IMG/VR virus record: IMGVR_UViG_3300036864_000136
Coordinates: 1 to 45,756 of that record
DNA: 45,756 bases
Strand: one strand, 5' to 3'
DNA from: a virus
Shown here: piece after piece, positions 1 to 45,756 of the stretch
Layout of the letters: each line of letters begins with the position of its first letter
Position numbering within the stretch: position 1 is the first letter of the stretch
Notes under the pieces: generated by a model
The model's input: only the letters and a program-made list of their open reading frames with translations
Told to the model about the DNA's origin: nothing
Database searches by the model: none
Program-made: the position numbers and the translations under genes

Positions 1-934
1 CGACATCTATGAGCCTGGAATTCTCGGCGATAGTAATATTGCAGTCATCGAAGTTGACATGGCAGAAAATCCACACCTAGACAAAGAAGAAATCGACAAC
101 TTCCTTGGTGGCCTAGACGAAGACGAAAGGGATGCCCGAGGCCATGGAAAGTTCGTCCAAATGGGTGGACTCGTCTACAAGTCCTTCAAGCCGGAAATCC
201 ACATCATCGACCAAATTGACGCGAAGAGATTTGTCGGCCGCAACTATAAGCATTACATGTCTCTGGACCATGGTTTCAATAACCCCACATCGGTACATTG
301 GCATGCTGTCGACGAAGATAATCAGGTCATAACTTTTGATGAACATTACGAAGCAGGTCGGATCGTCGACTATCACGCTGAGGTCATCAAGGCTAAAAAC
401 CTCTCCCACGGAAGAGTCCCAGACATCAACATTTGTGATCCTGCACTCGCACAAAAGCAAGGTGTCACGGGAACTTCGATTCAGACTGAGTATGCGATTC
501 GGGGAATCGGTTTCGTACTTGGCAATAATGATGTCACGACCGGTGTCGCAAAAGTAAATCAGTACCTGGCGCTCAGGGAAGATGGCACTCCTTCCTGGCA
601 CATCACTCGCAACTGCGCTAATCTGATTCGTGAAATCACTCGCCTACGCTGGAAAACGTGGGCAAGTAAAAAACAAGCATCGCAGAACAATCCATACGAC
701 GCCATTCACAAAAAGGATGATCACGCATGTGATGAATGCAGGTACTTCTTCAGTTTCATGCCAGAACTAAAACCAGTTAATTCAAAGCCAATGCCCGAAG
801 CTCTTCCGAGAATTGGGGGTAACGCCGCAAAGAATCCCGGATTTGGTGAGTGGAATGTAGATGCGAATCTCACTCCGGCGGCACTTTCGGCTAGGCAAAC
901 CAATTGGAATGTTGTTCTGAATGATGACAACTAG
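1..934 (+). CDS. terL: Terminase large subunit, C-terminal part (partial)
   Basis: This is the nuclease half of the packaging motor that cuts concatemeric DNA into the capsid. The frame is open from base 2 and continues a protein that begins at the other end of the window, because the two ends carry the same 127 bases. The RNase H-like nuclease is suggested by LDHG near base 265 (first acidic residue) and by ICDPALA near base 430 (second acidic residue). Joined with 45028-45756 the protein is about 494-511 residues, normal for TerL. The next small gene starts inside its last codons. Confidence 0.88.
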   Translation, partial: DIYEPGILGDSNIAVIEVDMAENPHLDKEEIDNFLGGLDEDERDARGHGKFVQMGGLVYKSFKPEIHIIDQIDAKRFVGRNYKHYMSLDHGFNNPTSVHWHAVDEDNQVITFDEHYEAGRIVDYHAEVIKAKNLSHGRVPDINICDPALAQKQGVTGTSIQTEYAIRGIGFVLGNNDVTTGVAKVNQYLALREDGTPSWHITRNCANLIREITRLRWKTWASKKQASQNNPYDAIHKKDDHACDECRYFFSFMPELKPVNSKPMPEALPRIGGNAAKNPGFGEWNVDANLTPAALSARQTNWNVVLNDDN

Positions 935-1052
935 TTTTGTCTGCGAAAACTGCAAGCACGACAAACATGAGAACTGTAGACTTCGCAATTGGAAGAAAAC
1001 TACCTCTGATTGCGATTGTCAGCATCGACCGCGAAAGGTTTCAAATGACTGA
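921..1052 (+). CDS. Small Cys/His-rich (zinc-binding-like) protein
   Basis: A 43-residue frame beginning ATGATGACA at 921, inside the end of terL. It carries CENCKHDKHENC, then CDCQH, giving five Cys and several His in 30 residues, which suggests a metal-binding knuckle. Its TGA at 1050 overlaps the ATG of the next gene at 1045, the tight coupling typical of this operon. The longer alternative frame starting TTG at 937 is less likely because the ATG at 1045 fits the overlap. Function unknown. Confidence 0.6.
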   Translation: MMTTSFVCENCKHDKHENCRLRNWKKTTSDCDCQHRPRKVSND

Positions 1053-1488
1053 CCTCGATCCCGAAATCTTCGACAACCCGACTCTTGGTGCAGCAGCACC
1101 GAATGAAAATCTCGATCGACTTACCGCTCAGCAGATTGAAGACAGGGCGGCAAAGTTTGAGGGTCGCGAGCCGCGTGAAATTGTCGTAGACAATACTTAC
1201 CCCGGTTGGAAGCCCGATGTTTCGGAGCGAACCGGCACTGTACCTTCTAACTATCAGACGGTGCACTTTGAGGATGAGCAGCAGGCAGATATCCCGGTTG
1301 ATTCTGGTCCGGAGGATGGAACTGCGGGCGGAATTGACGCAGAGAATTCCGAGGGGTCGCAGGAGGCTTCTTCGCTGGAAGATGGCTCGGACTCGCAAGT
1401 TGACTCAGGTGAAACAGATGGGGTCCAGGAAGTCGGCACGCCTGAGTCTGCTTCAACTGAGGAAGGTAGTCCCACGCAGTGGTCGTGA
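1045..1488 (+). CDS. Acidic, low-complexity phage protein
   Basis: A 147-residue protein starting MTDLDPEIFDNP. The first 70 residues look folded. The rest is Asp/Glu/Ser/Gly-rich and probably disordered. The ATG overlaps the previous stop, and the stop at 1486 lies inside the next start. It sits between terL and the portal, where packaging or head accessory genes are common, but no known family was recognised. Confidence 0.7.
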   Translation: MTDLDPEIFDNPTLGAAAPNENLDRLTAQQIEDRAAKFEGREPREIVVDNTYPGWKPDVSERTGTVPSNYQTVHFEDEQQADIPVDSGPEDGTAGGIDAENSEGSQEASSLEDGSDSQVDSGETDGVQEVGTPESASTEEGSPTQWS

Positions 1489-2231
1489 ATGAAATTCAGC
1501 AGTCGAACGACATTGAGGGTAATGCGCCAATTCCAGCCGACCTCATGGCAATTGTTCACGCTCCACAAAGTGTAGACCCTGAGCCTGAAGAAGTTCCGCA
1601 GGCTAGGGCTGAACTTTCAGTTGATGTCGAAAAGGTCGCAGAAGAAAATCCCCAGTCGCGGTTCACAATTCTTGACAGTCCGGTCAAGAAGCCCGGAGTC
1701 TGCGCACTTTGCGGAGACTCCGGGGGTGATGGTCGACAGTTCGTCGACTTTGGGAAGTCTGTAGAATGGTATGGAGTTGTTTACTTCTGCACTGTTTGCG
1801 TGACAGAAGCCGCGACTCTTTTGGGTTTTGGACGAAAGTCTGACTGGATTCTCGCTGAGAGTAATCTTCAGGATGAAATCTCTCAGGGTGACGATCGCTA
1901 TGTTGAAGCGAAGGAGAGACTAGATGCCGCAGTGGTTCTTCTTCGGGATCATTTCAATGGTGATTGTTGCACTCATGGTTCTGCTGATGAAATCCCAGAA
2001 GCAGAACTTGTCGAACCTACCAATTCTGACGGACTTGATAGCGAAGCAGGCGACACAGAGTTCAAGGAACTTGAACTTGTTGTCGGAAATGATGACGAGA
2101 CAACTGGAGATGAACAAAACACTGACGAACTTGCTACTGAGCAAGGATCCGATGACGTTTCAGAATCTCCAACTGACGACAAACCAGTCGCCTCAAAATC
2201 CCGTCGTCGAACAACTAAATCCGATGGATGA
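1479..2231 (+). CDS. Zinc-ribbon protein with acidic tail
   Basis: A 250-residue protein. Residues about 70-110 carry CALCGD and, after a spacer, FCTVCV, a plausible four-Cys zinc ribbon. The last third is strongly acidic (Glu/Asp/Ser/Thr) and ends in a short basic patch, KSRRRTTKSDG. The start is GTG at 1479 (ribosome site GGAAGG at 1461) or GTG at 1485 (overlapping the preceding TGA). It lies between terL and the portal; the role is unknown. A second frame with a good ribosome site overlaps its 3' half (see findings). Confidence 0.75.
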   Translation: MVVNEIQQSNDIEGNAPIPADLMAIVHAPQSVDPEPEEVPQARAELSVDVEKVAEENPQSRFTILDSPVKKPGVCALCGDSGGDGRQFVDFGKSVEWYGVVYFCTVCVTEAATLLGFGRKSDWILAESNLQDEISQGDDRYVEAKERLDAAVVLLRDHFNGDCCTHGSADEIPEAELVEPTNSDGLDSEAGDTEFKELELVVGNDDETTGDEQNTDELATEQGSDDVSESPTDDKPVASKSRRRTTKSDG

Positions 2232-2343
2232 CGCTTCACAAGCGCTAGCTTTGGCTGAACAGTACAAGCGGCATGGCCTAGACCCTAATTCAGCTTTCGC
2301 TCAAGAAGAGTCCGTAGACTTCGCCACTGAGTTCGGTATCTAA
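2224..2343 (+). CDS. Small hypothetical protein before portal
   Basis: A 39-residue protein starting MDDASQALALAEQ. The ATG at 2224 overlaps the previous gene's TGA at 2229. The same frame stays open back to ATG 1924, where an AAGGAGAG ribosome site precedes a hydrophobic stretch, so a 139-residue membrane form inside the upstream gene is possible. The short form is preferred because the upstream gene is well formed. Function unknown. Confidence 0.55.
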   Translation: MDDASQALALAEQYKRHGLDPNSAFAQEESVDFATEFGI

Positions 2344-2359
2344 CTTTAAAGGGAGGTGA

Positions 2360-4606
2360 ATGGCTTCTACTACAATCCCGGGAGCGGACACTAATCCTTA
2401 CTCCCAAGAGCAAGTCGAACAAATGGCTTCTCGCTCAAAGGATAAAGATTTTGAGAATAAAGTCATCGCATGGACTAAAGACGCTCACCTCCGATGCCGA
2501 ACAATTCGACAGCAGCTCGAACGACAGTGGTACATCAACCTGGCATTTTATGCCGGAAAGCAGAATGTACAGCTGGTACCTGTTTCGAACTCTAGTGGTT
2601 CTGGTGTTGGTGTCCGCCTTTACATTCCTCCCGCTCCCTACTTTCGTGCTCGTCCCGTCATTAATCGTATTCGCCCTATCATTCGTACAGAGATTTCTCG
2701 ACTGACGGCTCAGAAGCCAAGCGCCACAGTTGTCCCATCAACGGCTGAAGACAATGATACTTCTGCGGCTCAGGCGGCTGAACAAATCTGGGACTCGGTT
2801 TACAGGTCTCAGAAAATTGGTGCCAGGTTTCGTCAGTCGGTTTTGTGGACTCTAACTTGTGGCACAGGGTTCATGAAAACTTACTGGGACCCGAAAAAGA
2901 AGTCCAAGCTATGGAAGCCAATGGACCCACAAATGGCAGCCATGGCTAAAATGTTGGGTGCTCCCGCAGAGAATCCTCCTGATGGAGATTTCTGCTACGA
3001 GAATGTTACCCCGTTCCATTTGTTTGTTCCTGACATGATGCAGGAAGACATTGAAGACCAGCCGTACGTAATTCAGATTCAGACGCGCTCCCCACAGTGG
3101 ATTAAGCTTAACTATGGAATGGACATCGCTCCGAATGTTATGGAGTCGACTGACATTCTCAACGACAGCTTCTTGAACCTGGTTGGTGCTGGTCAATTTA
3201 AGCGCGACTCGGTTATGTGTTACGAAGTTTGGGTCAAGCCTGGCAATGTTGAGTTCATGCCCCAGGGTGGGATGTTCACCATCATTGGGGATAAACTTGT
3301 TCAGTACGTGCAGGGGAATCCTTACATTCACCAGCAGTACCCGTACATTAAGATTCCCCACATCCCTACTGGTCGCTTCTACGCTGACAGTGTCATCAAT
3401 GACTTGATCTCAATTCAGCGTGAGTACAATCGTTCTCGTGGTCAAATTACCGAGAACAAGAATCGCATGGCTCACGACAGGCTACTTTCTGCCAAGGGCT
3501 CAATTGTAGCCAATAAGATTACGACTGAGCCTGGTCAAGTTGTTGAGTACGAACTTGGCTTTCCCGCACCGACGCCACTTCCGATGCAAAATATGCCTGC
3601 CTATGTTCTTCAGGATCTCGACCGTCTCTTGATGGACTTCGAAGACATTTCAGGTCAGCATCAAGTTTCAAAGGGTCAGGCTCCGGCGGGTGTGACTGCC
3701 GCTACTGCAATTAACTATTTGCAGGAGCAGGATGAAACAATGCTCTCAACAACTTACGCGGGCGTTGAAGAAGCGTTTGAGAAAATTGGCTACCAGACGC
3801 TTTGTTACGTGAAACAATATTGGGACACCCCGCGTCAGGTCAAAGTTGTCGGCAAGGACGGAACTTTCAACGTCCTAAGTTTTCAGGGTTCAGATCTTCG
3901 CGACAACACTGACATTCGCGTCGAAGCCGGTAGCGCGCTGCCGACGTCAAAGTCTGCGAAACAAGCTTTCCTCATGGACATGATGCAGCAAGGTTTCATT
4001 CCCCCTGAAAAGGGTCTGGAACTTATGGACATGGGTGGCGTACAACGTCTGTATGAAGAAATTCGTGTGGACTATGCGCAGGCTTCTCGCGAGAATATGC
4101 GGATGGCATCCGTGACTCAGGATCAAGTTTCTGAGTACGCTTCGACGTTTGTTCCTACCGACCCCAGCACTGGTCAGCCAGATCCTTCTCAGGGTCTAAT
4201 TGATCCGAACACTGGCCAGCCACTTGCCGATCAGGCTGGAAATCCAACTCAGCCTCCGCTGATTGTTCCTGTGAACTCTTTCGACGCCCACGAGATTCAC
4301 ATTCAGGCTCACAACAATTACCGTAAGTCTCAAGAGTACGAGCAGCTTCCGCCAGAAACTAAAGCTCTTTTTGAGCAACATGTTAATCAGCACATGATGG
4401 CCATGGGTGCAATTCCTGGTCAGCCTGCTCCTCAGCAAGGCCAGAATGCTGTAACATCAGGTGGAATGGAAAACGGTCAGGTCTCCCCTGAAATGTTGCA
4501 GCAGATTGCAGGATCTCCGCAAGATTCACAGGCTGACCCGAGTCAAGAAGCTCCGAAACAAGGGGAAGGGACACAAAATGGCCTACAACCAAATGCGGCC
4601 CCCTAA
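2360..4606 (+). CDS. Portal protein
   Basis: A 748-residue protein starting behind GGGAGGTGA, in the usual portal position between terL and scaffold/capsid. It forms the dodecameric ring at the unique capsid vertex through which DNA enters and leaves. The middle of the protein has the mixed alpha/beta portal character, with YNRSRGQITENKNRM and an LQDLDRLLMDFEDISG helix. The C-terminal 150 residues are Gln/Pro-rich with repeated TGQP motifs (DPSTGQPDPSQ, DPNTGQPLADQ), as in large podovirus portals with a barrel extension. The assignment is by size, place and composition. Confidence 0.85.
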   Translation: MASTTIPGADTNPYSQEQVEQMASRSKDKDFENKVIAWTKDAHLRCRTIRQQLERQWYINLAFYAGKQNVQLVPVSNSSGSGVGVRLYIPPAPYFRARPVINRIRPIIRTEISRLTAQKPSATVVPSTAEDNDTSAAQAAEQIWDSVYRSQKIGARFRQSVLWTLTCGTGFMKTYWDPKKKSKLWKPMDPQMAAMAKMLGAPAENPPDGDFCYENVTPFHLFVPDMMQEDIEDQPYVIQIQTRSPQWIKLNYGMDIAPNVMESTDILNDSFLNLVGAGQFKRDSVMCYEVWVKPGNVEFMPQGGMFTIIGDKLVQYVQGNPYIHQQYPYIKIPHIPTGRFYADSVINDLISIQREYNRSRGQITENKNRMAHDRLLSAKGSIVANKITTEPGQVVEYELGFPAPTPLPMQNMPAYVLQDLDRLLMDFEDISGQHQVSKGQAPAGVTAATAINYLQEQDETMLSTTYAGVEEAFEKIGYQTLCYVKQYWDTPRQVKVVGKDGTFNVLSFQGSDLRDNTDIRVEAGSALPTSKSAKQAFLMDMMQQGFIPPEKGLELMDMGGVQRLYEEIRVDYAQASRENMRMASVTQDQVSEYASTFVPTDPSTGQPDPSQGLIDPNTGQPLADQAGNPTQPPLIVPVNSFDAHEIHIQAHNNYRKSQEYEQLPPETKALFEQHVNQHMMAMGAIPGQPAPQQGQNAVTSGGMENGQVSPEMLQQIAGSPQDSQADPSQEAPKQGEGTQNGLQPNAAP

Positions 4607-4859
4607 CATTGGGTTCCCGAACTCGCTCAAGGCAGACTTGCCTTACACGGATGTTGCTGGAAACTCGAACTTTGAGCTCAACACTCCGCTGAACTACACT
4701 TCTGTTCAGACGCTTCGAAATGCTCTGACGGCCGCAAATGGCACTTACTACACGAGCGTTGTTCTCGACCGGCTGAGCGTGAATGATATGATTTTCGCTC
4801 TTAGGTCGATTCAGGACCGTACGACAATTGCTGACTACATGCCTGTTTCTACGGCATGA
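4578..4859 (+). CDS. Small hypothetical protein
   Basis: A 93-residue protein, starting MAYNQMRPPNIGF behind GGGGAAGGG and overlapping the portal stop. The C-terminal half (SVNDMIFALRSIQDRTTIADYMP) looks like a compact helical domain. Its stop overlaps the next ATG. It is probably co-expressed with the portal; no family was recognised. Confidence 0.7.
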   Translation: MAYNQMRPPNIGFPNSLKADLPYTDVAGNSNFELNTPLNYTSVQTLRNALTAANGTYYTSVVLDRLSVNDMIFALRSIQDRTTIADYMPVSTA

Positions 4860-5068
4860 TGGACAACGGTCTTCTTAAAGAAGTTTACGAGAAGGGCAAG
4901 AAGAAGATGGCAATGATCCCAGCACAGAAGAAGGCACCTCCTTTCATGCCGGGGCGGGGTGCAAATCCTGGGGCCGATAATAAAGCTGACGCTGTCACAG
5001 CATCTCGTGATGCAGCAAGGCGCCGACTGGCAAAGCTTCGTGGTGCAAAGAAGCCGGAAGGAAAGTAA
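4856..5068 (+). CDS. Small basic protein with RRRLAKLRG tail
   Basis: A 70-residue protein rich in Lys/Arg with a Pro/Gly linker. Its C-terminus SRDAARRRLAKLRG resembles the tails of three later small proteins (at 10955, 11219 and 11501). The ATGATGG start overlaps the previous stop. It could be a DNA-binding or internal virion protein, inferred only from charge and this shared tail. Confidence 0.65.
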   Translation: MMDNGLLKEVYEKGKKKMAMIPAQKKAPPFMPGRGANPGADNKADAVTASRDAARRRLAKLRGAKKPEGK

Positions 5069-5069
5069 A

Positions 5070-5330
5070 ATGCATCAGTCGCACGAACGAATTAGCAACG
5101 ACTTTAGCTTTCATCCTGCGACTGACATGACTGCTGAACTTCATGATGCTGTCAGGCAGCGCTGCGCAAATATGGCTCACTGGATTGTTGACGTGGTCCC
5201 AAAAGGTTACGCTCGCGAAGAATGTGTCAAGAAGCTTCGCGAAGCAATGTTTTGGGCTAACGCTGCAATTGCTTGTGACACAAATACTTTGGGAGATGTG
5301 ACAAATAGTGAGCCGTCATCCGGGAACTGA
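5070..5330 (+). CDS. Acb2/Tad1-like hairpin-domain protein (possible anti-CBASS/anti-Thoeris sponge)
   Basis: An 86-residue protein. After a short N-terminus, FSFHPATD is followed by two helices ending in LREAMFWANAAIAC. The pattern F-x-x-H-P/A-x-x-D, then a Val/Arg-rich first helix, then a second helix closing with EAM-x-WANAAIA is the one I associate with the Acb2/Tad1 hairpin domain. Members of that family bind cyclic nucleotides and block CBASS or Thoeris immunity. That recognition is from memory; no search was run. The gene sits in the structural operon between portal and scaffold and overlaps its downstream neighbour. Binding activity is inferred. Confidence 0.65.
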   Translation: MHQSHERISNDFSFHPATDMTAELHDAVRQRCANMAHWIVDVVPKGYAREECVKKLREAMFWANAAIACDTNTLGDVTNSEPSSGN

Positions 5331-5532
5331 GCATTTGATGGAAATGCTCAAAGTTAACGAGAATCTACCTGAAATGCTCAGGGATGTTTCCAAGAGGTTT
5401 TACGATGTCGCGAACGAAATGTATTGGGCCCTGAAGGACGGTCCAGAATTGACGGCCGGACTCCGAAAGCTTCTTGAGGCAAAGGATTGTTTCGTACGTC
5501 AAGCTCTTGTCGACTCGCGAGAGTCGAAGTAA
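5308..5532 (+). CDS. Small helical-hairpin protein, partner of preceding gene
   Basis: A 74-residue protein from GTG at 5308, overlapping the previous gene by 23 bases. It starts MSRHPGTEHLMEML and carries the phage motif GLRKLLEAKDCFVRQAL near the C-terminus. Two predicted helices joined by a DGPELT turn give it the same helical-hairpin outline as its neighbour. It is commonly seen as a small unnamed phage protein; the function is unknown. The two may act together or be distant relatives. Confidence 0.7.
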   Translation: MSRHPGTEHLMEMLKVNENLPEMLRDVSKRFYDVANEMYWALKDGPELTAGLRKLLEAKDCFVRQALVDSRESK

Positions 5533-5581
5533 CTTGTAATTGGGTCTAGGGCCCCCTAGGGGTACGGGCCAGAAAAGGGGA

Positions 5582-6367
5582 ATGATGGGCAGTCCAGTTG
5601 AAGGTGGAGAGGTACAGGGAACCCCTGTCGACGGCGGTGAGGGTTCTCCAGGGCTGAATCCAGCTTGGACGGAGGCTCTGAGTGCAATTCCGGAACAGTT
5701 TCACCAGACGTTGACTCCACATTTTCAGCAGTGGGACAAGTCGGCTCAGGACAAAATTGAATCCGTCAATCAGCAACTTTCGCAGTTTGAGGGTTTCAAG
5801 CCTTTTCTTGAGACTGGAATCTCACCGCAGGATTTGGAGCAGGCGGCTCAGTTGGCCTACATGGTTCAAACTGATCCCCAGGCTGTTTACAATGCACTCG
5901 CAGAAGCGCACGGATTCAGTTCAGGTGAACCCGTAGGCTCAGGGGAAGAAGGGGAAGAAGTTGAACCCCAGAATCTCCAAGACCCGCGTTTTGATGAGTT
6001 GCAGCAAGGTTTGGATCTCGTAGCTCAGACACTTCTTCAGCAAGAGCAGATGAAAGTTCAGCAGGCCGCTGACGCAAAGCTCGATGCTGAGATTAATGAG
6101 CTGAAGACGAAGTACCCGGCATTCGATGAGAACTATTTTCTCTCACTTATGGCGAATGGTGCGTCGTCTGAAGATGCAGCCAAAGCTTACGAGCAACTGA
6201 CTCAGAACATCCTTCAGCAGAATCCCCGCCCATTCGCCCCCACGGTGATGGGAAATTCTGGTGGAGGAACGGGTCTCCCTTCTCAGGCAATTGACCCAAC
6301 CAAGTTGAGTGACAAGGACCGGCGGGCACTTGTTGCTCAGATGGTGAATCAACAGCTTAATTCTTAA
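5582..6367 (+). CDS. Capsid scaffold protein
   Basis: A 261-residue protein directly before the capsid gene. It is acidic and Gln/Glu-rich, with long helical and coiled-coil stretches (about residues 30-75 and 145-200) and a disordered Gly/Pro N-terminus, which fits a scaffold that organises procapsid assembly and is then lost. ATG 5582 follows AAAAGGGGA and is preferred over TTG 5540, which would read through a CTAGGG/CCCTAG hairpin. The basic C-terminus (DKDRRALVAQMVNQQL) matches the capsid-binding end seen in scaffolds. Confidence 0.75.
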   Translation: MMGSPVEGGEVQGTPVDGGEGSPGLNPAWTEALSAIPEQFHQTLTPHFQQWDKSAQDKIESVNQQLSQFEGFKPFLETGISPQDLEQAAQLAYMVQTDPQAVYNALAEAHGFSSGEPVGSGEEGEEVEPQNLQDPRFDELQQGLDLVAQTLLQQEQMKVQQAADAKLDAEINELKTKYPAFDENYFLSLMANGASSEDAAKAYEQLTQNILQQNPRPFAPTVMGNSGGGTGLPSQAIDPTKLSDKDRRALVAQMVNQQLNS

Positions 6368-6378
6368 ATCGGAGGTTT

Positions 6379-7569
6379 ATGGGGGCAACCCTCACTACCG
6401 CAACAAACATTCTCAAGGAAATCTACGAGCCGAAGATTCAGGAGCAGCTCCAGAATGAGCTGGTAACTTCGAAGCGGCTTGAAAGTACTTCTGAAGGCGT
6501 CACTTCTGATGTCGGCGGAAAGTACGTTGTTTTCCCAATTCACGTGAAGCGTAACCACGGAATTGGTGCACGACTTGAAATGGAACAGCTGCCGACGGCG
6601 ATGAACCAAGGTTACGCGTCGGCCCGTGTTTCTCTGGCCTATCTTTACGGTTCGGTTCGACTTTCGGGTCAGACCATGGAACTTGCAAAGACTAACGGTC
6701 AGGCTTTTGCGTCAGTCCTGGACCAGGAAATGGAAGGTCTTCAGGCTGACGTTTCTAAGGACATGAACCGACAGGTCTTCGGAACTTCTGTCGGTGCTCT
6801 GATGGTTTCCTCCGGCGCCTACGCAGTCAACACAATCTCGACGCTCAACACCCAGTACATGGAAGTTGGCATGGTCGTAGATGTTTACGACTCGACGGGT
6901 GTTACGCTCAAGGCTACGGCCCGAAATGTTACAGCAGTCACCCCGAACACTTCAATTGTTGTCGATGGTGCAGCAATTGCTACTGGTGCTTCTGGTGACA
7001 TTGTTGTCCGTACCGGTTCTCTCAACCGTGAAACAATTGGCCTGTCCCAGATTGTTTCTGCCACGGGTACGCTTTACAACATCGACCCTACGGTTGAGAC
7101 GAAGTGGAAGTCGACGGTAAATGCCAACGGTGGCACGAACCGCGCACTTTCTGAGTCGCTGATGATTAAGCAGATCGACGACATTCGTACCCAGGGTGGA
7201 AAGACGACCCTGATTACGACGAGTCTCGGTGTTCGCCGAAGCTACTTCAACCTTCTCGTTCAGCAGCGAGAATACTCGAATGTCACTGAATTTGAGGGTG
7301 GCTTCAAGGGTCTGAAGTTCACGACTGACAATGGCGAGATTCCTCTTATCTCCGACCTGGATTGTCAGCCGAACAGGATGTACTTCCTGAACGAAAAGAC
7401 TCTGAAGTACTACCGTGAAAGTGACTGGTCCTTCATGGACCGAGACGGTTCAAAGTGGCAGCGTGTCATTGGTTTTGACGCCTATGATGCGACGCTTTAC
7501 ACTTACCGTCAGCTCGGTTGTCACCGTCGAAACTCTCAGGGTCTTGTGAGCGACATCACCGAGAGCTAA
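6379..7569 (+). CDS. Major capsid protein
   Basis: A 396-residue protein behind a strong GGAGG site, placed after scaffold and before a strong terminator. It forms the head shell. Features in keeping with an HK97-fold capsid protein are the N-terminal helix (ILKEIYEPKIQEQLQNEL), the E-loop region after GGKYVVFPIHV, a spine helix around ASVLDQEMEGLQADV and a C-terminal beta-rich part. The codon use is the most regular of the window, as for a highly expressed gene. Confidence 0.88.
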   Translation: MGATLTTATNILKEIYEPKIQEQLQNELVTSKRLESTSEGVTSDVGGKYVVFPIHVKRNHGIGARLEMEQLPTAMNQGYASARVSLAYLYGSVRLSGQTMELAKTNGQAFASVLDQEMEGLQADVSKDMNRQVFGTSVGALMVSSGAYAVNTISTLNTQYMEVGMVVDVYDSTGVTLKATARNVTAVTPNTSIVVDGAAIATGASGDIVVRTGSLNRETIGLSQIVSATGTLYNIDPTVETKWKSTVNANGGTNRALSESLMIKQIDDIRTQGGKTTLITTSLGVRRSYFNLLVQQREYSNVTEFEGGFKGLKFTTDNGEIPLISDLDCQPNRMYFLNEKTLKYYRESDWSFMDRDGSKWQRVIGFDAYDATLYTYRQLGCHRRNSQGLVSDITES

Positions 7570-7590
7570 ACTAGCTTCGCGTCTGGTTGT

Positions 7591-7637
7591 GGGGGCGGAT
7601 TGTGGGTGTTTTAAAACCCCATCATCCGCCCCCTTTA
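7591..7637 (+). terminator. Rho-independent terminator after capsid gene
   Basis: GGGGGCGGAT at 7591-7600 pairs with ATCCGCCCCC at 7624-7633. An inner GGGT/ACCC pairing extends the hairpin, and a short T-rich tail follows. It probably lets much capsid transcript stop here and so raises capsid dosage over the genes behind it. Confidence 0.85.
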
Positions 7638-7654
7638 ATTATATCTGGAGGAAA

Positions 7655-8137
7655 ATGACACAAGCACAGTCACTACAGACAATGATGCAGGGAGCGTTTG
7701 TTCCCGTTGACGCTGTAAATGGTGTTTACGCTATGCAGGTTTCTGGAGCTACAGCCGGAAGCCAGGGCGTCCCAATTGAAACTTCTATTCCTGTCGCGGC
7801 GCGCGTAACTTCTATTACTGACACTGCCACCGCTCCTGTTACAACCCCCGGAGTCGGTGCAGCAATTTCAACTACAACTTCACTTCCTGCTGGAACTTAT
7901 GAAGTTGTAGTCAACTCGATGATTACCGGAACTCCGGCAGATGCAGATGTTCCGAATATGCGTCTCCTCATTGGAGCGACGCCAATTACGCGTATTTTGA
8001 ACCCTGGTGGAGCGGTAATTTCAACTGCGAAAGTTAAGCTCGATACAGCTGGTGGAATTCTTTCAGTTGTTGCCGTGGCTGCGGGAACTTCTGGAGCAAA
8101 GTACTGGGCTCAAATCATTGCGACAAGGATTAACTAG
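7655..8137 (+). CDS. Probable head decoration or minor virion protein
   Basis: A 160-residue protein from ATG 7655 behind TGGAGGAAA. It is rich in Thr/Ala/Val/Gly with alternating small hydrophobic residues (TTSLPAGTYEVVV), an all-beta sandwich look. Its place straight after the capsid suggests a decoration or minor structural protein. The frame extends upstream through the terminator, but the ribosome site fixes the start. Confidence 0.7.
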   Translation: MTQAQSLQTMMQGAFVPVDAVNGVYAMQVSGATAGSQGVPIETSIPVAARVTSITDTATAPVTTPGVGAAISTTTSLPAGTYEVVVNSMITGTPADADVPNMRLLIGATPITRILNPGGAVISTAKVKLDTAGGILSVVAVAAGTSGAKYWAQIIATRIN

Positions 8138-8626
8138 ATGGACCTTACTGACGATGGTCACATTTACTTTCCGTCGAACGACGGCAAGAATTGGATCTCA
8201 GAAAAGCAGCGCAGGGTCAATGAAATCCTACAAGACTTTGACCCTAATTTGCAACTTCAGTGGATCCCGCCGGGACGCCGAAATGAAAAAGATGAACCTT
8301 TTCGTGTCGTCTGTTTCCCAGTGAATGGCCGCCCATATTTGATCTGCACAGCTATGGAAGCAGATGAACGCCTTTTGGCTACGGTCTTTCAGTCGAGACA
8401 GAAGAATAACGCGGGTAGTTTGTTGACCTGGCTCGACAATTACAATAGTGCCAAGGAGATCTACAACGCGAAGATTAATCAAGAACGCCGCCAAGAGCAG
8501 CATGAAATGGCGCAGGCTGTAATTCGCAACAACAAAAGCTCCTACCTCATTAAAAATAGCGATGGGGAGTTGATTGACCTTGAACGTATCGGACGTCGCC
8601 ACGCGCGTAAGACGTACATTTGGTGA
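8138..8626 (+). CDS. Conserved-looking virion gene, function unknown
   Basis: A 162-residue protein starting on the base after the previous stop. The first half is beta-rich (FRVVCFPVNGRPYLICTAM). The second half holds a charged helix (NAKINQERRQEQHEMAQAVI). It lies between capsid and adaptor and may be a head-completion factor; this is inference from position only. Confidence 0.7.
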   Translation: MDLTDDGHIYFPSNDGKNWISEKQRRVNEILQDFDPNLQLQWIPPGRRNEKDEPFRVVCFPVNGRPYLICTAMEADERLLATVFQSRQKNNAGSLLTWLDNYNSAKEIYNAKINQERRQEQHEMAQAVIRNNKSSYLIKNSDGELIDLERIGRRHARKTYIW

Positions 8627-9260
8627 TGACGCTGGGGTTCAAATTACCGATGACGATTTGATTCGGTGGATTAATGATGCTCAGCTACAAGTCACTACGG
8701 ACAATGAACAACTTCTAGAGACTGTCGCCACTGCTGACATTGTGAATGCTCAGGCAGATTACACAATGCCGACAGATATCGACACTCTGCGAAGTTTGAT
8801 GTACAACAATTTTAGGCTCAGGTCGTTGAGTTTCGCTGAGTTTAATGAATACATCGATGGTTTCAAAGCTACCGTCCAGCAGGGTGGCTACGGAAATGCT
8901 AAGCCTGAAGTTTTCATGGTCTACGGTGGGACTGTCACACTTTTCCCGACGCCGAACCAAAATATCACTGGTGGACTGAGGATTTACTACGCTAAATTCC
9001 CAGCGACTGTCACAACTTTGGCCGATAGTTTGGGCCTACCCACAAGGTATCACAATGCAGTCGTCCAGTATTGTCTCCAGCAAGCTTACGAACTCGATGA
9101 AAACCCTCAAATGGCATCCTTCAAGGCGGGACAATTCTCAGCCCAAGTTCAAAAGTTGAAGAATCAGGAGAAAGATACAACGACGGAATACTATCCCACC
9201 ATCACAACTCTGCCGGAAGATGACACTTACCTGGATGGAGGTATGTTGACCAGTGGCTGA
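8574..9260 (+). CDS. Head-tail adaptor (podovirus gp4-like)
   Basis: A 228-residue protein from TTG 8574, with GGGGAG upstream and a 53-base overlap with the preceding gene. The N-terminal helical pattern VATRVRRTFGDDAGVQITDDDLIRWINDA is the hallmark of phage adaptor/connector proteins that extend the portal ring. Later RLRSLSFAEFNEYID and LGLPTRYHNAVVQYCLQQAYE fit the same family. It should bridge portal and nozzle. Confidence 0.75.
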   Translation: MTLNVSDVATRVRRTFGDDAGVQITDDDLIRWINDAQLQVTTDNEQLLETVATADIVNAQADYTMPTDIDTLRSLMYNNFRLRSLSFAEFNEYIDGFKATVQQGGYGNAKPEVFMVYGGTVTLFPTPNQNITGGLRIYYAKFPATVTTLADSLGLPTRYHNAVVQYCLQQAYELDENPQMASFKAGQFSAQVQKLKNQEKDTTTEYYPTITTLPEDDTYLDGGMLTSG

Positions 9261-10953
9261 TTCTAAAACCGCCGTTCAAGAACTTAAGATCGGCCCCTAT
9301 TCTGGTGGCATTAACAACTACTCCGATATTTCAGCTATTGCCGACAATGAAATGGTCGACTGTGTCAACTTTGACATCGACCTAGACGGTAGCCTTAAAA
9401 GTCGACCACCCTGGACTTTGCTCTATGGAATCTCGCGAACTGAAACCACTGGAACCCTTCCGCCGGAAAGTGACCAACTCCTTCTTGGAAGCTTTGTTTA
9501 CCAAGGCGTACAATTCATCATCTTCAACTCTTGTCACACTGGAGCATTTGCGGCCTGGATCTACTTTCTTGGTGGAGTCAACGACGGTACCATTCAGAAA
9601 ATTGCTGACGGTACCTATCAGGCTGCTATTCGGTACTCCGATACCATCTACCTTTGCCCCGGCCCCGAAGGCGGAAGCGCGTCACTGGGAACTGGACAAA
9701 GTTACGCCCTCGGTACCGGTCTCGTCACCGCCTTGCCAAATATGCCAAGGGGCTACGCTGCAACAGTTTACAAAGACCGCCTATGGATTTCTGGTCGACG
9801 AAACATCACCGACAGTTCTAGGCTCTGGTTTTCAGACCTGGCTACTTTCGGAACATTTCAAGGGTCTTCCTTCTTCGACATCAATGTCGGGGACGGAGAT
9901 GCCGTCAATGACTTGGCGGTCTACCAAGACAACCTAGTTATTTTCAAGGACAACAAAACTTACGTCCTAAGTTACGACCAGGGACCCGCTCAGGCAGTGT
10001 TGCAGAACATTTCGACCAACATTGGCGTCATGGGTCGAAATTGTGTCGTAGGCTACGAGAACTCGATTTTCCTGCTTCAGTACAATGAAGTCTACGAAAT
10101 GACGAACTACACTTTCACTCGCGTCTCGGTGAAAGTTCCGTTTGAGTACGACCACACCACACCTTTCGAAGGGCAGACGGCGACAGTTGATGAATGGTGG
10201 AAGTTCGGGCAAAGCCTCTCCCTCGTCGGGGACAGATTGTATTGCCGATTCTTCAATCGTCTCTATATTTACCATCTTCGACTTCGCGCTTGGACACGGT
10301 ACGAAAGTAACGACGAAAGTATCAACTATATCGGGAGAGCAATTCGACTTGACAATACAAATACCGATCTCAATCGAGGATATGAGTCCTACATTGCTGC
10401 AAGCGCTCTTGGAAAAGTCACGGACGCTGGCGGATTTGGTAGTTCTGGAGCCTGGAAGGCTTACCTGAAGCTCTACATTATGCAGGACCGCTACGAAGAT
10501 GTCATTGAAGAAAATGGTCAGCTGACCCCAAACTTCGTAGACATCAATTGCTCCATGACCACAAAAGCCTACGACGTCGGACTTTCGCACCGCTTCAAAA
10601 GGTTGATGCACTGGGGAATTGACTGCATCACGGGTCGAAATGTTACAGGGACTTTGTTCCCGTTCACGATTGCCTATCGAGTCACATGGGCGCAACTTCA
10701 CACGTACCAGTGGCATCAATTGAACACGTGGGCGTACCCATTGTTCACGATTCCTGACCTAGTTGTTCAGCAGCCACAAAGTGCAGGACTGGCACGTAGA
10801 TTCATCAGGTTCGGTAAAAGTCTCCGGTTCAGGGTGATTCAATTTAAGGTCGACCTAATTACCGCTGGCAATATTACCGACGGCCCTGCTAGACTTTACT
10901 CGTTGACAGCATTTATTGCCGCTAAGGAACTTGCACCGGAGGCGGTGAACTGA
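9253..10953 (+). CDS. Tail nozzle / stabilisation protein (beta-propeller)
   Basis: A 566-residue protein whose GTG 9253 overlaps the previous stop. It begins LKIGPYSGGINNYSD with DCVNFDIDLDGSLKSRPP, the common N-terminus of phage nozzle and DNA-stabilisation proteins. It is followed by repeated beta blades (YKDRLWISGRRN, YQDNLVIFKDNKTYVLS, VGDRLYCRFFNRLYIYHL). It likely forms the distal closure of a short tail, which supports a podovirus-like particle. Confidence 0.75.
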   Translation: MADSKTAVQELKIGPYSGGINNYSDISAIADNEMVDCVNFDIDLDGSLKSRPPWTLLYGISRTETTGTLPPESDQLLLGSFVYQGVQFIIFNSCHTGAFAAWIYFLGGVNDGTIQKIADGTYQAAIRYSDTIYLCPGPEGGSASLGTGQSYALGTGLVTALPNMPRGYAATVYKDRLWISGRRNITDSSRLWFSDLATFGTFQGSSFFDINVGDGDAVNDLAVYQDNLVIFKDNKTYVLSYDQGPAQAVLQNISTNIGVMGRNCVVGYENSIFLLQYNEVYEMTNYTFTRVSVKVPFEYDHTTPFEGQTATVDEWWKFGQSLSLVGDRLYCRFFNRLYIYHLRLRAWTRYESNDESINYIGRAIRLDNTNTDLNRGYESYIAASALGKVTDAGGFGSSGAWKAYLKLYIMQDRYEDVIEENGQLTPNFVDINCSMTTKAYDVGLSHRFKRLMHWGIDCITGRNVTGTLFPFTIAYRVTWAQLHTYQWHQLNTWAYPLFTIPDLVVQQPQSAGLARRFIRFGKSLRFRVIQFKVDLITAGNITDGPARLYSLTAFIAAKELAPEAVN

Positions 10954-10954
10954 G

Positions 10955-11218
10955 GTGGATCAATTTGGCAACAAACGAGTCCCGAATCCCCCGCCAGGAA
11001 ATGCCAGCCAGTTTAACAGCTACGCTGCGGGAAATAAGCGGTACGGTGGCGGAAGAAGTATGCCGAACATTGGACCGGTCTCAGGCTCCGGTCAACTTGG
11101 TTACGCCGAACGGGACAATCAAGCTAAAGCCCGCAAGGATGCGATTCTACGTCGACTCAAAGGGCAAATGGGTGGAAACCCAATGAATGCCAATGTTCTG
11201 GCGGGAGGTGGAATGTAA
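10955..11218 (+). CDS. Small basic virion-like protein 1 (RRLKG tail)
   Basis: An 87-residue protein from GTG 10955, rich in Gly/Asn/Pro and probably disordered. It includes ARKDAILRRLKGQ near the C-terminus, a motif shared in outline with the proteins at 4856, 11219 and 11501. It lies between the nozzle and the internal virion proteins. Function unknown. Confidence 0.65.
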   Translation: MDQFGNKRVPNPPPGNASQFNSYAAGNKRYGGGRSMPNIGPVSGSGQLGYAERDNQAKARKDAILRRLKGQMGGNPMNANVLAGGGM

Positions 11219-11500
11219 ATGGCAACTTATGATCCGCTGGACTTTCTCAGGGGCTCAAAAACCATTGGTCAAAAGTACACATCCTGGAACACTTACGGCC
11301 AGGGCAAACCTGACATGGGTGTTGGTGCAGGACCCGGAGAACCTTATCACGAAGTTGTGAAGAAAGTTCCCAATCAAATCAGTCCACCAAATAACTGGGG
11401 ACTTGATGTCAGTGCTCCGGAAATGGTTGGGCAGAAAAGTCAAGTTTCTGGAACTGACCCAAGAATTGAAGCAATTCGACGTCGGTTGAGGGGGCTCTAA
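11219..11500 (+). CDS. Small basic virion-like protein 2 (RRRLRGL tail)
   Basis: A 93-residue protein starting immediately after the preceding TAA. The body is Gly/Pro-rich with little regular structure. The end DPRIEAIRRRLRGL repeats the short helical Arg-rich tail of its neighbours. Probably packaged or ejected; inferred from context. Confidence 0.65.
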   Translation: MATYDPLDFLRGSKTIGQKYTSWNTYGQGKPDMGVGAGPGEPYHEVVKKVPNQISPPNNWGLDVSAPEMVGQKSQVSGTDPRIEAIRRRLRGL

Positions 11501-12091
11501 ATGGCAGTCCCAATCATTGGCGGCGCCCCTCCAACTGTTTCGAATGTTGGACCGACGACAATTCAGCCAGTCGTAGATGAAGCTGCCGCAAAAGCTGCCG
11601 CTGCCGCTAAAAGAGTTACACAGAATAACTCGAAGAAGACAGCAGCGAAAGCAAAAAAGCCGAAGACGACTAAGCCGACTTCCGCGTTGTCGAAGTATCT
11701 TGCTGGTGACACAACTTACCAGCAACAGCTTGCAGACTTTCAGCGATCAAAGGCGGAGTACAATTCCAATTACACACGTCAATCGGGCATCGTCAATCGG
11801 GATTATGCGGAAAGTCAGAGAGCGCTCAATCGTCAGGGCGCGCAAGACCGCTTGGATCAACAGAATGATTTCGCCGGGCGAGGAATTCTTCATTCAGGCG
11901 TATTTGCGACCGCTCTTGGAAATTACAACACAGACTTCAACGCCCGGGTCAAAAGTCTAGTGACTGGCAAAACTGACCAGATCGGAGATTTGGGGGCTCA
12001 GCAGAAGTCTTTCTTGAGCCAGCTCGCGACTGAAATCAACAATGCTCGACAGGATGCTATCCGTCGACGCGCGGCTAAATTGGGGATTTAA
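11501..12091 (+). CDS. Probable internal virion protein with Lys/Ala-rich arm
   Basis: A 196-residue protein. Residues 25-65 are an Ala/Lys arm like a histone tail (AAAKAAAAAKRV, KKTAAKAKKPK). Residues 75-190 are a long helical region with many Gln/Asn/Arg. It ends RQDAIRRRAAKLGI, the shared tail. The composition resembles podovirus ejection proteins that must unfold to leave the head. Begins one base after the previous stop. Confidence 0.65.
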   Translation: MAVPIIGGAPPTVSNVGPTTIQPVVDEAAAKAAAAAKRVTQNNSKKTAAKAKKPKTTKPTSALSKYLAGDTTYQQQLADFQRSKAEYNSNYTRQSGIVNRDYAESQRALNRQGAQDRLDQQNDFAGRGILHSGVFATALGNYNTDFNARVKSLVTGKTDQIGDLGAQQKSFLSQLATEINNARQDAIRRRAAKLGI

Positions 12092-13432
12092 TTGTCACTT
12101 CCAATTCCTGGGGTGAGCGGTGTACCTTATGGCCCGCAGGTCCCTAAAAGCAAGAAAAAGGGTAGCAAGAAGAAGTCTAGCTCTTCTATCTTTAATCTTC
12201 CCGTTAGTCTTGGTCAGCCAGCAACTCAAGCTTCAAGTCTTGCCGAAGCGATTGAACGTCAGGCTGCGAATCAGAAACTTCAGGCTCAGCAGAAGTCTGG
12301 TCTAGTTTCAACTGACCCGTTCCAACTTCTTCAGCAACAGCTTTTTGGTGCAGCTAACAACATCAATGTTGCAGCGACGCCACTTGACCAGCTTCGACAG
12401 TTGGCTCAGCAGCAAGTTGCGGCACAATACGATCCCCAGATTTCTGCACTCAGAAGTGACGCGCAAGTTCACAGTAAGCGTGGCGCACAATCTGCTAAGA
12501 CAGCTCGGGACATGTATGGAGCCCTGGCAAAAGACACCCTCTCTCAACTCCCTGGTCTGACTGAACAATTTAAAGCTGAAGACGACGCAACAAACCAGCG
12601 CTACGACCAGGCTCAGCAACAGATGCAAGGTGAGTACGACCAGCAGGCAGCGCAGCAGGATGCCGTACTGAAGCGCCTAGGGGTCCAAGCGGCCTCTCAG
12701 GATGCTTCTCAGCAGTCTAAGGATGACCAGGCGTACTTTCAGAACCAGTCTGAGATGGACCAGCAGAATGCTCAGACTGCACTTCAGCAGCAGCAAGAAG
12801 CTCAAAGTGACTACACGCAGAATCTTGGTAACAATGCCAAGATGGCTGGTGAAAATACGGCTCAGGATATTATGGGCCAGCTGCAAGATTACCTTCTACA
12901 GAATGGTGATCAGCAGCAAAGTCTTAACGCGTCGAAGACTTCTGCCGTAGCAGCACTTTTGGCACAACTTCAGCAGCAGGACGCCCAGAGAGTTCAGACG
13001 CAGAGTCAGCAGCAATTTGACAACATGATGAAGTTGTACCAGTACCAACTTGATGCAACGAAGGCTGACTCTTCTTTGAGTGGTGCAGCAAGTGGCTTTG
13101 GTGCTGGGACTGGAAGTTCTGGCCTGACGACGGGGCTTACCGGAGCTCAGAACTATTTGGCATCGCAGTACCCGGACCAGCCGATTCTTGCCAAGAATTT
13201 GATGGAACAGTTGAATAATGTCCTTTCCAACAAGGATGTTGTCAATGGTAAGTTCCAACTGACTCCCGGCGACCCGTCGATGGGTAAATCACCGACGTAC
13301 AGCGATGTCGGTCAGCAGTACATGGAAGATCTTCTCAGGTCGCAATTTGCCAAGCAGGGTGGTCGCTACTCTACCGGCGACATTAACTCTACAATTGCGG
13401 CACTTGAAGCGTATCTAGGAAAGCTGAGGTGA
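12092..13432 (+). CDS. Internal virion/ejection protein, Gln-rich coiled coil
   Basis: A 446-residue protein from TTG 12092. The N-terminus has a basic patch (KSKKKGSKKKSSSS). Residues 70-330 are almost continuous Gln/Ala/Asp helix with heptad-like spacing. A Gly/Ser linker then leads to a compact C-terminal domain. The arrangement fits an inner-head protein ejected ahead of the DNA. The start lacks a clear ribosome site and is probably coupled to the gene before. Confidence 0.65.
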   Translation: MSLPIPGVSGVPYGPQVPKSKKKGSKKKSSSSIFNLPVSLGQPATQASSLAEAIERQAANQKLQAQQKSGLVSTDPFQLLQQQLFGAANNINVAATPLDQLRQLAQQQVAAQYDPQISALRSDAQVHSKRGAQSAKTARDMYGALAKDTLSQLPGLTEQFKAEDDATNQRYDQAQQQMQGEYDQQAAQQDAVLKRLGVQAASQDASQQSKDDQAYFQNQSEMDQQNAQTALQQQQEAQSDYTQNLGNNAKMAGENTAQDIMGQLQDYLLQNGDQQQSLNASKTSAVAALLAQLQQQDAQRVQTQSQQQFDNMMKLYQYQLDATKADSSLSGAASGFGAGTGSSGLTTGLTGAQNYLASQYPDQPILAKNLMEQLNNVLSNKDVVNGKFQLTPGDPSMGKSPTYSDVGQQYMEDLLRSQFAKQGGRYSTGDINSTIAALEAYLGKLR

Positions 13433-13433
13433 C

Positions 13434-16400
13434 ATGGCTCAAAAATACACGCCTCTGAACTTGAGCTTTCTGCAAAATCAGTACTCTCCACAGGCTGATT
13501 CGATTCGCAATACTGCCGCAATGATTATGGCAAATGCTGGTTGGTCTCAGCCTGCTCAGGCAACTTTGAAAGAAATTGCCAAGCAAAACGCTGAAGCTAA
13601 AAAGAAGTACAACTCTGCCCACAAGCAGACTTTTCTTAGCAGCGTTTTCGACGCTCTCCAGACTCCACTTTATGGAGTAGCGAATGCCCTCGATGAAGCT
13701 CTGGCGGGACATCAGAGCGATAACAATGATTCAGTACTCGCAGACATTGGCAAAACAATTGGAGGTGGAATCGCAGGCGCAGCAAAGGGAGTGGGAGCGG
13801 GTCTCCGGGGGGCTACGGGAATTGTTGATGCTCTACCGGGTGTCGATATCAATGATGAGTGGCAATCAGACCCCACTGACAAAACTCATTTCTCTGACGT
13901 AGCAATTCGCAAAGAGCTTCACATGTCTACAGAAGACGCGATGAAGCCAGAGAATTGGGCCAAGGTCAAAGATAAGCTCCAAGAAATTAACAAGATTCCC
14001 TGGTACGAGAAGACTTTGTTTCAGGCTGCGGTTCCTGACAATTTGGATAGCCCTGACGCTAGGGAAAAGTATTTCAGAAATGAAATGCTAGCCGGTCTGC
14101 CAATTGACATTGGTGCAGACCCGATGAACTTTATCGCACCTGGAATTGGCGCCCTGTCGAAAACTGGAAAGTCTGCTGAGGCTATTACTGAAGGCGTCGA
14201 CGCCGCTAGAGCTGCAAGTTCTACGGTGGCACCAATTCTTGAGGGCTTGAAGTTGAAGAACGTTTCAGAACTTGCTCCAAAAGCCGCCCTTGATGAAGCT
14301 GCACCAATTAGTGCGGTAACCGAAGGTGCCACAATTCCAGCCACCGACATTAAACTTTCATCAGTCCCCCCTGGCAAGACTCTCGACTTCAAGACTCTTA
14401 GCAACATTGGCCGTCGGGAAAGTGGCTCCGAACCTGGAGTCACAATGACGCCCCGGGACCAAAAGGCAGTTGCTGCGGAAATTGCCAAAATGGCCGGTAT
14501 GGGTCAGCCAAGTTGGATGCAGCGTGCTTCTCAGTACCTTCAGCTCGTCGATGAAGGAAACAAGTGGACCCACACTTACGAATTTCTCCAGAAGGCTGAC
14601 CGTGCCGTAAAGTCTAAGGGGCTTAGGCACAATCCTGCAAAGATGGCACCTGTACTTTTGCAGGCCATCAAGAAGGACCTTGTCGCCGCTCGGCCGGTAA
14701 CAAGGGAAATTGAACGTCGAGTCACAAACAGAGCGACAGCTGACGAAATTGTCATTCACCCCTCCCCCGCTAGGCTAAAAGTTCCCGAAGCGCGCCTTGC
14801 TAACAAGGTAGTGCGAAAGTTTGAGGGTGAAATTCTTGGGCGTCGAATGGCTCCTGGAACTGGCGAAGCTTTGGCAAAGGCAATTGCCGAAGGGAGAAAC
14901 GTTCGCTATTCGGGTCCCCAGCAAGCTCGAATGTGGAACCAGATCACAAGTAGCCTCAAGTTCAGCGACGCCAGAAAGTTCAACAAAGCTGTCAGAGTTC
15001 TAAGGTCAGTTGAGAACTACTTCATCAGCAAGGGGGTAATTCCTCACAGTGCGGCCAAAACATCGGAAAGTGTCCCGCTCCGACTCTCGCAAGTTGCGGA
15101 AGCGCTCGGGCCGCAGTTCCTTGGTAAGTCACATGCTTTCATCACTGGAATCCTTCGTGGTGACCCTAAATCTCTAGCGCACCTTTCGCCCGATCAAATT
15201 GAAGCCTTGCAGAAACTGCGTGCCTCTGAAGCAACTGTTGCCGCTCCAGCAGTCAAGCGTGGAATTGAAGTCGGTAAGGACGCTGTCGATAACATTGCCA
15301 AGTTGAACTTGTCTGCCGGACGCAAGAAAGACTTGTTCACCCAGGCTCAGAAGTCAGCTGGAATTGTTGCGGCCGCGGAAGGTGCTGGAGATGTAGGGGC
15401 TCACGTAGCCAAGAATTACGTCGGTAATTTGACCGGTGTCACGGACCCAATTAACACAGCTCTCAGGTCCAACAACCTGAAGACAGAAGCGTGGCTTGGG
15501 AAAGTTGGCCGGACCGGTCAGGGAATCGTCAACGACGCAGATTTCCTAGGTTCCGTCACGAAGGCGATTTCTAAAGCAGCAGATTTGCCAGCTCCGAAAA
15601 GCCTCTCTGGAGCAATTGGCGCAGCTGCAAGAGTTGGAGAATGGCTGGGCGCTCGATTTAACGCAGCTTACGGCGTCCAAGACATGCGTCCAATTTTTGA
15701 AGTTGGCCAAGCCGGAGCAATGTCGACGACTGCAAGAAGAGCGAGGCTGATTAATGAATTGGGTCGTCGATTTGATCCGAGTGACGCTGACCTTTGGCAC
15801 GAAGCTTTTCGTACTGCGCAGCAAAATGGAATTGCAACCGGCAAGGTCGCAGAACTTCAGTCCGAAATTGCCAAGGTCATGGAGAATCTCTTTGGTGGTA
15901 GCGGGCTACGCTCTGGGGCAATTGCTGACAGTACTGTCATTGGGCGCAATCGCCTTCTTCTGGATGAACTCAACAAAAATCTAAAGCGGTTCGGGCTGGG
16001 ACAATTTAAGTTTGAGGCTGGCAAAGTCACCGACGCGGCAGGGGTGACCCATGACTTTTCTAAGGGTCTCGATTGGATGCGTTCCTGGGAGGCTTGGAAT
16101 GTCACCAAGCCGTACGATTTTCTTCACAAAGTTCAGAACGCAGTTGAGCACACCGTTCGCGAAAAGGGAATGTTCGATGAAATCGCGAGTCGATTCGGAA
16201 GTCCCACAAAGCATGGTGACGTCAAATTTGGAGTGGATCACCCACGCCTCGCAGGATACTTCTTCAATAAGGAGGGGGCTACTCAGGCGCGAACTTTTGT
16301 CCGAATGTTGGATGAAGCCTCCACGCCTAACAGTAAGTCGCTCCAATATTTTGACCACGTTCTTTCGAAACTGAAGGCTTCGCTGACGATTTATATTCCA

Positions 16401-17624
16401 GGTCACCACATGACTAACCTCATTGGTGACATGTATTACAACTGGATTGCAGGCGTCAACAAACCTCAGCGGTACGAACAAGCTATCAAGGTAATGTTGG
16501 CGCAGAAGGGTCGGTACGGAGAATTTGCCGAAATCGGGAAACTTAACCCGAACTCAATTGAAGCTCTCTCTGGACCAAAGGCTCTAGAACAAGCTGTCGC
16601 ACGTTCAATGGTGAAGCCTGACGCTGGACTTTCAATTCCCGCTAAGGGTAATAGTGTCGTCGTCACAATGCAGAATGGCACTAAAGTTACAGCTGACATG
16701 ATTTACACGGCAGCTTTTCGACAGGGAATTCTCCCAAGTGCTAGGGTTCTGGAAGATGTTACCTCAGACACGAGTTCTATCCTTGACAAATTCAGGCCGC
16801 TTGGCGGACGAGGTCAAAGAGGAGTTCACGAGGTCTCGGAGATCCGGGATCACATTCCGCGCCTGGCGCAATTCATTGATGGAATCATTAAACATAAGGG
16901 AAGCTTCACTTCCGCTGTCGAAAGTTCAGCTCGAAGCGTACGAAAGTGGCACCCCGACGGTTTGGGATTGACCAAGTTCGAGAAGACCGTTATGAAGCGA
17001 GTCTTCCCATTCTACTCGTGGACGCGAAAAGCAATTCCTCTGGCCATCGAGAGCGCTGTTTTTAACTCACCAAAAGTTATGGCCTACCCGCGACTCATGG
17101 AAGCGATTGGATTGGCAAATGGTGTCACGCCGACGGAACAAGGAACTGACCCATTTCCCGGGGACCAACTATTCCCTGACTGGCTTCGAAATCGCGGAAT
17201 TGGGCCCATTGCTGGAGCCGCAGGAAGTTACCTCTCGGTCAACCCTTCGACGCCAGTTCTCGATGTTCTTTCACTTCTTGGTCAGCCGGGTCAAAGTGCG
17301 CTAGACATGGCTAACCCTATGGGAAAGGTTCCAGTTGAAATCGCTAACGGTCAAACCCTTGGGCGAAATGTTCCAATCGGAAACACCAACGGACAATGGG
17401 CAGACTACTTTGCGAAGCAGATTCCTGTCGCCTCACAACTTGGTAGGGCATCGGGGCAGTTTGGGGTTTCTGACTCAACTAAAGCTGAAGGTTTCCCGAA
17501 CTGGACTAACATTCTGAACTTGTTGACTGGGGCTAAAATTGTCAACACTGGGAAGTATCAAAAATCTGCTGAGTTTGATTTGCGGGATTACCTTAAGCAG
17601 AAGGGTCAGCAACAAGGGCGATGA
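13434..17624 (+). CDS. Large internal virion protein (1,396 aa)
   Basis: The largest gene of the window. It is mostly alpha-helical, with Gly/Ala-rich possible amphipathic segments near residues 105-135 (GKTIGGGIAGAAKGVGAGLRGATG) and again near 1260. A conserved-looking block at about residues 980-1010 contains IPGHHMTNLIGDMYYNW. No catalytic motif was recognised. The wall-degrading activities are instead encoded by separate genes just downstream. Size and position match the large ejected core protein of podoviruses, which builds the trans-envelope channel. ATG 13434 follows the previous TGA; its own stop overlaps the next ATG. Confidence 0.7.
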   Translation: MAQKYTPLNLSFLQNQYSPQADSIRNTAAMIMANAGWSQPAQATLKEIAKQNAEAKKKYNSAHKQTFLSSVFDALQTPLYGVANALDEALAGHQSDNNDSVLADIGKTIGGGIAGAAKGVGAGLRGATGIVDALPGVDINDEWQSDPTDKTHFSDVAIRKELHMSTEDAMKPENWAKVKDKLQEINKIPWYEKTLFQAAVPDNLDSPDAREKYFRNEMLAGLPIDIGADPMNFIAPGIGALSKTGKSAEAITEGVDAARAASSTVAPILEGLKLKNVSELAPKAALDEAAPISAVTEGATIPATDIKLSSVPPGKTLDFKTLSNIGRRESGSEPGVTMTPRDQKAVAAEIAKMAGMGQPSWMQRASQYLQLVDEGNKWTHTYEFLQKADRAVKSKGLRHNPAKMAPVLLQAIKKDLVAARPVTREIERRVTNRATADEIVIHPSPARLKVPEARLANKVVRKFEGEILGRRMAPGTGEALAKAIAEGRNVRYSGPQQARMWNQITSSLKFSDARKFNKAVRVLRSVENYFISKGVIPHSAAKTSESVPLRLSQVAEALGPQFLGKSHAFITGILRGDPKSLAHLSPDQIEALQKLRASEATVAAPAVKRGIEVGKDAVDNIAKLNLSAGRKKDLFTQAQKSAGIVAAAEGAGDVGAHVAKNYVGNLTGVTDPINTALRSNNLKTEAWLGKVGRTGQGIVNDADFLGSVTKAISKAADLPAPKSLSGAIGAAARVGEWLGARFNAAYGVQDMRPIFEVGQAGAMSTTARRARLINELGRRFDPSDADLWHEAFRTAQQNGIATGKVAELQSEIAKVMENLFGGSGLRSGAIADSTVIGRNRLLLDELNKNLKRFGLGQFKFEAGKVTDAAGVTHDFSKGLDWMRSWEAWNVTKPYDFLHKVQNAVEHTVREKGMFDEIASRFGSPTKHGDVKFGVDHPRLAGYFFNKEGATQARTFVRMLDEASTPNSKSLQYFDHVLSKLKASLTIYIPGHHMTNLIGDMYYNWIAGVNKPQRYEQAIKVMLAQKGRYGEFAEIGKLNPNSIEALSGPKALEQAVARSMVKPDAGLSIPAKGNSVVVTMQNGTKVTADMIYTAAFRQGILPSARVLEDVTSDTSSILDKFRPLGGRGQRGVHEVSEIRDHIPRLAQFIDGIIKHKGSFTSAVESSARSVRKWHPDGLGLTKFEKTVMKRVFPFYSWTRKAIPLAIESAVFNSPKVMAYPRLMEAIGLANGVTPTEQGTDPFPGDQLFPDWLRNRGIGPIAGAAGSYLSVNPSTPVLDVLSLLGQPGQSALDMANPMGKVPVEIANGQTLGRNVPIGNTNGQWADYFAKQIPVASQLGRASGQFGVSDSTKAEGFPNWTNILNLLTGAKIVNTGKYQKSAEFDLRDYLKQKGQQQGR

Positions 17625-17869
17625 TTTCAGACGAGAAGTGGAAGGAAGTTATGGACAGCACCGACGGTCATAAAGTTGGTAGGGCGATTTACGAAGCTGG
17701 ACAGAAGTTGAGGCCATTTAACAAGAAAGGGAAAGTTTGGGATGATTGGGATAATCTAGAAGAAAGTGAAAGGCAGTTCTTCTTTGACGTCGCTGGTGCG
17801 CTTTTCGATAATGGGGTGATTGAAAGTGGCCACGCCCTACCAAACCTTTACAACCAAGCTGGGGATTAA
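17621..17869 (+). CDS. Small hypothetical protein in ejection cluster
   Basis: An 82-residue protein whose ATGA start overlaps the stop of the large virion gene. It is acidic and aromatic (WDDWDNLEESERQFFFDVAGALFDNGVI), probably a small helical domain. It overlaps the NlpC/P60 gene by 50 bases. No family was recognised. Confidence 0.65.
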   Translation: MISDEKWKEVMDSTDGHKVGRAIYEAGQKLRPFNKKGKVWDDWDNLEESERQFFFDVAGALFDNGVIESGHALPNLYNQAGD

Positions 17870-18653
17870 CAACCCAAAACTTAAAGGTATCGGCTACGAT
17901 TACACGCCGACCATTATGCAGCAGGGTCAAACTGTCGACACAATTGGCCAAGACTTCACCGACAAACTTGCAGGTCGGAAAGATTCAGGCCAGTCGATTT
18001 ACGACACCATGAAATCCGACAACACGACCCGCCTAGCAAATGACCTGGTTCAAAAGTCGGCTGGCCTAAAGTTCGACGAGTTTGGTAAACCTCAACTAAA
18101 CCTCGGTGACTTTGGGTCGGCCGGTAAAACCCAGCTGGACAACATTGGTAACTTCGGCAATCTGGCGACTCAAACCGCTGAAGCCAAGAATGCTTATCAG
18201 CAAGCTGTTAACATTCAAAACCTCGGCAGCTACGGTTTCACTGGTTCGGTCACAACTTCAGGTTCGGTAATTCCTGGGGCGTCGTCGAACAATGCTGGCG
18301 CACAAGTAGCGGCCAACGCAATTAAGGTGATGCAGAATGGCACCCCGTACGTTTGGGGTGGTAATTCTCTCAGTCAGGGAATTGACTGTTCAGGCCTAGT
18401 TCAGCAGCTTTACAAGCAAATGGGAGTTTCACTCCCCCGCACAACTTACGAACAGGCTAAAACTGGTAGGCAAGTTTCGGTTGGCAACATTCGCCCTGGT
18501 GACCTTGTTTTCTACGGTGGGAACTATCACCATGTAGGAATTTACGTCGGCAATGGAAAGATTGTTCACGCAGCCAACCCGAAACTTGGCACAATTGAAT
18601 CGAACTTGAACAATTCGAATGGTGCGCCTACACTAATCATCAGGCCATACTAA
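17820..18653 (+). CDS. NlpC/P60 peptidoglycan hydrolase (virion-associated)
   Basis: A 277-residue protein. Residues 1-150 are a low-complexity, Asn/Gly-rich region of the kind that joins virion enzymes to the particle. Residues 160-277 are an NlpC/P60 domain: GTPYVWGG, the nucleophile in DCSGLVQQLY, GDLVFYGG, HHVGIYVG with the catalytic His, and IVHAANP. Such enzymes cut stem-peptide bonds (commonly D-Glu to diamino acid) in cell wall. Position beside internal virion proteins suggests local wall digestion during DNA entry. Start TTG 17820 overlaps the previous gene. Confidence 0.82.
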   Translation: MKVATPYQTFTTKLGINNPKLKGIGYDYTPTIMQQGQTVDTIGQDFTDKLAGRKDSGQSIYDTMKSDNTTRLANDLVQKSAGLKFDEFGKPQLNLGDFGSAGKTQLDNIGNFGNLATQTAEAKNAYQQAVNIQNLGSYGFTGSVTTSGSVIPGASSNNAGAQVAANAIKVMQNGTPYVWGGNSLSQGIDCSGLVQQLYKQMGVSLPRTTYEQAKTGRQVSVGNIRPGDLVFYGGNYHHVGIYVGNGKIVHAANPKLGTIESNLNNSNGAPTLIIRPY

Positions 18654-18676
18654 AGTCCTGTGAAAGAGGTGTGAAG

Positions 18677-19246
18677 ATGACTGTAAGTTTTGGCGGAGAC
18701 TCGAATCTAAATTCATTTCTTAGCCGACTGGGACAGATCGGACAGAGTGGGGCATATACGCCCCAAATGAAGCTGCCTGATCCAAAGCCTCAGAGCGTCC
18801 TACAGCCGTTCGCAGGACTCAGTTCGGGCAATGGTGCCACCAGTGGAGTTACCGCCGGTACAACGTCGGTTCCTGGCGATCTCGGGCGCCTTATGAGTGC
18901 CATCCGGGGTCAGGAGTCGGGCGGCAACTACACAGCGACAAACCCCTCAGGAGCCTCCGGAGCATACCAAATTCTCAAGAGTAACTTTGTTAATCCTGGG
19001 GGTTGGGATAAGGAAGCTTTGGGTCATGACATTACGTATCAGCAATTTATGAGCTCTCCACAAATTCAGGATCAGATTGCTCGGTACAAGTTGGGGCAAT
19101 ATCTTGGCAGCCGTGGCATGGCTGGAGCTGCCGCAACATGGTATGGCGGGGATTACGGCTATAACCACATGTATGACAAGAAGCCACAGAATGGCTACCC
19201 GTCGATTTACGCTTACGTGATGAGTGTCATCAACAGAGCAAAGTAG
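18677..19246 (+). CDS. Lytic transglycosylase (SLT-like, virion-associated)
   Basis: A 189-residue protein. After about 75 flexible residues comes an SLT domain: LMSAIRGQESGGNY with the catalytic Glu, then SGASGAYQIL, and AAATWYGGDYGYN near the end. It cleaves the glycan strand between MurNAc and GlcNAc. ATG 18677, with GAGGTG five bases upstream, is preferred to GTG 18671. Together with the NlpC/P60 enzyme it gives a glycan-plus-peptide pair for penetrating a thick wall. Confidence 0.8.
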   Translation: MTVSFGGDSNLNSFLSRLGQIGQSGAYTPQMKLPDPKPQSVLQPFAGLSSGNGATSGVTAGTTSVPGDLGRLMSAIRGQESGGNYTATNPSGASGAYQILKSNFVNPGGWDKEALGHDITYQQFMSSPQIQDQIARYKLGQYLGSRGMAGAAATWYGGDYGYNHMYDKKPQNGYPSIYAYVMSVINRAK

Positions 19247-19293
19247 GGAGTGAAATCACCGACGACCCGAGAACATTTCGTGAAGTTGGGATT

Positions 19294-19422
19294 TTGATTC
19301 GCGAAATAAGAGATGACATCACAGAAATCAAGACAGGCCAAAAGAAAGTTGTTTGGTGGGTCGCCGGTTTGGTTTCCTCGCTCATTTCTGGTGGGGTCCT
19401 GGGATGGCTGTTCCAAAAATAG
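19294..19422 (+). CDS. Holin-like small membrane protein (start uncertain)
   Basis: The frame is open from 19249 and reads SEITDDPRTFREVG, a charged helix IREIRDDITEIKTGQKK, a transmembrane stretch WWVAGLVSSLISGGVLGWLF, then QK and stop. This charged-helix, single-membrane-span, short-tail design is that of small phage holin or holin-associated proteins. There is no ATG, GTG or TTG before TTG 19294, yet a GGGAG ribosome site at 19246 precedes a non-standard AGTGAAATC. The true start may be non-canonical or frameshifted from the preceding gene. Confidence 0.55.
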   Translation: MIREIRDDITEIKTGQKKVVWWVAGLVSSLISGGVLGWLFQK

Positions 19423-19533
19423 AACGGTCCTTGTAGGCAACCCTCTTCTGAGACCCTTAAGTGAGCCTTAGATGGGACAAACCCCGGCAAAGTTGGACTT
19501 CGAAAGAAAGTGGTCGCAACACGCCCCACAGGG

Positions 19534-19562
19534 TGGACACAAGGTAAGAACGGGCCTAGATT
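19534..19562 (+). promoter_or_regulatory. Candidate leaderless promoter for whiB-like gene
   Basis: TAGATT at 19557-19562 makes a fair -10 box, and GTGGAC about 18 bases upstream a weak -35. Transcription would start at or next to the GTG at 19569, and no ribosome site is present. Leaderless mRNAs are frequent in Actinobacteria, so this fits the proposed host. Confidence 0.4.
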
Positions 19563-19568
19563 GTACTT

Positions 19569-19886
19569 GTGGCCGACCAATTCAGGTGGCAACGGTCCGC
19601 AGCGTGCAAAGGTGTTCCCTCGTACATCTTCTTTCCTGAAGAGAGGGCGTTTGAGGGTTTTTCAGAGAGCCCTCTTTTCGCTGGAAAAAAGGCGAAGGAC
19701 TATTGCGGCACTTGCCCTGTGAAAGCGATATGCCAAGAATTTTCTGTGTTGCACGACATGGAAGGCATATGGGCGAATACCACGGACGGACAAAGGCGTC
19801 GTCGGTATTCAAAGGAAGAAAGGTTCGAAATGCGAAATGACATTGAGGATCTGGGGCAGTACGAGCCCCTTTATGGACATAGCTGA
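19569..19886 (+). CDS. WhiB-family iron-sulphur transcription regulator
   Basis: A 105-residue protein with the WhiB signature. A first Cys lies in SAACKGVP, followed by FFPEE, then YCGTCPVKAICQEF giving the CxxC and the last Cys, then the GIWANTTDGQRRRR turn and basic tail. WhiB proteins hold a 4Fe-4S cluster and bind the host sigma factor. Phage members can dampen or redirect host transcription. It is the last plus-strand gene before a terminator and has its own possible promoter. The usual GVWGG turn is GIWANT here. Confidence 0.85.
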   Translation: MADQFRWQRSAACKGVPSYIFFPEERAFEGFSESPLFAGKKAKDYCGTCPVKAICQEFSVLHDMEGIWANTTDGQRRRRYSKEERFEMRNDIEDLGQYEPLYGHS

Positions 19887-19922
19887 AATGGCCTTCAGCT
19901 AAAACTCACACAGGAACGCAAA

Positions 19923-19951
19923 AAGCCCCCTCCAGAAATTGGAGGGGGCTT
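19923..19951. terminator. Bidirectional terminator between convergent operons
   Basis: AAGCCCCCTCC at 19923-19933 pairs perfectly with GGAGGGGGCTT at 19941-19951, an 11-bp stem with a 7-base loop. A run of A precedes it (T on the minus strand) and TCGTGATTT follows. It separates the plus-strand structural operon from the minus-strand early operon. Confidence 0.9.
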
Positions 19952-19957
19952 CGTGAT

Positions 19958-20212
19958 TTACTTTCCTTCGTAAAGTCCCGCGCCGTCGATGTCTGCCCAG
20001 CAAATCCATTTCCAAACATCAGGACTAACTTCGTGACACTCGAACTGATCGGCCCAGAAACATTCGTAGCCACAGATTGCACACATTAGAAGTGGGCCCT
20101 CCGGGCGAGTCTTCATATCTTCTTTTCTCTTTAGCCAAAGTTTAAACTTGGCTACTGTTTCCTTGTCAGCTTCAGTCAATTCCGTTCTTGGATCGTTGTA
20201 ACAACCTTTCAC
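19958..20212 (-). CDS. Small Cys-rich (zinc-binding-like) protein
   Basis: An 84-residue protein from GTG 20212, with AGGAGA just upstream and a GTGA overlap with the preceding stop. The N-terminal half is a charged helix (LTEADKETVAKFKLWLKRKED). The C-terminal half has CAICGYECFW, then FECHEV and ICW, so Cys/His ligands for a metal. It is the last gene of the minus-strand operon. Function unknown. Confidence 0.7.
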   Translation of the reverse strand: MKGCYNDPRTELTEADKETVAKFKLWLKRKEDMKTRPEGPLLMCAICGYECFWADQFECHEVSPDVWKWICWADIDGAGLYEGK

Positions 20213-20733
20213 AGCTTCTCCTGCCCAAACAAAGTAACCTGGTCGATAGTTCGAATCAACTTTTTCTGAAGCATCCAGTGGACGCCGTGAATGAAGGCTG
20301 ACTTGTCGTCTGGAATATGTTGCGGCAACTTGCCGAAAAGCGGGAACACGATCTTTCGCCCAGGGTTGAGAACATCCTTCGGCTCCTGAGTGTAAATTGG
20401 AGCCTCGACCCATTCAGCGCAAAGTTTGATGGCACCGATCATCTGTGAAGTGAGCATCTCACTCCACTGAAAGATAGCTCCACGAACTAGTGAGTCACTG
20501 CGAAAGTTCTCGACCACGAAGAACATACTATGAGGGTTTGGCTGGTCTGGGAAGTCGGGCTCTTTGGCCTGAGCGATTCCCCAAATTACTTTGAGCATGT
20601 TTCTCAGCTCGGTCGGCCCCATAATCTTCATCACTTTGACGTCAGCAGACTTTGTCACTGAGTCGTGTTTGAAGTAGCAGAACCCATTGTTGACGTCACC
20701 GGGATCGAAGGCGAAAACGTGGCGGATTGCCAA
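20209..20733 (-). CDS. RuvC-like RNase H-fold nuclease (Holliday-junction resolvase-like)
   Basis: A 174-residue protein from TTG 20733 behind AGGAGCAG. FAFDPGDVNNGF gives the first catalytic Asp in the DxG-x-x-x-x-G pattern, MFFVVENFR the second acidic residue, and DDKSAFIHGVHWML the closing acidic/His motif. This is the RuvC-like layout used by phages to resolve branched DNA before packaging. Exact specificity is inferred. Confidence 0.72.
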   Translation of the reverse strand: MAIRHVFAFDPGDVNNGFCYFKHDSVTKSADVKVMKIMGPTELRNMLKVIWGIAQAKEPDFPDQPNPHSMFFVVENFRSDSLVRGAIFQWSEMLTSQMIGAIKLCAEWVEAPIYTQEPKDVLNPGRKIVFPLFGKLPQHIPDDKSAFIHGVHWMLQKKLIRTIDQVTLFGQEKL

Positions 20734-20852
20734 GACTTCTGCTCCTTAATAATGCAGCTGATGCATTTCATGTCTGCCATGGAAAGTTGATCGAGAAACT
20801 TTTCTCTACCACAAGCCTCGCACTCGAAGGTGAGTTCATTTCCCGTTAGCAT
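20655..20852 (-). CDS. Small zinc-ribbon protein
   Basis: A 65-residue protein from ATG 20852 behind GGAGGAGATC. CEACG and, 16 residues on, CISC form a four-Cys metal site. The last 26 residues read across the start of the RuvC-like gene and are Ser/Thr-rich filler. The start overlaps the stop of the next gene upstream. Role unknown. Confidence 0.65.
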   Translation of the reverse strand: MLTGNELTFECEACGREKFLDQLSMADMKCISCIIKEQKSWQSATFSPSIPVTSTMGSATSNTTQ

Positions 20853-21033
20853 CGTTGATCTCCTCCACCTTTTCTAGAAGCTTGTCGTAAGCCGTCTTGC
20901 CGCCATTTGTTTCTAGCGTCTGAACGTAAGGAACTTCACCGACGACTTTGTGGGCTACGCGGTACATGTTCGCTAGAGCTTTGATTTCCTCCTCGGTGAA
21001 GAAGATGAGATGTTGCTTCTTAGACATCGTCAT
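20836..21033 (-). CDS. Small hypothetical protein
   Basis: About 65 residues. It has an N-terminal EEEIKALANMYRVAHKV helix and ends in a charged helix DKLLEKVEEIND. The start may be ATG 21033 or ATG 21027, both inside the end of the ATPase gene. No family was recognised. Confidence 0.65.
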   Translation of the reverse strand: MTMSKKQHLIFFTEEEIKALANMYRVAHKVVGEVPYVQTLETNGGKTAYDKLLEKVEEINDANGK

Positions 21034-22090
21034 CAACTTCTGAGCCGAAGTCGACGCCGCCCATAATGTTACCCAAGTCTAGAGCTGGGCTGGCATTGAT
21101 TTGCGCGCGTTGAGATTCTGTCATTTCAATTGGAATCGCGTTCCGTCGGAACATCAAAGGTTCACCTTTGTCGACACCATTTTGCGACGTCAAAGTTGAA
21201 ACGAACGCGCCACCATTAGCCCCGAAGCGGGCCTTACAGTTGACAATGTGAACACGTTTCTCAACACCCTTGGCGTCGATGCCTTTGGTAATTGTTTCCT
21301 TACGCTGCTTCTCGTCTTCCATCATGATGATGATTGATGAAGCACTCTGAGAAACACCCGAGTGACCGAACAATTCGTTCAGTGTGACTTCAGCCGGATT
21401 TGATGCGATGCCAGCTGGAGGCTTACGCGTGTGAGCGACGACAATCATAGCCCAGTTAAACTTAGCCCTGAGCATTCTCAGAAAGTCAATTGACTTGTTA
21501 ACCTGAGCTTGATTGTTCAGCTCTTCACCAAAACTTACAGAAGCACTGTCAACCAAAATGATGGTCGCACCACTAGCTCGAATTGTTCTCATAAACTCAA
21601 GCTGATGAGCTGGCTCCCACAACTTGTAGGGTTCAGCTTCTGAGTAGGTGATGAAACGTTCCTGGAACTTCTTGTTGTCGTCATCTGAGCGCTTTGGGTT
21701 CATGTGACGCATGCGCTCACCAAGTTCTAGCTCGTTCATTTCGAGCGAGAACATGATGACTTTCTCGTTACCAACAATTGCGTCACCAAGTCGCCATGTC
21801 ATGCACGGTCGACCCATGATGATGTCAGTTGCCATTTGGATGGCGAGAATTGTTTTCCCTGAACCGGAAATTCCCCCGATGTAAATCAGGCCACTGTCTG
21901 GGAGAATTCCTTCAAGTAGATAGGAGAGTTTTGTGTCGTTCTCCATGACATCAAAAGCGTTAGACAATCGCCTAGGAGAAGCGATCGCCTGGATAATTGA
22001 ATTCTCGGTGGACTCAGCCTGTTTGGGAATGAAAGCCGGTTCTTCGTCATCATCCGGATTCATCGATCCCAATTGAAATTCCCCAATCAA
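21020..22090 (-). CDS. DnaB/RepA-like RecA-fold ATPase (putative replicative helicase)
   Basis: A 356-residue protein with a single RecA core. Walker A is IGGISGSGKTILA (about residues 71-83); a DnaB/RepA-type FSLEMNELELGERM follows; Walker B is TIILVDSAS; the sensor-like VVAHTRKPP comes next. It lacks a DnaG-like or DnaB N-terminal domain, so it resembles RepA/AAA_25 hexameric helicases. With no phage polymerase recognised, it would bring the host replisome to phage DNA. Start TTG 22090 (AAGAAGGGA upstream) or the internal ATG ten codons on. Confidence 0.75.
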   Translation of the reverse strand: MIGEFQLGSMNPDDDEEPAFIPKQAESTENSIIQAIASPRRLSNAFDVMENDTKLSYLLEGILPDSGLIYIGGISGSGKTILAIQMATDIIMGRPCMTWRLGDAIVGNEKVIMFSLEMNELELGERMRHMNPKRSDDDNKKFQERFITYSEAEPYKLWEPAHQLEFMRTIRASGATIILVDSASVSFGEELNNQAQVNKSIDFLRMLRAKFNWAMIVVAHTRKPPAGIASNPAEVTLNELFGHSGVSQSASSIIIMMEDEKQRKETITKGIDAKGVEKRVHIVNCKARFGANGGAFVSTLTSQNGVDKGEPLMFRRNAIPIEMTESQRAQINASPALDLGNIMGGVDFGSEVDDDV

Positions 22091-22118
22091 GCCAGATCCC
22101 TTCTTTCACCGCAGGGTA

Positions 22119-22142
22119 TTAGGTTTTGGCCACTAAACCTAA
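22119..22142 (-). promoter_or_regulatory. Stem-loop with GTGGCC loop upstream of ATPase gene
   Basis: On the minus strand TTAGGTTT and AAACCTAA pair over 8 bp around the loop AGTGGCCA. It lies between the terminator at 22148 and the start of the ATPase gene. The same GTGGCC apex occurs in other stems in the window (25318, 25364, 38579). Confidence 0.45.
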
Positions 22143-22147
22143 AAGAA

Positions 22148-22178
22148 AAGCCCCAGGACCGTGAAGGCGCTGGGGCTT
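22148..22178 (-). terminator. Rho-independent terminator
   Basis: AAGCCCCAG at 22148-22156 pairs with CTGGGGCTT at 22170-22178. On the minus strand the hairpin is followed by TTTCTTTT. It ends the transcript of the small genes at 22190-22648. Confidence 0.8.
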
Positions 22179-22189
22179 AACTTTAAGAC

Positions 22190-22357
22190 TCAGCAGTGAA
22201 TGACGATAGTCGGTTCAATGTCAGGGTCTTCGCTCGCTTGAATTGTCACCTGCGTGACATCCAAAAGAAAACCATTGACGTAAACCTTTACCGGCACGGT
22301 CCCAGGTGCGCCGCGATCAGCTTGCAGAAATTGCTGACCGAATTCTAGCTGGTCCAT
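22190..22357 (-). CDS. Small hypothetical protein (55 aa)
   Basis: Begins MDQLEFGQQFLQAD and has a beta-strand pattern TVPVKVYVNGFLLDVTQVTIQ. The ATG overlaps the TAA of the gene before (TAAATGG). It is followed closely by the terminator. No family was recognised. Confidence 0.65.
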   Translation of the reverse strand: MDQLEFGQQFLQADRGAPGTVPVKVYVNGFLLDVTQVTIQASEDPDIEPTIVIHC

Positions 22358-22648
22358 TTAGCTGAGGTTCCCAACACTTCCAACAGCCGAGCCAGTTACG
22401 CCCTCGGAATCCTTGAGCCGAATCTGAACCTGATACTCAACTTCCCCGCCCTGCTTGATGAAGTTGGCTACAGCGTCGGCGTCAATTGAACCGTTCGACG
22501 GCTGAACAATCTTCACGTCTGCCGTGTCAGCGTCGGCATCGGGGTCAACATCCGTCATCCAGCCAACCCAAGCTTCCTGAAGCTCCTCAATTTCAGCCGG
22601 AGTGTAAGAAGCGTCGGTGTCGATTTCGAAGCGAAGCGTGTTAGACAT
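22358..22648 (-). CDS. Small acidic protein
   Basis: A 96-residue protein starting MSNTLRFEIDTD behind AAGGGAATC. A strongly acidic middle (MTDVDPDADADTADVK) and a beta-rich end (EVEYQVQIRLKDSEG). ATG 22648 is chosen over the longer frame, which would read back through a hairpin. It lies downstream of the ssDNA-binding-like gene; its role is unknown. Confidence 0.65.
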   Translation of the reverse strand: MSNTLRFEIDTDASYTPAEIEELQEAWVGWMTDVDPDADADTADVKIVQPSNGSIDADAVANFIKQGGEVEYQVQIRLKDSEGVTGSAVGSVGNLS

Positions 22649-22691
22649 TTTGATTCCCTTTTGTGTTTGCGTCTGGTTGTTTTGTTTGGGA

Positions 22692-22730
22692 AGGGGTGGG
22701 CAAAGTCTGGGGGTAACTTCACCCACCCCT
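22692..22730 (-). promoter_or_regulatory. GC-rich hairpin between two early genes
   Basis: AGGGGTGGG at 22692-22700 pairs with CCCACCCCT at 22722-22730 around a 21-base loop. It follows the stop of the gene at 22744. There is no clear T-run on the minus strand, so it may be a weak terminator, attenuator or mRNA-stability element. Confidence 0.55.
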
Positions 22731-22743
22731 GGTCTTTTTGAGG

Positions 22744-23328
22744 TTAGCCCTTCAGCTCTTCCTCAAGAAGTTCGGCAGCAGACTTTGCCGGGTTAGAAGT
22801 TGTCTGCGAACTGAACTCGTCATTTCCGTTGCCGTCACCGATTGGCTTCATGGCGTTGAGTCGGAAGTCCCAGAAACCGTCATCGGTTCGACCGACCTTA
22901 ATCTTTGCCAGGGCGCGACGGCCCTCCATCTTCTTACCGTTGACGGAGCCGTATTCATCCTTCGCGAACCCGAGAGCCTTGTAAAGCTCCTTCAGGTTGT
23001 ACATTGCCTGCTGCTCCTTCTCACCCTCCGGGTCCCACGGAATCTGAGAGCGGAGAGCGAGCGGGACAGGAAGCTGAACCCACATTCCATTTCCAAGACC
23101 CTTGGAAACAAAGCTTCCCTGGTACTTGGCCTCATCGACGGCAAACTTCACCATCATGCCAATCTTGTCCTTGTTCTTGGTGACCTTTACAGCACCAACT
23201 TCAACAACAAAGACAGCGTGGAAGTCATTGCCGAACCCGAACGGGTCGTCGGGAATGTCGTTCGCGTTGATTCCGGCCTCATCAAGAAAGCCGCCCTCAA
23301 AGTCAATCTCATCGCCGTACTCAGACAC
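22744..23328 (-). CDS. Probable ssDNA-binding/recombination accessory protein
   Basis: A 194-residue protein from GTG 23328, overlapping the stop of the ATPase gene by 8 bases. A beta-rich core (AVFVVEVGAVKVTKNKDKIG, GMWVQLPVP, RRALAKIKVGRT) is followed by an acidic low-complexity tail, KSAAELLEEELKG. An OB-like barrel with acidic tail next to a Sak4-type ATPase is the usual place of a phage SSB partner; this is inference from layout, not from a known motif. Confidence 0.55.
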   Translation of the reverse strand: MSEYGDEIDFEGGFLDEAGINANDIPDDPFGFGNDFHAVFVVEVGAVKVTKNKDKIGMMVKFAVDEAKYQGSFVSKGLGNGMWVQLPVPLALRSQIPWDPEGEKEQQAMYNLKELYKALGFAKDEYGSVNGKKMEGRRALAKIKVGRTDDGFWDFRLNAMKPIGDGNGNDEFSSQTTSNPAKSAAELLEEELKG

Positions 23329-24127
23329 TTGTTGATTCCTTCCACTTTTCGATGTGGGCCACAAAGTCGTCATCGGAGACGACTTCACTCGGAAAATGGT
23401 ACCGAGTTTTTACAGCGACGCCATTTCCATTCGGCATCACTTGAAGCACACGCTTATTCGGGCCATCCATTTTCAAGTAAGCCATTACAGAGACATACTT
23501 GTTGATTTCTTTGAAGGCCGCAGCGTGTGCATCAGCCCTCGTATTTGCGCCGGGTGTGAGCTTATCCCCGAGCCGCTGATGCGACAACATTACAACACTG
23601 CATCGAGTGAGGTTTGCAATGTCCGTAAGTACGGGCCGAATTCTTTGCTCCGACACCAGATAGTCGGGGCGTCCCGCAGCTTCAGCAGCAACTTTACCTT
23701 TCTCTGTTGCTGCTCCACTTTTCACAATCTGCTGGAGTTCGTCGGAAATCATTCCTGAGACGGTGTCCAGAACAATCGTGTCGAAAGGTTCGTCGTCATA
23801 ATGACGAAACTTGCCTTCTTCGATGAGCGGGATCATTCTCCGCGTCCAATCCCAGTAGCCACCGTTCATGTAAGATTCTGGCGGAGTAAAGGGAATGACG
23901 CGGACGTTTTTCTTAATCTCTGGGTGATTCGTTAGAGAAGAAGAGCCAGCCATCTCGTTTGTGATGAGGGCAATTCTTTTTCCCAACCTACAGGCGAGGA
24001 CAGTTTTGCCTAGGCCAGCTTCAGAGAAGATAAGAACAACCTTGGCGGTAATTTCATCTGGCCTCTTGGACTTCTTGTCTAGCCACTTGAGCATCAACTC
24101 ATCAAGTGACCTGTCAATTTGAGCCAT
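23321..24127 (-). CDS. Sak4-like RecA-fold ATPase (AAA_24 type)
   Basis: A 268-residue protein. Walker A is FSEAGLGKTVLA at residues 34-45, Walker B is TIVLDTVSGM around 120, and VVMLSHQRLGD follows as a sensor-like strand. Sak4 proteins promote single-strand annealing in phage recombination and are usually next to an SSB-like gene, as here. It stands in a run with the Cas4-like nuclease, suggesting an end-processing and annealing module. Confidence 0.78.
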   Translation of the reverse strand: MAQIDRSLDELMLKWLDKKSKRPDEITAKVVLIFSEAGLGKTVLACRLGKRIALITNEMAGSSSLTNHPEIKKNVRVIPFTPPESYMNGGYWDWTRRMIPLIEEGKFRHYDDEPFDTIVLDTVSGMISDELQQIVKSGAATEKGKVAAEAAGRPDYLVSEQRIRPVLTDIANLTRCSVVMLSHQRLGDKLTPGANTRADAHAAAFKEINKYVSVMAYLKMDGPNKRVLQVMPNGNGVAVKTRYHFPSEVVSDDDFVAHIEKWKESTSV

Positions 24128-24362
24128 TCTCGCCTCCCTCCGGTTTAACTAGCTCGGAGATTTGAATTTGGTAGATGGTGATTGGGTTCAACATGTCACC
24201 AACGAAAAGGTTGATGGCGGCTCTTCTAGCAGAACTTTCGTCGACACCATTCACCGCCCTGAACCATGGGTTTGTTGCACCAGGTTCTGAATGGTAAATC
24301 TCTACCATCCAAAGCGGTAGCATGCCGCTGAGATCAAGCTCGCTCACGGCGAATTTCCTCAA
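24114..24362 (-). CDS. Small hypothetical protein
   Basis: An 82-residue protein from TTG 24362 (GTG 24347 is also possible), overlapping both neighbours. WMVEIYHSEPGATNPWFRAVNGVDESSARRAAINL has an alternating beta-helix pattern resembling small phage domains that accompany recombination genes. No function assigned. Confidence 0.6.
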   Translation of the reverse strand: MRKFAVSELDLSGMLPLWMVEIYHSEPGATNPWFRAVNGVDESSARRAAINLFVGDMLNPITIYQIQISELVKPEGGENGSN

Positions 24363-25287
24363 GTGCGGGATAGCCGTACTCGTTCTTCTTCAAAGTTGCT
24401 TCGATGACATTTGAAGGGTCTTTGCCCTCAAAGGTAATGTCACAGATGTCTTTGAAGTCGCAGTACTGACAGGCCATCGAACCGAGAGAAGCTTTCGACT
24501 CCTCAAGAAACTCTTCCCACGGGAGACGCTTGTAGTGGGCGAGAATTACAGCCTTCTTCATGTGATTCTTGAAGACGCTGTCTAGGCGGTGAGAAGTGTA
24601 AGTCCATGGCGTCCGACGAAAGAGGTCGTCAGTCGTGGGTGACTTCAACCTACGTCGACGAATCTCGTTCACAATTACACGCTTCACAACTGGCGGTCGC
24701 TTGCCTGCAAACTTTGCAGACCTGAGAGCGAGAATGTAAAGCGGGAACTGAGAGTTCAGAACAAACTTTGGCCGGTGCCAGAAGTCATAAGTGAACTTGT
24801 GGTCGAAGGGGGAAGTTTCACCCTTGAACTCACCACGCTTATGGTAGACAACCATGTCGAGTCGCGTGGGAAGATAGAAATCAACTTCCTCGGGCTGCTC
24901 AAGAGAGAAGAAGTCTTCGATGCCGAGGAATTCGTAGTCATCAACTTCTGACCTGTAGTGGTCGAAGTACTTTTGCAGGATGTCGTAAAGGTAGTTGAGG
25001 CTTTCGAGCATTTCGACGTCGACGAAATCTCCCGCCATCAACTCTTTGACACGCAGGTCTTGAAGAAAGTCTAGAGCGGCCTGAGCGCAATCATCGTAGT
25101 CGCGCCCTTCCTTCAGTCCGTTGTAGTGAAGTTCCAGAGCCGCGTGCCCGGTAAGTCCTTCACGCCGCGCAATTCCCATGTCGCGCAGCTGGTAGTACAT
25201 GTCTGGATGGAAACCGAAACCCCAAGCCAATTCGCATGCATCAGCATTTGAAGCTTCAGTATTGGAAACGCCAACTTGAGTTCCCAC
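24334..25287 (-). CDS. Cas4/RecB-like PD-(D/E)XK nuclease with Fe-S cysteines
   Basis: A 317-residue protein from GTG 25287 behind AAAGGTG. GHAALELH gives the N-terminal His; PTRLDMVVY and, after a loop, DHKFTYDF give the D...D-x-K active site; NSQFPLYILAL is the QxxxY motif of RecB-type nucleases. One Cys near the N-terminus (NADACELAW) and three near the C-terminus (CQYCDFKDIC) match the 4Fe-4S staple of Cas4/AddB. It likely resects DNA ends for the Sak4-type annealing system. Confidence 0.8.
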   Translation of the reverse strand: MGTQVGVSNTEASNADACELAWGFGFHPDMYYQLRDMGIARREGLTGHAALELHYNGLKEGRDYDDCAQAALDFLQDLRVKELMAGDFVDVEMLESLNYLYDILQKYFDHYRSEVDDYEFLGIEDFFSLEQPEEVDFYLPTRLDMVVYHKRGEFKGETSPFDHKFTYDFWHRPKFVLNSQFPLYILALRSAKFAGKRPPVVKRVIVNEIRRRRLKSPTTDDLFRRTPWTYTSHRLDSVFKNHMKKAVILAHYKRLPWEEFLEESKASLGSMACQYCDFKDICDITFEGKDPSNVIEATLKKNEYGYPALEEIRRERA

Positions 25288-25315
25288 TACTTACACCTTT
25301 GTTAGTCAACGCTTT

Positions 25316-25376
25316 AGTTGGCCACAACTTTAGCGCTGTTACGTGAGTTTCGTTACCTTGAACTTGGCCACAAGTT
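25316..25376 (-). promoter_or_regulatory. Twin GTGGCC stem-loops upstream of nuclease gene
   Basis: Two small inverted repeats with the same core: AGTTG-GCCA-CAACT at 25316-25329 and AACTTG-GCCA-CAAGTT at 25361-25376 (plus-strand reading). The arms differ but each pairs with itself, while GGCCACA is common. They lie in the only gap before the Cas4-like gene, so they may be operators or 5' leader hairpins. Confidence 0.5.
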
Positions 25377-25377
25377 C

Positions 25378-25650
25378 TCAGTAACAGGGTGGGCAAAAGA
25401 ATTCTCGTTCATAAACCTTGCCGTTCACAACAAAACACTTAGGTTGCCATGAAGGACCAAAGTTCATGATGAACTCGTTTCCGCATTCTGAGCAAATTCT
25501 TAGAACTAGATCAGGTGCGGGTTTGCCACAGGCAGAGTGTACCATGTGGCCTGTGTTACTGTCAAGCTGCCAATCTGGCCTGCCGTTAAAAACAGAGTGG
25601 TAGCAGGCAACTTCTGACCGCTCTTCAAAACTCAGGTGAGTAACTTTCAC
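25378..25650 (-). CDS. Zinc-binding-like protein
   Basis: A 90-residue protein from GTG 25650, overlapping the preceding stop. ICSECGNEF in the middle and FFCPPCY at the C-terminus supply two CxxC pairs, with further Cys/His between, a likely zinc ribbon. No enzymatic motif. Confidence 0.65.
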   Translation of the reverse strand: MKVTHLSFEERSEVACYHSVFNGRPDWQLDSNTGHMVHSACGKPAPDLVLRICSECGNEFIMNFGPSWQPKCFVVNGKVYEREFFCPPCY

Positions 25651-25856
25651 TCTTGCCGCTTAAGTTCGCGGTAACTATCATTCCACCTTTCAAGCGCATA
25701 CATTGCCGCCTGAGGTGACTCTGGATTACCTGCAACCGCATCAGTGATTGTTTCTGACAGGGCTTCTAGAAGTTCCTCTAGATTGCCAACACGCTTCAAT
25801 AGGGCATCGACACGGTCGACGTTAAGGTCGTGAAGCTCTGGTTCAAAGTTTGTCAT
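25647..25856 (-). CDS. Small helical protein
   Basis: A 69-residue acidic protein with a leucine-rich helix (VDALLKRVGNLEELLEALSETI) suited to coiled-coil pairing. ATGACAAA overlaps the stop of the HTH gene upstream. Function unknown. Confidence 0.65.
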   Translation of the reverse strand: MTNFEPELHDLNVDRVDALLKRVGNLEELLEALSETITDAVAGNPESPQAAMYALERWNDSYRELKRQE

Positions 25857-26110
25857 CGCGTCTTGTTCCCGTACCTATTATAAGCAGCCGACTTGGAAAT
25901 TTCTAGAGCCGAAGCAACTTCAGCCCAGCTCATTGCTGCCGGGTCACTCTTTGCAACTGACGTTGCTCGCTGGACTTCTTCGGCAACGAAACTATCGACG
26001 ATATCGGCAATCTTCTTGCCCAGGCGAATCCTGTAAACATGGGCACGTTCACCAGAATCGCGAAGCTTGGCAATGTAGATTGCTGCTCTGAGAATCTTCT
26101 CAGCCTGCAT
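25853..26110 (-). CDS. Small helix-turn-helix protein
   Basis: An 85-residue protein starting MQAEKILRAAIYI behind AAGGGGGTAACG. The C-terminus SWAEVASALEISKSAAYNRYG is a clear HTH with recognition helix. It heads a run of small overlapping genes leading toward the Cas4-like gene and may be a local regulator. Confidence 0.7.
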   Translation of the reverse strand: MQAEKILRAAIYIAKLRDSGERAHVYRIRLGKKIADIVDSFVAEEVQRATSVAKSDPAAMSWAEVASALEISKSAAYNRYGNKTR

Positions 26111-26221
26111 CGTTACCCCCTTCCGACGTAATCGATTATGTCTCATGCGGAAGTTTAATGCCATGCCTATGGTCATAGTTACAAGCCTTTCACTAGACGG
26201 TTACAGGACCTGAACAAAAGT

Positions 26222-26344
26222 TCACTCGTTAGAGTGAGTTTCATCTTTCAGTTGGTCGAGCAGCTTGGCTTCTTCTGGGTGACAGAGCCTACACATTTTA
26301 TGTGGCTCTTCTTCGTGTAGGCCTTGATTGTGCTCGCTAATCAA
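26222..26344 (-). CDS. Very small CxxC protein (40 aa)
   Basis: From TTG 26344, overlapping an upstream TAG, the frame reads to a HKMCRLCHPEEA motif and ends THSNE. A shorter form would start at ATG 26296. CxxC plus His suggests one zinc site. No good ribosome site is visible, so it could be coupled to upstream translation or not real. Confidence 0.4.
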   Translation of the reverse strand: MISEHNQGLHEEEPHKMCRLCHPEEAKLLDQLKDETHSNE

Positions 26345-26379
26345 AAACGCGGTGTAGGCTGTCTGACTTCTTGTTAGCT

Positions 26380-26769
26380 TCAAATAATTGCACCACCTTC
26401 ATTTTCCCAGTCACAGATTTGAGCCAACGCTGTAGCCTTACGACGCCTTTTCTTTGTTGCGCCGTTAATGTTCTTAACCCTTTGCCCCTTGCTTCGCCTT
26501 TGATTCTTCTTTGCGAGAGCAAGTTGGCGACTGGTCCATTCTTCTGCCCTACGGCTCGGCTTTTCACGAGTCAGATGGAAGATTGACCATCCGCAATCGC
26601 CAAAACATGGCATGGCATAAACTTCTACACCTGAAAACGCTGACCTTTCGGCAGCAATTTTCGTTGCGTCGGTTACGCTGTAGGCTCTTTTGCCGCAGCG
26701 AGAATTTCGCTCTTCTTGAGTTGTTGCTAGCTTCTTCAAGTCTTCGAAGTTAATCTTTGGCCTTGACAA
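26380..26769 (-). CDS. Zinc-finger protein of common actinophage type
   Basis: About 129 residues from TTG 26769, inside the end of the HNH gene. RCGKRAYSVTDATKIAAER then VEVYAMPCFGDCGWSIFHLT has the layout C-x-KR-x-Y ... A ... Y-x-C-x-x-C-G-x-H-L-T that recurs in small actinophage zinc proteins. A very basic region follows (KKNQRRSKGQRVKN). Likely nucleic-acid binding; the start is uncertain. Confidence 0.6.
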   Translation of the reverse strand: MSRPKINFEDLKKLATTQEERNSRCGKRAYSVTDATKIAAERSAFSGVEVYAMPCFGDCGWSIFHLTREKPSRRAEEWTSRQLALAKKNQRRSKGQRVKNINGATKKRRRKATALAQICDWENEGGAII

Positions 26770-27334
26770 TTTTACGCCCCTGCCACCATTCTTCGTTAAG
26801 TCCAATGTCAATTGGTCCAGCTTCACGGGGTGAATGTTCGTCGTACAAGTCACCCCACACATAACCTTCGTCGTTCAAAGTGTGCCACCTATTGTGACAG
26901 GAGTGGCAGACTCTATGAACGTTACCTTTTTCGTTGTTGAGCGTGTTCTTGTCGGGTCCATGGTGGCGGGCCTGCTGCAAGTTAGCCAGACATCCCACGA
27001 TCGGGAACTTTCCGCCACCACAATTCTTCTTCGACGCCCACTCGCAAAGTGCTGTCTCGTCAAGTGGGTACATCTTCGCTGCTCTTTTACGACCCGTACT
27101 CTGCTGGTCTTTTAGGGCTGAGTCGTCTTTGTAGGTGGTGAAACCTTCCATAGGGTCACTATCGTCAAAGTCAGCAGAATCAGAAGAATCAACTCCACTG
27201 CTGCTGGAAGGAATATCACTCCTATCAGAACTGACGGGGTCAACAATATCATCACTATCAGTAGTAGAGTTTTCACACTGCTCCAAAGTTCTGCACTCGT
27301 GATTTAGGCCTAGGCGGTGCGCTACACATTTCAT
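26750..27334 (-). CDS. HNH endonuclease
   Basis: A 194-residue protein. Residues 25-65 are a Ser/Asp-rich linker. The HNH core is CLANLQQARHHGPDKNT then VHRVCHSCHNRWH, with the catalytic His, Asn region and two zinc CxxC/CxxH pairs. It could be a homing or packaging-associated nuclease. Here it sits in the early region far from the terminase. The ATG has no ribosome site, but TAATCT seven bases upstream could act as a -10 of a leaderless message. Confidence 0.75.
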   Translation of the reverse strand: MKCVAHRLGLNHECRTLEQCENSTTDSDDIVDPVSSDRSDIPSSSSGVDSSDSADFDDSDPMEGFTTYKDDSALKDQQSTGRKRAAKMYPLDETALCEWASKKNCGGGKFPIVGCLANLQQARHHGPDKNTLNNEKGNVHRVCHSCHNRWHTLNDEGYVWGDLYDEHSPREAGPIDIGLNEEWWQGRKIVKAKD

Positions 27335-27343
27335 GTAGCTAGA

Positions 27344-27550
27344 TTACATGCGACGCTTGGGAAATGACAGTCCGTCTCCATGCCAATCAATGTCATGGTC
27401 GACGAATTTATTCTCAAGCTTACGAATTGATCTGCCGTTCAAATTCCAAGTGCACCCACCGTGACGACATTGGATTGTGTATTCCCAAAAGGGGTATTTT
27501 CTTCCTGGGGAGCGTACATCTTTGACGTAAATCGCTGCGTTTTCTAGCAT
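27344..27550 (-). CDS. Small C2H2 zinc-finger-like protein, copy B
   Basis: A 68-residue protein. YTIQCRHGGCTWNL, then KFVDHDIDWHGDGL gives a Cys-x4-Cys ... His-x3-His site. The neighbouring gene upstream (27550-27759) has the same pattern in the same order, so the two look like a tandem duplication. Role unknown. Confidence 0.65.
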   Translation of the reverse strand: MLENAAIYVKDVRSPGRKYPFWEYTIQCRHGGCTWNLNGRSIRKLENKFVDHDIDWHGDGLSFPKRRM

Positions 27551-27759
27551 TACTCGGGCATGCCATTTGCGTGCCAGTCTTCATGACGAAATTGAAGTTC
27601 GTCAGAGTAAACAATATCTGTCGCGCTTTCTTGCCACCTACAATCTACATGGGTGCAAGTGAGGTGGTATTTTGGCCCTTCGGCGCTAAAAGTTGTCCTT
27701 CTGTTAATCTCTGGCACGTCACTTAAAGGTTCACTCCGAAATTCCAGCCACGTTGTCAC
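27550..27759 (-). CDS. Small C2H2 zinc-finger-like protein, copy A
   Basis: A 69-residue protein from GTG 27759, overlapping the TGA of the gene before. YHLTCTHVDCRWQE, then QFRHEDWHANGM gives Cys-x4-Cys ... His-x3-His as in copy B next to it. The stop shares a base with the start of copy B, so the pair is probably co-translated. Confidence 0.65.
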   Translation of the reverse strand: MTTWLEFRSEPLSDVPEINRRTTFSAEGPKYHLTCTHVDCRWQESATDIVYSDELQFRHEDWHANGMPE

Positions 27760-27959
27760 GGATGACACCCCATACAAACAAGGTAGTAGGTTTTAGTTTC
27801 AGCGTGGTACCAAAATATCAGCCGGGTTATGTCAAAGTAGTACCGACAGAAAGGACAATCGCCGCCCTGTCGTTCAAAAAGAAACTGCTTAAACCTTCTT
27901 CTTTTACGCGAGTTCCAATCCCCCGGCTTTCGCCTAGACAACGTAAGTCCCTGGTTCAC
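27756..27959 (-). CDS. Small four-Cys zinc protein
   Basis: A 67-residue basic protein from GTG 27959. RRKPGDWNSRKRRRF is followed by CPFC and, 22 residues later, CMGC, resembling a truncated HNH-type zinc ribbon without the catalytic His-Asn-His. It overlaps the GntR-like gene by 26 bases. Confidence 0.6.
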   Translation of the reverse strand: MNQGLTLSRRKPGDWNSRKRRRFKQFLFERQGGDCPFCRYYFDITRLIFWYHAETKTYYLVCMGCHP

Positions 27960-28185
27960 CTTCAGCTCTATTGTTGATAACTTTCACTCGGCCGTTCTTA
28001 ACGAGAATTGCCCGAGCCATGCTAACTATTTCTGTGCTAGCGCCGAGAATTGCTCTAAGAGAATCCGTGTTAGGAAGCTTCTCCCCTGGCGCTACTTTGC
28101 CTGACTCGATCAGATTAATCATGTAGACATAAACTGCGCTTATGCGTCGGTGTCTTTGGTTTTCAAGGTCCTGTTTATTAGCCAC
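27934..28185 (-). CDS. GntR-type winged-helix regulator (DNA-binding domain only)
   Basis: An 83-residue protein from GTG 28185 behind AGGGGTG. RHRRISAVYVYMINLIESGKVAPGEKLPNTDSLRAILGAS has the GntR N-terminal pattern (helix, PGE-x-LP, recognition helix), followed by the wing VKVINNRAEGEPGTYVV. No effector domain is present. It is preceded by an unusually long 440-base structured leader, which suggests control at RNA level. Confidence 0.75.
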   Translation of the reverse strand: MANKQDLENQRHRRISAVYVYMINLIESGKVAPGEKLPNTDSLRAILGASTEIVSMARAILVKNGRVKVINNRAEGEPGTYVV

Positions 28186-28200
28186 TAGATTTCACCCCTA

Positions 28201-28642
28201 AATAAAATTAGCGGCAGTAATTCGGGAGTCTGCGACACATCGCCCCGAACTTAATAACCTAGAAGACCTTCGCTCGTCGAGGTTGAATCCCCACGAAAAT
28301 CTTTTAAGTTTTCAGTTCGAGCGGGGCTTGGGAGAAGTCGGGGTGGCCGCCCAAACTTCTTTCCATGTCTCGCACTTGCCGAACTACTACCGCTAACTTA
28401 GGTTTTCCCCTATTCTCTCCCAGGATCCAAAGGTGAAAGAAAAACCCTGGGAAAGATGTAGGGGGAAGCAACTGTATGGGAAACTCACTACCCGTTCAGC
28501 GCTCACCACGAGTATAACCCACCAGCGACGTGAGGTAACCCCCCACAAGCCAGTAGGACCGTAAGAAACCAGTCAAACCGTATGTGGAAGAGATCACTCT
28601 GGCGAGTTGTGCCACCTTGCGTGTCGGCCACGGATACGCTAG
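28201..28642 (-). ncRNA. Candidate structured RNA / long leader without genes
   Basis: No gene fits this roughly 440-base gap. It holds several hairpins. One pairs CCCCTA/TAGGGG and TCCCAGG/CCTGGGA (plus-strand 28408-28474). AGAAG/CTTCT around GGG/CCC lies at 28333-28360. A long-range CCCCGAACT pairs with AGTTCG-agc-GGGG (28243-28326). GCGTATC/GACACGC around CGTGGCC lies at 28620-28641. It lies directly before the GntR-like gene on the minus strand. It could be a non-coding RNA, a regulatory leader or a replication origin. The strand is inferred from its neighbours. Confidence 0.5.
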
Positions 28643-28657
28643 GTGACTGAATTTAGG

Positions 28658-28969
28658 TCAGTTAGAAGTTTTGCGCCACTCCTCCATTGTTTCACACATT
28701 TTGTCAGAGAGTTCCCATTCCTTTGGAGACGAGAACATGGATTTGAAATCTCGCAGGTAGCTGATCCATGTCTTGTTGGTTTCGAGAGACTTCCAACTTA
28801 CTCGGAAATAGCTCTCATCGTAGGAAATGATTTCAGCTTTTTGATGACGCTTCCATGATGCATTGCCTGACCAAACTTCACCAGGCTTAGGGACTTCTTT
28901 TAGGGTCAGCTCCCTCATTTCTTGCTGCCAGTCGTCGAAGATTTTCTGGTGCTCTTTTGAAAGTGGCAC
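28658..28969 (-). CDS. Hypothetical protein
   Basis: A 103-residue protein starting MPLSKEHQKIFDDWQQEM. A beta-rich middle (GEVWSGNASWKRHQKAEIISYDESYFRVSW) is followed by charged helices. It lies between the SNF2 operon and the structured gap, as the last gene of its transcript. No family was recognised. Confidence 0.65.
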   Translation of the reverse strand: MPLSKEHQKIFDDWQQEMRELTLKEVPKPGEVWSGNASWKRHQKAEIISYDESYFRVSWKSLETNKTWISYLRDFKSMFSSPKEWELSDKMCETMEEWRKTSN

Positions 28970-28972
28970 TTT

Positions 28973-29203
28973 TCAGTCCCCCAAGAAATACTTTGCCGCC
29001 ATCGGGAAAAAGAACTTAGCTTCTTTGAAGTTACGAGCCCACGTTACCCGCGTTGACTTTGAATTACCTAGCGGCCAGTAATAAAGCCACCAGGCTAGAT
29101 GGCCGTTCACGTATTCCTTGCGAACGAACCATTCCGGCCCACAAGTACATTGTATCGGTAGACCTGCGTCACAATATCCACAAAGATTTCTCTTAGCCTT
29201 CAA
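28973..29203 (-). CDS. Small Cys-rich protein
   Basis: A 76-residue protein from TTG 29203. N-terminal CGYCDAGLPIQCTCG is a compact four-Cys metal site; the rest is aromatic and basic (HLAWWLYYWPLG). Located between SNF2-region genes. Function unknown. Confidence 0.6.
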   Translation of the reverse strand: MKAKRNLCGYCDAGLPIQCTCGPEWFVRKEYVNGHLAWWLYYWPLGNSKSTRVTWARNFKEAKFFFPMAAKYFLGD

Positions 29204-29212
29204 GGAACTTCC

Positions 29213-29368
29213 TCACCTGTTGTTCGGAAAGCCCTTAGGGCTTTTAATGATGTGACACTTTCGCTTATGCCAAATAACCAGCGACTTGTACTTAGTTCCA
29301 ATCTGGATTTCTCCCCATGGAGTTGGAATGTAGATCTTAGTTCCAACCTTTGCGTAAAGCTTCTTCAT
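29213..29368 (-). CDS. Small basic protein (51 aa)
   Basis: ATG 29368 overlaps the stop of the SNF2 helicase gene by one base. The sequence MKKLYAKVGTKIYIPTPWGEIQIG has an SH3-like small beta-barrel pattern and is net basic. Likely co-translated with the helicase; its role is unknown. Confidence 0.65.
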   Translation of the reverse strand: MKKLYAKVGTKIYIPTPWGEIQIGTKYKSLVIWHKRKCHIIKSPKGFPNNR

Positions 29369-31437
29369 TAACCCTCCAGGAACTTCCTCATAGCCTCAGC
29401 CAAGTCGACATCGGCTTGGAAACCATCGAGCATGTTCTTCTTCTGCTCCTGAATCGCATCGATCAATTCAGTTGCTGTGCCTTCACAATGGAGAATGTGC
29501 ACGATGGATTCGTACTCCGAGTCGATGCGTCGGAGCCGGTCAATTGTTTGCTCTTCCTTGCCGGGATTCCATTCCCGCTCGATGCAAAGAAGTTGCTGAG
29601 CACCATTCAAGTTGAGGCCAACTTGTGCAGTCTGGTACTGACAAATCAGCACATCATACTGATGCTCGCCAACCTTTGTGTGGTTGGTATTGAAGTCATC
29701 GATGTAGCCACGGCGAACATGATCCGGCACGTCACCGGTGATTTTAGCGACCCTGAGGTTGTTCATCTCGCACCGACGCTCAAGTTCTGCGATAACACTC
29801 TTGAACATCGAGAAGACAACAATTCGGTCGCCATCTTCTACAGCCTCATTGACAATTTGTTCTGACTCGTCCATCATGATGGACTCACCAATTGGCGGAG
29901 TCCCCGGAGGCGGAAAGATGACGCGAGGATCAATGCACGGTCCTGGAAGTCCCTGCTCATCGAGACATTCTGGATCGTGCCAACATCCCTTGATCTGAAT
30001 TCCATCCGGCCAACTTGCAGCCTGACGCATTCGCGTGTACCAGGCGAGAACTGCTTGAGTTGTCATTTGCTCCGTGTCAGAGAAAGCAAGCTTCGCTTTG
30101 TCGCGGAGTTCTGTGATGAACTTCGTCTGACGTGGGTACTTCTCCGGATCGAGCTCAAGCCAGTGATGTTTGATTTCCTGGGGCGGCATAACAACTCCAG
30201 CACTTTCACGTGTGCGAGCCGTGTACTTCATGTCTAGCTTCTTGAGGAGCCTATCAGATCCGCCAGACCCAAAGGTGTAGACGTACTTGTTTGTCGCGTA
30301 GTCGTACTCTTTTGTGCAGTAATCATCGAGGAAGTTCTTTTCTGACGGGAACATTTCTCGATCGATCATATTGAGAGGAGGCCAAATCTCAGCTGGCTTA
30401 TTGAGAATTGGTGTACCCGTTGCTACGTAGAAATTCTTGACCGAGCAGAAATCGCTGAACTGTTCGGCTCGAAACTCGCAGGCTGAACAAATGGTGTCGA
30501 AGCCACGAACATCGAAAGTCTGATGGCCACAACTTGGGCAACGGTTCTCGGCAAAGACAAGTTCACGAACCTTCTGAGTGGTGACAGACTTGGCACCCTT
30601 TAGAACATGACCCTCGTCACAGAAGATGGCGTCGAAACAACAATCCTTGAGCTTCTCATGGATTGAATTGTCCTTGCGCCAGACTTCATAGTTGGTGATG
30701 ACGATGGCTTCTGGCATGTGCTTGATAACTTCAAGGAGTTCAACCTTAATTCCCTTGAGAGTTTGATTCAGCACATGCACGAAAGTCGGGTTGGTCCACT
30801 GCTTAAAAGCTCGCTCAAAGTCTGGGAGCACCGATTTTGGCGTGAAGATAAGAACCTTGTTGGCCTTACCTTGAGCACGCAACAAGTCGATGGTCATAAT
30901 CATTTCAAGCGTCTTGCCCAGGCCAGGCTTGTCACCGAGAATTCCCCGCTCGGCTGCAACGAGTCGATGAGCTCCGTCAAGTTGGTGAGGGAGTGCCTTC
31001 TTACCGTTGACACCGATGCGCCAGGGAAATTCCTTAGTTCGTTCATCGAGAAGCTTTTGTTGGGTGAGGTACCTTTCGCGTGAAGCCAGTTCAGCTAGAA
31101 GTCGTAGCCGCTCACGTTCGTAAGCTTCCTTGTTACGAAAGTCGAGTCGGTTGATTTGAGTGTTGCGAGAAATAGCTTCATCAATTGGCCGACGCTCGTG
31201 AAGAAGCACGTCAATCTGACGGCGGAGTTCTGCGATTTGTCCGTTGAGGAGAGCCTGAGAGATTTCGAGAGCGTCATTCTCGTTATCGCGAAGAGTGATG
31301 ACACCTTCTATGTCATCAATTCGTACGTTCAAAAAAGCCAAACGATCGAAGTCTTCGTTCGGCATCAACTTGCTGAGGCGAGCCTCACTCTCGGAGAATT
31401 GTTCTTCGAACGCTGACATGTCGAGTCGTTCGGGCAT
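29368..31437 (-). CDS. SNF2/SF2-type DNA helicase or translocase
   Basis: A 689-residue protein. Motif I is GDKPGLGKTLEM (about residue 172), motif Ia FTPKSVLPDF, motif II DEGH, motif III GTPILN. The second RecA lobe has VVFSMFKSV, ITGDVP and QVGLNLNGAQQL, then a Q-x-x-x-R-x-x-R motif as EEQTIDRLRRI. A zinc knuckle (CPSCGHQ ... CSAC) is inserted in lobe 1, and the first 130 residues are coiled coil. Phage SNF2 proteins are thought to aid replication or recombination. It follows a chain of tiny zinc and HTH genes. Confidence 0.88.
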   Translation of the reverse strand: MPERLDMSAFEEQFSESEARLSKLMPNEDFDRLAFLNVRIDDIEGVITLRDNENDALEISQALLNGQIAELRRQIDVLLHERRPIDEAISRNTQINRLDFRNKEAYERERLRLLAELASRERYLTQQKLLDERTKEFPWRIGVNGKKALPHQLDGAHRLVAAERGILGDKPGLGKTLEMIMTIDLLRAQGKANKVLIFTPKSVLPDFERAFKQWTNPTFVHVLNQTLKGIKVELLEVIKHMPEAIVITNYEVWRKDNSIHEKLKDCCFDAIFCDEGHVLKGAKSVTTQKVRELVFAENRCPSCGHQTFDVRGFDTICSACEFRAEQFSDFCSVKNFYVATGTPILNKPAEIWPPLNMIDREMFPSEKNFLDDYCTKEYDYATNKYVYTFGSGGSDRLLKKLDMKYTARTRESAGVVMPPQEIKHHWLELDPEKYPRQTKFITELRDKAKLAFSDTEQMTTQAVLAWYTRMRQAASWPDGIQIKGCWHDPECLDEQGLPGPCIDPRVIFPPPGTPPIGESIMMDESEQIVNEAVEDGDRIVVFSMFKSVIAELERRCEMNNLRVAKITGDVPDHVRRGYIDDFNTNHTKVGEHQYDVLICQYQTAQVGLNLNGAQQLLCIEREWNPGKEEQTIDRLRRIDSEYESIVHILHCEGTATELIDAIQEQKKNMLDGFQADVDLAEAMRKFLEG

Positions 31438-31439
31438 TG

Positions 31440-31586
31440 TTACTTACCTTTCTTGTTCTTTTTGCAGGAGTCGCACAAACCTACAAAACCTAGAACAATT
31501 GACGGCGTGAAACGACGCTTACACTTAAAGCAGTTCATTGGGCGTGGGGTTTCAGTGAAACCGAAACCTTTGTTCTTCTTAGCCAT
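31440..31586 (-). CDS. Small zinc-ribbon protein (48 aa)
   Basis: Starts MAKKNKGFGF inside the end of the gene upstream. CFKCKRRF and GLCDSCKK form two CxxC pairs 18 residues apart, with Lys-rich ends, so a basic zinc ribbon. It immediately precedes the helicase gene and may be a partner. Confidence 0.7.
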   Translation of the reverse strand: MAKKNKGFGFTETPRPMNCFKCKRRFTPSIVLGFVGLCDSCKKNKKGK

Positions 31587-31788
31587 CACCCTCCTCTGAA
31601 AGCTTCTCAGGAAACCTGCCGAGAAAATGAGCCTTACTAATGATGAAAGTCTTTTCAGCCTCAACCGAAAAGAAACAAACAAACTTCTCGCCAAACCTGT
31701 TTTTCTTCACTCGAATAACTCTCGCCGTACCATCATTACCGTTACCATAAACTTCACGGCCATAGACTTTTCTGCCATTTACTGTCAC
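31579..31788 (-). CDS. Small basic protein with conserved RNA leader
   Basis: A 69-residue protein from GTG 31788, with AAGGGGGAAA at the right distance. It begins TVNGRKVYGREVYG and is beta-rich and basic. The frame is open much further upstream (ATG 31914), but that stretch coincides with the folded element at 31806-31958, which has a relative elsewhere, so it is read as leader not protein. Function unknown. Confidence 0.6.
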   Translation of the reverse strand: MTVNGRKVYGREVYGNGNDGTARVIRVKKNRFGEKFVCFFSVEAEKTFIISKAHFLGRFPEKLSEEGDG

Positions 31789-31805
31789 TGTTTCCCCCTT
31801 TTGTC

Positions 31806-31958
31806 GCGGGCTTATTTCCCATTTGACAGGGGGCCCTCGCTCCATGACACGGCAGGCCACTACCCGCCAGGCCCCTTTACGCTCCTGCGTCGCTCCAAGA
31901 AACCTGTCCGGCATTGTCCAGCCTAAGTCATTCCGCCCCCTGTCAAATGCGCGCCCGC
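31806..31958 (-). ncRNA. Structured element R2, relative of R1 at 44740-44900
   Basis: On the minus strand a 15-bp perfect stem (CATTTGACAGGGGGC, plus-strand 31935-31949, with GCCCCCTGTCAAATG, 31820-31834) is capped outside by GCGGGC/GCCCGC (31953-31958 and 31806-31811). Inside lie GGAATGACTTAGGCTG, CGACGCAGGAG and GGAGCGAGG. R1 has the same three blocks in the same order and the same two-part stem with other bases. It stands just before a ribosome site. Cis-acting leader RNA is the main reading; the strand follows the gene order. Confidence 0.6.
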
Positions 31959-31961
31959 TCT

Positions 31962-32174
31962 TTAGTTGTCTAGAACTTCGACTTCGTTGAACTCGCTTCG
32001 TTTCATTGTCTTCGAAGCTAGAAAGAACTGTCGCCACCTCGTTGCCATGCGACAATCTTCTACGAGTGGGCTGAACTTTGACGCTTGGTCTAGGATCGAC
32101 GCTAGACTTTTGATTTCAGCGTCAGTTAGCTCGAACTTGCAGGCGTCGACTACGTCTTTCTTGCGTTGGGCCAA
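31962..32174 (-). CDS. Small helical protein
   Basis: A 70-residue protein from TTG 32174, overlapping the stop of the previous gene. It begins MAQRKKDVVDACKF and is a chain of charged helices (LTDAEIKSLASILDQASKF). It ends just before R2, so R2 follows its stop on the transcript. No family was recognised. Confidence 0.6.
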   Translation of the reverse strand: MAQRKKDVVDACKFELTDAEIKSLASILDQASKFSPLVEDCRMATRWRQFFLASKTMKRSEFNEVEVLDN

Positions 32175-32342
32175 TTAAATCATTCCCTCGTCTTCGAGCA
32201 TTTCGATGATTTCAGCCCCGACCAAAGTTCCAGGCCCGAAGCCAATTCCCATTGACGCGTCTTCGTTGTGAATTGAAACTGTGTCATCGACGCCGATTGT
32301 TATCGTGAACTGAACTGGTTCACTGCGCTTGGGAAGTTTCAT
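32175..32342 (-). CDS. Small acidic protein (55 aa)
   Basis: ATG 32342 overlaps the TGA of the gene before. The first half is beta (EPVQFTITIGVDDTVSI), the second an acidic helix (AEIIEMLEDEGM). Part of a run of one-domain genes; the role is unknown. Confidence 0.65.
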   Translation of the reverse strand: MKLPKRSEPVQFTITIGVDDTVSIHNEDASMGIGFGPGTLVGAEIIEMLEDEGMI

Positions 32343-32536
32343 CGCCCCGTCTCCAGGTAAAGTTCACCCTCGACGTTGGAAGTGATCTCCCAAACTCGAT
32401 GCCAGGGAATCAACTTCTCATCGATTTCGTCGCCTTCGGTGTCACTGATCAAAATTCCAGCCGAGACAACGTTTTCGACCAGAACCGTGGTTTTCTGGGT
32501 CAAGTCACCCGCGTCGATGTGAATGATTGCGCGCAC
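32339..32536 (-). CDS. Small hypothetical protein
   Basis: About 65 residues from GTG 32536, two bases after the HTH gene's stop. A longer form from TTG 32572 is possible. The sequence is mainly beta (TTVLVENVVSAGILISDTEG, RVWEITSNVEGELYLE). No family was recognised. Confidence 0.6.
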   Translation of the reverse strand: MRAIIHIDAGDLTQKTTVLVENVVSAGILISDTEGDEIDEKLIPWHRVWEITSNVEGELYLETGR

Positions 32537-32537
32537 G

Positions 32538-32732
32538 TTATCGGCCTGTCTTGTAGTAGTGAATTCCAACACGCTTAGCTCGCTGATGGACTTGATTTGC
32601 GGTCATGCCAAAATCACGGCAGATCGAAACTTGTGCGCGCCCATCTTCGAGTTGCTTGAGGACCAGTTCATCAATAGCCTCCTTGTTGTCGTGATAGGCT
32701 TTTGAGAGTGCTGCTAGTTCTTTAGGTGTCAC
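32538..32732 (-). CDS. Small helix-turn-helix protein
   Basis: A 64-residue protein from GTG 32732. The C-terminal VSICRDFGMTANQVHQRAKRVGI is an HTH; the N-terminal part is a helix pair. A 15-bp perfect inverted repeat lies 20 bases upstream and may be its own operator. Confidence 0.65.
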   Translation of the reverse strand: MTPKELAALSKAYHDNKEAIDELVLKQLEDGRAQVSICRDFGMTANQVHQRAKRVGIHYYKTGR

Positions 32733-32753
32733 GTGGTCCCGTCTTGAAGTTGA

Positions 32754-32793
32754 GCCGGACAACCTGGTCTTAAAGTTTACCAGGTTGTCCGGC
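32754..32793 (-). promoter_or_regulatory. 15-bp perfect inverted repeat before HTH gene
   Basis: GCCGGACAACCTGGT at 32754-32768 pairs with ACCAGGTTGTCCGGC at 32779-32793 around 10 bases. No T-run follows, so it is not a classic terminator. Its place between two genes, directly before an HTH gene, suggests an operator or an attenuating hairpin. Confidence 0.7.
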
Positions 32794-32805
32794 CTCAGAA
32801 GTCTG

Positions 32806-33012
32806 TTACAGAATTACCGCGTTCTTCAACTTGTCCACAGAGATCATTGCAAACTCTGCTGGAGAATCTGACGAGTTGAGAACTTCGAGTACAGCGGCAC
32901 TTTCACATGTAGCTCTTACGAAGAACTCTTTGTGACCTTTGCCGCTACCACCGTTTGCGTTGTGTTCTTTCATGTACACGCGAAATGTGTACAGTTCGAA
33001 CTGTTCGCTCAC
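32806..33012 (-). CDS. Small hypothetical protein
   Basis: A 68-residue protein from GTG 33012, just after the stop of the gene at 33017. The sequence EQFELYTFRVYMKEHNANGGSGKGHKEFFVRATCESAAVLEVL has a strand-loop-strand-helix pattern with a Gly-rich loop. No family was recognised. Confidence 0.6.
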   Translation of the reverse strand: MSEQFELYTFRVYMKEHNANGGSGKGHKEFFVRATCESAAVLEVLNSSDSPAEFAMISVDKLKNAVIL

Positions 33013-33016
33013 CGTT

Positions 33017-33538
33017 TCAGCCCCCAGGAATGCACATGATGCAAGTACACCCAATGTCGTGTGTTGACGGGTCATCGTCGTCGTCCTCACCGGCGACCGG
33101 CGGGAACATCTTTCGAATCAAATCTTCCTCGTTCCCAGGAGTGGCGAAGAAGCCCAAAGTGAGCGACTTCATGAATTCTGCTGCGTCACCCCGGAACTTT
33201 AGGACTTCAGCCCTCATTGGAGCCCCACCATTTGAGTTGCCGGGCAGAGCTTCCGGGTGAATCTTCAAAACAATTGCTGACCGTGCCGCGAGATGCGGTG
33301 AACCGAAGGGTGACCCTTCCGAATGAACAAGCTCCCTGCGGCACAAAGTGTCACCGTTGGGGAGAATGTAAATCACCATCGGCCATGACTTGTTGGGGCT
33401 GTCGTCGGTGTAGAGGGAACTTTGGCTGTCAATGTCAGTCCCGCCGACAATTACGGGTGACGCGCCGCTCCTTTCACCTTGACGGAGAAGTGCGTTTTCG
33501 AGACGCTCCTCGATGGAATGTTCGTTGTCTTTTGTCAC
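33017..33538 (-). CDS. Hypothetical protein with Cys/Asp-rich end
   Basis: A 173-residue protein from GTG 33538. The centre is beta-rich (SWPMVIYILPNGDTLCRREL). The C-terminus is EDDDDDPSTHDIGCTCIMCIPGG, an acidic run followed by three Cys, possibly a metal-binding tail. Function unknown. Confidence 0.65.
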   Translation of the reverse strand: MTKDNEHSIEERLENALLRQGERSGASPVIVGGTDIDSQSSLYTDDSPNKSWPMVIYILPNGDTLCRRELVHSEGSPFGSPHLAARSAIVLKIHPEALPGNSNGGAPMRAEVLKFRGDAAEFMKSLTLGFFATPGNEEDLIRKMFPPVAGEDDDDDPSTHDIGCTCIMCIPGG

Positions 33539-33554
33539 GTCTTGGCGCTCCCTT

Positions 33555-33824
33555 TTAGACGTACTTCACTAGTTTGATGTTTACTGTCGTTGGAACGTTA
33601 TCGACCAAATGCGTCTCCTGATAGTGAATTTTCCACTCGACTACTCGCAGGAAAGATAGCTGCGACTTGTTCTTGGCGAGAAGTTCTCTGACGAAGTGAC
33701 CGGCTACTTCTTCACCGTAGGTTCCTGCGATCTGACACAAGACCTCCAAGAAATCATGTGTCGTACCGGTATGGTCGAAAGTTCCTTGGTCATCTGATAG
33801 GTTGGTGAACCAGTACTCAAACAT
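33555..33824 (-). CDS. Hypothetical protein
   Basis: An 89-residue protein starting MFEYWFTNLSDDQG, overlapping the stop of the gene upstream. A helix-rich middle (THDFLEVLCQIAGTYGEEVAGHFV) precedes a beta-rich end. No family was recognised. Confidence 0.6.
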   Translation of the reverse strand: MFEYWFTNLSDDQGTFDHTGTTHDFLEVLCQIAGTYGEEVAGHFVRELLAKNKSQLSFLRVVEWKIHYQETHLVDNVPTTVNIKLVKYV

Positions 33825-34350
33825 TAGGCGGCTTGATTCCCATCAGGCTGTCGTGAAGAATGTTCATGGCCTTTTGGATATCATCCCAGTCCGATGAGCC
33901 AGCTGAGGTTGTCTTGCTGATTACCTTCAGGTCTTCCAGATTTCGCTCCATTGTCTCGCGTGACATTCGACCGACGTTGCGGCGGTACCAATCTTCACGC
34001 CAGACAATGTTGCGCTTGCCATCAATTAGGGGTTCCTGGTCTTCGTCGACCGTGTCGACTTCTTCATTCCAAGCGTCACCAACGATCGTTTGAACTGTTT
34101 GTCGTTGAGCTGTTTTTGAGAGTGGGTCGCCGTCCTTTCGGTCCGCCCATGCAATAAGTGCCCCTGCGATTTCACGAGCGACGCGAGAGTCGTTAAGGTC
34201 AAACCTTTCACGACCAACAAGAAAGCCCATTCCATTTGTTCCAATGTCAAGCTTCAAATCGTCGGATAGATTGATCCCCTCCCAGTTGAATACAGTTTCC
34301 TGTCCATCGGTGATTGCGTCGATCATTGCGGTGACTTGTTCAGTGTTCAT
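33817..34350 (-). CDS. Hypothetical protein
   Basis: A 177-residue protein from ATG 34350, which overlaps the TGA of the tiny gene before it (ATGA). It starts MNTEQVTAMIDAITDG and is mixed helix/strand with an acidic middle (EEVDTVDEDQEPLI). A longer frame from 34380 is not needed. Unknown function. Confidence 0.65.
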   Translation of the reverse strand: MNTEQVTAMIDAITDGQETVFNWEGINLSDDLKLDIGTNGMGFLVGRERFDLNDSRVAREIAGALIAWADRKDGDPLSKTAQRQTVQTIVGDAWNEEVDTVDEDQEPLIDGKRNIVWREDWYRRNVGRMSRETMERNLEDLKVISKTTSAGSSDWDDIQKAMNILHDSLMGIKPPNV

Positions 34351-34454
34351 CGAACGATCTCTCCCTTTTCGTTCACCCATGCCAGAAGTTCTTTTGACCA
34401 GTAGAAGCGGCTTGCATTGTTGGGTTTAGCTTCAGTGTTCATTTCGTCGCTCAT
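34347..34454 (-). CDS. Very small protein (35 aa)
   Basis: From ATG 34454 behind GGGAGGGAAGC the frame reads MSDEMNTEAKPNN, then FYWSKELLAWVNEKGEIVR. The end looks like a short wing or hairpin (leucine plus KGEIV). It ends in an ATGA overlap with the next gene, and the strong ribosome site supports it. Confidence 0.6.
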   Translation of the reverse strand: MSDEMNTEAKPNNASRFYWSKELLAWVNEKGEIVR

Positions 34455-34497
34455 GCTTCCCTCCCTAAGTTCAAGCCCAACCCCCCAACTTTCGAGG

Positions 34498-34512
34498 GGA
34501 TGAACTTCATCC
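34498..34512. promoter_or_regulatory. Short perfect palindrome
   Basis: GGATGAA-C-TTCATCC at 34498-34512, in the gap before the small gene at 34347. With one centre base it cannot form a good RNA loop, so a dimeric DNA-binding site is more likely. Confidence 0.35.
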
Positions 34513-34700
34513 TAGGGTTCCATTTCAACTGAAATGTGAACGCCCCTAAAGGCGACTCCAATTGTAGCTACCCCTAGCAACATTGCGACCAATACGAGCA
34601 CTTTGGAAAAAGTATTGAAGGTTCCTTGAGCGCTCTCTGATCTTCTTGAGGTTAGTTGTCGCTGGCTTTGCTTCGGACGTCGGTGTTTGCCTTTCGCCAT
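34512..34700 (-). CDS. Small membrane protein
   Basis: A 62-residue protein. The N-terminus is highly basic (AKGKHRRPKQSQRQ), then a transmembrane stretch VLVLVAMLLGVATIGVAF, then a short polar end. The start touches the stop of the gene upstream. The orientation would be N-terminus in. Role unknown. Confidence 0.6.
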   Translation of the reverse strand: MAKGKHRRPKQSQRQLTSRRSESAQGTFNTFSKVLVLVAMLLGVATIGVAFRGVHISVEMEP

Positions 34701-35387
34701 TCAAATCGCGATCCCGTTTTCAGTCGGAGCGCTCAACTTTTCACGGGCAGCGCGAATTCGAGTGAGTTCAGCAGCTTCACGAGCTGTGAAATGATCCGCT
34801 GTGATGAAACCCAACTTGTTGCCGTCGTTACGAATTGCCCGCTCACGCTCGTCGTGAATTACCGCGAGTGTGTTCATGGCCGACTTGTAGACGTCGAGGA
34901 AGTCCCTCACCGACGCTGGGTGAAACTTGTTGGTGAGGGTGATGAACCAGTAGGGTTGATTGTTGCTCTCGGGTTGGTTGTTGTTTTGGTTGGGGTCGGC
35001 GTCAACGCGAGAAACAACGAAATCAGTAAGCCCGTAATAATCAAGAAAGTCTTCACGGGCTTCCTTCGACATGAAAGCGAACCTAGTGATTCCCAAATGT
35101 TCAGCGTACTCGTCGACGGTGGCTGTTGAACTGTCACGCCGGTACGGGTTCAAATTCCAGCCGTGAATGAGTTCACACAAATGGAAGTGAATCAGAAGTT
35201 CGTGGTGAGTGGTCCCCCCGGGGGGCCATGCTTTCGACGACCTAAAACCCTGCGAAACTTCGTGGTCGACAATGTCAGCTGAAATTGTGGGCACATCACT
35301 TGGGCTGACAAGTGGAAGCTTCATTTCGTGCGTGGTTTCGCTGAGGTCTCTCGCGCTGGGAAGACTTTCTAGAGCTTGCTTGTTCAC
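34701..35387 (-). CDS. Hypothetical protein
   Basis: A 228-residue protein from GTG 35387 (AAGGAAAACAAAG upstream). It is His/Trp-rich in HHELLIHFHLCELIHGWN, with an Asn/Gln linker (PNQNNNQPESNNQP), then helices. DNA at 35217-35228 is a perfect CCCCCCGGGGGG palindrome within the frame. No family was recognised. Confidence 0.65.
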   Translation of the reverse strand: MNKQALESLPSARDLSETTHEMKLPLVSPSDVPTISADIVDHEVSQGFRSSKAWPPGGTTHHELLIHFHLCELIHGWNLNPYRRDSSTATVDEYAEHLGITRFAFMSKEAREDFLDYYGLTDFVVSRVDADPNQNNNQPESNNQPYWFITLTNKFHPASVRDFLDVYKSAMNTLAVIHDERERAIRNDGNKLGFITADHFTAREAAELTRIRAAREKLSAPTENGIAI

Positions 35388-35422
35388 CTTTGTTTTCCTT
35401 ACCTTGTTGGGCTTGGAAGTTT

Positions 35423-35584
35423 CTAGCCTAGCGACTCGGCCACAGAATCGCTAGGTCGATACTCGGACTTTGAAACGAAAATCTTCTCCTTCCAAAGTCC
35501 GTCGTGGTAGATGTTGATGTGAGTTCCATTTTCAGTCTCGATAAGTTCGTAGATCACTCCACTGAACTTTAGCCGTAGCGGCAT
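35423..35584 (-). CDS. Small hypothetical protein (53 aa)
   Basis: From ATG 35584 with GAGGG upstream. MPLRLKFSGVIYELIET and HINIYHDGLWKEKIFVS form an antiparallel beta pattern like a small SH3 fold. The last codons form a CTAGCGA/TCGCTAG stem around CTGTGGCCG, another GTGGCC apex. It follows the winged-helix gene. Confidence 0.6.
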   Translation of the reverse strand: MPLRLKFSGVIYELIETENGTHINIYHDGLWKEKIFVSKSEYRPSDSVAESLG

Positions 35585-35587
35585 AAC

Positions 35588-36310
35588 TCAACCCTCACTC
35601 CTGATGTAATCAAACACCAACTGAAAAAGCTCAGGATCTTTCTCCTGCAATTGGCGCATTGCGTAAGCAATCTGGTCACGATATTGCTTGTACCAAACTG
35701 GACTGTTCAAGAAGCTGTCGATGATGTTAAGTGTGAACCTCAAGCTTTCGGCTACGACGTGAAGTTCACGGTTCAAACCTTTTACCGACTCGTCGTAGCC
35801 TGGGTTCATCGAAGAAACTACCACTGACGCCAACTTACGCCTGATGGTGTGCTGAACTTTCTCGGCAAGCAGGTCAGCGTTCTTTGACAGCGGTTTTCTA
35901 TTCGGATCTGAAACAATCCTCAAGAAATCTTCAACTGACTTAAGTTCGCCAGCAAATGGAATCAACCTTTGACCGCCATCGTCAAAGGTTGCGCCTTGCT
36001 TACCGTACAAAGTTGCGTTGCGCTGACGTCCGTAAGTTTGGAGGAAGCCTTTATCAACAAGATCTTCTAGCGCACGTCGAAGTGTGCTGTCAGCAATTCG
36101 CTCGTTCTTTGGCTTTAGCTTTTCGTTGACTCGTTCCAAAATCTCAGTGACTGTTAGCTTCTCATTGTCTCCGAAAACTTCGAACGTCAAGCTTTGATTG
36201 CTCAGCTTGACGTGTTCCTTTTTGTTTACGGTGACCACTTTACGGCCGACTCCTCTTAACTTTGATTGTTGCCCAGGTTCCGGGGTTGTGAGGTATGTCC
36301 GTTCCTTCAC
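35588..36310 (-). CDS. Winged-helix DNA-binding protein
   Basis: A 240-residue protein from GTG 36310. Residues 45-105 (LTVTEILERVNEKLKPKNERIADSTLRRALEDLVDKGFL) form a winged helix with a clear recognition helix and wing. The rest is helical. It is first behind a 270-base regulatory gap, so an operon regulator or replication initiator is plausible. Confidence 0.65.
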   Translation of the reverse strand: MKERTYLTTPEPGQQSKLRGVGRKVVTVNKKEHVKLSNQSLTFEVFGDNEKLTVTEILERVNEKLKPKNERIADSTLRRALEDLVDKGFLQTYGRQRNATLYGKQGATFDDGGQRLIPFAGELKSVEDFLRIVSDPNRKPLSKNADLLAEKVQHTIRRKLASVVVSSMNPGYDESVKGLNRELHVVAESLRFTLNIIDSFLNSPVWYKQYRDQIAYAMRQLQEKDPELFQLVFDYIRSEG

Positions 36311-36587
36311 GTCTGAGAGACCAGCTTACCACATCGCCAGAACGTGGGAACCTTTTTTGGAATGCGCTAAAGTCGCAGGTCAGAGGCTTACGATGTGAAA
36401 AGGTCCGGGGTGCCCAGACATACCGACACTCCTTTCAGTCGGTCTGTATGGGCGCACCCAGAAGATTATCATAGGGGCCTAATGTCCTAATTTGCCCTAC
36501 TCTGGTGGCCATCGTCCTCGGGCGTCCGATACGTGTCAACCTGAGGGGTTGGTCCGTTTGGTCCAGTTGAATTGTTTCGAGCAATTG
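36311..36587 (-). promoter_or_regulatory. Gene-free regulatory gap with long hairpin
   Basis: No gene seen. A long hairpin pairs GGGTGC-CC-A-ACA-ACCGAC (36408-36427) with its partner at 36438-36459, with a few bulges and a 10-base loop. On the minus strand TTGACA occurs near 36536 with a weak -10 about 17 bases on, and TAAGCT stands shortly before the winged-helix GTG. Likely promoter and control region of the winged-helix operon. Confidence 0.5.
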
Positions 36588-36603
36588 TTACAGCTCGAAA
36601 CAA
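36572..36603 (-). terminator. Hairpin at gene end, probable terminator
   Basis: TTGTTTCGAGC (36572-36582) pairs perfectly over 11 bp with GCTCGAAACAA (36593-36603). It overlaps the stop codon of the gene at 36588. The tail is only weakly T-rich, so termination may be partial. Confidence 0.6.
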
Positions 36604-36719
36604 ATCTTACAGTAGATATCTTGTTCAGCGAGCTTACAAGTTTCTACATGGCGTGCGATTGATTCCTCTTCTTCTTCAGGAGTAAGTTCAAAGGTTTCGA
36701 AGTCGTCGAAGTCGATCAT
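36588..36719 (-). CDS. Small acidic protein with CxxC end
   Basis: A 43-residue protein from ATG 36719 behind TAGGAGCAAAA, chosen over GTG 36800. MIDFDDFETFELTPEEEEES is followed by RHVETCKLAEQDIYCKICFEL, a His/Cys3 set. CTCAC-TCTAGT-GTGAG (36763-36778) lies upstream and may be an operator. Confidence 0.55.
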   Translation of the reverse strand: MIDFDDFETFELTPEEEEESIARHVETCKLAEQDIYCKICFEL

Positions 36720-36806
36720 TTTTGCTCCTAAGTGCTGGGCGGCCGAAATTCCATCGAGCGCTCTCACTCTAGTGTGAGTTTTAGCAACAAGTTCGGACAC
36801 GCAAAA

Positions 36807-36832
36807 AACCCCACCTCGTTAGAAGTGGGGTT
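36807..36832 (-). terminator. Strong Rho-independent terminator
   Basis: AACCCCAC (36807-36814) pairs with GTGGGGTT (36825-36832). On the minus strand it is followed by TTTTTT. It ends the single-gene transcript of 36856-37830. Confidence 0.88.
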
Positions 36833-36855
36833 GATTGTTGGTTTTGTGTTGAACT

Positions 36856-37830
36856 TTACTTCTTTGCCTGAGAAGCGGGGGCGGCTGTCTTCTTAGCCGG
36901 GGAAGTTGCAGGCGCCGACTTTACTTCTTCCTTGTTTTCCGGAACGTTCGCCTTCTCAGGCTGGTTGACACTTTCAGTGCTAGAAGGGGTTTCAGGCGTG
37001 TCAGCCACCTTTGCCTTCACGGTGAGCTTCACGGTCTTGGTTTCCGTCGCGTTCTCAGAAACCTTGATTTCCTTCGTGAAGTCGAAGGTCTTTGTGATTT
37101 CCGCAGTCTTTACGTAGCGGAATTCCTTACCGATTGCTGAGAAGTAGGCCTCCTCAATTTCTTCACCGGTGACCTTGTTCTCCGGGAAATTCTCAGCACC
37201 GAATTCAGTGCTCAGAGAATCTGCCGCGTAACGGAAGTTTGCCTTACCGTCACGGTGAATGTTTCGGCCGTTGATTTCGAATCCACCAATACGCGTTGCG
37301 TAACTTGTGGTGGACGTTCCTGCCTTTCGGCCGCGAGTGTTCTTGAGGCTGTCAACTTCGGGCATCAGAGAAATCAGGCCGCCAGGCACCGAATTTCCAT
37401 TGACTGCCAGCATTGCATCGATCACTGTGACCATTGCAGCCGCACCAGCAATTGCCTTGCTGATTGTCTCGGAACTTTCGTTGACTGCCTTGCGAACATT
37501 CTTCGCGTCCTCTTCAGAAAGAGGAGTCGGAACCTTTGTGCGACCGAATTCTCGCAGCTCCTTCAAAAGTTCCTCGTACTGCTCAGCTACTGCGTCGAAC
37601 TTTGCTTCGACTTCGGAAAGCTTCGGGTCATTCTTTGCGTGAAGCTTCCAGAGAGAATCAATGTACTCCGTGTTGTTCGGGTCCTGCGCACGTGCAGCAT
37701 TAATCTGCGCTACACGCTCATTGTTCTTCAGAACGAGGTTGAAAGCCTCATTCCACTTTTCTCGAATCGGCTTCACTGCCGCGTCCGGAAGACCAGTCGC
37801 CTGCAATGCCTCTTCGAATGTGATTGCCAT
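36856..37830 (-). CDS. Hypothetical protein with histone-like Lys/Ala/Pro tail; own promoter and terminator
   Basis: A 324-residue protein from ATG 37830 with AAAGG upstream. Residues 1-110 are helical (coiled coil around FDAVAEQYEELLKELREF). Residues 165-230 hold a RGRKAGTSTTS turn and a conserved-looking FEINGRNIHRDGKANFRYAAD. The last 60 residues are Lys/Ala/Pro/Glu-rich and end SPAKKTAAPASQAKK like an H1 tail. Isolated by a clear -10 box and a strong terminator, it is probably made in quantity and may bind nucleic acid. No family was recognised. Confidence 0.65.
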   Translation of the reverse strand: MAITFEEALQATGLPDAAVKPIREKWNEAFNLVLKNNERVAQINAARAQDPNNTEYIDSLWKLHAKNDPKLSEVEAKFDAVAEQYEELLKELREFGRTKVPTPLSEEDAKNVRKAVNESSETISKAIAGAAAMVTVIDAMLAVNGNSVPGGLISLMPEVDSLKNTRGRKAGTSTTSYATRIGGFEINGRNIHRDGKANFRYAADSLSTEFGAENFPENKVTGEEIEEAYFSAIGKEFRYVKTAEITKTFDFTKEIKVSENATETKTVKLTVKAKVADTPETPSSTESVNQPEKANVPENKEEVKSAPATSPAKKTAAPASQAKK

Positions 37831-37877
37831 CGTAGTGCCTTTCGTGTGGAGGTTCCCTGTGTTGCTTCCCACTGGAG

Positions 37878-37886
37878 ATTCTAGCA
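37878..37886 (-). promoter_or_regulatory. Extended -10 promoter of the 324-aa gene
   Basis: On the minus strand TGC-TAGAAT (plus-strand 37878-37886) is a good extended -10. It places the transcript start about 40 bases before ATG 37830. A weak -35 GTGACC lies further up. Confidence 0.55.
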
Positions 37887-38259
37887 CAGCAAGTAGCAGG
37901 AACGGTCACGAGGACTGTCACCCAAAGGTAAAGTCTCGCGGCCGAACCTGATGTTTACTGCACTAAGCACACGCTTAGCGGCAACTTGTCAAGATAGTCA
38001 CACAAGGATCACCTAAAGATGTCGGTGTGGACCATTGACAAAGTTTGAAAGTTGGCAGCGCTCAGTCAGTGCACTGCAAAATGATTTCACTATTGAGTTA
38101 ACAAGTAACAATCGCTCTGCACCAAAGTTCAGAACTTCAGTGGCTACGCATCCATGGGACTCGAACCCACTGCAATGCGTTGCGGCGACATGGGCTAATT
38201 TACCCCTCGCCTGGCCAATGTCCAAAAGTCCACTCGCAATTCCATCCGCGAGCTAAGAA
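37887..38259 (-). other. Gene-free region: promoters, palindrome and tRNA-like element
   Basis: No gene is visible in about 370 bases. It holds a perfect CTAAGC-ACAC-GCTTAG palindrome (37963-37978), a minus-strand TTGACA near 37986, a partial tRNA-like fold (38146-38211, listed apart) and, at its right edge, a terminator. It may be the main control region for the 324-residue gene. Confidence 0.5.
38146..38211 (-). tRNA. tRNA-like element, acceptor not canonical
   Basis: A T-arm ATGGG-ACTCGAA-CCCAC (plus-strand 38154-38170; minus GTGGG-TTCGAGT-CCCAT) is typical. A D-arm-like GGC...GCC with GAGGGGTAAATTA lies at 38193-38211, and the middle could form an anticodon-like stem. The expected 7-bp acceptor does not pair and position 33 is not U. 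Instead ACGCAT (minus) just before the T-arm pairs with ATGCGT just after it, like an acceptor/T-arm minihelix. It may be a degenerate tRNA, a mimic or an attachment-site relic. Confidence 0.35.
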
Positions 38260-38283
38260 AAAACCCCGGTTTCCCAGGGTTTT
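38260..38283 (-). terminator. Rho-independent terminator
   Basis: AAAACCC (38260-38266) pairs with GGGTTTT (38277-38283). On the minus strand the hairpin is followed by TTCTTAGC after T-rich stem bases. It ends the small-gene operon at 38304-39187. Confidence 0.75.
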
Positions 38284-38303
38284 CTCATTGGCCTAGAACG
38301 ATG

Positions 38304-38558
38304 TTAGTCGCGCGAAATCTCGATGGTCTCAATTGCACGCCCGAGAGAATCGATCACATCAATTGACATGCTCGAAACTCCCATCTCCTGAATCGCATGA
38401 CGGAAGTAGCCCTGCGCGTGGATCGCGTAATCAAAAGCGTCCAACGGGCTGGCGTCTTCCAATGTGGCGATGATTGATGAACCAGGCTCGCGCCCTGACA
38501 GAACGTACGTCGTAACAATGACGCGCCAGTCAGTGACATTCGAGAGAGTGCGTACCAT
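38304..38558 (-). CDS. Small hypothetical protein
   Basis: An 84-residue protein from ATG 38558, with AAAGGTG six bases upstream. VIVTTYVLSGREPGSSIIATLEDASPLDAFDYAIHAQGYFRHAIQEMG has a strand, loop and two helices. It is last before a terminator and preceded by a GTGGCC stem-loop. Function unknown. Confidence 0.65.
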   Translation of the reverse strand: MVRTLSNVTDWRVIVTTYVLSGREPGSSIIATLEDASPLDAFDYAIHAQGYFRHAIQEMGVSSMSIDVIDSLGRAIETIEISRD

Positions 38559-38578
38559 TTGTTTCACCTTTGTTCAGT

Positions 38579-38594
38579 GGGCGCGGCCACGCCC
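38579..38594 (-). promoter_or_regulatory. GTGGCC stem-loop before small gene
   Basis: On the minus strand GGGCG-TGGCCG-CGCCC forms a 5-bp GC stem. It lies between two genes, 20 bases before the start at 38558, and is followed by ACTGAACAAAGGTG, similar to the bases behind the stem at 25318. Confidence 0.45.
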
Positions 38595-38598
38595 GACT

Positions 38599-38865
38599 TC
38601 ACTTCTTGCTGACGAACTTGAACGACTTCGCGTGCGTTCCCTTCACCATGAGTCGATTGTTCTTCGACCACTTCACTTCAACCGCGTCGAAGATTGCAGT
38701 GAACTCAGCGCGATAGTCACGCTCCGCCTCAAGATTGTAGATGAACCAATCCAGCTCATCATCAATCTCGGACGCCTGAGCGACGGGAGGAACAATGACT
38801 ACGTCAACGTCTGCGGAAGATGAGCCCAAGAAGCTGAGCAGAATTCCGAGGATGATTGCAATCAT
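38599..38865 (-). CDS. Small exported or membrane-anchored protein
   Basis: An 88-residue protein from ATG 38865 behind GGGAGCGA. IAIILGILLSFLGSSSADVDVVIVPPVAQA looks like a signal peptide with possible cleavage near Ala, followed by an acidic region and basic end. It may be an envelope or lysis-related factor; this is inferred from the signal only. Confidence 0.6.
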   Translation of the reverse strand: MIAIILGILLSFLGSSSADVDVVIVPPVAQASEIDDELDWFIYNLEAERDYRAEFTAIFDAVEVKWSKNNRLMVKGTHAKSFKFVSKK

Positions 38866-38903
38866 TGTTCGCTCCCGACTGCGATTTGTGGTGCTGACAG
38901 GAA

Positions 38904-39068
38904 TCAATCTACGTGAGTGTCGGCATGTTGTCTAAAATTCCACTCGCGTTTCCTCTTCTCAGTCCACCGAATCCAACGCACCCTAAGAAGACTGTCAACC
39001 AATCCCCCTAGAAGACACGCCAAAATTATTAGAGAGGGAAGGTGGGCAAGAAACCAGGTAGCGCTCAC
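38904..39068 (-). CDS. Small membrane protein
   Basis: A 54-residue protein from GTG 39068, overlapping the previous TGA (GTGA). FLAHLPSLIILACLLGGLVDSLL is one transmembrane helix, followed by a basic tail (RWTEKRKREW). It is in an operon with two other small membrane proteins. Confidence 0.6.
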   Translation of the reverse strand: MSATWFLAHLPSLIILACLLGGLVDSLLRVRWIRWTEKRKREWNFRQHADTHVD

Positions 39069-39187
39069 GAAGTCACCAACTCCCAAAGAACTTCAAATGG
39101 TTCAGGGTCTCGGGCGGCGATCGATAGAAGAAAACTCACGAGGAACGCGATAAAGAAGTAAGCAAGAGCGACGCTGAGTTTTTTCAC
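39065..39187 (-). CDS. Small membrane protein (40 aa)
   Basis: From GTG 39187 the frame reads KKLSVALAYFFIAFLVSFLLS, then a short acidic end. A single membrane span. The first gene of the minus-strand block, with no strong ribosome site. With its two neighbours it could act in the membrane. Confidence 0.5.
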   Translation of the reverse strand: MKKLSVALAYFFIAFLVSFLLSIAARDPEPFEVLWELVTS

Positions 39188-39200
39188 AAGTTTCACAACC

Positions 39201-39229
39201 TAGTGTCAACCAGAGCCAACAGGTAAAAT
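39201..39229 (+). promoter_or_regulatory. Candidate promoter of the plus-strand regulator operon
   Basis: TAAAAT at 39224-39229 is a good -10, with a weak -35 17 bases upstream. It lies between divergent operons and 25 bases before the TTG of the HTH gene. Confidence 0.4.
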
Positions 39230-39253
39230 GAGGTTAACTTAAAAAGGAGGCAA

Positions 39254-39793
39254 TTGACCAGTCTAAATAGTTTCACTGGTGAAGTAGTTAACCCAATTGT
39301 TGAAGCACGACTCGACCGAAGTTTGACGAGCAACGCACTCGCCAAGAAGTTGGGCCTGAGTAGGCAGTACATGTCACGAGCTGAACAAGGAACCTACACA
39401 TCGCTCAACCCGGCATTGCTGAAGTGGGTAAGCCAAAGCCAGGCAATCAACGTGAGAGATGTTGAACGCCGGTACCAAGACTTCCAGAAAGCGAAAAGGT
39501 TCGACACGGTCGACGAACTTTCACCGCACGTTCTCCGACGTAATGGCGCAGAAGCGGAGCACCTGACTTTTGAACGGTGGCGAAACGGCTACTGGGTTAG
39601 CCCACTTTCTTTCGCGGTAACAATGTGCCTTCACCCAGATTCGGTTCAGAAGTACGAGGAAGGAATTCAGAAGGGGATGCCTGGGCAGATAAGAATTGCT
39701 CTGGAACAAGTAAAGTTGCTGGATCCATCCTGGGAGACCGAAGCCACCAGCGCCCGTCTAAGAGGCCAACGGGTGAGTCTGGACCTAAGGTAG
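39254..39793 (+). CDS. XRE-type helix-turn-helix regulator
   Basis: A 179-residue protein from TTG 39254 behind AAAGGAGGC. Residues 15-55 (VEARLDRSLTSNALAKKLGLSRQYMSRAEQGTY) are an XRE HTH; a second helical part SPLSFAVTMCLHPDSVQKYEEG could be a second HTH. At the divergent junction between early and late genes it may act as a switch or repressor. No integrase was seen, so lysogeny is not implied. Confidence 0.7.
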   Translation: MTSLNSFTGEVVNPIVEARLDRSLTSNALAKKLGLSRQYMSRAEQGTYTSLNPALLKWVSQSQAINVRDVERRYQDFQKAKRFDTVDELSPHVLRRNGAEAEHLTFERWRNGYWVSPLSFAVTMCLHPDSVQKYEEGIQKGMPGQIRIALEQVKLLDPSWETEATSARLRGQRVSLDLR

Positions 39794-39906
39794 CTAAGAG
39801 GGGGTCGAAGCCGTCAGCACCCCCAAAGAGTCTCGTCTTGGGCCCTTCTAGGGTGTGATCATGGAAATCCCAGCCTCGAACCCAGCTAGTTGAGAATGGT
39901 TTTCAA

Positions 39907-40071
39907 GTGGGCACGGTAGAAGAATTCATAGTTGAGCTAGAACAACTTTTGATGAAGTATGGTTTCAACTTCAGCGCTGGAGACATGGGTTCTGAGATTG
40001 ACTTGCAGGGCCCGTCGAAGATTTTGGGGTACTGGGAGGGTTCAGTGCCTGGAAAGTTCGTGAAGTGGTAA
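39907..40071 (+). CDS. Small hypothetical protein (54 aa)
   Basis: From GTG 39907 the frame reads a helical start (VEEFIVELEQLLMKYGF), then GPSKILGYWEGSVPGKFVKW. Its stop overlaps the GTG of the next gene. The ribosome site is weak. Upstream (39794-39906) only short GC hairpins are seen. Confidence 0.5.
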   Translation: MGTVEEFIVELEQLLMKYGFNFSAGDMGSEIDLQGPSKILGYWEGSVPGKFVKW

Positions 40072-40424
40072 AAATCACGCCGAGAACAGTTTGGTTTATT
40101 GTCGCCGGAGGAATTGTGAAGCAACTTTGGAAGTTCGTTGTCGCGAAGCTTAAGAACGAGCCAGTACTTTTGGTTGCGTTCATCGCTATTGTCACCCAAG
40201 CTGGGCAGCGGGCTTTGAGTGAGGGACATTTTACTTTTACCCTATGGATGACCTACCTGTTTCAAATGGTGATGGCCACTGTGGCGAGGGAATTGGTAGT
40301 ACCTGGCGGAAAGTTCGCGGAAGTCGAAGGACATCGTGATAAGTTGGGGGAGGATTTGAACCGACTTCTTCAAAAGAGCTACGAGGAGTCTGACATTTCT
40401 AAGGAGAATGGGAGTTCTCTGTGA
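40065..40424 (+). CDS. Membrane protein, possible holin
   Basis: A 119-residue protein from GTG 40065. It has two or three hydrophobic stretches (TVWFIVAGGIVKQLWKFVV, VLLVAFIAIVTQAG and FTLWMTYLFQMVMATVA) and a charged C-terminal helix. The size and layout suit a holin, and the endolysin is in the same operon. It competes for that role with the small protein at 19294. Confidence 0.55.
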   Translation: MVKITPRTVWFIVAGGIVKQLWKFVVAKLKNEPVLLVAFIAIVTQAGQRALSEGHFTFTLWMTYLFQMVMATVARELVVPGGKFAEVEGHRDKLGEDLNRLLQKSYEESDISKENGSSL

Positions 40425-41155
40425 CTGAAACAATCACCGACGTCGAACTGGACCTCATCTTCTTCATCGAACGTTTTCACGCCAGTACTGGTCAAGCACC
40501 GACCGATGCACAATTGAACCAGCGTTTCACTTTGACGCCGGAAGTTCTAGAGAAGTTCAAGACAAACCCGAAAGTTCTGACCAGTCTCAAGCATCGCGGG
40601 ATTAATTACCCTGCCGCTGCGGACAAGTTCACACCTGAACAAATGCACGCAGCGTCGGTGATGTTGGACATGGTCGACCGACGCAGCGACGAGAAGAAAC
40701 TCCGTGACCTGGGCATCACTACGAGACAATGGTCGCAGTGGCTTTTGGACGACGAGTTTGCAAGCTACTTGAGCGAAAGGTCCGAAAAGCTCCTGGCCAA
40801 TAGTTTGCCCGAAGCTCACAAAGGTCTTCTCAAAGGTGTCAGGAACGGTAACATTGCCGCGGTCAAAACAATGTACGAAGTGACTGGCCGCTACCGTCCG
40901 AATGAAGAAGAGCAAATTGACGTCCGACGCGTACTACACACTTTCATCGAGGTGATTCAGCGCTACGTTAAAGATCCCATCATGTTGCACGCCATCGCGA
41001 TGGACCTGTCACAAGTGGCGAGCGCAGAAAGTTACAGCACCGGTCTGGCAAATCAAATGATGGGTGGTGCTCAAGACTTCCGCATGCGTAGTATTACAGG
41101 CACCGCAGTGGAGTTGCCGCAAATTCCAAGCCTTGAAGGGTTGGAGAATGAGTAA
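40421..41155 (+). CDS. terS: Terminase small subunit (phBC6A51-like HTH)
   Basis: A 244-residue protein whose GTG overlaps the previous stop. The centre KKLRDLGITTRQWSQWLLDDEFASYLSERSEKLLANSLPE followed by NGNIAAVKTMYEVTGRY is the layout of the phBC6A51-type TerS: an HTH, a helical stretch, then A-x-K-x-x-x-E-x-TGR-Y. It recognises phage DNA and hands it to TerL, whose start lies about 4 kb downstream after the lysis and tail genes. Confidence 0.78.
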   Translation: MTETITDVELDLIFFIERFHASTGQAPTDAQLNQRFTLTPEVLEKFKTNPKVLTSLKHRGINYPAAADKFTPEQMHAASVMLDMVDRRSDEKKLRDLGITTRQWSQWLLDDEFASYLSERSEKLLANSLPEAHKGLLKGVRNGNIAAVKTMYEVTGRYRPNEEEQIDVRRVLHTFIEVIQRYVKDPIMLHAIAMDLSQVASAESYSTGLANQMMGGAQDFRMRSITGTAVELPQIPSLEGLENE

Positions 41156-41561
41156 CACCGGAAGAAACTTGGAGCCGGTGAAGTTTGGTATTGACTCAGT
41201 TCAAAGCTCACCAACTTCACCGGACCAGTTTGGTCAAGTTTATGACCCTCGGGAAGATAGCACTCAGGGGAACACTCGAACTGGGCTAGAAAGTCGCCAG
41301 GACCATTCTCACTCCGACGTAGATGCTTCACCTCAAAGTCAGCACCACACTTTGGGGACTGCGCGAAGTCAAAGCTCTCCGGGAAATCATATTCACGACG
41401 GTGTAACTTCACCAAAGTTGGGCGGTAAGGCGATTAACACGTCAGGTAATGACACGAAGCCTGCGCTCACTTTGACGGGTGCTAAAGGTGGGAATGTCGC
41501 TCTGACTAACTTGATTGCGATGCTTAAGAACTTCGTCGACTTTACGGACAACACGACGTGA
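41148..41561 (+). CDS. His-rich structural-like protein
   Basis: A 137-residue protein from ATG 41148, overlapping TerS. Repeated His pairs (DHSHSDVD, QHHTLG, GNHIHDG) look like the HxH metal-binding knots found in phage tail spikes and fibres. The rest is polar, Ser/Gln/Thr-rich, with a helical end (LTNLIAMLKNFVDF). Perhaps a tail accessory or minor virion protein. Confidence 0.6.
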   Translation: MSNTGRNLEPVKFGIDSVQSSPTSPDQFGQVYDPREDSTQGNTRTGLESRQDHSHSDVDASPQSQHHTLGTARSQSSPGNHIHDGVTSPKLGGKAINTSGNDTKPALTLTGAKGGNVALTNLIAMLKNFVDFTDNTT

Positions 41562-41569
41562 GAAGTGAC

Positions 41570-41788
41570 ATGACAATCGAAGAGCAGACCGAACCAGGAA
41601 ACGACAAAGTTCATCCAGACTTTGCATTTCAGCGAGCACTTCAGAATCTGATCAATGAACATGGGCTAGATGTAAAGTTGAGCGTCCCCGACTACCTTCT
41701 GACGAACTACATCTGGGACTCGATCAACACTTTCACTAACTTGAAGGTTGGTCTGCTGAATCACGGACTTGGTCAGGCGAATGGCTGA
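41570..41788 (+). CDS. Small hypothetical protein
   Basis: A 72-residue protein from ATG 41570 (GTG 41558 also possible). FAFQRALQNLINEHGLDVKLSVPDYLLTNYIWDSINTFTNL is helical. Placed before the endolysin; it could be part of the lysis set, but no family was recognised. Confidence 0.6.
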   Translation: MTIEEQTEPGNDKVHPDFAFQRALQNLINEHGLDVKLSVPDYLLTNYIWDSINTFTNLKVGLLNHGLGQANG

Positions 41789-41930
41789 GTCAATGATTCA
41801 AGCCTGGCGGTACATTTTCAATCACCACCCCCACGGTGACAAAATAATGGACGCCGTGATGGATCAAGATAAACGCATCACCTTTCACCAGTTCGAACTT
41901 TGGTACCAGGAGGCACGTAACAATGGCTAG
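41781..41930 (+). CDS. Small hypothetical protein (49 aa)
   Basis: From ATG 41781, overlapping the previous stop, the frame reads MAESMIQAWRYIFNHHPHGDK and DQDKRITFHQFELWYQEARNNG. An EF-hand-like DQDKRITFHQFE loop is visible but incomplete. It ends inside the endolysin start, so co-translation is likely. Confidence 0.6.
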   Translation: MAESMIQAWRYIFNHHPHGDKIMDAVMDQDKRITFHQFELWYQEARNNG

Positions 41931-42750
41931 TCCAATGACAGCAACTCAGTTTGTTGCACTGCTCGACAAGTGGGGAATTCCTCACCGCGAGAACAGAGCA
42001 AATTGGCAGAACCACAACCGCAATTCTAAAGGCGACTGGGGACCGGTCAACGGAATTGGTAACCACCACACTGGCGGAAACGACGACAAGTCTGGTCGCG
42101 ACGTACTTTGGAATGGTTACGGAGATCTTCCTGGTCCACTTTGCCATGCTGGAATTCAGCAGGATGGCTATGTTCTTTTGAACGGTTGGGGCCGCGTCAA
42201 CCACTTTGGCCTTGGTGACAGTGACATTCTCAGTCATGTGATTAACGAGAATTACACTGGTCGACTCGTTCCGCACAAGGCGAATGTTGACGGCAACTCT
42301 CGCTTCTACGGCTTTGAATGGATGTACGACGGACTTTCCGACCCGTCGACGCATTACCCAAAGTTGTATGAAACTGCCGTGCGAGTTAACGCAGCAATCA
42401 ACACGTGGCACAAGTGGACTTTCAAGTCTTCAATTGCTCACGGTGAATGGCAGCCCGGAAAGTGGGACCCTGGTTACAAGAAGGGTCTTCTCTTTGACGT
42501 GGTAACTTTCAGGTCACATGTTGACCAGGCCATGAAGGAAGGCCCTAAGAAGCCGCTTCCGACTCGACCGAAACCACCGACAACAAAGCCCAAGACGAAG
42601 CAGGTTACCGTAGGCGTCGGCGACACTTTGGTCGGACTGGCAAAGATGGCTTACCCGAGGCTCGCACCAAATGATGCTCTTGCTTCACTAATTAACCTGA
42701 ACCCGCAGCTTCTTCGTGCCGGTGACAAGTTGATTGTTCCCAACATTTAA
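41923..42750 (+). CDS. Endolysin: N-acetylmuramoyl-L-alanine amidase with LysM
   Basis: A 275-residue protein from ATG 41923 behind CAGGAGG. Residues 15-190 are an amidase_2/PGRP domain: NGIGNHHTGG with the first zinc His, VLLNGWGRVNHFG, and SIAHGEWQPGKWDPG with the second His and the catalytic Lys/Asp region. A Pro/Lys linker (LPTRPKPPTTKPK) leads to a C-terminal LysM-like domain (VTVGVGDTLVGLAKM to RAGDKLIVPNI). It cuts the amide between MurNAc and L-Ala to release phage. Confidence 0.88.
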   Translation: MASPMTATQFVALLDKWGIPHRENRANWQNHNRNSKGDWGPVNGIGNHHTGGNDDKSGRDVLWNGYGDLPGPLCHAGIQQDGYVLLNGWGRVNHFGLGDSDILSHVINENYTGRLVPHKANVDGNSRFYGFEWMYDGLSDPSTHYPKLYETAVRVNAAINTWHKWTFKSSIAHGEWQPGKWDPGYKKGLLFDVVTFRSHVDQAMKEGPKKPLPTRPKPPTTKPKTKQVTVGVGDTLVGLAKMAYPRLAPNDALASLINLNPQLLRAGDKLIVPNI

Positions 42751-42761
42751 CTTGGAGAGAC

Positions 42762-43427
42762 GTGGGAACTTACTCAACCAACTTCAAGTTCTACAAACCT
42801 GACGCGTCAGAATTCGTCGACCCTGTTTCACAGCTCAATCGTAACTGGGACATCGCCGACGAAGCCGTACGACGTTTGTGTGAGTGGGAATTCACCCCAC
42901 TCGCCTACCCTGACATGTCTCAGGCTCGAACGACGCGAGCTAAGTTTTACCGGCAGTACTCCAATTCGATGGTCACCTACTTTAAGTCGTCGAATCTTTG
43001 GTACCAGGACCCAAAGTCTTTCGTCGCTGCTTTCACTCAGCGTGGGTCAGACTTTAGCGAAGGGTACAACTTCTTCCCGGTCAACTTTGACATCAGCGCC
43101 AGGCTCGTCAAGAACTCTGGTGGATCGACGGCTGAAGTTGAATGGGCTGGAGCTTTCTGGGAACTCGGCGGAAACATGGAACTCAACACCAATGTTACCG
43201 TGATTAATAGCGGTGTAATTCCCGCTGAACTCAGGCCGGCTTCGACAAAGTACTTTCACGTCTGGGCGGGTAATACAACCTCAGACTTTTCGATCGCCCG
43301 TTTGTTCTTCGGCTCTGACGGCTCGCTACAGTTCAAAAGATATGGTGCCAACCCTGGAGCACCATCAGCAGAAAACCGAGTCGAATTCACAGGCTGCACT
43401 TTTAATGTTGAAGTTACGGGGACCTGA
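42762..43427 (+). CDS. Tail protein with NWD N-terminal module, copy 1
   Basis: A 221-residue protein from GTG 42762 behind GGAGAGAC. The N-terminus FKFYKPDASEFVDPVSQLNRNWDIADE is shared in outline with the next two genes. The C-terminus is beta-rich (ISARLVKNSGGSTAEVEWAGAFWELG) and ends in a GCTFNVEVTG strand. Probably a fibre or adhesin subunit; the target is unknown. Confidence 0.65.
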   Translation: MGTYSTNFKFYKPDASEFVDPVSQLNRNWDIADEAVRRLCEWEFTPLAYPDMSQARTTRAKFYRQYSNSMVTYFKSSNLWYQDPKSFVAAFTQRGSDFSEGYNFFPVNFDISARLVKNSGGSTAEVEWAGAFWELGGNMELNTNVTVINSGVIPAELRPASTKYFHVWAGNTTSDFSIARLFFGSDGSLQFKRYGANPGAPSAENRVEFTGCTFNVEVTGT

Positions 43428-44050
43428 TGGCCAACTTCTTCAACTTTACTAAAATTACTCCAGCTGCACCAAATGACCCGCTGGTTGATGAAGCTGCACA
43501 GCTAAATGCCAACTGGGATCACATGGACCTGAGATTGACGCCACTAATGAACGGCGGAACTCTCACCCTGGCTCAGGCTGGGCAAGAATACATGGACACC
43601 AATTCACGCTTCGCGGTGTGGGATGGTGCCGCTGCAAGAGTTCCAGATGACATTGATTCAGCCTGGTCGGCGTGGACTAACATTCCAATGTTGTCGCCCA
43701 GGGTGATTCGCCCTAGCTTTCAGCCGAAGTGGCGTAGCAATTCACTCCTGCGTAAAGTTGAACTCAATGGTGGAATTCAGTTCGACAGCTCTGCAAATGT
43801 TTGGACTCAAGGGACTTTGTTCCAGTTCAATGGTCTTGTCGCAGGAAGTCCAGCGAACACTTTGGGACCCGTCGGTGGTAAACATGTCAACCAGTGCGCA
43901 ACTGGACTCACCGCAGGAACGTCGGTCACCGCTGGTGGGTACATTGTCATAGACACATCTGGCAGCTTCGTAAGAATGTCGGCCCAGTCTTTGGGTGGCG
44001 GTGGAGGCGGTAACTTTATTCAGCTCGACCAAGTTTGGTGGTGGTATTAA
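43427..44050 (+). CDS. Tail protein with NWD N-terminal module, copy 2
   Basis: A 207-residue protein whose ATG overlaps the stop of copy 1. FFNFTKITPAAPNDPLVDEAAQLNANWDHMD matches the module of copy 1; the C-terminal part has a different beta-rich sequence with a GGGGGG turn near the end (SLGGGGGGNFI). Likely a receptor-binding or fibre protein. Confidence 0.65.
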   Translation: MANFFNFTKITPAAPNDPLVDEAAQLNANWDHMDLRLTPLMNGGTLTLAQAGQEYMDTNSRFAVWDGAAARVPDDIDSAWSAWTNIPMLSPRVIRPSFQPKWRSNSLLRKVELNGGIQFDSSANVWTQGTLFQFNGLVAGSPANTLGPVGGKHVNQCATGLTAGTSVTAGGYIVIDTSGSFVRMSAQSLGGGGGGNFIQLDQVWWWY

Positions 44051-44734
44051 ATGTCTGCTGTACCGACGCCGAACTATGGTCTAAACAAAGTTGGCGACCC
44101 GCGTGCTGATTCTATGGCAGATTTCACTACCTGGCTGAACAATAACTGGGATGAAATCACAAATGCTGCCGCTCCCCCAAGTGGTACAACACTCCCCCAG
44201 TCTGGGACTTATAATGTTGGTGACAGGTTCTACAAGTCTGACACCAAGTCGATTTACATTCTAGTCGTCAAAGATGCTAACTGGGGTTGGTATTGGCGAC
44301 CCATCCATGACGCTATTTCACCGTGGTTCACAGTCCCAACGACGGCAATGAAAATCACAGGCTGGACTTTGAATCCGACACCAGCTAACCCGTTTCAAAT
44401 CGCCCTCGACAATCGCGGCCGAGTCTACTGGCGTGGAATCATTGGCTTCACCGCTGGCAACATGTCACGTGGAGTCTCCTACGGACTCTTCGGTTGCCCG
44501 CCAATTGGTATCAGGCCGCGACTCGCTGGAACTTTCATGCTAGGTCATGAAACTTTGGCCGTCAGCACATCAGCAACAAGCTTGCAGGGGTACCAAGGTG
44601 CTCGCGTATTTATTCCTAATGATGGTGTTTCCGACACAACAATGCGTTGCTTTGGTGGGAACGCTGACTTCAATCGAATTCATCTTGCGGGAGTTGCGTA
44701 CGCCGCAGGATCTAATATCTTCTGGGATGTTTAG
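44051..44734 (+). CDS. Tail protein with NWD N-terminal module, copy 3
   Basis: A 227-residue protein beginning on the base after copy 2. NYGLNKVGDPRADSMADFTTWLNNNWDEIT is the third version of the module; the C-terminus is again beta-rich with GRVYWRGIIGF and RPRLAGTFML strands. Three such genes in tandem suggest a heterotypic spike or variable host binding. Its stop is followed at once by element R1. Confidence 0.65.
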   Translation: MSAVPTPNYGLNKVGDPRADSMADFTTWLNNNWDEITNAAAPPSGTTLPQSGTYNVGDRFYKSDTKSIYILVVKDANWGWYWRPIHDAISPWFTVPTTAMKITGWTLNPTPANPFQIALDNRGRVYWRGIIGFTAGNMSRGVSYGLFGCPPIGIRPRLAGTFMLGHETLAVSTSATSLQGYQGARVFIPNDGVSDTTMRCFGGNADFNRIHLAGVAYAAGSNIFWDV

Positions 44735-44739
44735 TGTGA

Positions 44740-44900
44740 GAAAAGTTTGAACTCGCTATTTTGTGGGGGGCGGAAAAGCGTAGGCTGACTCGGCCGTGGG
44801 CTCAACTGACCGACGTAGGAGGGAGGGGGAGGCCGCGGTTGAGCCAGTCTGGGCTTTGGAGCGAGGGCCCCCCACAAAATTGGGCGAGTTTAAAGTTTTC
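44740..44900 (+). ncRNA. Structured element R1 before terminase
   Basis: A two-part closing stem: ATTTTGTGGGGGGC (44758-44771) pairs with GCCCCCCACAAAAT (44867-44880), and outside it AACTCGC/GCGAGTT (44750-44756, 44884-44890) plus GAAAA/TTTTC. Inside lie GGAA-N5-TAGGCTG, a GGCTCAAC/GTTGAGCC stem (44799-44806, 44839-44846), CGACGTAGGAG and GGAGCGAGG. R2 at 31806-31958 has the same plan with changed stem bases. It runs from the tail gene stop to the ribosome site of the zinc-ribbon gene. RNA leader, packaging RNA or packaging site are all possible. Confidence 0.62.
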
Positions 44901-44915
44901 GAACTAAGGAGGATC

Positions 44916-45047
44916 GTGAAAGGTAGATGTCCAGAGTGTGGAAGTACGGCAACTAAATCTGGAGGGAAAATTTGGTGTGACGATCCTGATTGCGCTTACG
45001 TTTTTCTAGATTCTACAGAGGAGGATAATTCCCCCCCGGCAGCGTAA
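44916..45047 (+). CDS. Zinc-ribbon protein upstream of and overlapping terL
   Basis: A 43-residue protein from GTG 44916 behind AAGGAGGATC. CPECGSTATKSGGKIWCDDPDC is a classic CxxC...CxxxxC ribbon. It ends DNSPPAA, stopping 10 residues beyond the point where the terL frame is already open. A run of seven C at 45031-45037 lies in the overlap, so a one-base slip here would join the two proteins. Confidence 0.65.
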   Translation: MKGRCPECGSTATKSGGKIWCDDPDCAYVFLDSTEEDNSPPAA

Positions 45048-45756
45048 AATTGGTAGTCTTCATGACGCGTTTGCAGATTTGAGTGAGTCACTTGTCCGAG
45101 TTGCAACTTTCCCAGATATCAATAGTTACATCCCTCACCCTAAACAAAAAAGATTTCATTCCTCACCCGCGCGGACTCGTCTATACATTGGAGGAAACCG
45201 CTCAGGAAAGACTACGGGAGGAATTGTTGAAGATATCTGGTGGCTCACTCGTGAACACCCTTACAGGAAAATTCCTGCTCATCCCATTGCGGGACGAATT
45301 GTTTCTGTTGACTTCATCAACGGCATTTCAAAAATCATCATCCCCCAACTCAAGCAATGGATCCCCCCAAGCAAACTCAGGGGTGGGAGTTGGTTTTCTG
45401 CTTACGACGCCGGGGATCGAGTTCTAAACTTTGACAACGGCTCTTTTGTCGAGTTGATGTCTTACGACCAGGACCTAGACAAGTTCGCCGGTACCAGTCG
45501 TGACTTTATTCACTACGATGAAGAGCCGCCGAAAGATATCTTCACTGAGTGCAAGGCTCGATTGATTGACCGCAAAGGTTCGTCATGGATGACAATGACC
45601 CCCGTCGAAGGAATGACGTGGATCTTTGACGACATCTATGAGCCTGGAATTCTCGGCGATAGTAATATTGCAGTCATCGAAGTTGACATGGCAGAAAATC
45701 CACACCTAGACAAAGAAGAAATCGACAACTTCCTTGGTGGCCTAGACGAAGACGAA
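45028..45756 (+). CDS. terL: Terminase large subunit, N-terminal part (partial)
   Basis: The ATPase half of the packaging motor. Walker A is LYIGGNRSGKTTGGI (base 45181), the adenine-binding-like PHPKQKRFH precedes it, Walker B is FIHYDEEPP (45508), and a coupling-like WMTMTPVEGMTW follows. The frame is open from 45010 and has no ATG/GTG; TTG 45079 has no ribosome site, while AGAGGAGG at 45017 would serve ATT 45028. The start is therefore uncertain. The frame runs off the window end and continues at base 2. Confidence 0.85.
   Translation, partial: MPPRQRKIGSLHDAFADLSESLVRVATFPDINSYIPHPKQKRFHSSPARTRLYIGGNRSGKTTGGIVEDIWWLTREHPYRKIPAHPIAGRIVSVDFINGISKIIIPQLKQWIPPSKLRGGSWFSAYDAGDRVLNFDNGSFVELMSYDQDLDKFAGTSRDFIHYDEEPPKDIFTECKARLIDRKGSSWMTMTPVEGMTWIFDDIYEPGILGDSNIAVIEVDMAENPHLDKEEIDNFLGGLDEDE
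45630..45756. repeat. 127-bp exact terminal repeat of bases 1-127
   Basis: The last 127 bases equal the first 127 base for base, inside terL and without any structural hallmark of a biological end. A length of exactly 127 matches a common assembler k-mer, so this most likely marks a circular or terminally redundant genome that was cut open. Unique length 45,629 bp. Confidence 0.9.

Follow-up and report, generated by a model that had tools for sequence, protein, structure and literature searches.

Our analysis provides evidence for a conserved RNA fold, read from the minus strand, that is encoded by a stretch of phage DNA lying between an SNF2 helicase gene and an HNH-like gene in a leftward operon. 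The window analysed here is the whole 45,756 nucleotides of IMG/VR virus record IMGVR_UViG_3300036864_000136. We think it probable that the stretch is the gene of a stand-alone structured phage noncoding RNA of this operon, with a putative promoter, a putative 3′ end and a predicted action in trans. A large phage noncoding RNA was among the proposals of an earlier sequence-only reading of the window, and it is supported by a conserved genomic position, a strongly covarying structure, strand-specific G-U pairs and the absence of any Rfam match.

The major head protein of the window phage shares 41-44% identity with its counterparts in Arthrobacter phage Jasmine and its kin, Microbacterium phage Shocker and Cellulosimicrobium phage DS1, and its SNF2 helicase is 28-32% identical to the helicases of the same named phages (the Jasmine group). 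Jasmine is described as a podovirus (PMC5513430). Judging by these protein identities, the window phage is related to the Jasmine-type podoviruses of actinobacteria. PHROG families were matched by its terminase, its portal and its head proteins, and no tRNA or tmRNA genes were found in the window. The features of the region are listed in the table; the gene at 26750-27334 presumably encodes an HNH protein, a name we take from its H/C-rich motif.

Table. Features of the RNA region in the window and positions of the subfamily 2a RNAs
Feature	Position	Strand	Evidence or remark
Entire conserved structured element, from H1 through P3	28190-28650	-	fold, homologues, covariation
H1, 5′ hairpin, apical loop GUGGCC	28611-28649, loop 28626-28631	-	covariation; GUGGYY loop 7/7
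TATACT, candidate -10 element just before P1	28511-28516	-	TAYACT in 8/8 family-1 members
P1 hairpin	28467-28503	-	single-sequence folds
P2 hairpin, UUCCCC...GGGGAA	28405-28467	-	single-sequence folds
P3 arm, outer and inner helices	28197-28402	-	133/133 cells paired, 11/23 pairs changed on both sides
P3 internal loop CAAG / GACUC	28375-28378 / 28226-28230	-	CAAG/NACUC invariant in full family-1 members
P3a apical loop GGCCAC, complementary to H1 loop	28343-28348	-	7/7 full members
P3b side hairpin, contains CCCCGAACT pairing	28243-28327	-	long in window phage, reduced or missing in relatives
Terminator-like U-rich tract following P3, adjoins ribosome-binding site of next gene	28199-28207	-	sequence
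SNF2 helicase gene, used to find relatives	29368-31437	-	protein match
Gene preceding the RNA, 103 aa	28658-28969	-	without Pfam or PHROG match
Gene following the RNA, GntR-type winged helix, 83 aa	27934-28185	-	Pfam GntR PF00392, 29.7 bits, cutoff 27
Conserved HNH-like gene, in relatives on the opposite flank of the RNA	26750-27334	-	without Pfam or PHROG match
Subfamily 2a RNAs	L011:8153-8335, L012:11953-12130, L014:12055-12225, L068:12205-12345

The longest frame-poor gap of the window, defined by the absence of a stop-to-stop frame of at least 75 codons on either strand, spans 28192-28657 (466 nt) between two minus-strand genes (28658-28969 and 27934-28185). The minus strand of 28186-28657 folds at -200.4 kcal/mol (z -7.86) and the plus strand at -168.2 (z -5.30), and for neither strand was any of 100 dinucleotide shuffles as good; the minus-strand core, 28190-28505, reaches z -8.16 by the same kind of shuffle. 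The gene-free, hairpin-dense region described by the sequence-only reading is thus confirmed. Its two-part stem at 28408-28474 corresponds to hairpin P2 (about 28405-28467), and its long-range CCCCGAACT pairing is the closing helix of the side hairpin P3b (about 28243-28327). It had also placed a GntR-like gene behind the region: the identity holds, and the position is corrected in that the RNA reads on the minus strand, with this gene (27934-28185) just after it. Scored against crude mononucleotide shuffles, which inflate z, 73 of 163 gaps in the relatives fell below -4. Structured gaps are therefore not rare in this phage group, and it is conservation and covariation that carry our claim, rather than folding energy.

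Several other gaps were noticed. L016:1724-2329 is a 606-nt gene-free region with a minus-strand z of about -24, and L002:4296-4638 (Cellulosimicrobium phage DS1) and L056:5017-5345 (an IMG/VR relative) are gene-free with z of about -14 on the minus strand, all three values being inflated by mononucleotide shuffling; the latter two could be terminators or further RNAs. The next largest gaps of the window are 36326-36587 (262 nt) and 22106-22357 (252 nt). The second contains, on the minus strand, a GCCCCAG...CTGGGGC hairpin followed by TTTTCTTTT, which is probably a terminator.

Relatives were collected with a SNF2 helicase alignment including four named phages, which gave 77 IMG/VR loci, and with a second scan using the neighbouring HNH-like protein, from which 80 of 148 relatives were kept. 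Single-protein scans of IMG/VR with the helicase or the GntR gene had returned no relatives; the helicase alignment did work. Family 1 comprises eight RNAs, seven of them full members (the window's included) and one partial. The RNA lies just downstream of the helicase gene in L006 and L007 (blastn), in L090 and L091 (the records behind L008 and L009) and in L010, which was accepted by eye and by descriptor; L095, from the HNH-protein scan, scored 99.4 bits with model R1. The partial member, L096, found by the HNH-protein scan as well, has P1, P2, TATACT and a P3-like arm and lacks the CAAG/NACUC internal loop. In L006, L007 and L010 both flanks are present in one locus, with the RNA after the SNF2 helicase gene and before the HNH-like gene, and dinucleotide-shuffle z was -6.69 for L006 and -9.80 for L010. 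The GntR-type gene follows the RNA in the window, not in the relatives. Lack of conservation in close relatives had been named by the sequence-only reading as a finding that would speak against it; conservation was found, and the observation stands.

Blastn of the region against the named phage collection and against plasmids gave no related match, an exact 19-base DNA pattern had no match in IMG/VR, and model R1 hit 0 of 50 records at E<=1. R1 also misses member L010, so its negatives do not establish absence from the named phages Casserole, Shocker, DS1 and ctEqG8; a descriptor scan of parts of these four records likewise gave no hit. Gapped P3 patterns, run on IMG/VR and in one GTDB scan, gave ten matches that were checked (L172-L181), namely three known members, which paired at 12/12 outer and 5/5 inner positions, and seven chance matches, which paired at 3-6 of 12 and 1-3 of 5. 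L170 is the phage of L090, and L171, a further P3 pattern match, lies outside the checked ten and did not fit the regular expression of the check. In bacterial genomes family 1 was not seen with the strict gapped P3 pattern in the one GTDB scan. Rfam 15, which includes GOLLD, ROOL, OLE, riboswitches, introns and tmRNA, gave no match in the window at gathering score; the best of four matches at E<=10 in 28100-28760 had 17.5 bits against a cutoff of 33, and in ten relatives only two tRNAs were matched, both in L107. A tRNA, a tmRNA or a catalogued Rfam RNA is rejected on the absence of matches in the window. In the open-access literature we found no description of this RNA or of such an RNA in this phage group.

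The P3 arm covaries strongly. All 133 pair cells of six aligned sequences are standard, and two-sided changes affect 11 of the 23 pairs, where shuffled alignments gave 3.9 +/- 1.4 (reached by 0 of 500 shuffles); the covariation score is 0.478 against a shuffled 0.219. When the partner was slid by 1-3 columns, 29-54% of cells were paired instead of 100%. This count omits L010, which is one base out of register, and L096, which is without the CAAG/NACUC loop, and leaves out P3a, whose loop length shifts by one between sequences; an earlier five-sequence count with P3a included gave 93.8% paired cells and 10 of 27 pairs changed on both sides. Across all loci of the collection, a descriptor of the CAAG/NACUC loop (at least 4 inner and at least 7 outer pairs) found only family-1 members, six at first and seven with L095. 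A relaxed version, with the window's own copy left out, gave eight hits, namely six family-1 members, L099 and L056; the L056 hit was taken as chance, since each of eight decoys with permuted loops had 0-3 hits. The element thus combines conserved, covarying structure with the lack of a long frame, as expected of structured phage noncoding RNAs in general.

The P3 cells also tell the strand. They comprise 125 Watson-Crick, 8 G-U and 0 A-C pairs, and because the 8 G-U cells would be A-C mismatches on the plus strand, it is the minus strand that carries the RNA. L095 likewise scored 99.4 bits on the sense strand against 28.6 antisense. A DNA-level element (operator palindromes, a packaging or a recombination site) without functional RNA, or mere chance folding, could draw on the GTCACC...GGTGAC inverted repeat contained in H1; such an explanation is highly improbable because G-U pairs occur on just one of the strands, the arms stay paired as their letters change, and the loops are invariant while the stems vary.

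Covariation extends to H1, where 89.1% of cells are paired in six sequences (L010 left out) and 5 of 12 pairs changed on both sides, although one of five measures (further pair types) was not above shuffles. P1 and P2, whose alignment is loose, form hairpins in each of six sequences folded singly. The H1 loop word is GUGGCC in five members, GUGGUC in L006 and GUGGCU in L010. The complementary P3a loop reads GGCCAC in all seven full members and CGCCAC in L096. The H1 word lies 272-283 nt upstream of the P3a loop in six members and 234 nt upstream in L010, and the two loops can form 6-8 bp in 7/7, whereas random loop pairs reach 6 bp in 3.7% of trials. Since both loops hardly vary, we regard this as complementarity with two pairing-preserving changes, not as covariation.

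The boundaries of the RNA may be sketched from sequence signals. The core RNA would start just after TATACT and end at the U-rich tract after P3, giving a length of about 310 nt, or of about 220-250 nt in close relatives. The TATACT word is without a consensus -35 and absent from the calls of a sigma-70 scan, which gave no excess of sites (14 vs 12.7 +/- 3.8). At its place, by eye, four subfamily-2a members have TACACT, TATGCT or TATCCT, and L104 and L105 have TACCCT with TTGACA 15 nt upstream; the variation at this position across relatives fits a -10 element. TATACT as an over-avoided word of the genome was rejected (1 seen, about 1 expected). As H1 lies upstream of this candidate promoter, the two cannot belong to the same short transcript, and a longer form with H1 would come from read-through of the upstream operon. 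The folded RNA would act in trans, and its H1 and P3a loops might kiss, either inside a single molecule or across two.

The main rival, which we consider possible but less likely, is a cis-acting leader or attenuator, the long regulatory leader of the sequence-only reading. P3 with the U-rich tract would end transcription or let it pass, the base of P3 would hide the ribosome-binding site of the next gene, and the GGCCAC loop would have two alternative partners, the start region of that gene and the H1 loop. In its favour, the 3′ strand of P3 runs directly into the U-rich tract, which family-1 members have after P3, and into a Shine-Dalgarno sequence (UUUAGGGG in the window, UUGGAGG in L010). 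Family 1 is without a separate terminator hairpin, and the P3/U-rich end is absent from the list of a terminator scan with a loop limit of 8. Where the next gene begins, 4 of 8 members also carry GUGGCC, the complement of the P3a loop (approximately L006:13436, L007:13110, L095:2740 and L096:4245), and the window carries GUGGCU; GUGGCC is found at 4 of 334 other start regions (337 less three next-gene starts; binomial P 1.4e-6, post hoc), which counts against the stand-alone reading and fits control in cis. L090, L091 and L010, however, are without GUGGCC there. Furthermore, the first gene after the RNA differs between family-1 members (the sole match, L007-L096, covers 19 residues at E 0.003), which makes a cis element tied to one gene unlikely, and in subfamilies 2a and 2b a strong terminator of its own closes the RNA. 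A broad trans regulator pairing to GUGGCC at many phage starts was rejected, as only 4 of 334 other starts carry the word.

A replication origin, also suggested by the sequence-only reading, is unsupported: GC skew falls smoothly here, and its only turns, near 20 kb and 39 kb, coincide with coding-strand switches of the ORF list. A primer or initiator RNA for DNA replication would resemble the RNA-based prophage origins of cluster A mycobacteriophages, and noncoding RNAs of this kind, a few hundred nucleotides long, are reported from actinobacteriophages, where some cluster A prophages replicate with RNA (PMC7157519). Those systems, however, adjoin parABS and are needed for prophage replication, and lytic growth is reported as normal after their deletion (PMC7157519); with no skew turn at the RNA region, we judge this role improbable.

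Diverged structured RNAs occupy the same gap in further relatives. Among the best 14 HNH loci (L092-L105), seven hold family 1 (L096 partially), six hold another structured RNA (L099, L100, L102-L105), and in L101 none was recognised. Subfamily 2a consists of L011 (= L100), L012, L014 (= L102) and L068 (= L103), subfamily 2b of L099, L104 and L105; RNAalifold pairs changed on both sides number 21/52 in 2a and 15/56 in 2b, and at the end of each of these RNAs stands a strong hairpin with a run rich in U behind it. In 2b the internal loop is exact in L099 (CAAG/AACUC), is CAAG/GACUC in L105 (by eye) and is CAGG/AACCC in L104, an A-U to G-C exchange inside the motif. The P3a loop of 2a is the self-complementary GGCGCC in 4/4 members. 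Their position and layout, together with the internal loop in the case of 2b, make both subfamilies probable homologues of family 1. The 2a layout reads GGUCU...GAUAACCGA...AGCCAAGA, then the terminator. L012 and L068 share a near-identical P2 subdomain, GUCGCCACGUUAAUAGUGGGAGACUCUAAGAGAGUCAGAU (approximately L012:11890-11945 and L068:12140-12195), while the rest differs, as if it had been exchanged as a module. L153, matched by a family-2 regular expression, was dropped, as no link to this RNA was seen.

Among known systems, GOLLD and ROOL are large phage or prophage RNAs reported to form cages through kissing loops (PMC12286853). The window RNA is likewise phage-encoded, structured and intercistronic, with conserved complementary loops that could join domains or molecules; in contrast, it has no Rfam match and is shorter (about 310-460 nt). 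GOLLD and ROOL are often encoded near tRNA islands, whereas the window has neither tRNA nor tmRNA. The packaging RNA of phi29 also has two complementary loops able to join molecules, but the window RNA differs in size and layout and is without an Rfam match; to our knowledge, no packaging RNA is associated with the PHROG families to which the terminase, portal and head proteins of the window belong. Cluster A mycobacteriophages D29, L5 and StarStuff are described as expressing a noncoding RNA at the right genome end, highly and after the early promoter (PMC5712189), and three noncoding RNAs, likewise highly expressed, are reported for Rhodococcus phage WC1 (PMC10986025). These too come from frame-poor regions of actinobacteriophages and have unknown functions, and theirs are transcribed. 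The D29, L5 and StarStuff RNA differs in its place at the right genome end, and the comparison was made through blastn of the phage collection, with no related match.

A more far-reaching proposal, which we put forward as speculative and rather unlikely, is that Jasmine-like podoviruses have a new RNA superfamily, retained at a single genomic site with its sequence almost wholly rewritten, whose loops would join molecules into a multimeric RNA particle in lytic growth. Equally tentative is its division into one branch with H1/P1/P2/P3 and GUGGCC::GGCCAC and another with P3, a palindromic GGCGCC loop and a strong terminator. If true, such a particle would join GOLLD and ROOL as a third case. 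Few large structured RNAs are known from phages, and the function of most is unknown. The structure of the one reported here is defined, family 1 has eight members (one partial), and seven diverged relatives are added to them; the phage group also has cultivated isolates. Its two exact loop motifs can be mutated and restored, and a trans-acting RNA, an attenuator and an oligomer all become testable.

Follow-up and report, generated by a model that had tools for sequence, protein, structure and literature searches.

The HK022 put RNA occurs as two structured copies, one per operon, located just past the early promoters, and the ERIC and REP-BIME sequences are dispersed, transcribed, intercistronic palindromes positioned beside gene ends. 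Rods between co-transcribed genes can also be substrates for RNase III, and such sites need not conserve their loop sequences. In phage T7, the R1.1 rod between genes 1.0 and 1.1, which has an asymmetric 4/5 internal loop, is cut by RNase III (PMC6121014), and in Streptomyces coelicolor RNase III cuts the rpsO-pnp intergenic hairpin on both sides of a 4/4 loop (PMC10126417).

The two RNA elements described here, designated R1 and R2, are encoded in a 45,756-base virus record (the window) that has a 127-bp direct end repeat and is therefore a closed genome. As with the T7 sites, they are internal-loop hairpins between co-transcribed phage genes, present more than once per genome. R1 and R2 are, however, about 150-170 nt long, have only two copies, conserved loops and a fixed position after stop codons, and their cleavage is only predicted. 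The S. coelicolor hairpin is likewise intercistronic, has an internal loop and comes from the likely host genus of the R1/R2 phages, but is a single housekeeping locus and is likened to R1/R2 by architecture. ERIC and REP-BIME are resembled in behavior by a probable Streptomyces chromosomal relative, but differ in sequence, size and host, and the phage R1 and R2 are fixed at two orthologous places. Like put, R1 and R2 are a pair of structured phage RNAs with one copy in each operon, but they appear to lie mid-operon, after stop codons, and differ from put in size and sequence.

Structure of R2 and its homology to R1

In the initial annotation, R2 was described as a minus-strand element with a 15-bp perfect stem and an outer GCGGGC/GCCCGC stem around the loops GGAATGACTTAGGCTG, CGACGCAGGAG and GGAGCGAGG. 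Direct reading of the minus strand confirms these stems and loops and their location (Table 1), and the predicted fold of the minus-strand RNA (-80.5 kcal/mol, z = -6.06) is more stable than that of all 200 dinucleotide-shuffled sequences. The plus strand folds less well (-60.1, z = -3.57). R1 has the strongest RNA fold in the entire window and has an additional 17-bp outer stem, P0, so that its full extent is larger than first noted. The helices of R1 and R2 had been reported to match by position but not by sequence and this is the case, as the two elements align through common loops with stems that differ in sequence. Covariance models recover both, the sole further match in the window being the complement of R2, and R2 is a true homologue of R1.

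Table 1. Locations of R2, R1 and adjacent genes in the window
Feature	Position	Strand	Basis
R2, whole structured RNA element, including the outer stem (31953-31958/31806-31811)	31806..31958	-	Fold z -6.06; covariance model 126.0 bits; covariation
R2 P1 5' strand, CATTTGACAGGGGGC	31935..31949	-	Read from sequence; covariation
R2 P1 3' strand, GCCCCCTGTCAAATG	31820..31834	-	Read from sequence; covariation
R2 P2 5' strand, ATGAC, preceded by GGA (31932-31934)	31927..31931	-	Covariation
R2 P2 3' strand, GTCAT; GGA and the purine bulge GCGAGG come next	31844..31848	-	Sequence; covariation
R2 apical loop, CGACGCAGGAG	31882..31892	-	Kept in most members, swapped in several
ORF ending just upstream of R2 (TAA 31964-31962)	31962..32174	-	ORF list
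Small ORF (GTG) just downstream of R2, not conserved in relatives	31579..31788	-	Comparison with relatives
SNF2-family helicase gene, conserved downstream of every R2-type copy	29368..31437	-	Pfam SNF2-rel_dom 8e-25; synteny; alignment
R1, homologous element before the terminase, with extra outer stem P0	44740..44900	+	Covariance model 102.6 bits; fold z -7.1
ORF (probably tail-associated) ending just upstream of R1	44051..44734	+	ORF list
Terminase large subunit frame, running over the circular junction to 934	45010..45756	+	Homologue L126 matches Pfam Terminase_6N

Overall, the element forms a quasi-continuous hairpin rod, about 50-70 bp long, that is interrupted at fixed places. Outermost is P0 in R1-type copies or a short GC stem in R2-type copies, followed by P1, often UUUGAC.../...GUCAAA. 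P1 is separated from P2 by a 5-6-nt purine bulge in the 3' strand, with the sequence GAGGGA or a variant of it, then by two G-C pairs and a GNA/GNA loop of 3x3 nt. Inward of P2 are UA, P3 (NGC-U-GG/CC-U-GCN), which carries a U-U mismatch, a long P4 and the apical loop; the pairing details given for the bulge and mismatch are our reading of predicted folds. The apical loop is often GACGCAGGA, yet is replaceable, with an unrelated hairpin in its place in locus L168. The GNA/GNA loop, the GAGGG(A) bulge and UANNCU remain constant while the stems change. An H-type pseudoknot is possible in R1 and in two other members (L001, L112), but the nested P3/P4 rod is the minimum-energy structure throughout.

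R2-type copies exist in long and compact forms (L188, L189, L190, L192, L201:7512-7654). The compact copies do not have the P1/P2 internal loop at the usual place, and have a GGGAG-containing asymmetric loop located outside, rather than inside, the TTGAC stem. Reading TTGAC...TANNCT as a promoter was rejected, as the spacing is 15 in long copies and 8 in compact copies.

Evidence for an RNA family

Homologues in viral contigs were located with degenerate loop patterns, many hits to which were due to chance, and sets of 12 to 19 such elements from contigs of uncultured phages were used to build covariance models. A terminase scan yielded 46 loci, about a dozen of which have the element immediately before terL. 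RNAalifold, applied to 12 sequences, predicted both P1 and P2 with many compensatory pairs. In a MAFFT alignment of 12 sequences that was unfitted to any structure (A5), 24 of the 38 base pairs exhibit two-sided compensatory change, a level reached in none of 500 shuffles, and paired cells constitute 83.8%, as compared to 69.1% in shuffles and 37-51% when slid. The corresponding values for a model-fitted alignment of 16 strand-correct rows (A8), which by its fitting leans toward structure, are 90.7% paired cells and two-sided change at 33 of 38 pairs. For P1, such change is present at 11 of 13 model pairs in the fitted A8 and at 7 of 13 in the unfitted A5. All five P2 pairs covary, with up to four pair types each. 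An earlier 19-row alignment (A6) holds two antisense rows and was set aside. All 19 members fold better as the transcribed strand than as its complement, and the sense-strand rows of the fitted alignment contain 64 G-U versus 6 A-C cells, a count biased by the fitting. The R1/R2 element is under selection at the RNA level.

There is no match in the window to Rfam 15 at the curated threshold, and the phage loci give only chance hits at permissive E values. BLAST searches with R1, R2 and one related element (L103) against 50,697 phage records returned nothing meaningful, and a literature search found no paper in which the element is described. R1 and R2 represent a previously uncatalogued, strongly structured RNA family.

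Location relative to genes

In all 19 copies, an ORF on the same strand stops 9-25 nt before the start of the model, and the element is therefore intercistronic, or located in a 3'-UTR, rather than coding sequence. In the window, only a few bases separate the upstream stop codon from the outer stem. The next gene usually starts a few tens of nucleotides past the element, and for R2 the gap between its end at 31806 and the GTG at 31788 is 17 nt. R1 always adjoins terL or the small leading gene of terL. Based on the ORF list, both copies follow a co-directional gene and are positioned kilobases into blocks of genes. As every copy is directly after a stop codon, the 3' end of the upstream gene is suggested to matter as much as the downstream gene. 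R2 was originally described as preceding a small early gene. A small ORF is indeed adjacent, but the conserved neighbor is the SNF2 helicase gene further downstream. Separately, the window has ATT at 45031, where relatives start the terminase with TTG or ATG; there is no ATG, GTG or TTG at this position and the terminase start codon is therefore unusual or located elsewhere.

Distribution among phage genomes

Whole-record searches located exactly two copies in the window and the same number in each of five other records (46.0-46.7 kb); the two are on opposite strands, separated by 13-15.4 kb. The seventh carrier, from a Streptomyces griseosporeus assembly, is a circular contig of 46,429 bp whose end repeat measures 132 bp. 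Its R1-type copy scores 124 bits and its R2-type copy is weak, scoring 18.6 and 32.7 bits with the first and second models, respectively. All seven carriers are complete or near-complete, although not every one is formally closed: five show end repeats, one shows a 20-bp match and the remaining one shows none. In all seven, one copy is directly before terL and the other before a SNF2-family helicase gene, with zero to three small ORFs between the R2-type copy and the helicase gene. The SNF2 proteins of the other carriers share 48-67% identity with that of the window and the elements are at orthologous positions. A fragment (G007) has an R1-type copy and an unscored rod upstream of SNF2. At neither place was a match found in three complete relatives of 45-47 kb with terminases 61-67% identical, and the cultured relatives DS1 and Jasmine do not have the element. 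The carrier phage group probably infects Streptomyces. Two relatives that do not have the R1/R2 family (L213, L214) have plain long hairpins in gaps upstream of the SNF2 gene, and an intercistronic hairpin therefore recurs near this helicase gene without R1/R2 sequence.

A probable relative in Streptomyces chromosomes

The phage model also identified a match, at 35.9 bits, on the S. griseosporeus chromosome. This is a dispersed hairpin rod of ~180 bp, present in 121 of 199 Streptomyces genomes, often in several copies; it also occurs on some plasmids and, across the class, in 16 of 246 genomes. It was found in no phage record searched, and Rfam returned only chance hits and no family. The rod is sharply bounded on its left, and its flanks are unrelated. 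Fifteen copies were examined, and 8 of them begin 7-45 nt past a long ORF on the same strand. Six of the upstream proteins were scanned, with one match to a type II restriction enzyme, one to methyltransferase/PD-Lambda-5 and one weak match to PDC-M03A, the last in a protein that, from its sequence, is presumably HipA-like. Some chromosomal copies are followed by a further conserved non-coding stretch that ends near GTAGAGAAAG (L203:4200-4360 and L241-L260).

The phage and chromosomal models recover each other, and the chromosomal rod and individual phage members have CCATTACGCT, CGGGCAGGTTT and CCTGCCCGKTAGTGCC in common. Sequence without structure gives weak support (nhmmer best E 0.015). 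A generic-rod artefact was considered for the chromosomal hits and rejected. True members reach up to 30 bits in antisense, but the chromosomal elements are strand-specific, scoring 19-36 bits in one orientation and falling below threshold in the other, and the reciprocal model recovers nothing but phage elements in 497 kb. Common descent of the phage elements and the chromosomal rod is likely, although not proven. A further step, for which we would give rather low odds, is that they constitute one superfamily of 3'-UTR rods that marks host accessory or defense-like genes and that phages have adopted at two control points, with one host factor acting both on host defense transcripts and on the phage messages for packaging and helicase. 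An uncatalogued RNA family is found at two decisive points of the phage program, the packaging and structural genes and the helicase operon, and is tied to a culturable host genus. With the probable relative located beside restriction and toxin-like genes, this raises the question of whether 3'-UTR rods in Streptomyces control accessory or defense transcripts, and whether phages use the same handle.

Possible functions

We tentatively favor R1 and R2 being paralogous cis-acting RNAs that function in message processing or stability, as RNase III-type elements. They would be transcribed within long phage messages, and the most likely factor to cut or bind the rod would be RNase III, the double-strand-specific nuclease of the host. 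R1 would then divide the message between the late genes upstream and the terminase and structural genes, R2 would do so between the upstream minus-strand genes and the SNF2-helicase operon, and the resulting message ends could acquire their own stability. Both elements have the long imperfect duplex with an internal loop, between co-directional genes, of an RNase III site. This function is favored because the intercistronic rods with internal loops in T7 and S. coelicolor are RNase III-cut, and because one carrier contig comes from a Streptomyces assembly; the plain hairpins near the helicase gene of relatives without the family are also in its favor. Neither element resembles an intrinsic terminator, as the sequences after them, GAACUAAGGAGG for R1 and GACAAAAGGGGG for R2, contain no U run. 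Against RNase III, the element is at only two of many gene junctions, the compact copies do not have the usual P1/P2 internal loop, and the retention of loops that RNase III would not need, while stems vary, suggests sequence-reading by some factor.

Such a factor is central to the main alternative, a less probable one, in which a phage or host protein binds the RNA in both operons, either as a translational operator or in a put-like, RNA polymerase-modifying antitermination into the structural and helicase/replication genes. Exchange of stems around constant loop motifs is as expected for a protein-recognized RNA, and in complete genomes the two copies are both present or both absent. The initial annotation had proposed one regulator or RNA-binding protein for the early gene and the terminase region. 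The pairing of the two loci is retained in seven genomes and absent from three, a distribution compatible with a single regulator. Six gene families (7589-8134, 22747-23388, 25381-25650, 27553-27777, 35591-36310 and 36859-37887 in the window) occur in every one of the six other carriers tested and are missing from three non-carriers, but these carrier-correlated proteins have no recognizable RNA-binding domain. The elements, moreover, appear to be mid-operon, right after a stop codon with no obvious promoter adjacent, and the apical loop can be replaced by an unrelated hairpin.

It is improbable that R1 and R2 are old, fixed insertions of an ERIC/REP/attC-like palindromic DNA element, whether mobile or domesticated, with a DNA-level function or origin as an insertion or recombination hot spot. 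The chromosomal relative, with its dispersal, sharp boundary, unrelated flanks and frequent location just past restriction, methyltransferase or HipA-like genes, is consistent with this origin, but several non-orthologous copies per genome are seen only for that relative and not in the phages. The two phage positions are orthologous despite the divergence of the SNF2 proteins, and strand-asymmetric folding and G-U tolerance point to RNA. Still more improbable is an active structured RNA freed from the message, such as a packaging RNA near terL, a ligand-binding switch or a trans-acting small RNA. The constant proximity of R1 to terL and, on inspection of folds, the alternative pairings of the P4 3' strand in several members would fit such an RNA, but the second copy precedes a helicase gene, the relatives with similar terminases do not have the element and there is no match to an Rfam riboswitch or ribozyme. 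The probability that the element is part of a protein-coding frame is negligible, as only R2 is free of stops in one frame, which runs on into the small ORF downstream, whereas the other 18 of 19 copies have stops in all three frames and conservation tracks pairing, so that translation, proposed at the outset as grounds for refutation, does not refute the RNA reading.

Other structured regions in the window

Upstream of R2, an intergenic region on the minus strand (32770-32830) contains a perfect 15-bp hairpin, GCCGGACAACCTGGT/ACCAGGTTGTCCGGC, without a T run, and there is another structured leader at approximately 34437-34596 on the same strand. ARAGORN found no tRNA in the window, although a tRNA-like T-arm, GTGGGTTCGAGTCCCAT, is present inside a strongly folded intergenic stretch at 38080-38320 on the minus strand; an attachment site or the remains of a tRNA could account for it.

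Follow-up and report, generated by a model that had tools for sequence, protein, structure and literature searches.

Two Related Hairpins Upstream of terL and of an SNF2 Helicase Gene as a Candidate Cis-Acting RNA of Metagenomic Phages

Position and Fold of R1

The DNA analyzed here, referred to as the window, is a phage sequence of 45,756 nt. The two ends share the same 127 bases (1-127 and 45630-45756), so that it represents a closed genome, cut inside the large terminase gene terL. This gene begins at 45029 on the plus strand (45029-45756) and runs on at window position 1; judging from its homologues, its start codon is probably ATT or one nearby. It is preceded by a zinc-ribbon-like ORF of 43 aa with a GTG start (44916-45047, +), for which a ribosome-binding site, AAGGAGG, was read from the sequence at 44906-44912 (+). 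The element R1 (44740-44900, +) occupies the gap between the stop codon of the upstream gene (44734) and this ribosome-binding site, directly before the zinc-ribbon ORF and terL, as the original prediction had placed it.

R1 folds into a long rod-shaped hairpin with a minimum free energy (MFE) of -103.3 kcal/mol, compared with -61.3 ± 4.0 kcal/mol for shuffled sequences (z = -10.5; 0/200 shuffles matched it), and among the 160-nt stretches of the window it folds most strongly. The rod is continuous and consists, in order, of an outer stem, P1, an internal loop, P2, P3, P4 and a tip. In the outer stem, the 5' arm GAAAAGTTTGAACTCGC (44740-44756, +) is imperfectly paired with 44884-44900 (+). An inverted repeat of 74% identity (44740-44770 and 44870-44900) contains the predicted AACTCGC/GCGAGTT stem, which was read directly at 44750-44756 and 44884-44890. 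Other copies at the R1 locus carry the outer-stem versions TTTGAAC...GTTTAAA or TTTTCGAC...GTTAAAA. P1 is the perfect 14-bp stem previously reported (44758-44771 with 44867-44880, +).

Above P1, a 3 × 3 internal loop of the form GNA/GNA is made up of GGA at 44772-44774 (+) and GGA at 44858-44860 (+). P2 (AAAGC, 44775-44779, +, with GCTTT, 44853-44857) is a strongly covarying helix, followed by P3, in which the conserved TAGGCTG (44781-44787, +) is paired with CAGTCTG (44845-44851); P3 is the weakest helix, being paired in 70-71% of alignment cells. A purine-rich one-sided bulge, GCGAGG, lies at 44861-44866 (+); on each strand, 43 nt separate it from the tip. The tip itself, CC-GA-C-GTA-G-GA-GG (44810-44822, +), presumably adopts non-canonical pairing, with tandem G.A pairs under a C-GNA-G triloop cap. 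The conserved blocks noted earlier were located at 44772-44787, 44811-44821 and 44858-44866.

The inner stem of the original prediction, GGCTCAAC/GTTGAGCC, is present at 44799-44806 and 44838-44845 (+), but it competes with P4 (44789-44799 with 44833-44843, +), the pairing of the MFE structure, and the two helices exclude each other. The equivalent of P4 is the version common to R2 and most other copies, whereas the GGCTCAAC/GTTGAGCC pairing was seen only in R1, L015 and L007; between R1 and L007 it carries changes on both sides.

The Second Locus, R2

The second locus that had been claimed was also found. R2 lies on the minus strand at about 31806-31958 including its outer stem (z = -4.4), before two small ORFs and an SNF2-type helicase gene (29368-31437, -). 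Its core spans 31820-31949 (-), with P1 formed by 31935-31949 and 31820-31834 and the blocks arranged as in R1. As at R1, the ribosome-binding site lies outside the hairpin. A profile built from other genomes only recovered both elements in the window, R1 with E = 1.6e-33 and R2 with E = 9.7e-22. Neither element was called as an intrinsic terminator; the sequence after R1 is CGAACTAAGGAGG, with no immediate U tract. Upstream on the same strand as R2, early in the minus-strand operon, a strong intrinsic-terminator-like hairpin was observed at 36832-36807 (-).

Seven genomes were fully read (the window, G003, G005, G011, G016, G001 and G012). Each of them has R1 placed between gene family 28 and terL and, on the opposite strand to R1, an R2-locus hairpin that precedes the SNF2 helicase gene. 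The G011 case rests on position, as the helicase gene beside R2 is cut by the contig end there and only its other part is listed. Small ORFs alone separate R1 or R2 from the respective core gene, terL or the helicase gene, and in L007 the zinc-ribbon-like ORF between R1 and terL is absent. The covariance model gave a score to six of these R2-locus hairpins: strong for the window and G016, good for G003 (E = 7.6e-8) and G011 (E = 2.2e-5), and weak for G005 (E = 0.0083) and G001 (E = 0.21). The R2 hairpin of G012 received no score from the model, and those of G001 and G012 were picked by position and fold strength. A further R2 candidate was found in the partial contig G006.

The core of R2 in the window is 79% identical to the R1 core of G003 and 62% identical to R1 of the window itself. 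Four other R2 cores form a group of their own, of a shorter type. The long core is therefore present at both sites, which look interchangeable, as if this core had been moved or converted between them. Its presence at both sites makes a role tied to terL or packaging unlikely and a role common to both operons likely.

Distribution in Related Phages

A covariance model built from seven copies gave matches close upstream of terL in another 11 distinct phage contigs (L007, L008, L010, L011, L012, L014, L015, L016, L056, L079 and L086). Copies scoring the same as those of L008 or L012 were present in L009, L013 and L033, and the copy in L017 was weak (E = 0.0158). In total, 14 distinct full-form copies were available for comparison, all from the one clade in which the element occurs. 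Contigs with a more distant terL gave no match to the model, nor did Jasmine, DS1 and MW202795, and no DNA-level match to R1 or R2 was obtained among cultured phages. The collections searched may leave out records close to the window.

Among 296 Streptomyces genomes and 395 genomes of the same class, the sole match was a contig of 46.4 kb from an assembly of Streptomyces griseosporeus (L086, NZ_BNBR01000011.1). It has a G+C content of 51% and carries a terminal repeat of 132 bases. This contig looks like a complete relative of the window phage and is perhaps a contaminant of the assembly. The carrier phages are probably actinobacterial, and they are almost unknown outside metagenomes. Broad hairpin patterns retrieved no further contigs, and a search with SNF2 helicase peptide patterns returned nothing, which reflects a limit of those patterns. 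The relatives that do not carry the element (G020, G021, G014, DS1 and Jasmine) have strong hairpins of unrelated sequence, some of them terminator-like.

No known RNA family was recognized, in agreement with the original prediction: a search of the whole window against Rfam 15 yielded nothing up to E = 1, and literature searches returned no description of the R1/R2 element. A search for tRNA and tmRNA was likewise negative. A self-cleaving ribozyme or a trans-acting small RNA would account for the conserved unpaired purines and for two copies per genome, and is nevertheless highly improbable, as the Rfam search included the ribozyme families, the element is a single rod with neither junction nor pseudoknot, and its position is tied to operons.

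Selection on the Fold

Covariation was determined in alignments of different dependence on structure. In the structure-free MAFFT alignment A3, 88.8% of cells pair and two-sided changes are seen in 18 of the 32 pairs, with a covariation score of 0.509 compared with 0.235 ± 0.028 for shuffled and at most 0.116 for slid controls. When the 14 copies were fitted to the model, an alignment that leans towards structure, 91.2% of cells pair, with 22 two-sided pairs (89 cells) and a covariation score of 0.600 versus 0.213 after shuffling. The stem co-changes are thus real, and the claim of selection on folding was upheld by covariation above both kinds of control. Homologues were found and their paired positions co-vary, the opposite of what the original prediction had named as grounds for abandoning it. 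A protein-coding explanation of the conservation was rejected, since 11 of the 14 copies contain stops in all three frames; the element is therefore not protein coding.

The fold is kept by selection on the sense (coding) strand. At the paired positions of alignment A5, G-U outnumbers A-C by 60 to 4, a count that may be inflated, as the structure-fitted alignments A5 and A6 inflate pair counts; the model score is 130 bits for the sense versus 20 bits for the antisense orientation. The coding strand is identified as the folded strand on these two grounds, and a cruciform or other DNA-symmetric element was rejected on the 60:4 ratio.

We read the folding molecule as RNA. The alternative is a single-stranded DNA hairpin of the top strand, serving as a start of replication or transcription on ssDNA. 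Such a hairpin would tolerate G-T pairs, and the tip chemistry fits DNA equally well; C-GNA-G loops and tandem G.A pairs are stable in DNA too. It is considered very unlikely, as the element is always on the coding strand between co-directional genes, lies just before the ribosome-binding site in both window copies, and has a recurrent G-U pair in the R1 outer stem that suits RNA.

The geometry of the rod is precise. At the junction of P1 and P2, GNA lies opposite GNA in 11 of the 14 copies, and the loop is probably stacked and helix-like; the other three copies carry Watson-Crick-pairable AAA/TTT, AAT/ATT (which requires an alignment shift of one column) and ACG/CGT at this site. Just 3' of the loop lies a purine-rich bulge of 5-6 nt, with GCGAGG or a variant of it as its sequence. 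Most copies have a tip of C-GNA-G on top of tandem GA; in L079 this tip has been replaced. Each strand spans 41-46 nt from bulge to tip in the 13 full-form copies whose tip is retained; for five short R2-locus copies, in which the bulge was set by hand, the distance is 49-52 nt.

Possible Functions

R1/R2, strongly covarying and precise in its geometry, constitutes an undescribed structured RNA family. Both copies quite probably belong to the wide class of cis-acting intra-operonic mRNA elements. The best explanation overall, advanced tentatively, is that R1 and R2 represent one new cis-acting RNA, each copy being embedded in a long multi-gene phage transcript; co-transcription of the genes around them was deduced from gene order.

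The original prediction had suggested a pRNA- or pac-like packaging role, considered here as a pac or cos DNA site or as a pRNA-like RNA for the terminase. R1 always adjoins terL and, like phi29 pRNA, is a structured phage RNA with a packaging gene nearby. This role is not sustained and appears most improbable, however, as the other conserved site precedes the SNF2 helicase gene and is distant from the packaging genes. A pac or cos site would be single, whereas two conserved sites are present per genome, and the G-U bias speaks against a double-stranded DNA site. Unlike pRNA, the element is a single rod without the pRNA domains, and one of its two sites is unrelated to packaging. pRNA also goes with a phage without a terminase small subunit, whereas a small-subunit-like gene is present here (40421-41155, match to PHROG 24579, E = 1.6e-8). 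In the related isolate Jasmine, the 1330-bp terminal repeat lies upstream of the counterpart of this gene, away from terL.

Translation control, the other role suggested, is possible but not favored. As a translational operator, the rod would be bound by a phage protein that represses or activates the next gene, in keeping with the ribosome-binding site that directly follows it in both copies. Yet both ribosome-binding sites are outside the hairpin, and the core is interchangeable between sites whose next genes differ: at R1 these are the zinc ribbon or terL, at R2 small ORFs or the helicase. This reading is accordingly improbable.

More weight can be given to antitermination. Bacteriophage HK022 carries related antiterminator RNA copies, putL and putR, one in each divergent operon (PMC9378689), and R1 and R2 likewise are related cis RNAs that one phage carries in a pair of divergent operons. 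By analogy, the nascent rod may bind RNA polymerase, directly or with a phage protein, which would enable read-through of the remaining late operon in the case of R1 and of the remaining early operon in that of R2. The interchangeable cores agree with this scheme, and the conserved bulge and tip at near-constant spacing would suit a large protein partner. On the other hand, put RNAs are promoter-proximal and about 70 nt long, with two stem-loops, whereas R1 and R2 are single rods that appear to lie deep in operons, about 5.5 kb and 7 kb, respectively, from the divergent region on the gene map. Furthermore, the best early-strand terminator-like hairpin (36832-36807) lies upstream of R2. Put-like antitermination is therefore regarded as rather unlikely, although it ranks second. 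More doubtful still is a bolder version, a new protein-independent class of put-like RNA that would rewire the actinobacterial RNA polymerase through matching early and late copies, with the element R3 described below as a second module.

We favor mRNA processing or stabilization first, ahead of put-like antitermination and, third, a translational operator. The sites cleaved by RNase III in phage T7 (R0.3-R1.3 and R18.5) are irregular intergenic hairpins of polycistronic mRNAs in both the early and late regions; each is a long hairpin between a gene stop and the next ribosome-binding site, and one lies near the large terminase gene. R1 and R2 are similarly intercistronic irregular hairpins in presumably polycistronic phage mRNA, and both window elements are flanked by a stop codon on one side and the following ribosome-binding site on the other. 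By this analogy, a processing or stabilizing hairpin is the most likely single role, though it is put forward with considerable reserve. T7 sites are about 60 nt long and have no conserved tip, whereas R1 and R2 measure 100-160 nt, with conserved loops and a near-constant distance from bulge to tip, and their cleavage is putative. The RNase III sites of E. coli and T7 are not known to need a conserved tip; the conservation of bulge and tip therefore points to a more specific partner. The uninterrupted helices of R1 and R2, at most about 15 bp, are short for RNase III, and this length also counts against an RNase III site.

The rod is probably bent at its purine bulge, and one shared factor probably recognizes it by way of bulge and tip. 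In the processing or stabilization model, the hairpin would uncouple the downstream core block from the variable genes that precede it, and this block would gain a protected, structured 5' leader. With two interchangeable copies in opposite operons, the hypothesis of a shared factor is directly testable, and R1/R2 could reveal how actinophages control long operons.

A Third Structured Element

A third structured RNA family, R3, unrelated to R1 and R2, was observed at 28208-28396 (-); it shares the strand of R2 and lies about 3.5 kb farther downstream. Its conserved blocks are TTAGCGGC...GGCAAGTGCGAGC...GGCCAC...CGCAGACTCC...GCCGCTAA. Further copies were located at L109:545-647 (+), L112:3816-3942 (-), L117:13355-13488 (-), L120:7889-7986 (+), L123:4047-4188 (-) and L196:2615-2715 (+). 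Across seven sequences, 11 of 21 pairs showed two-sided changes, and R3 may carry a variable side branch. Just before it, at 28400-28480 (-), lies a strong hairpin, CTTCCCCCTA..TTTCCC..GGGAAA..AGGGGAAAACC, which is also found in several relatives.
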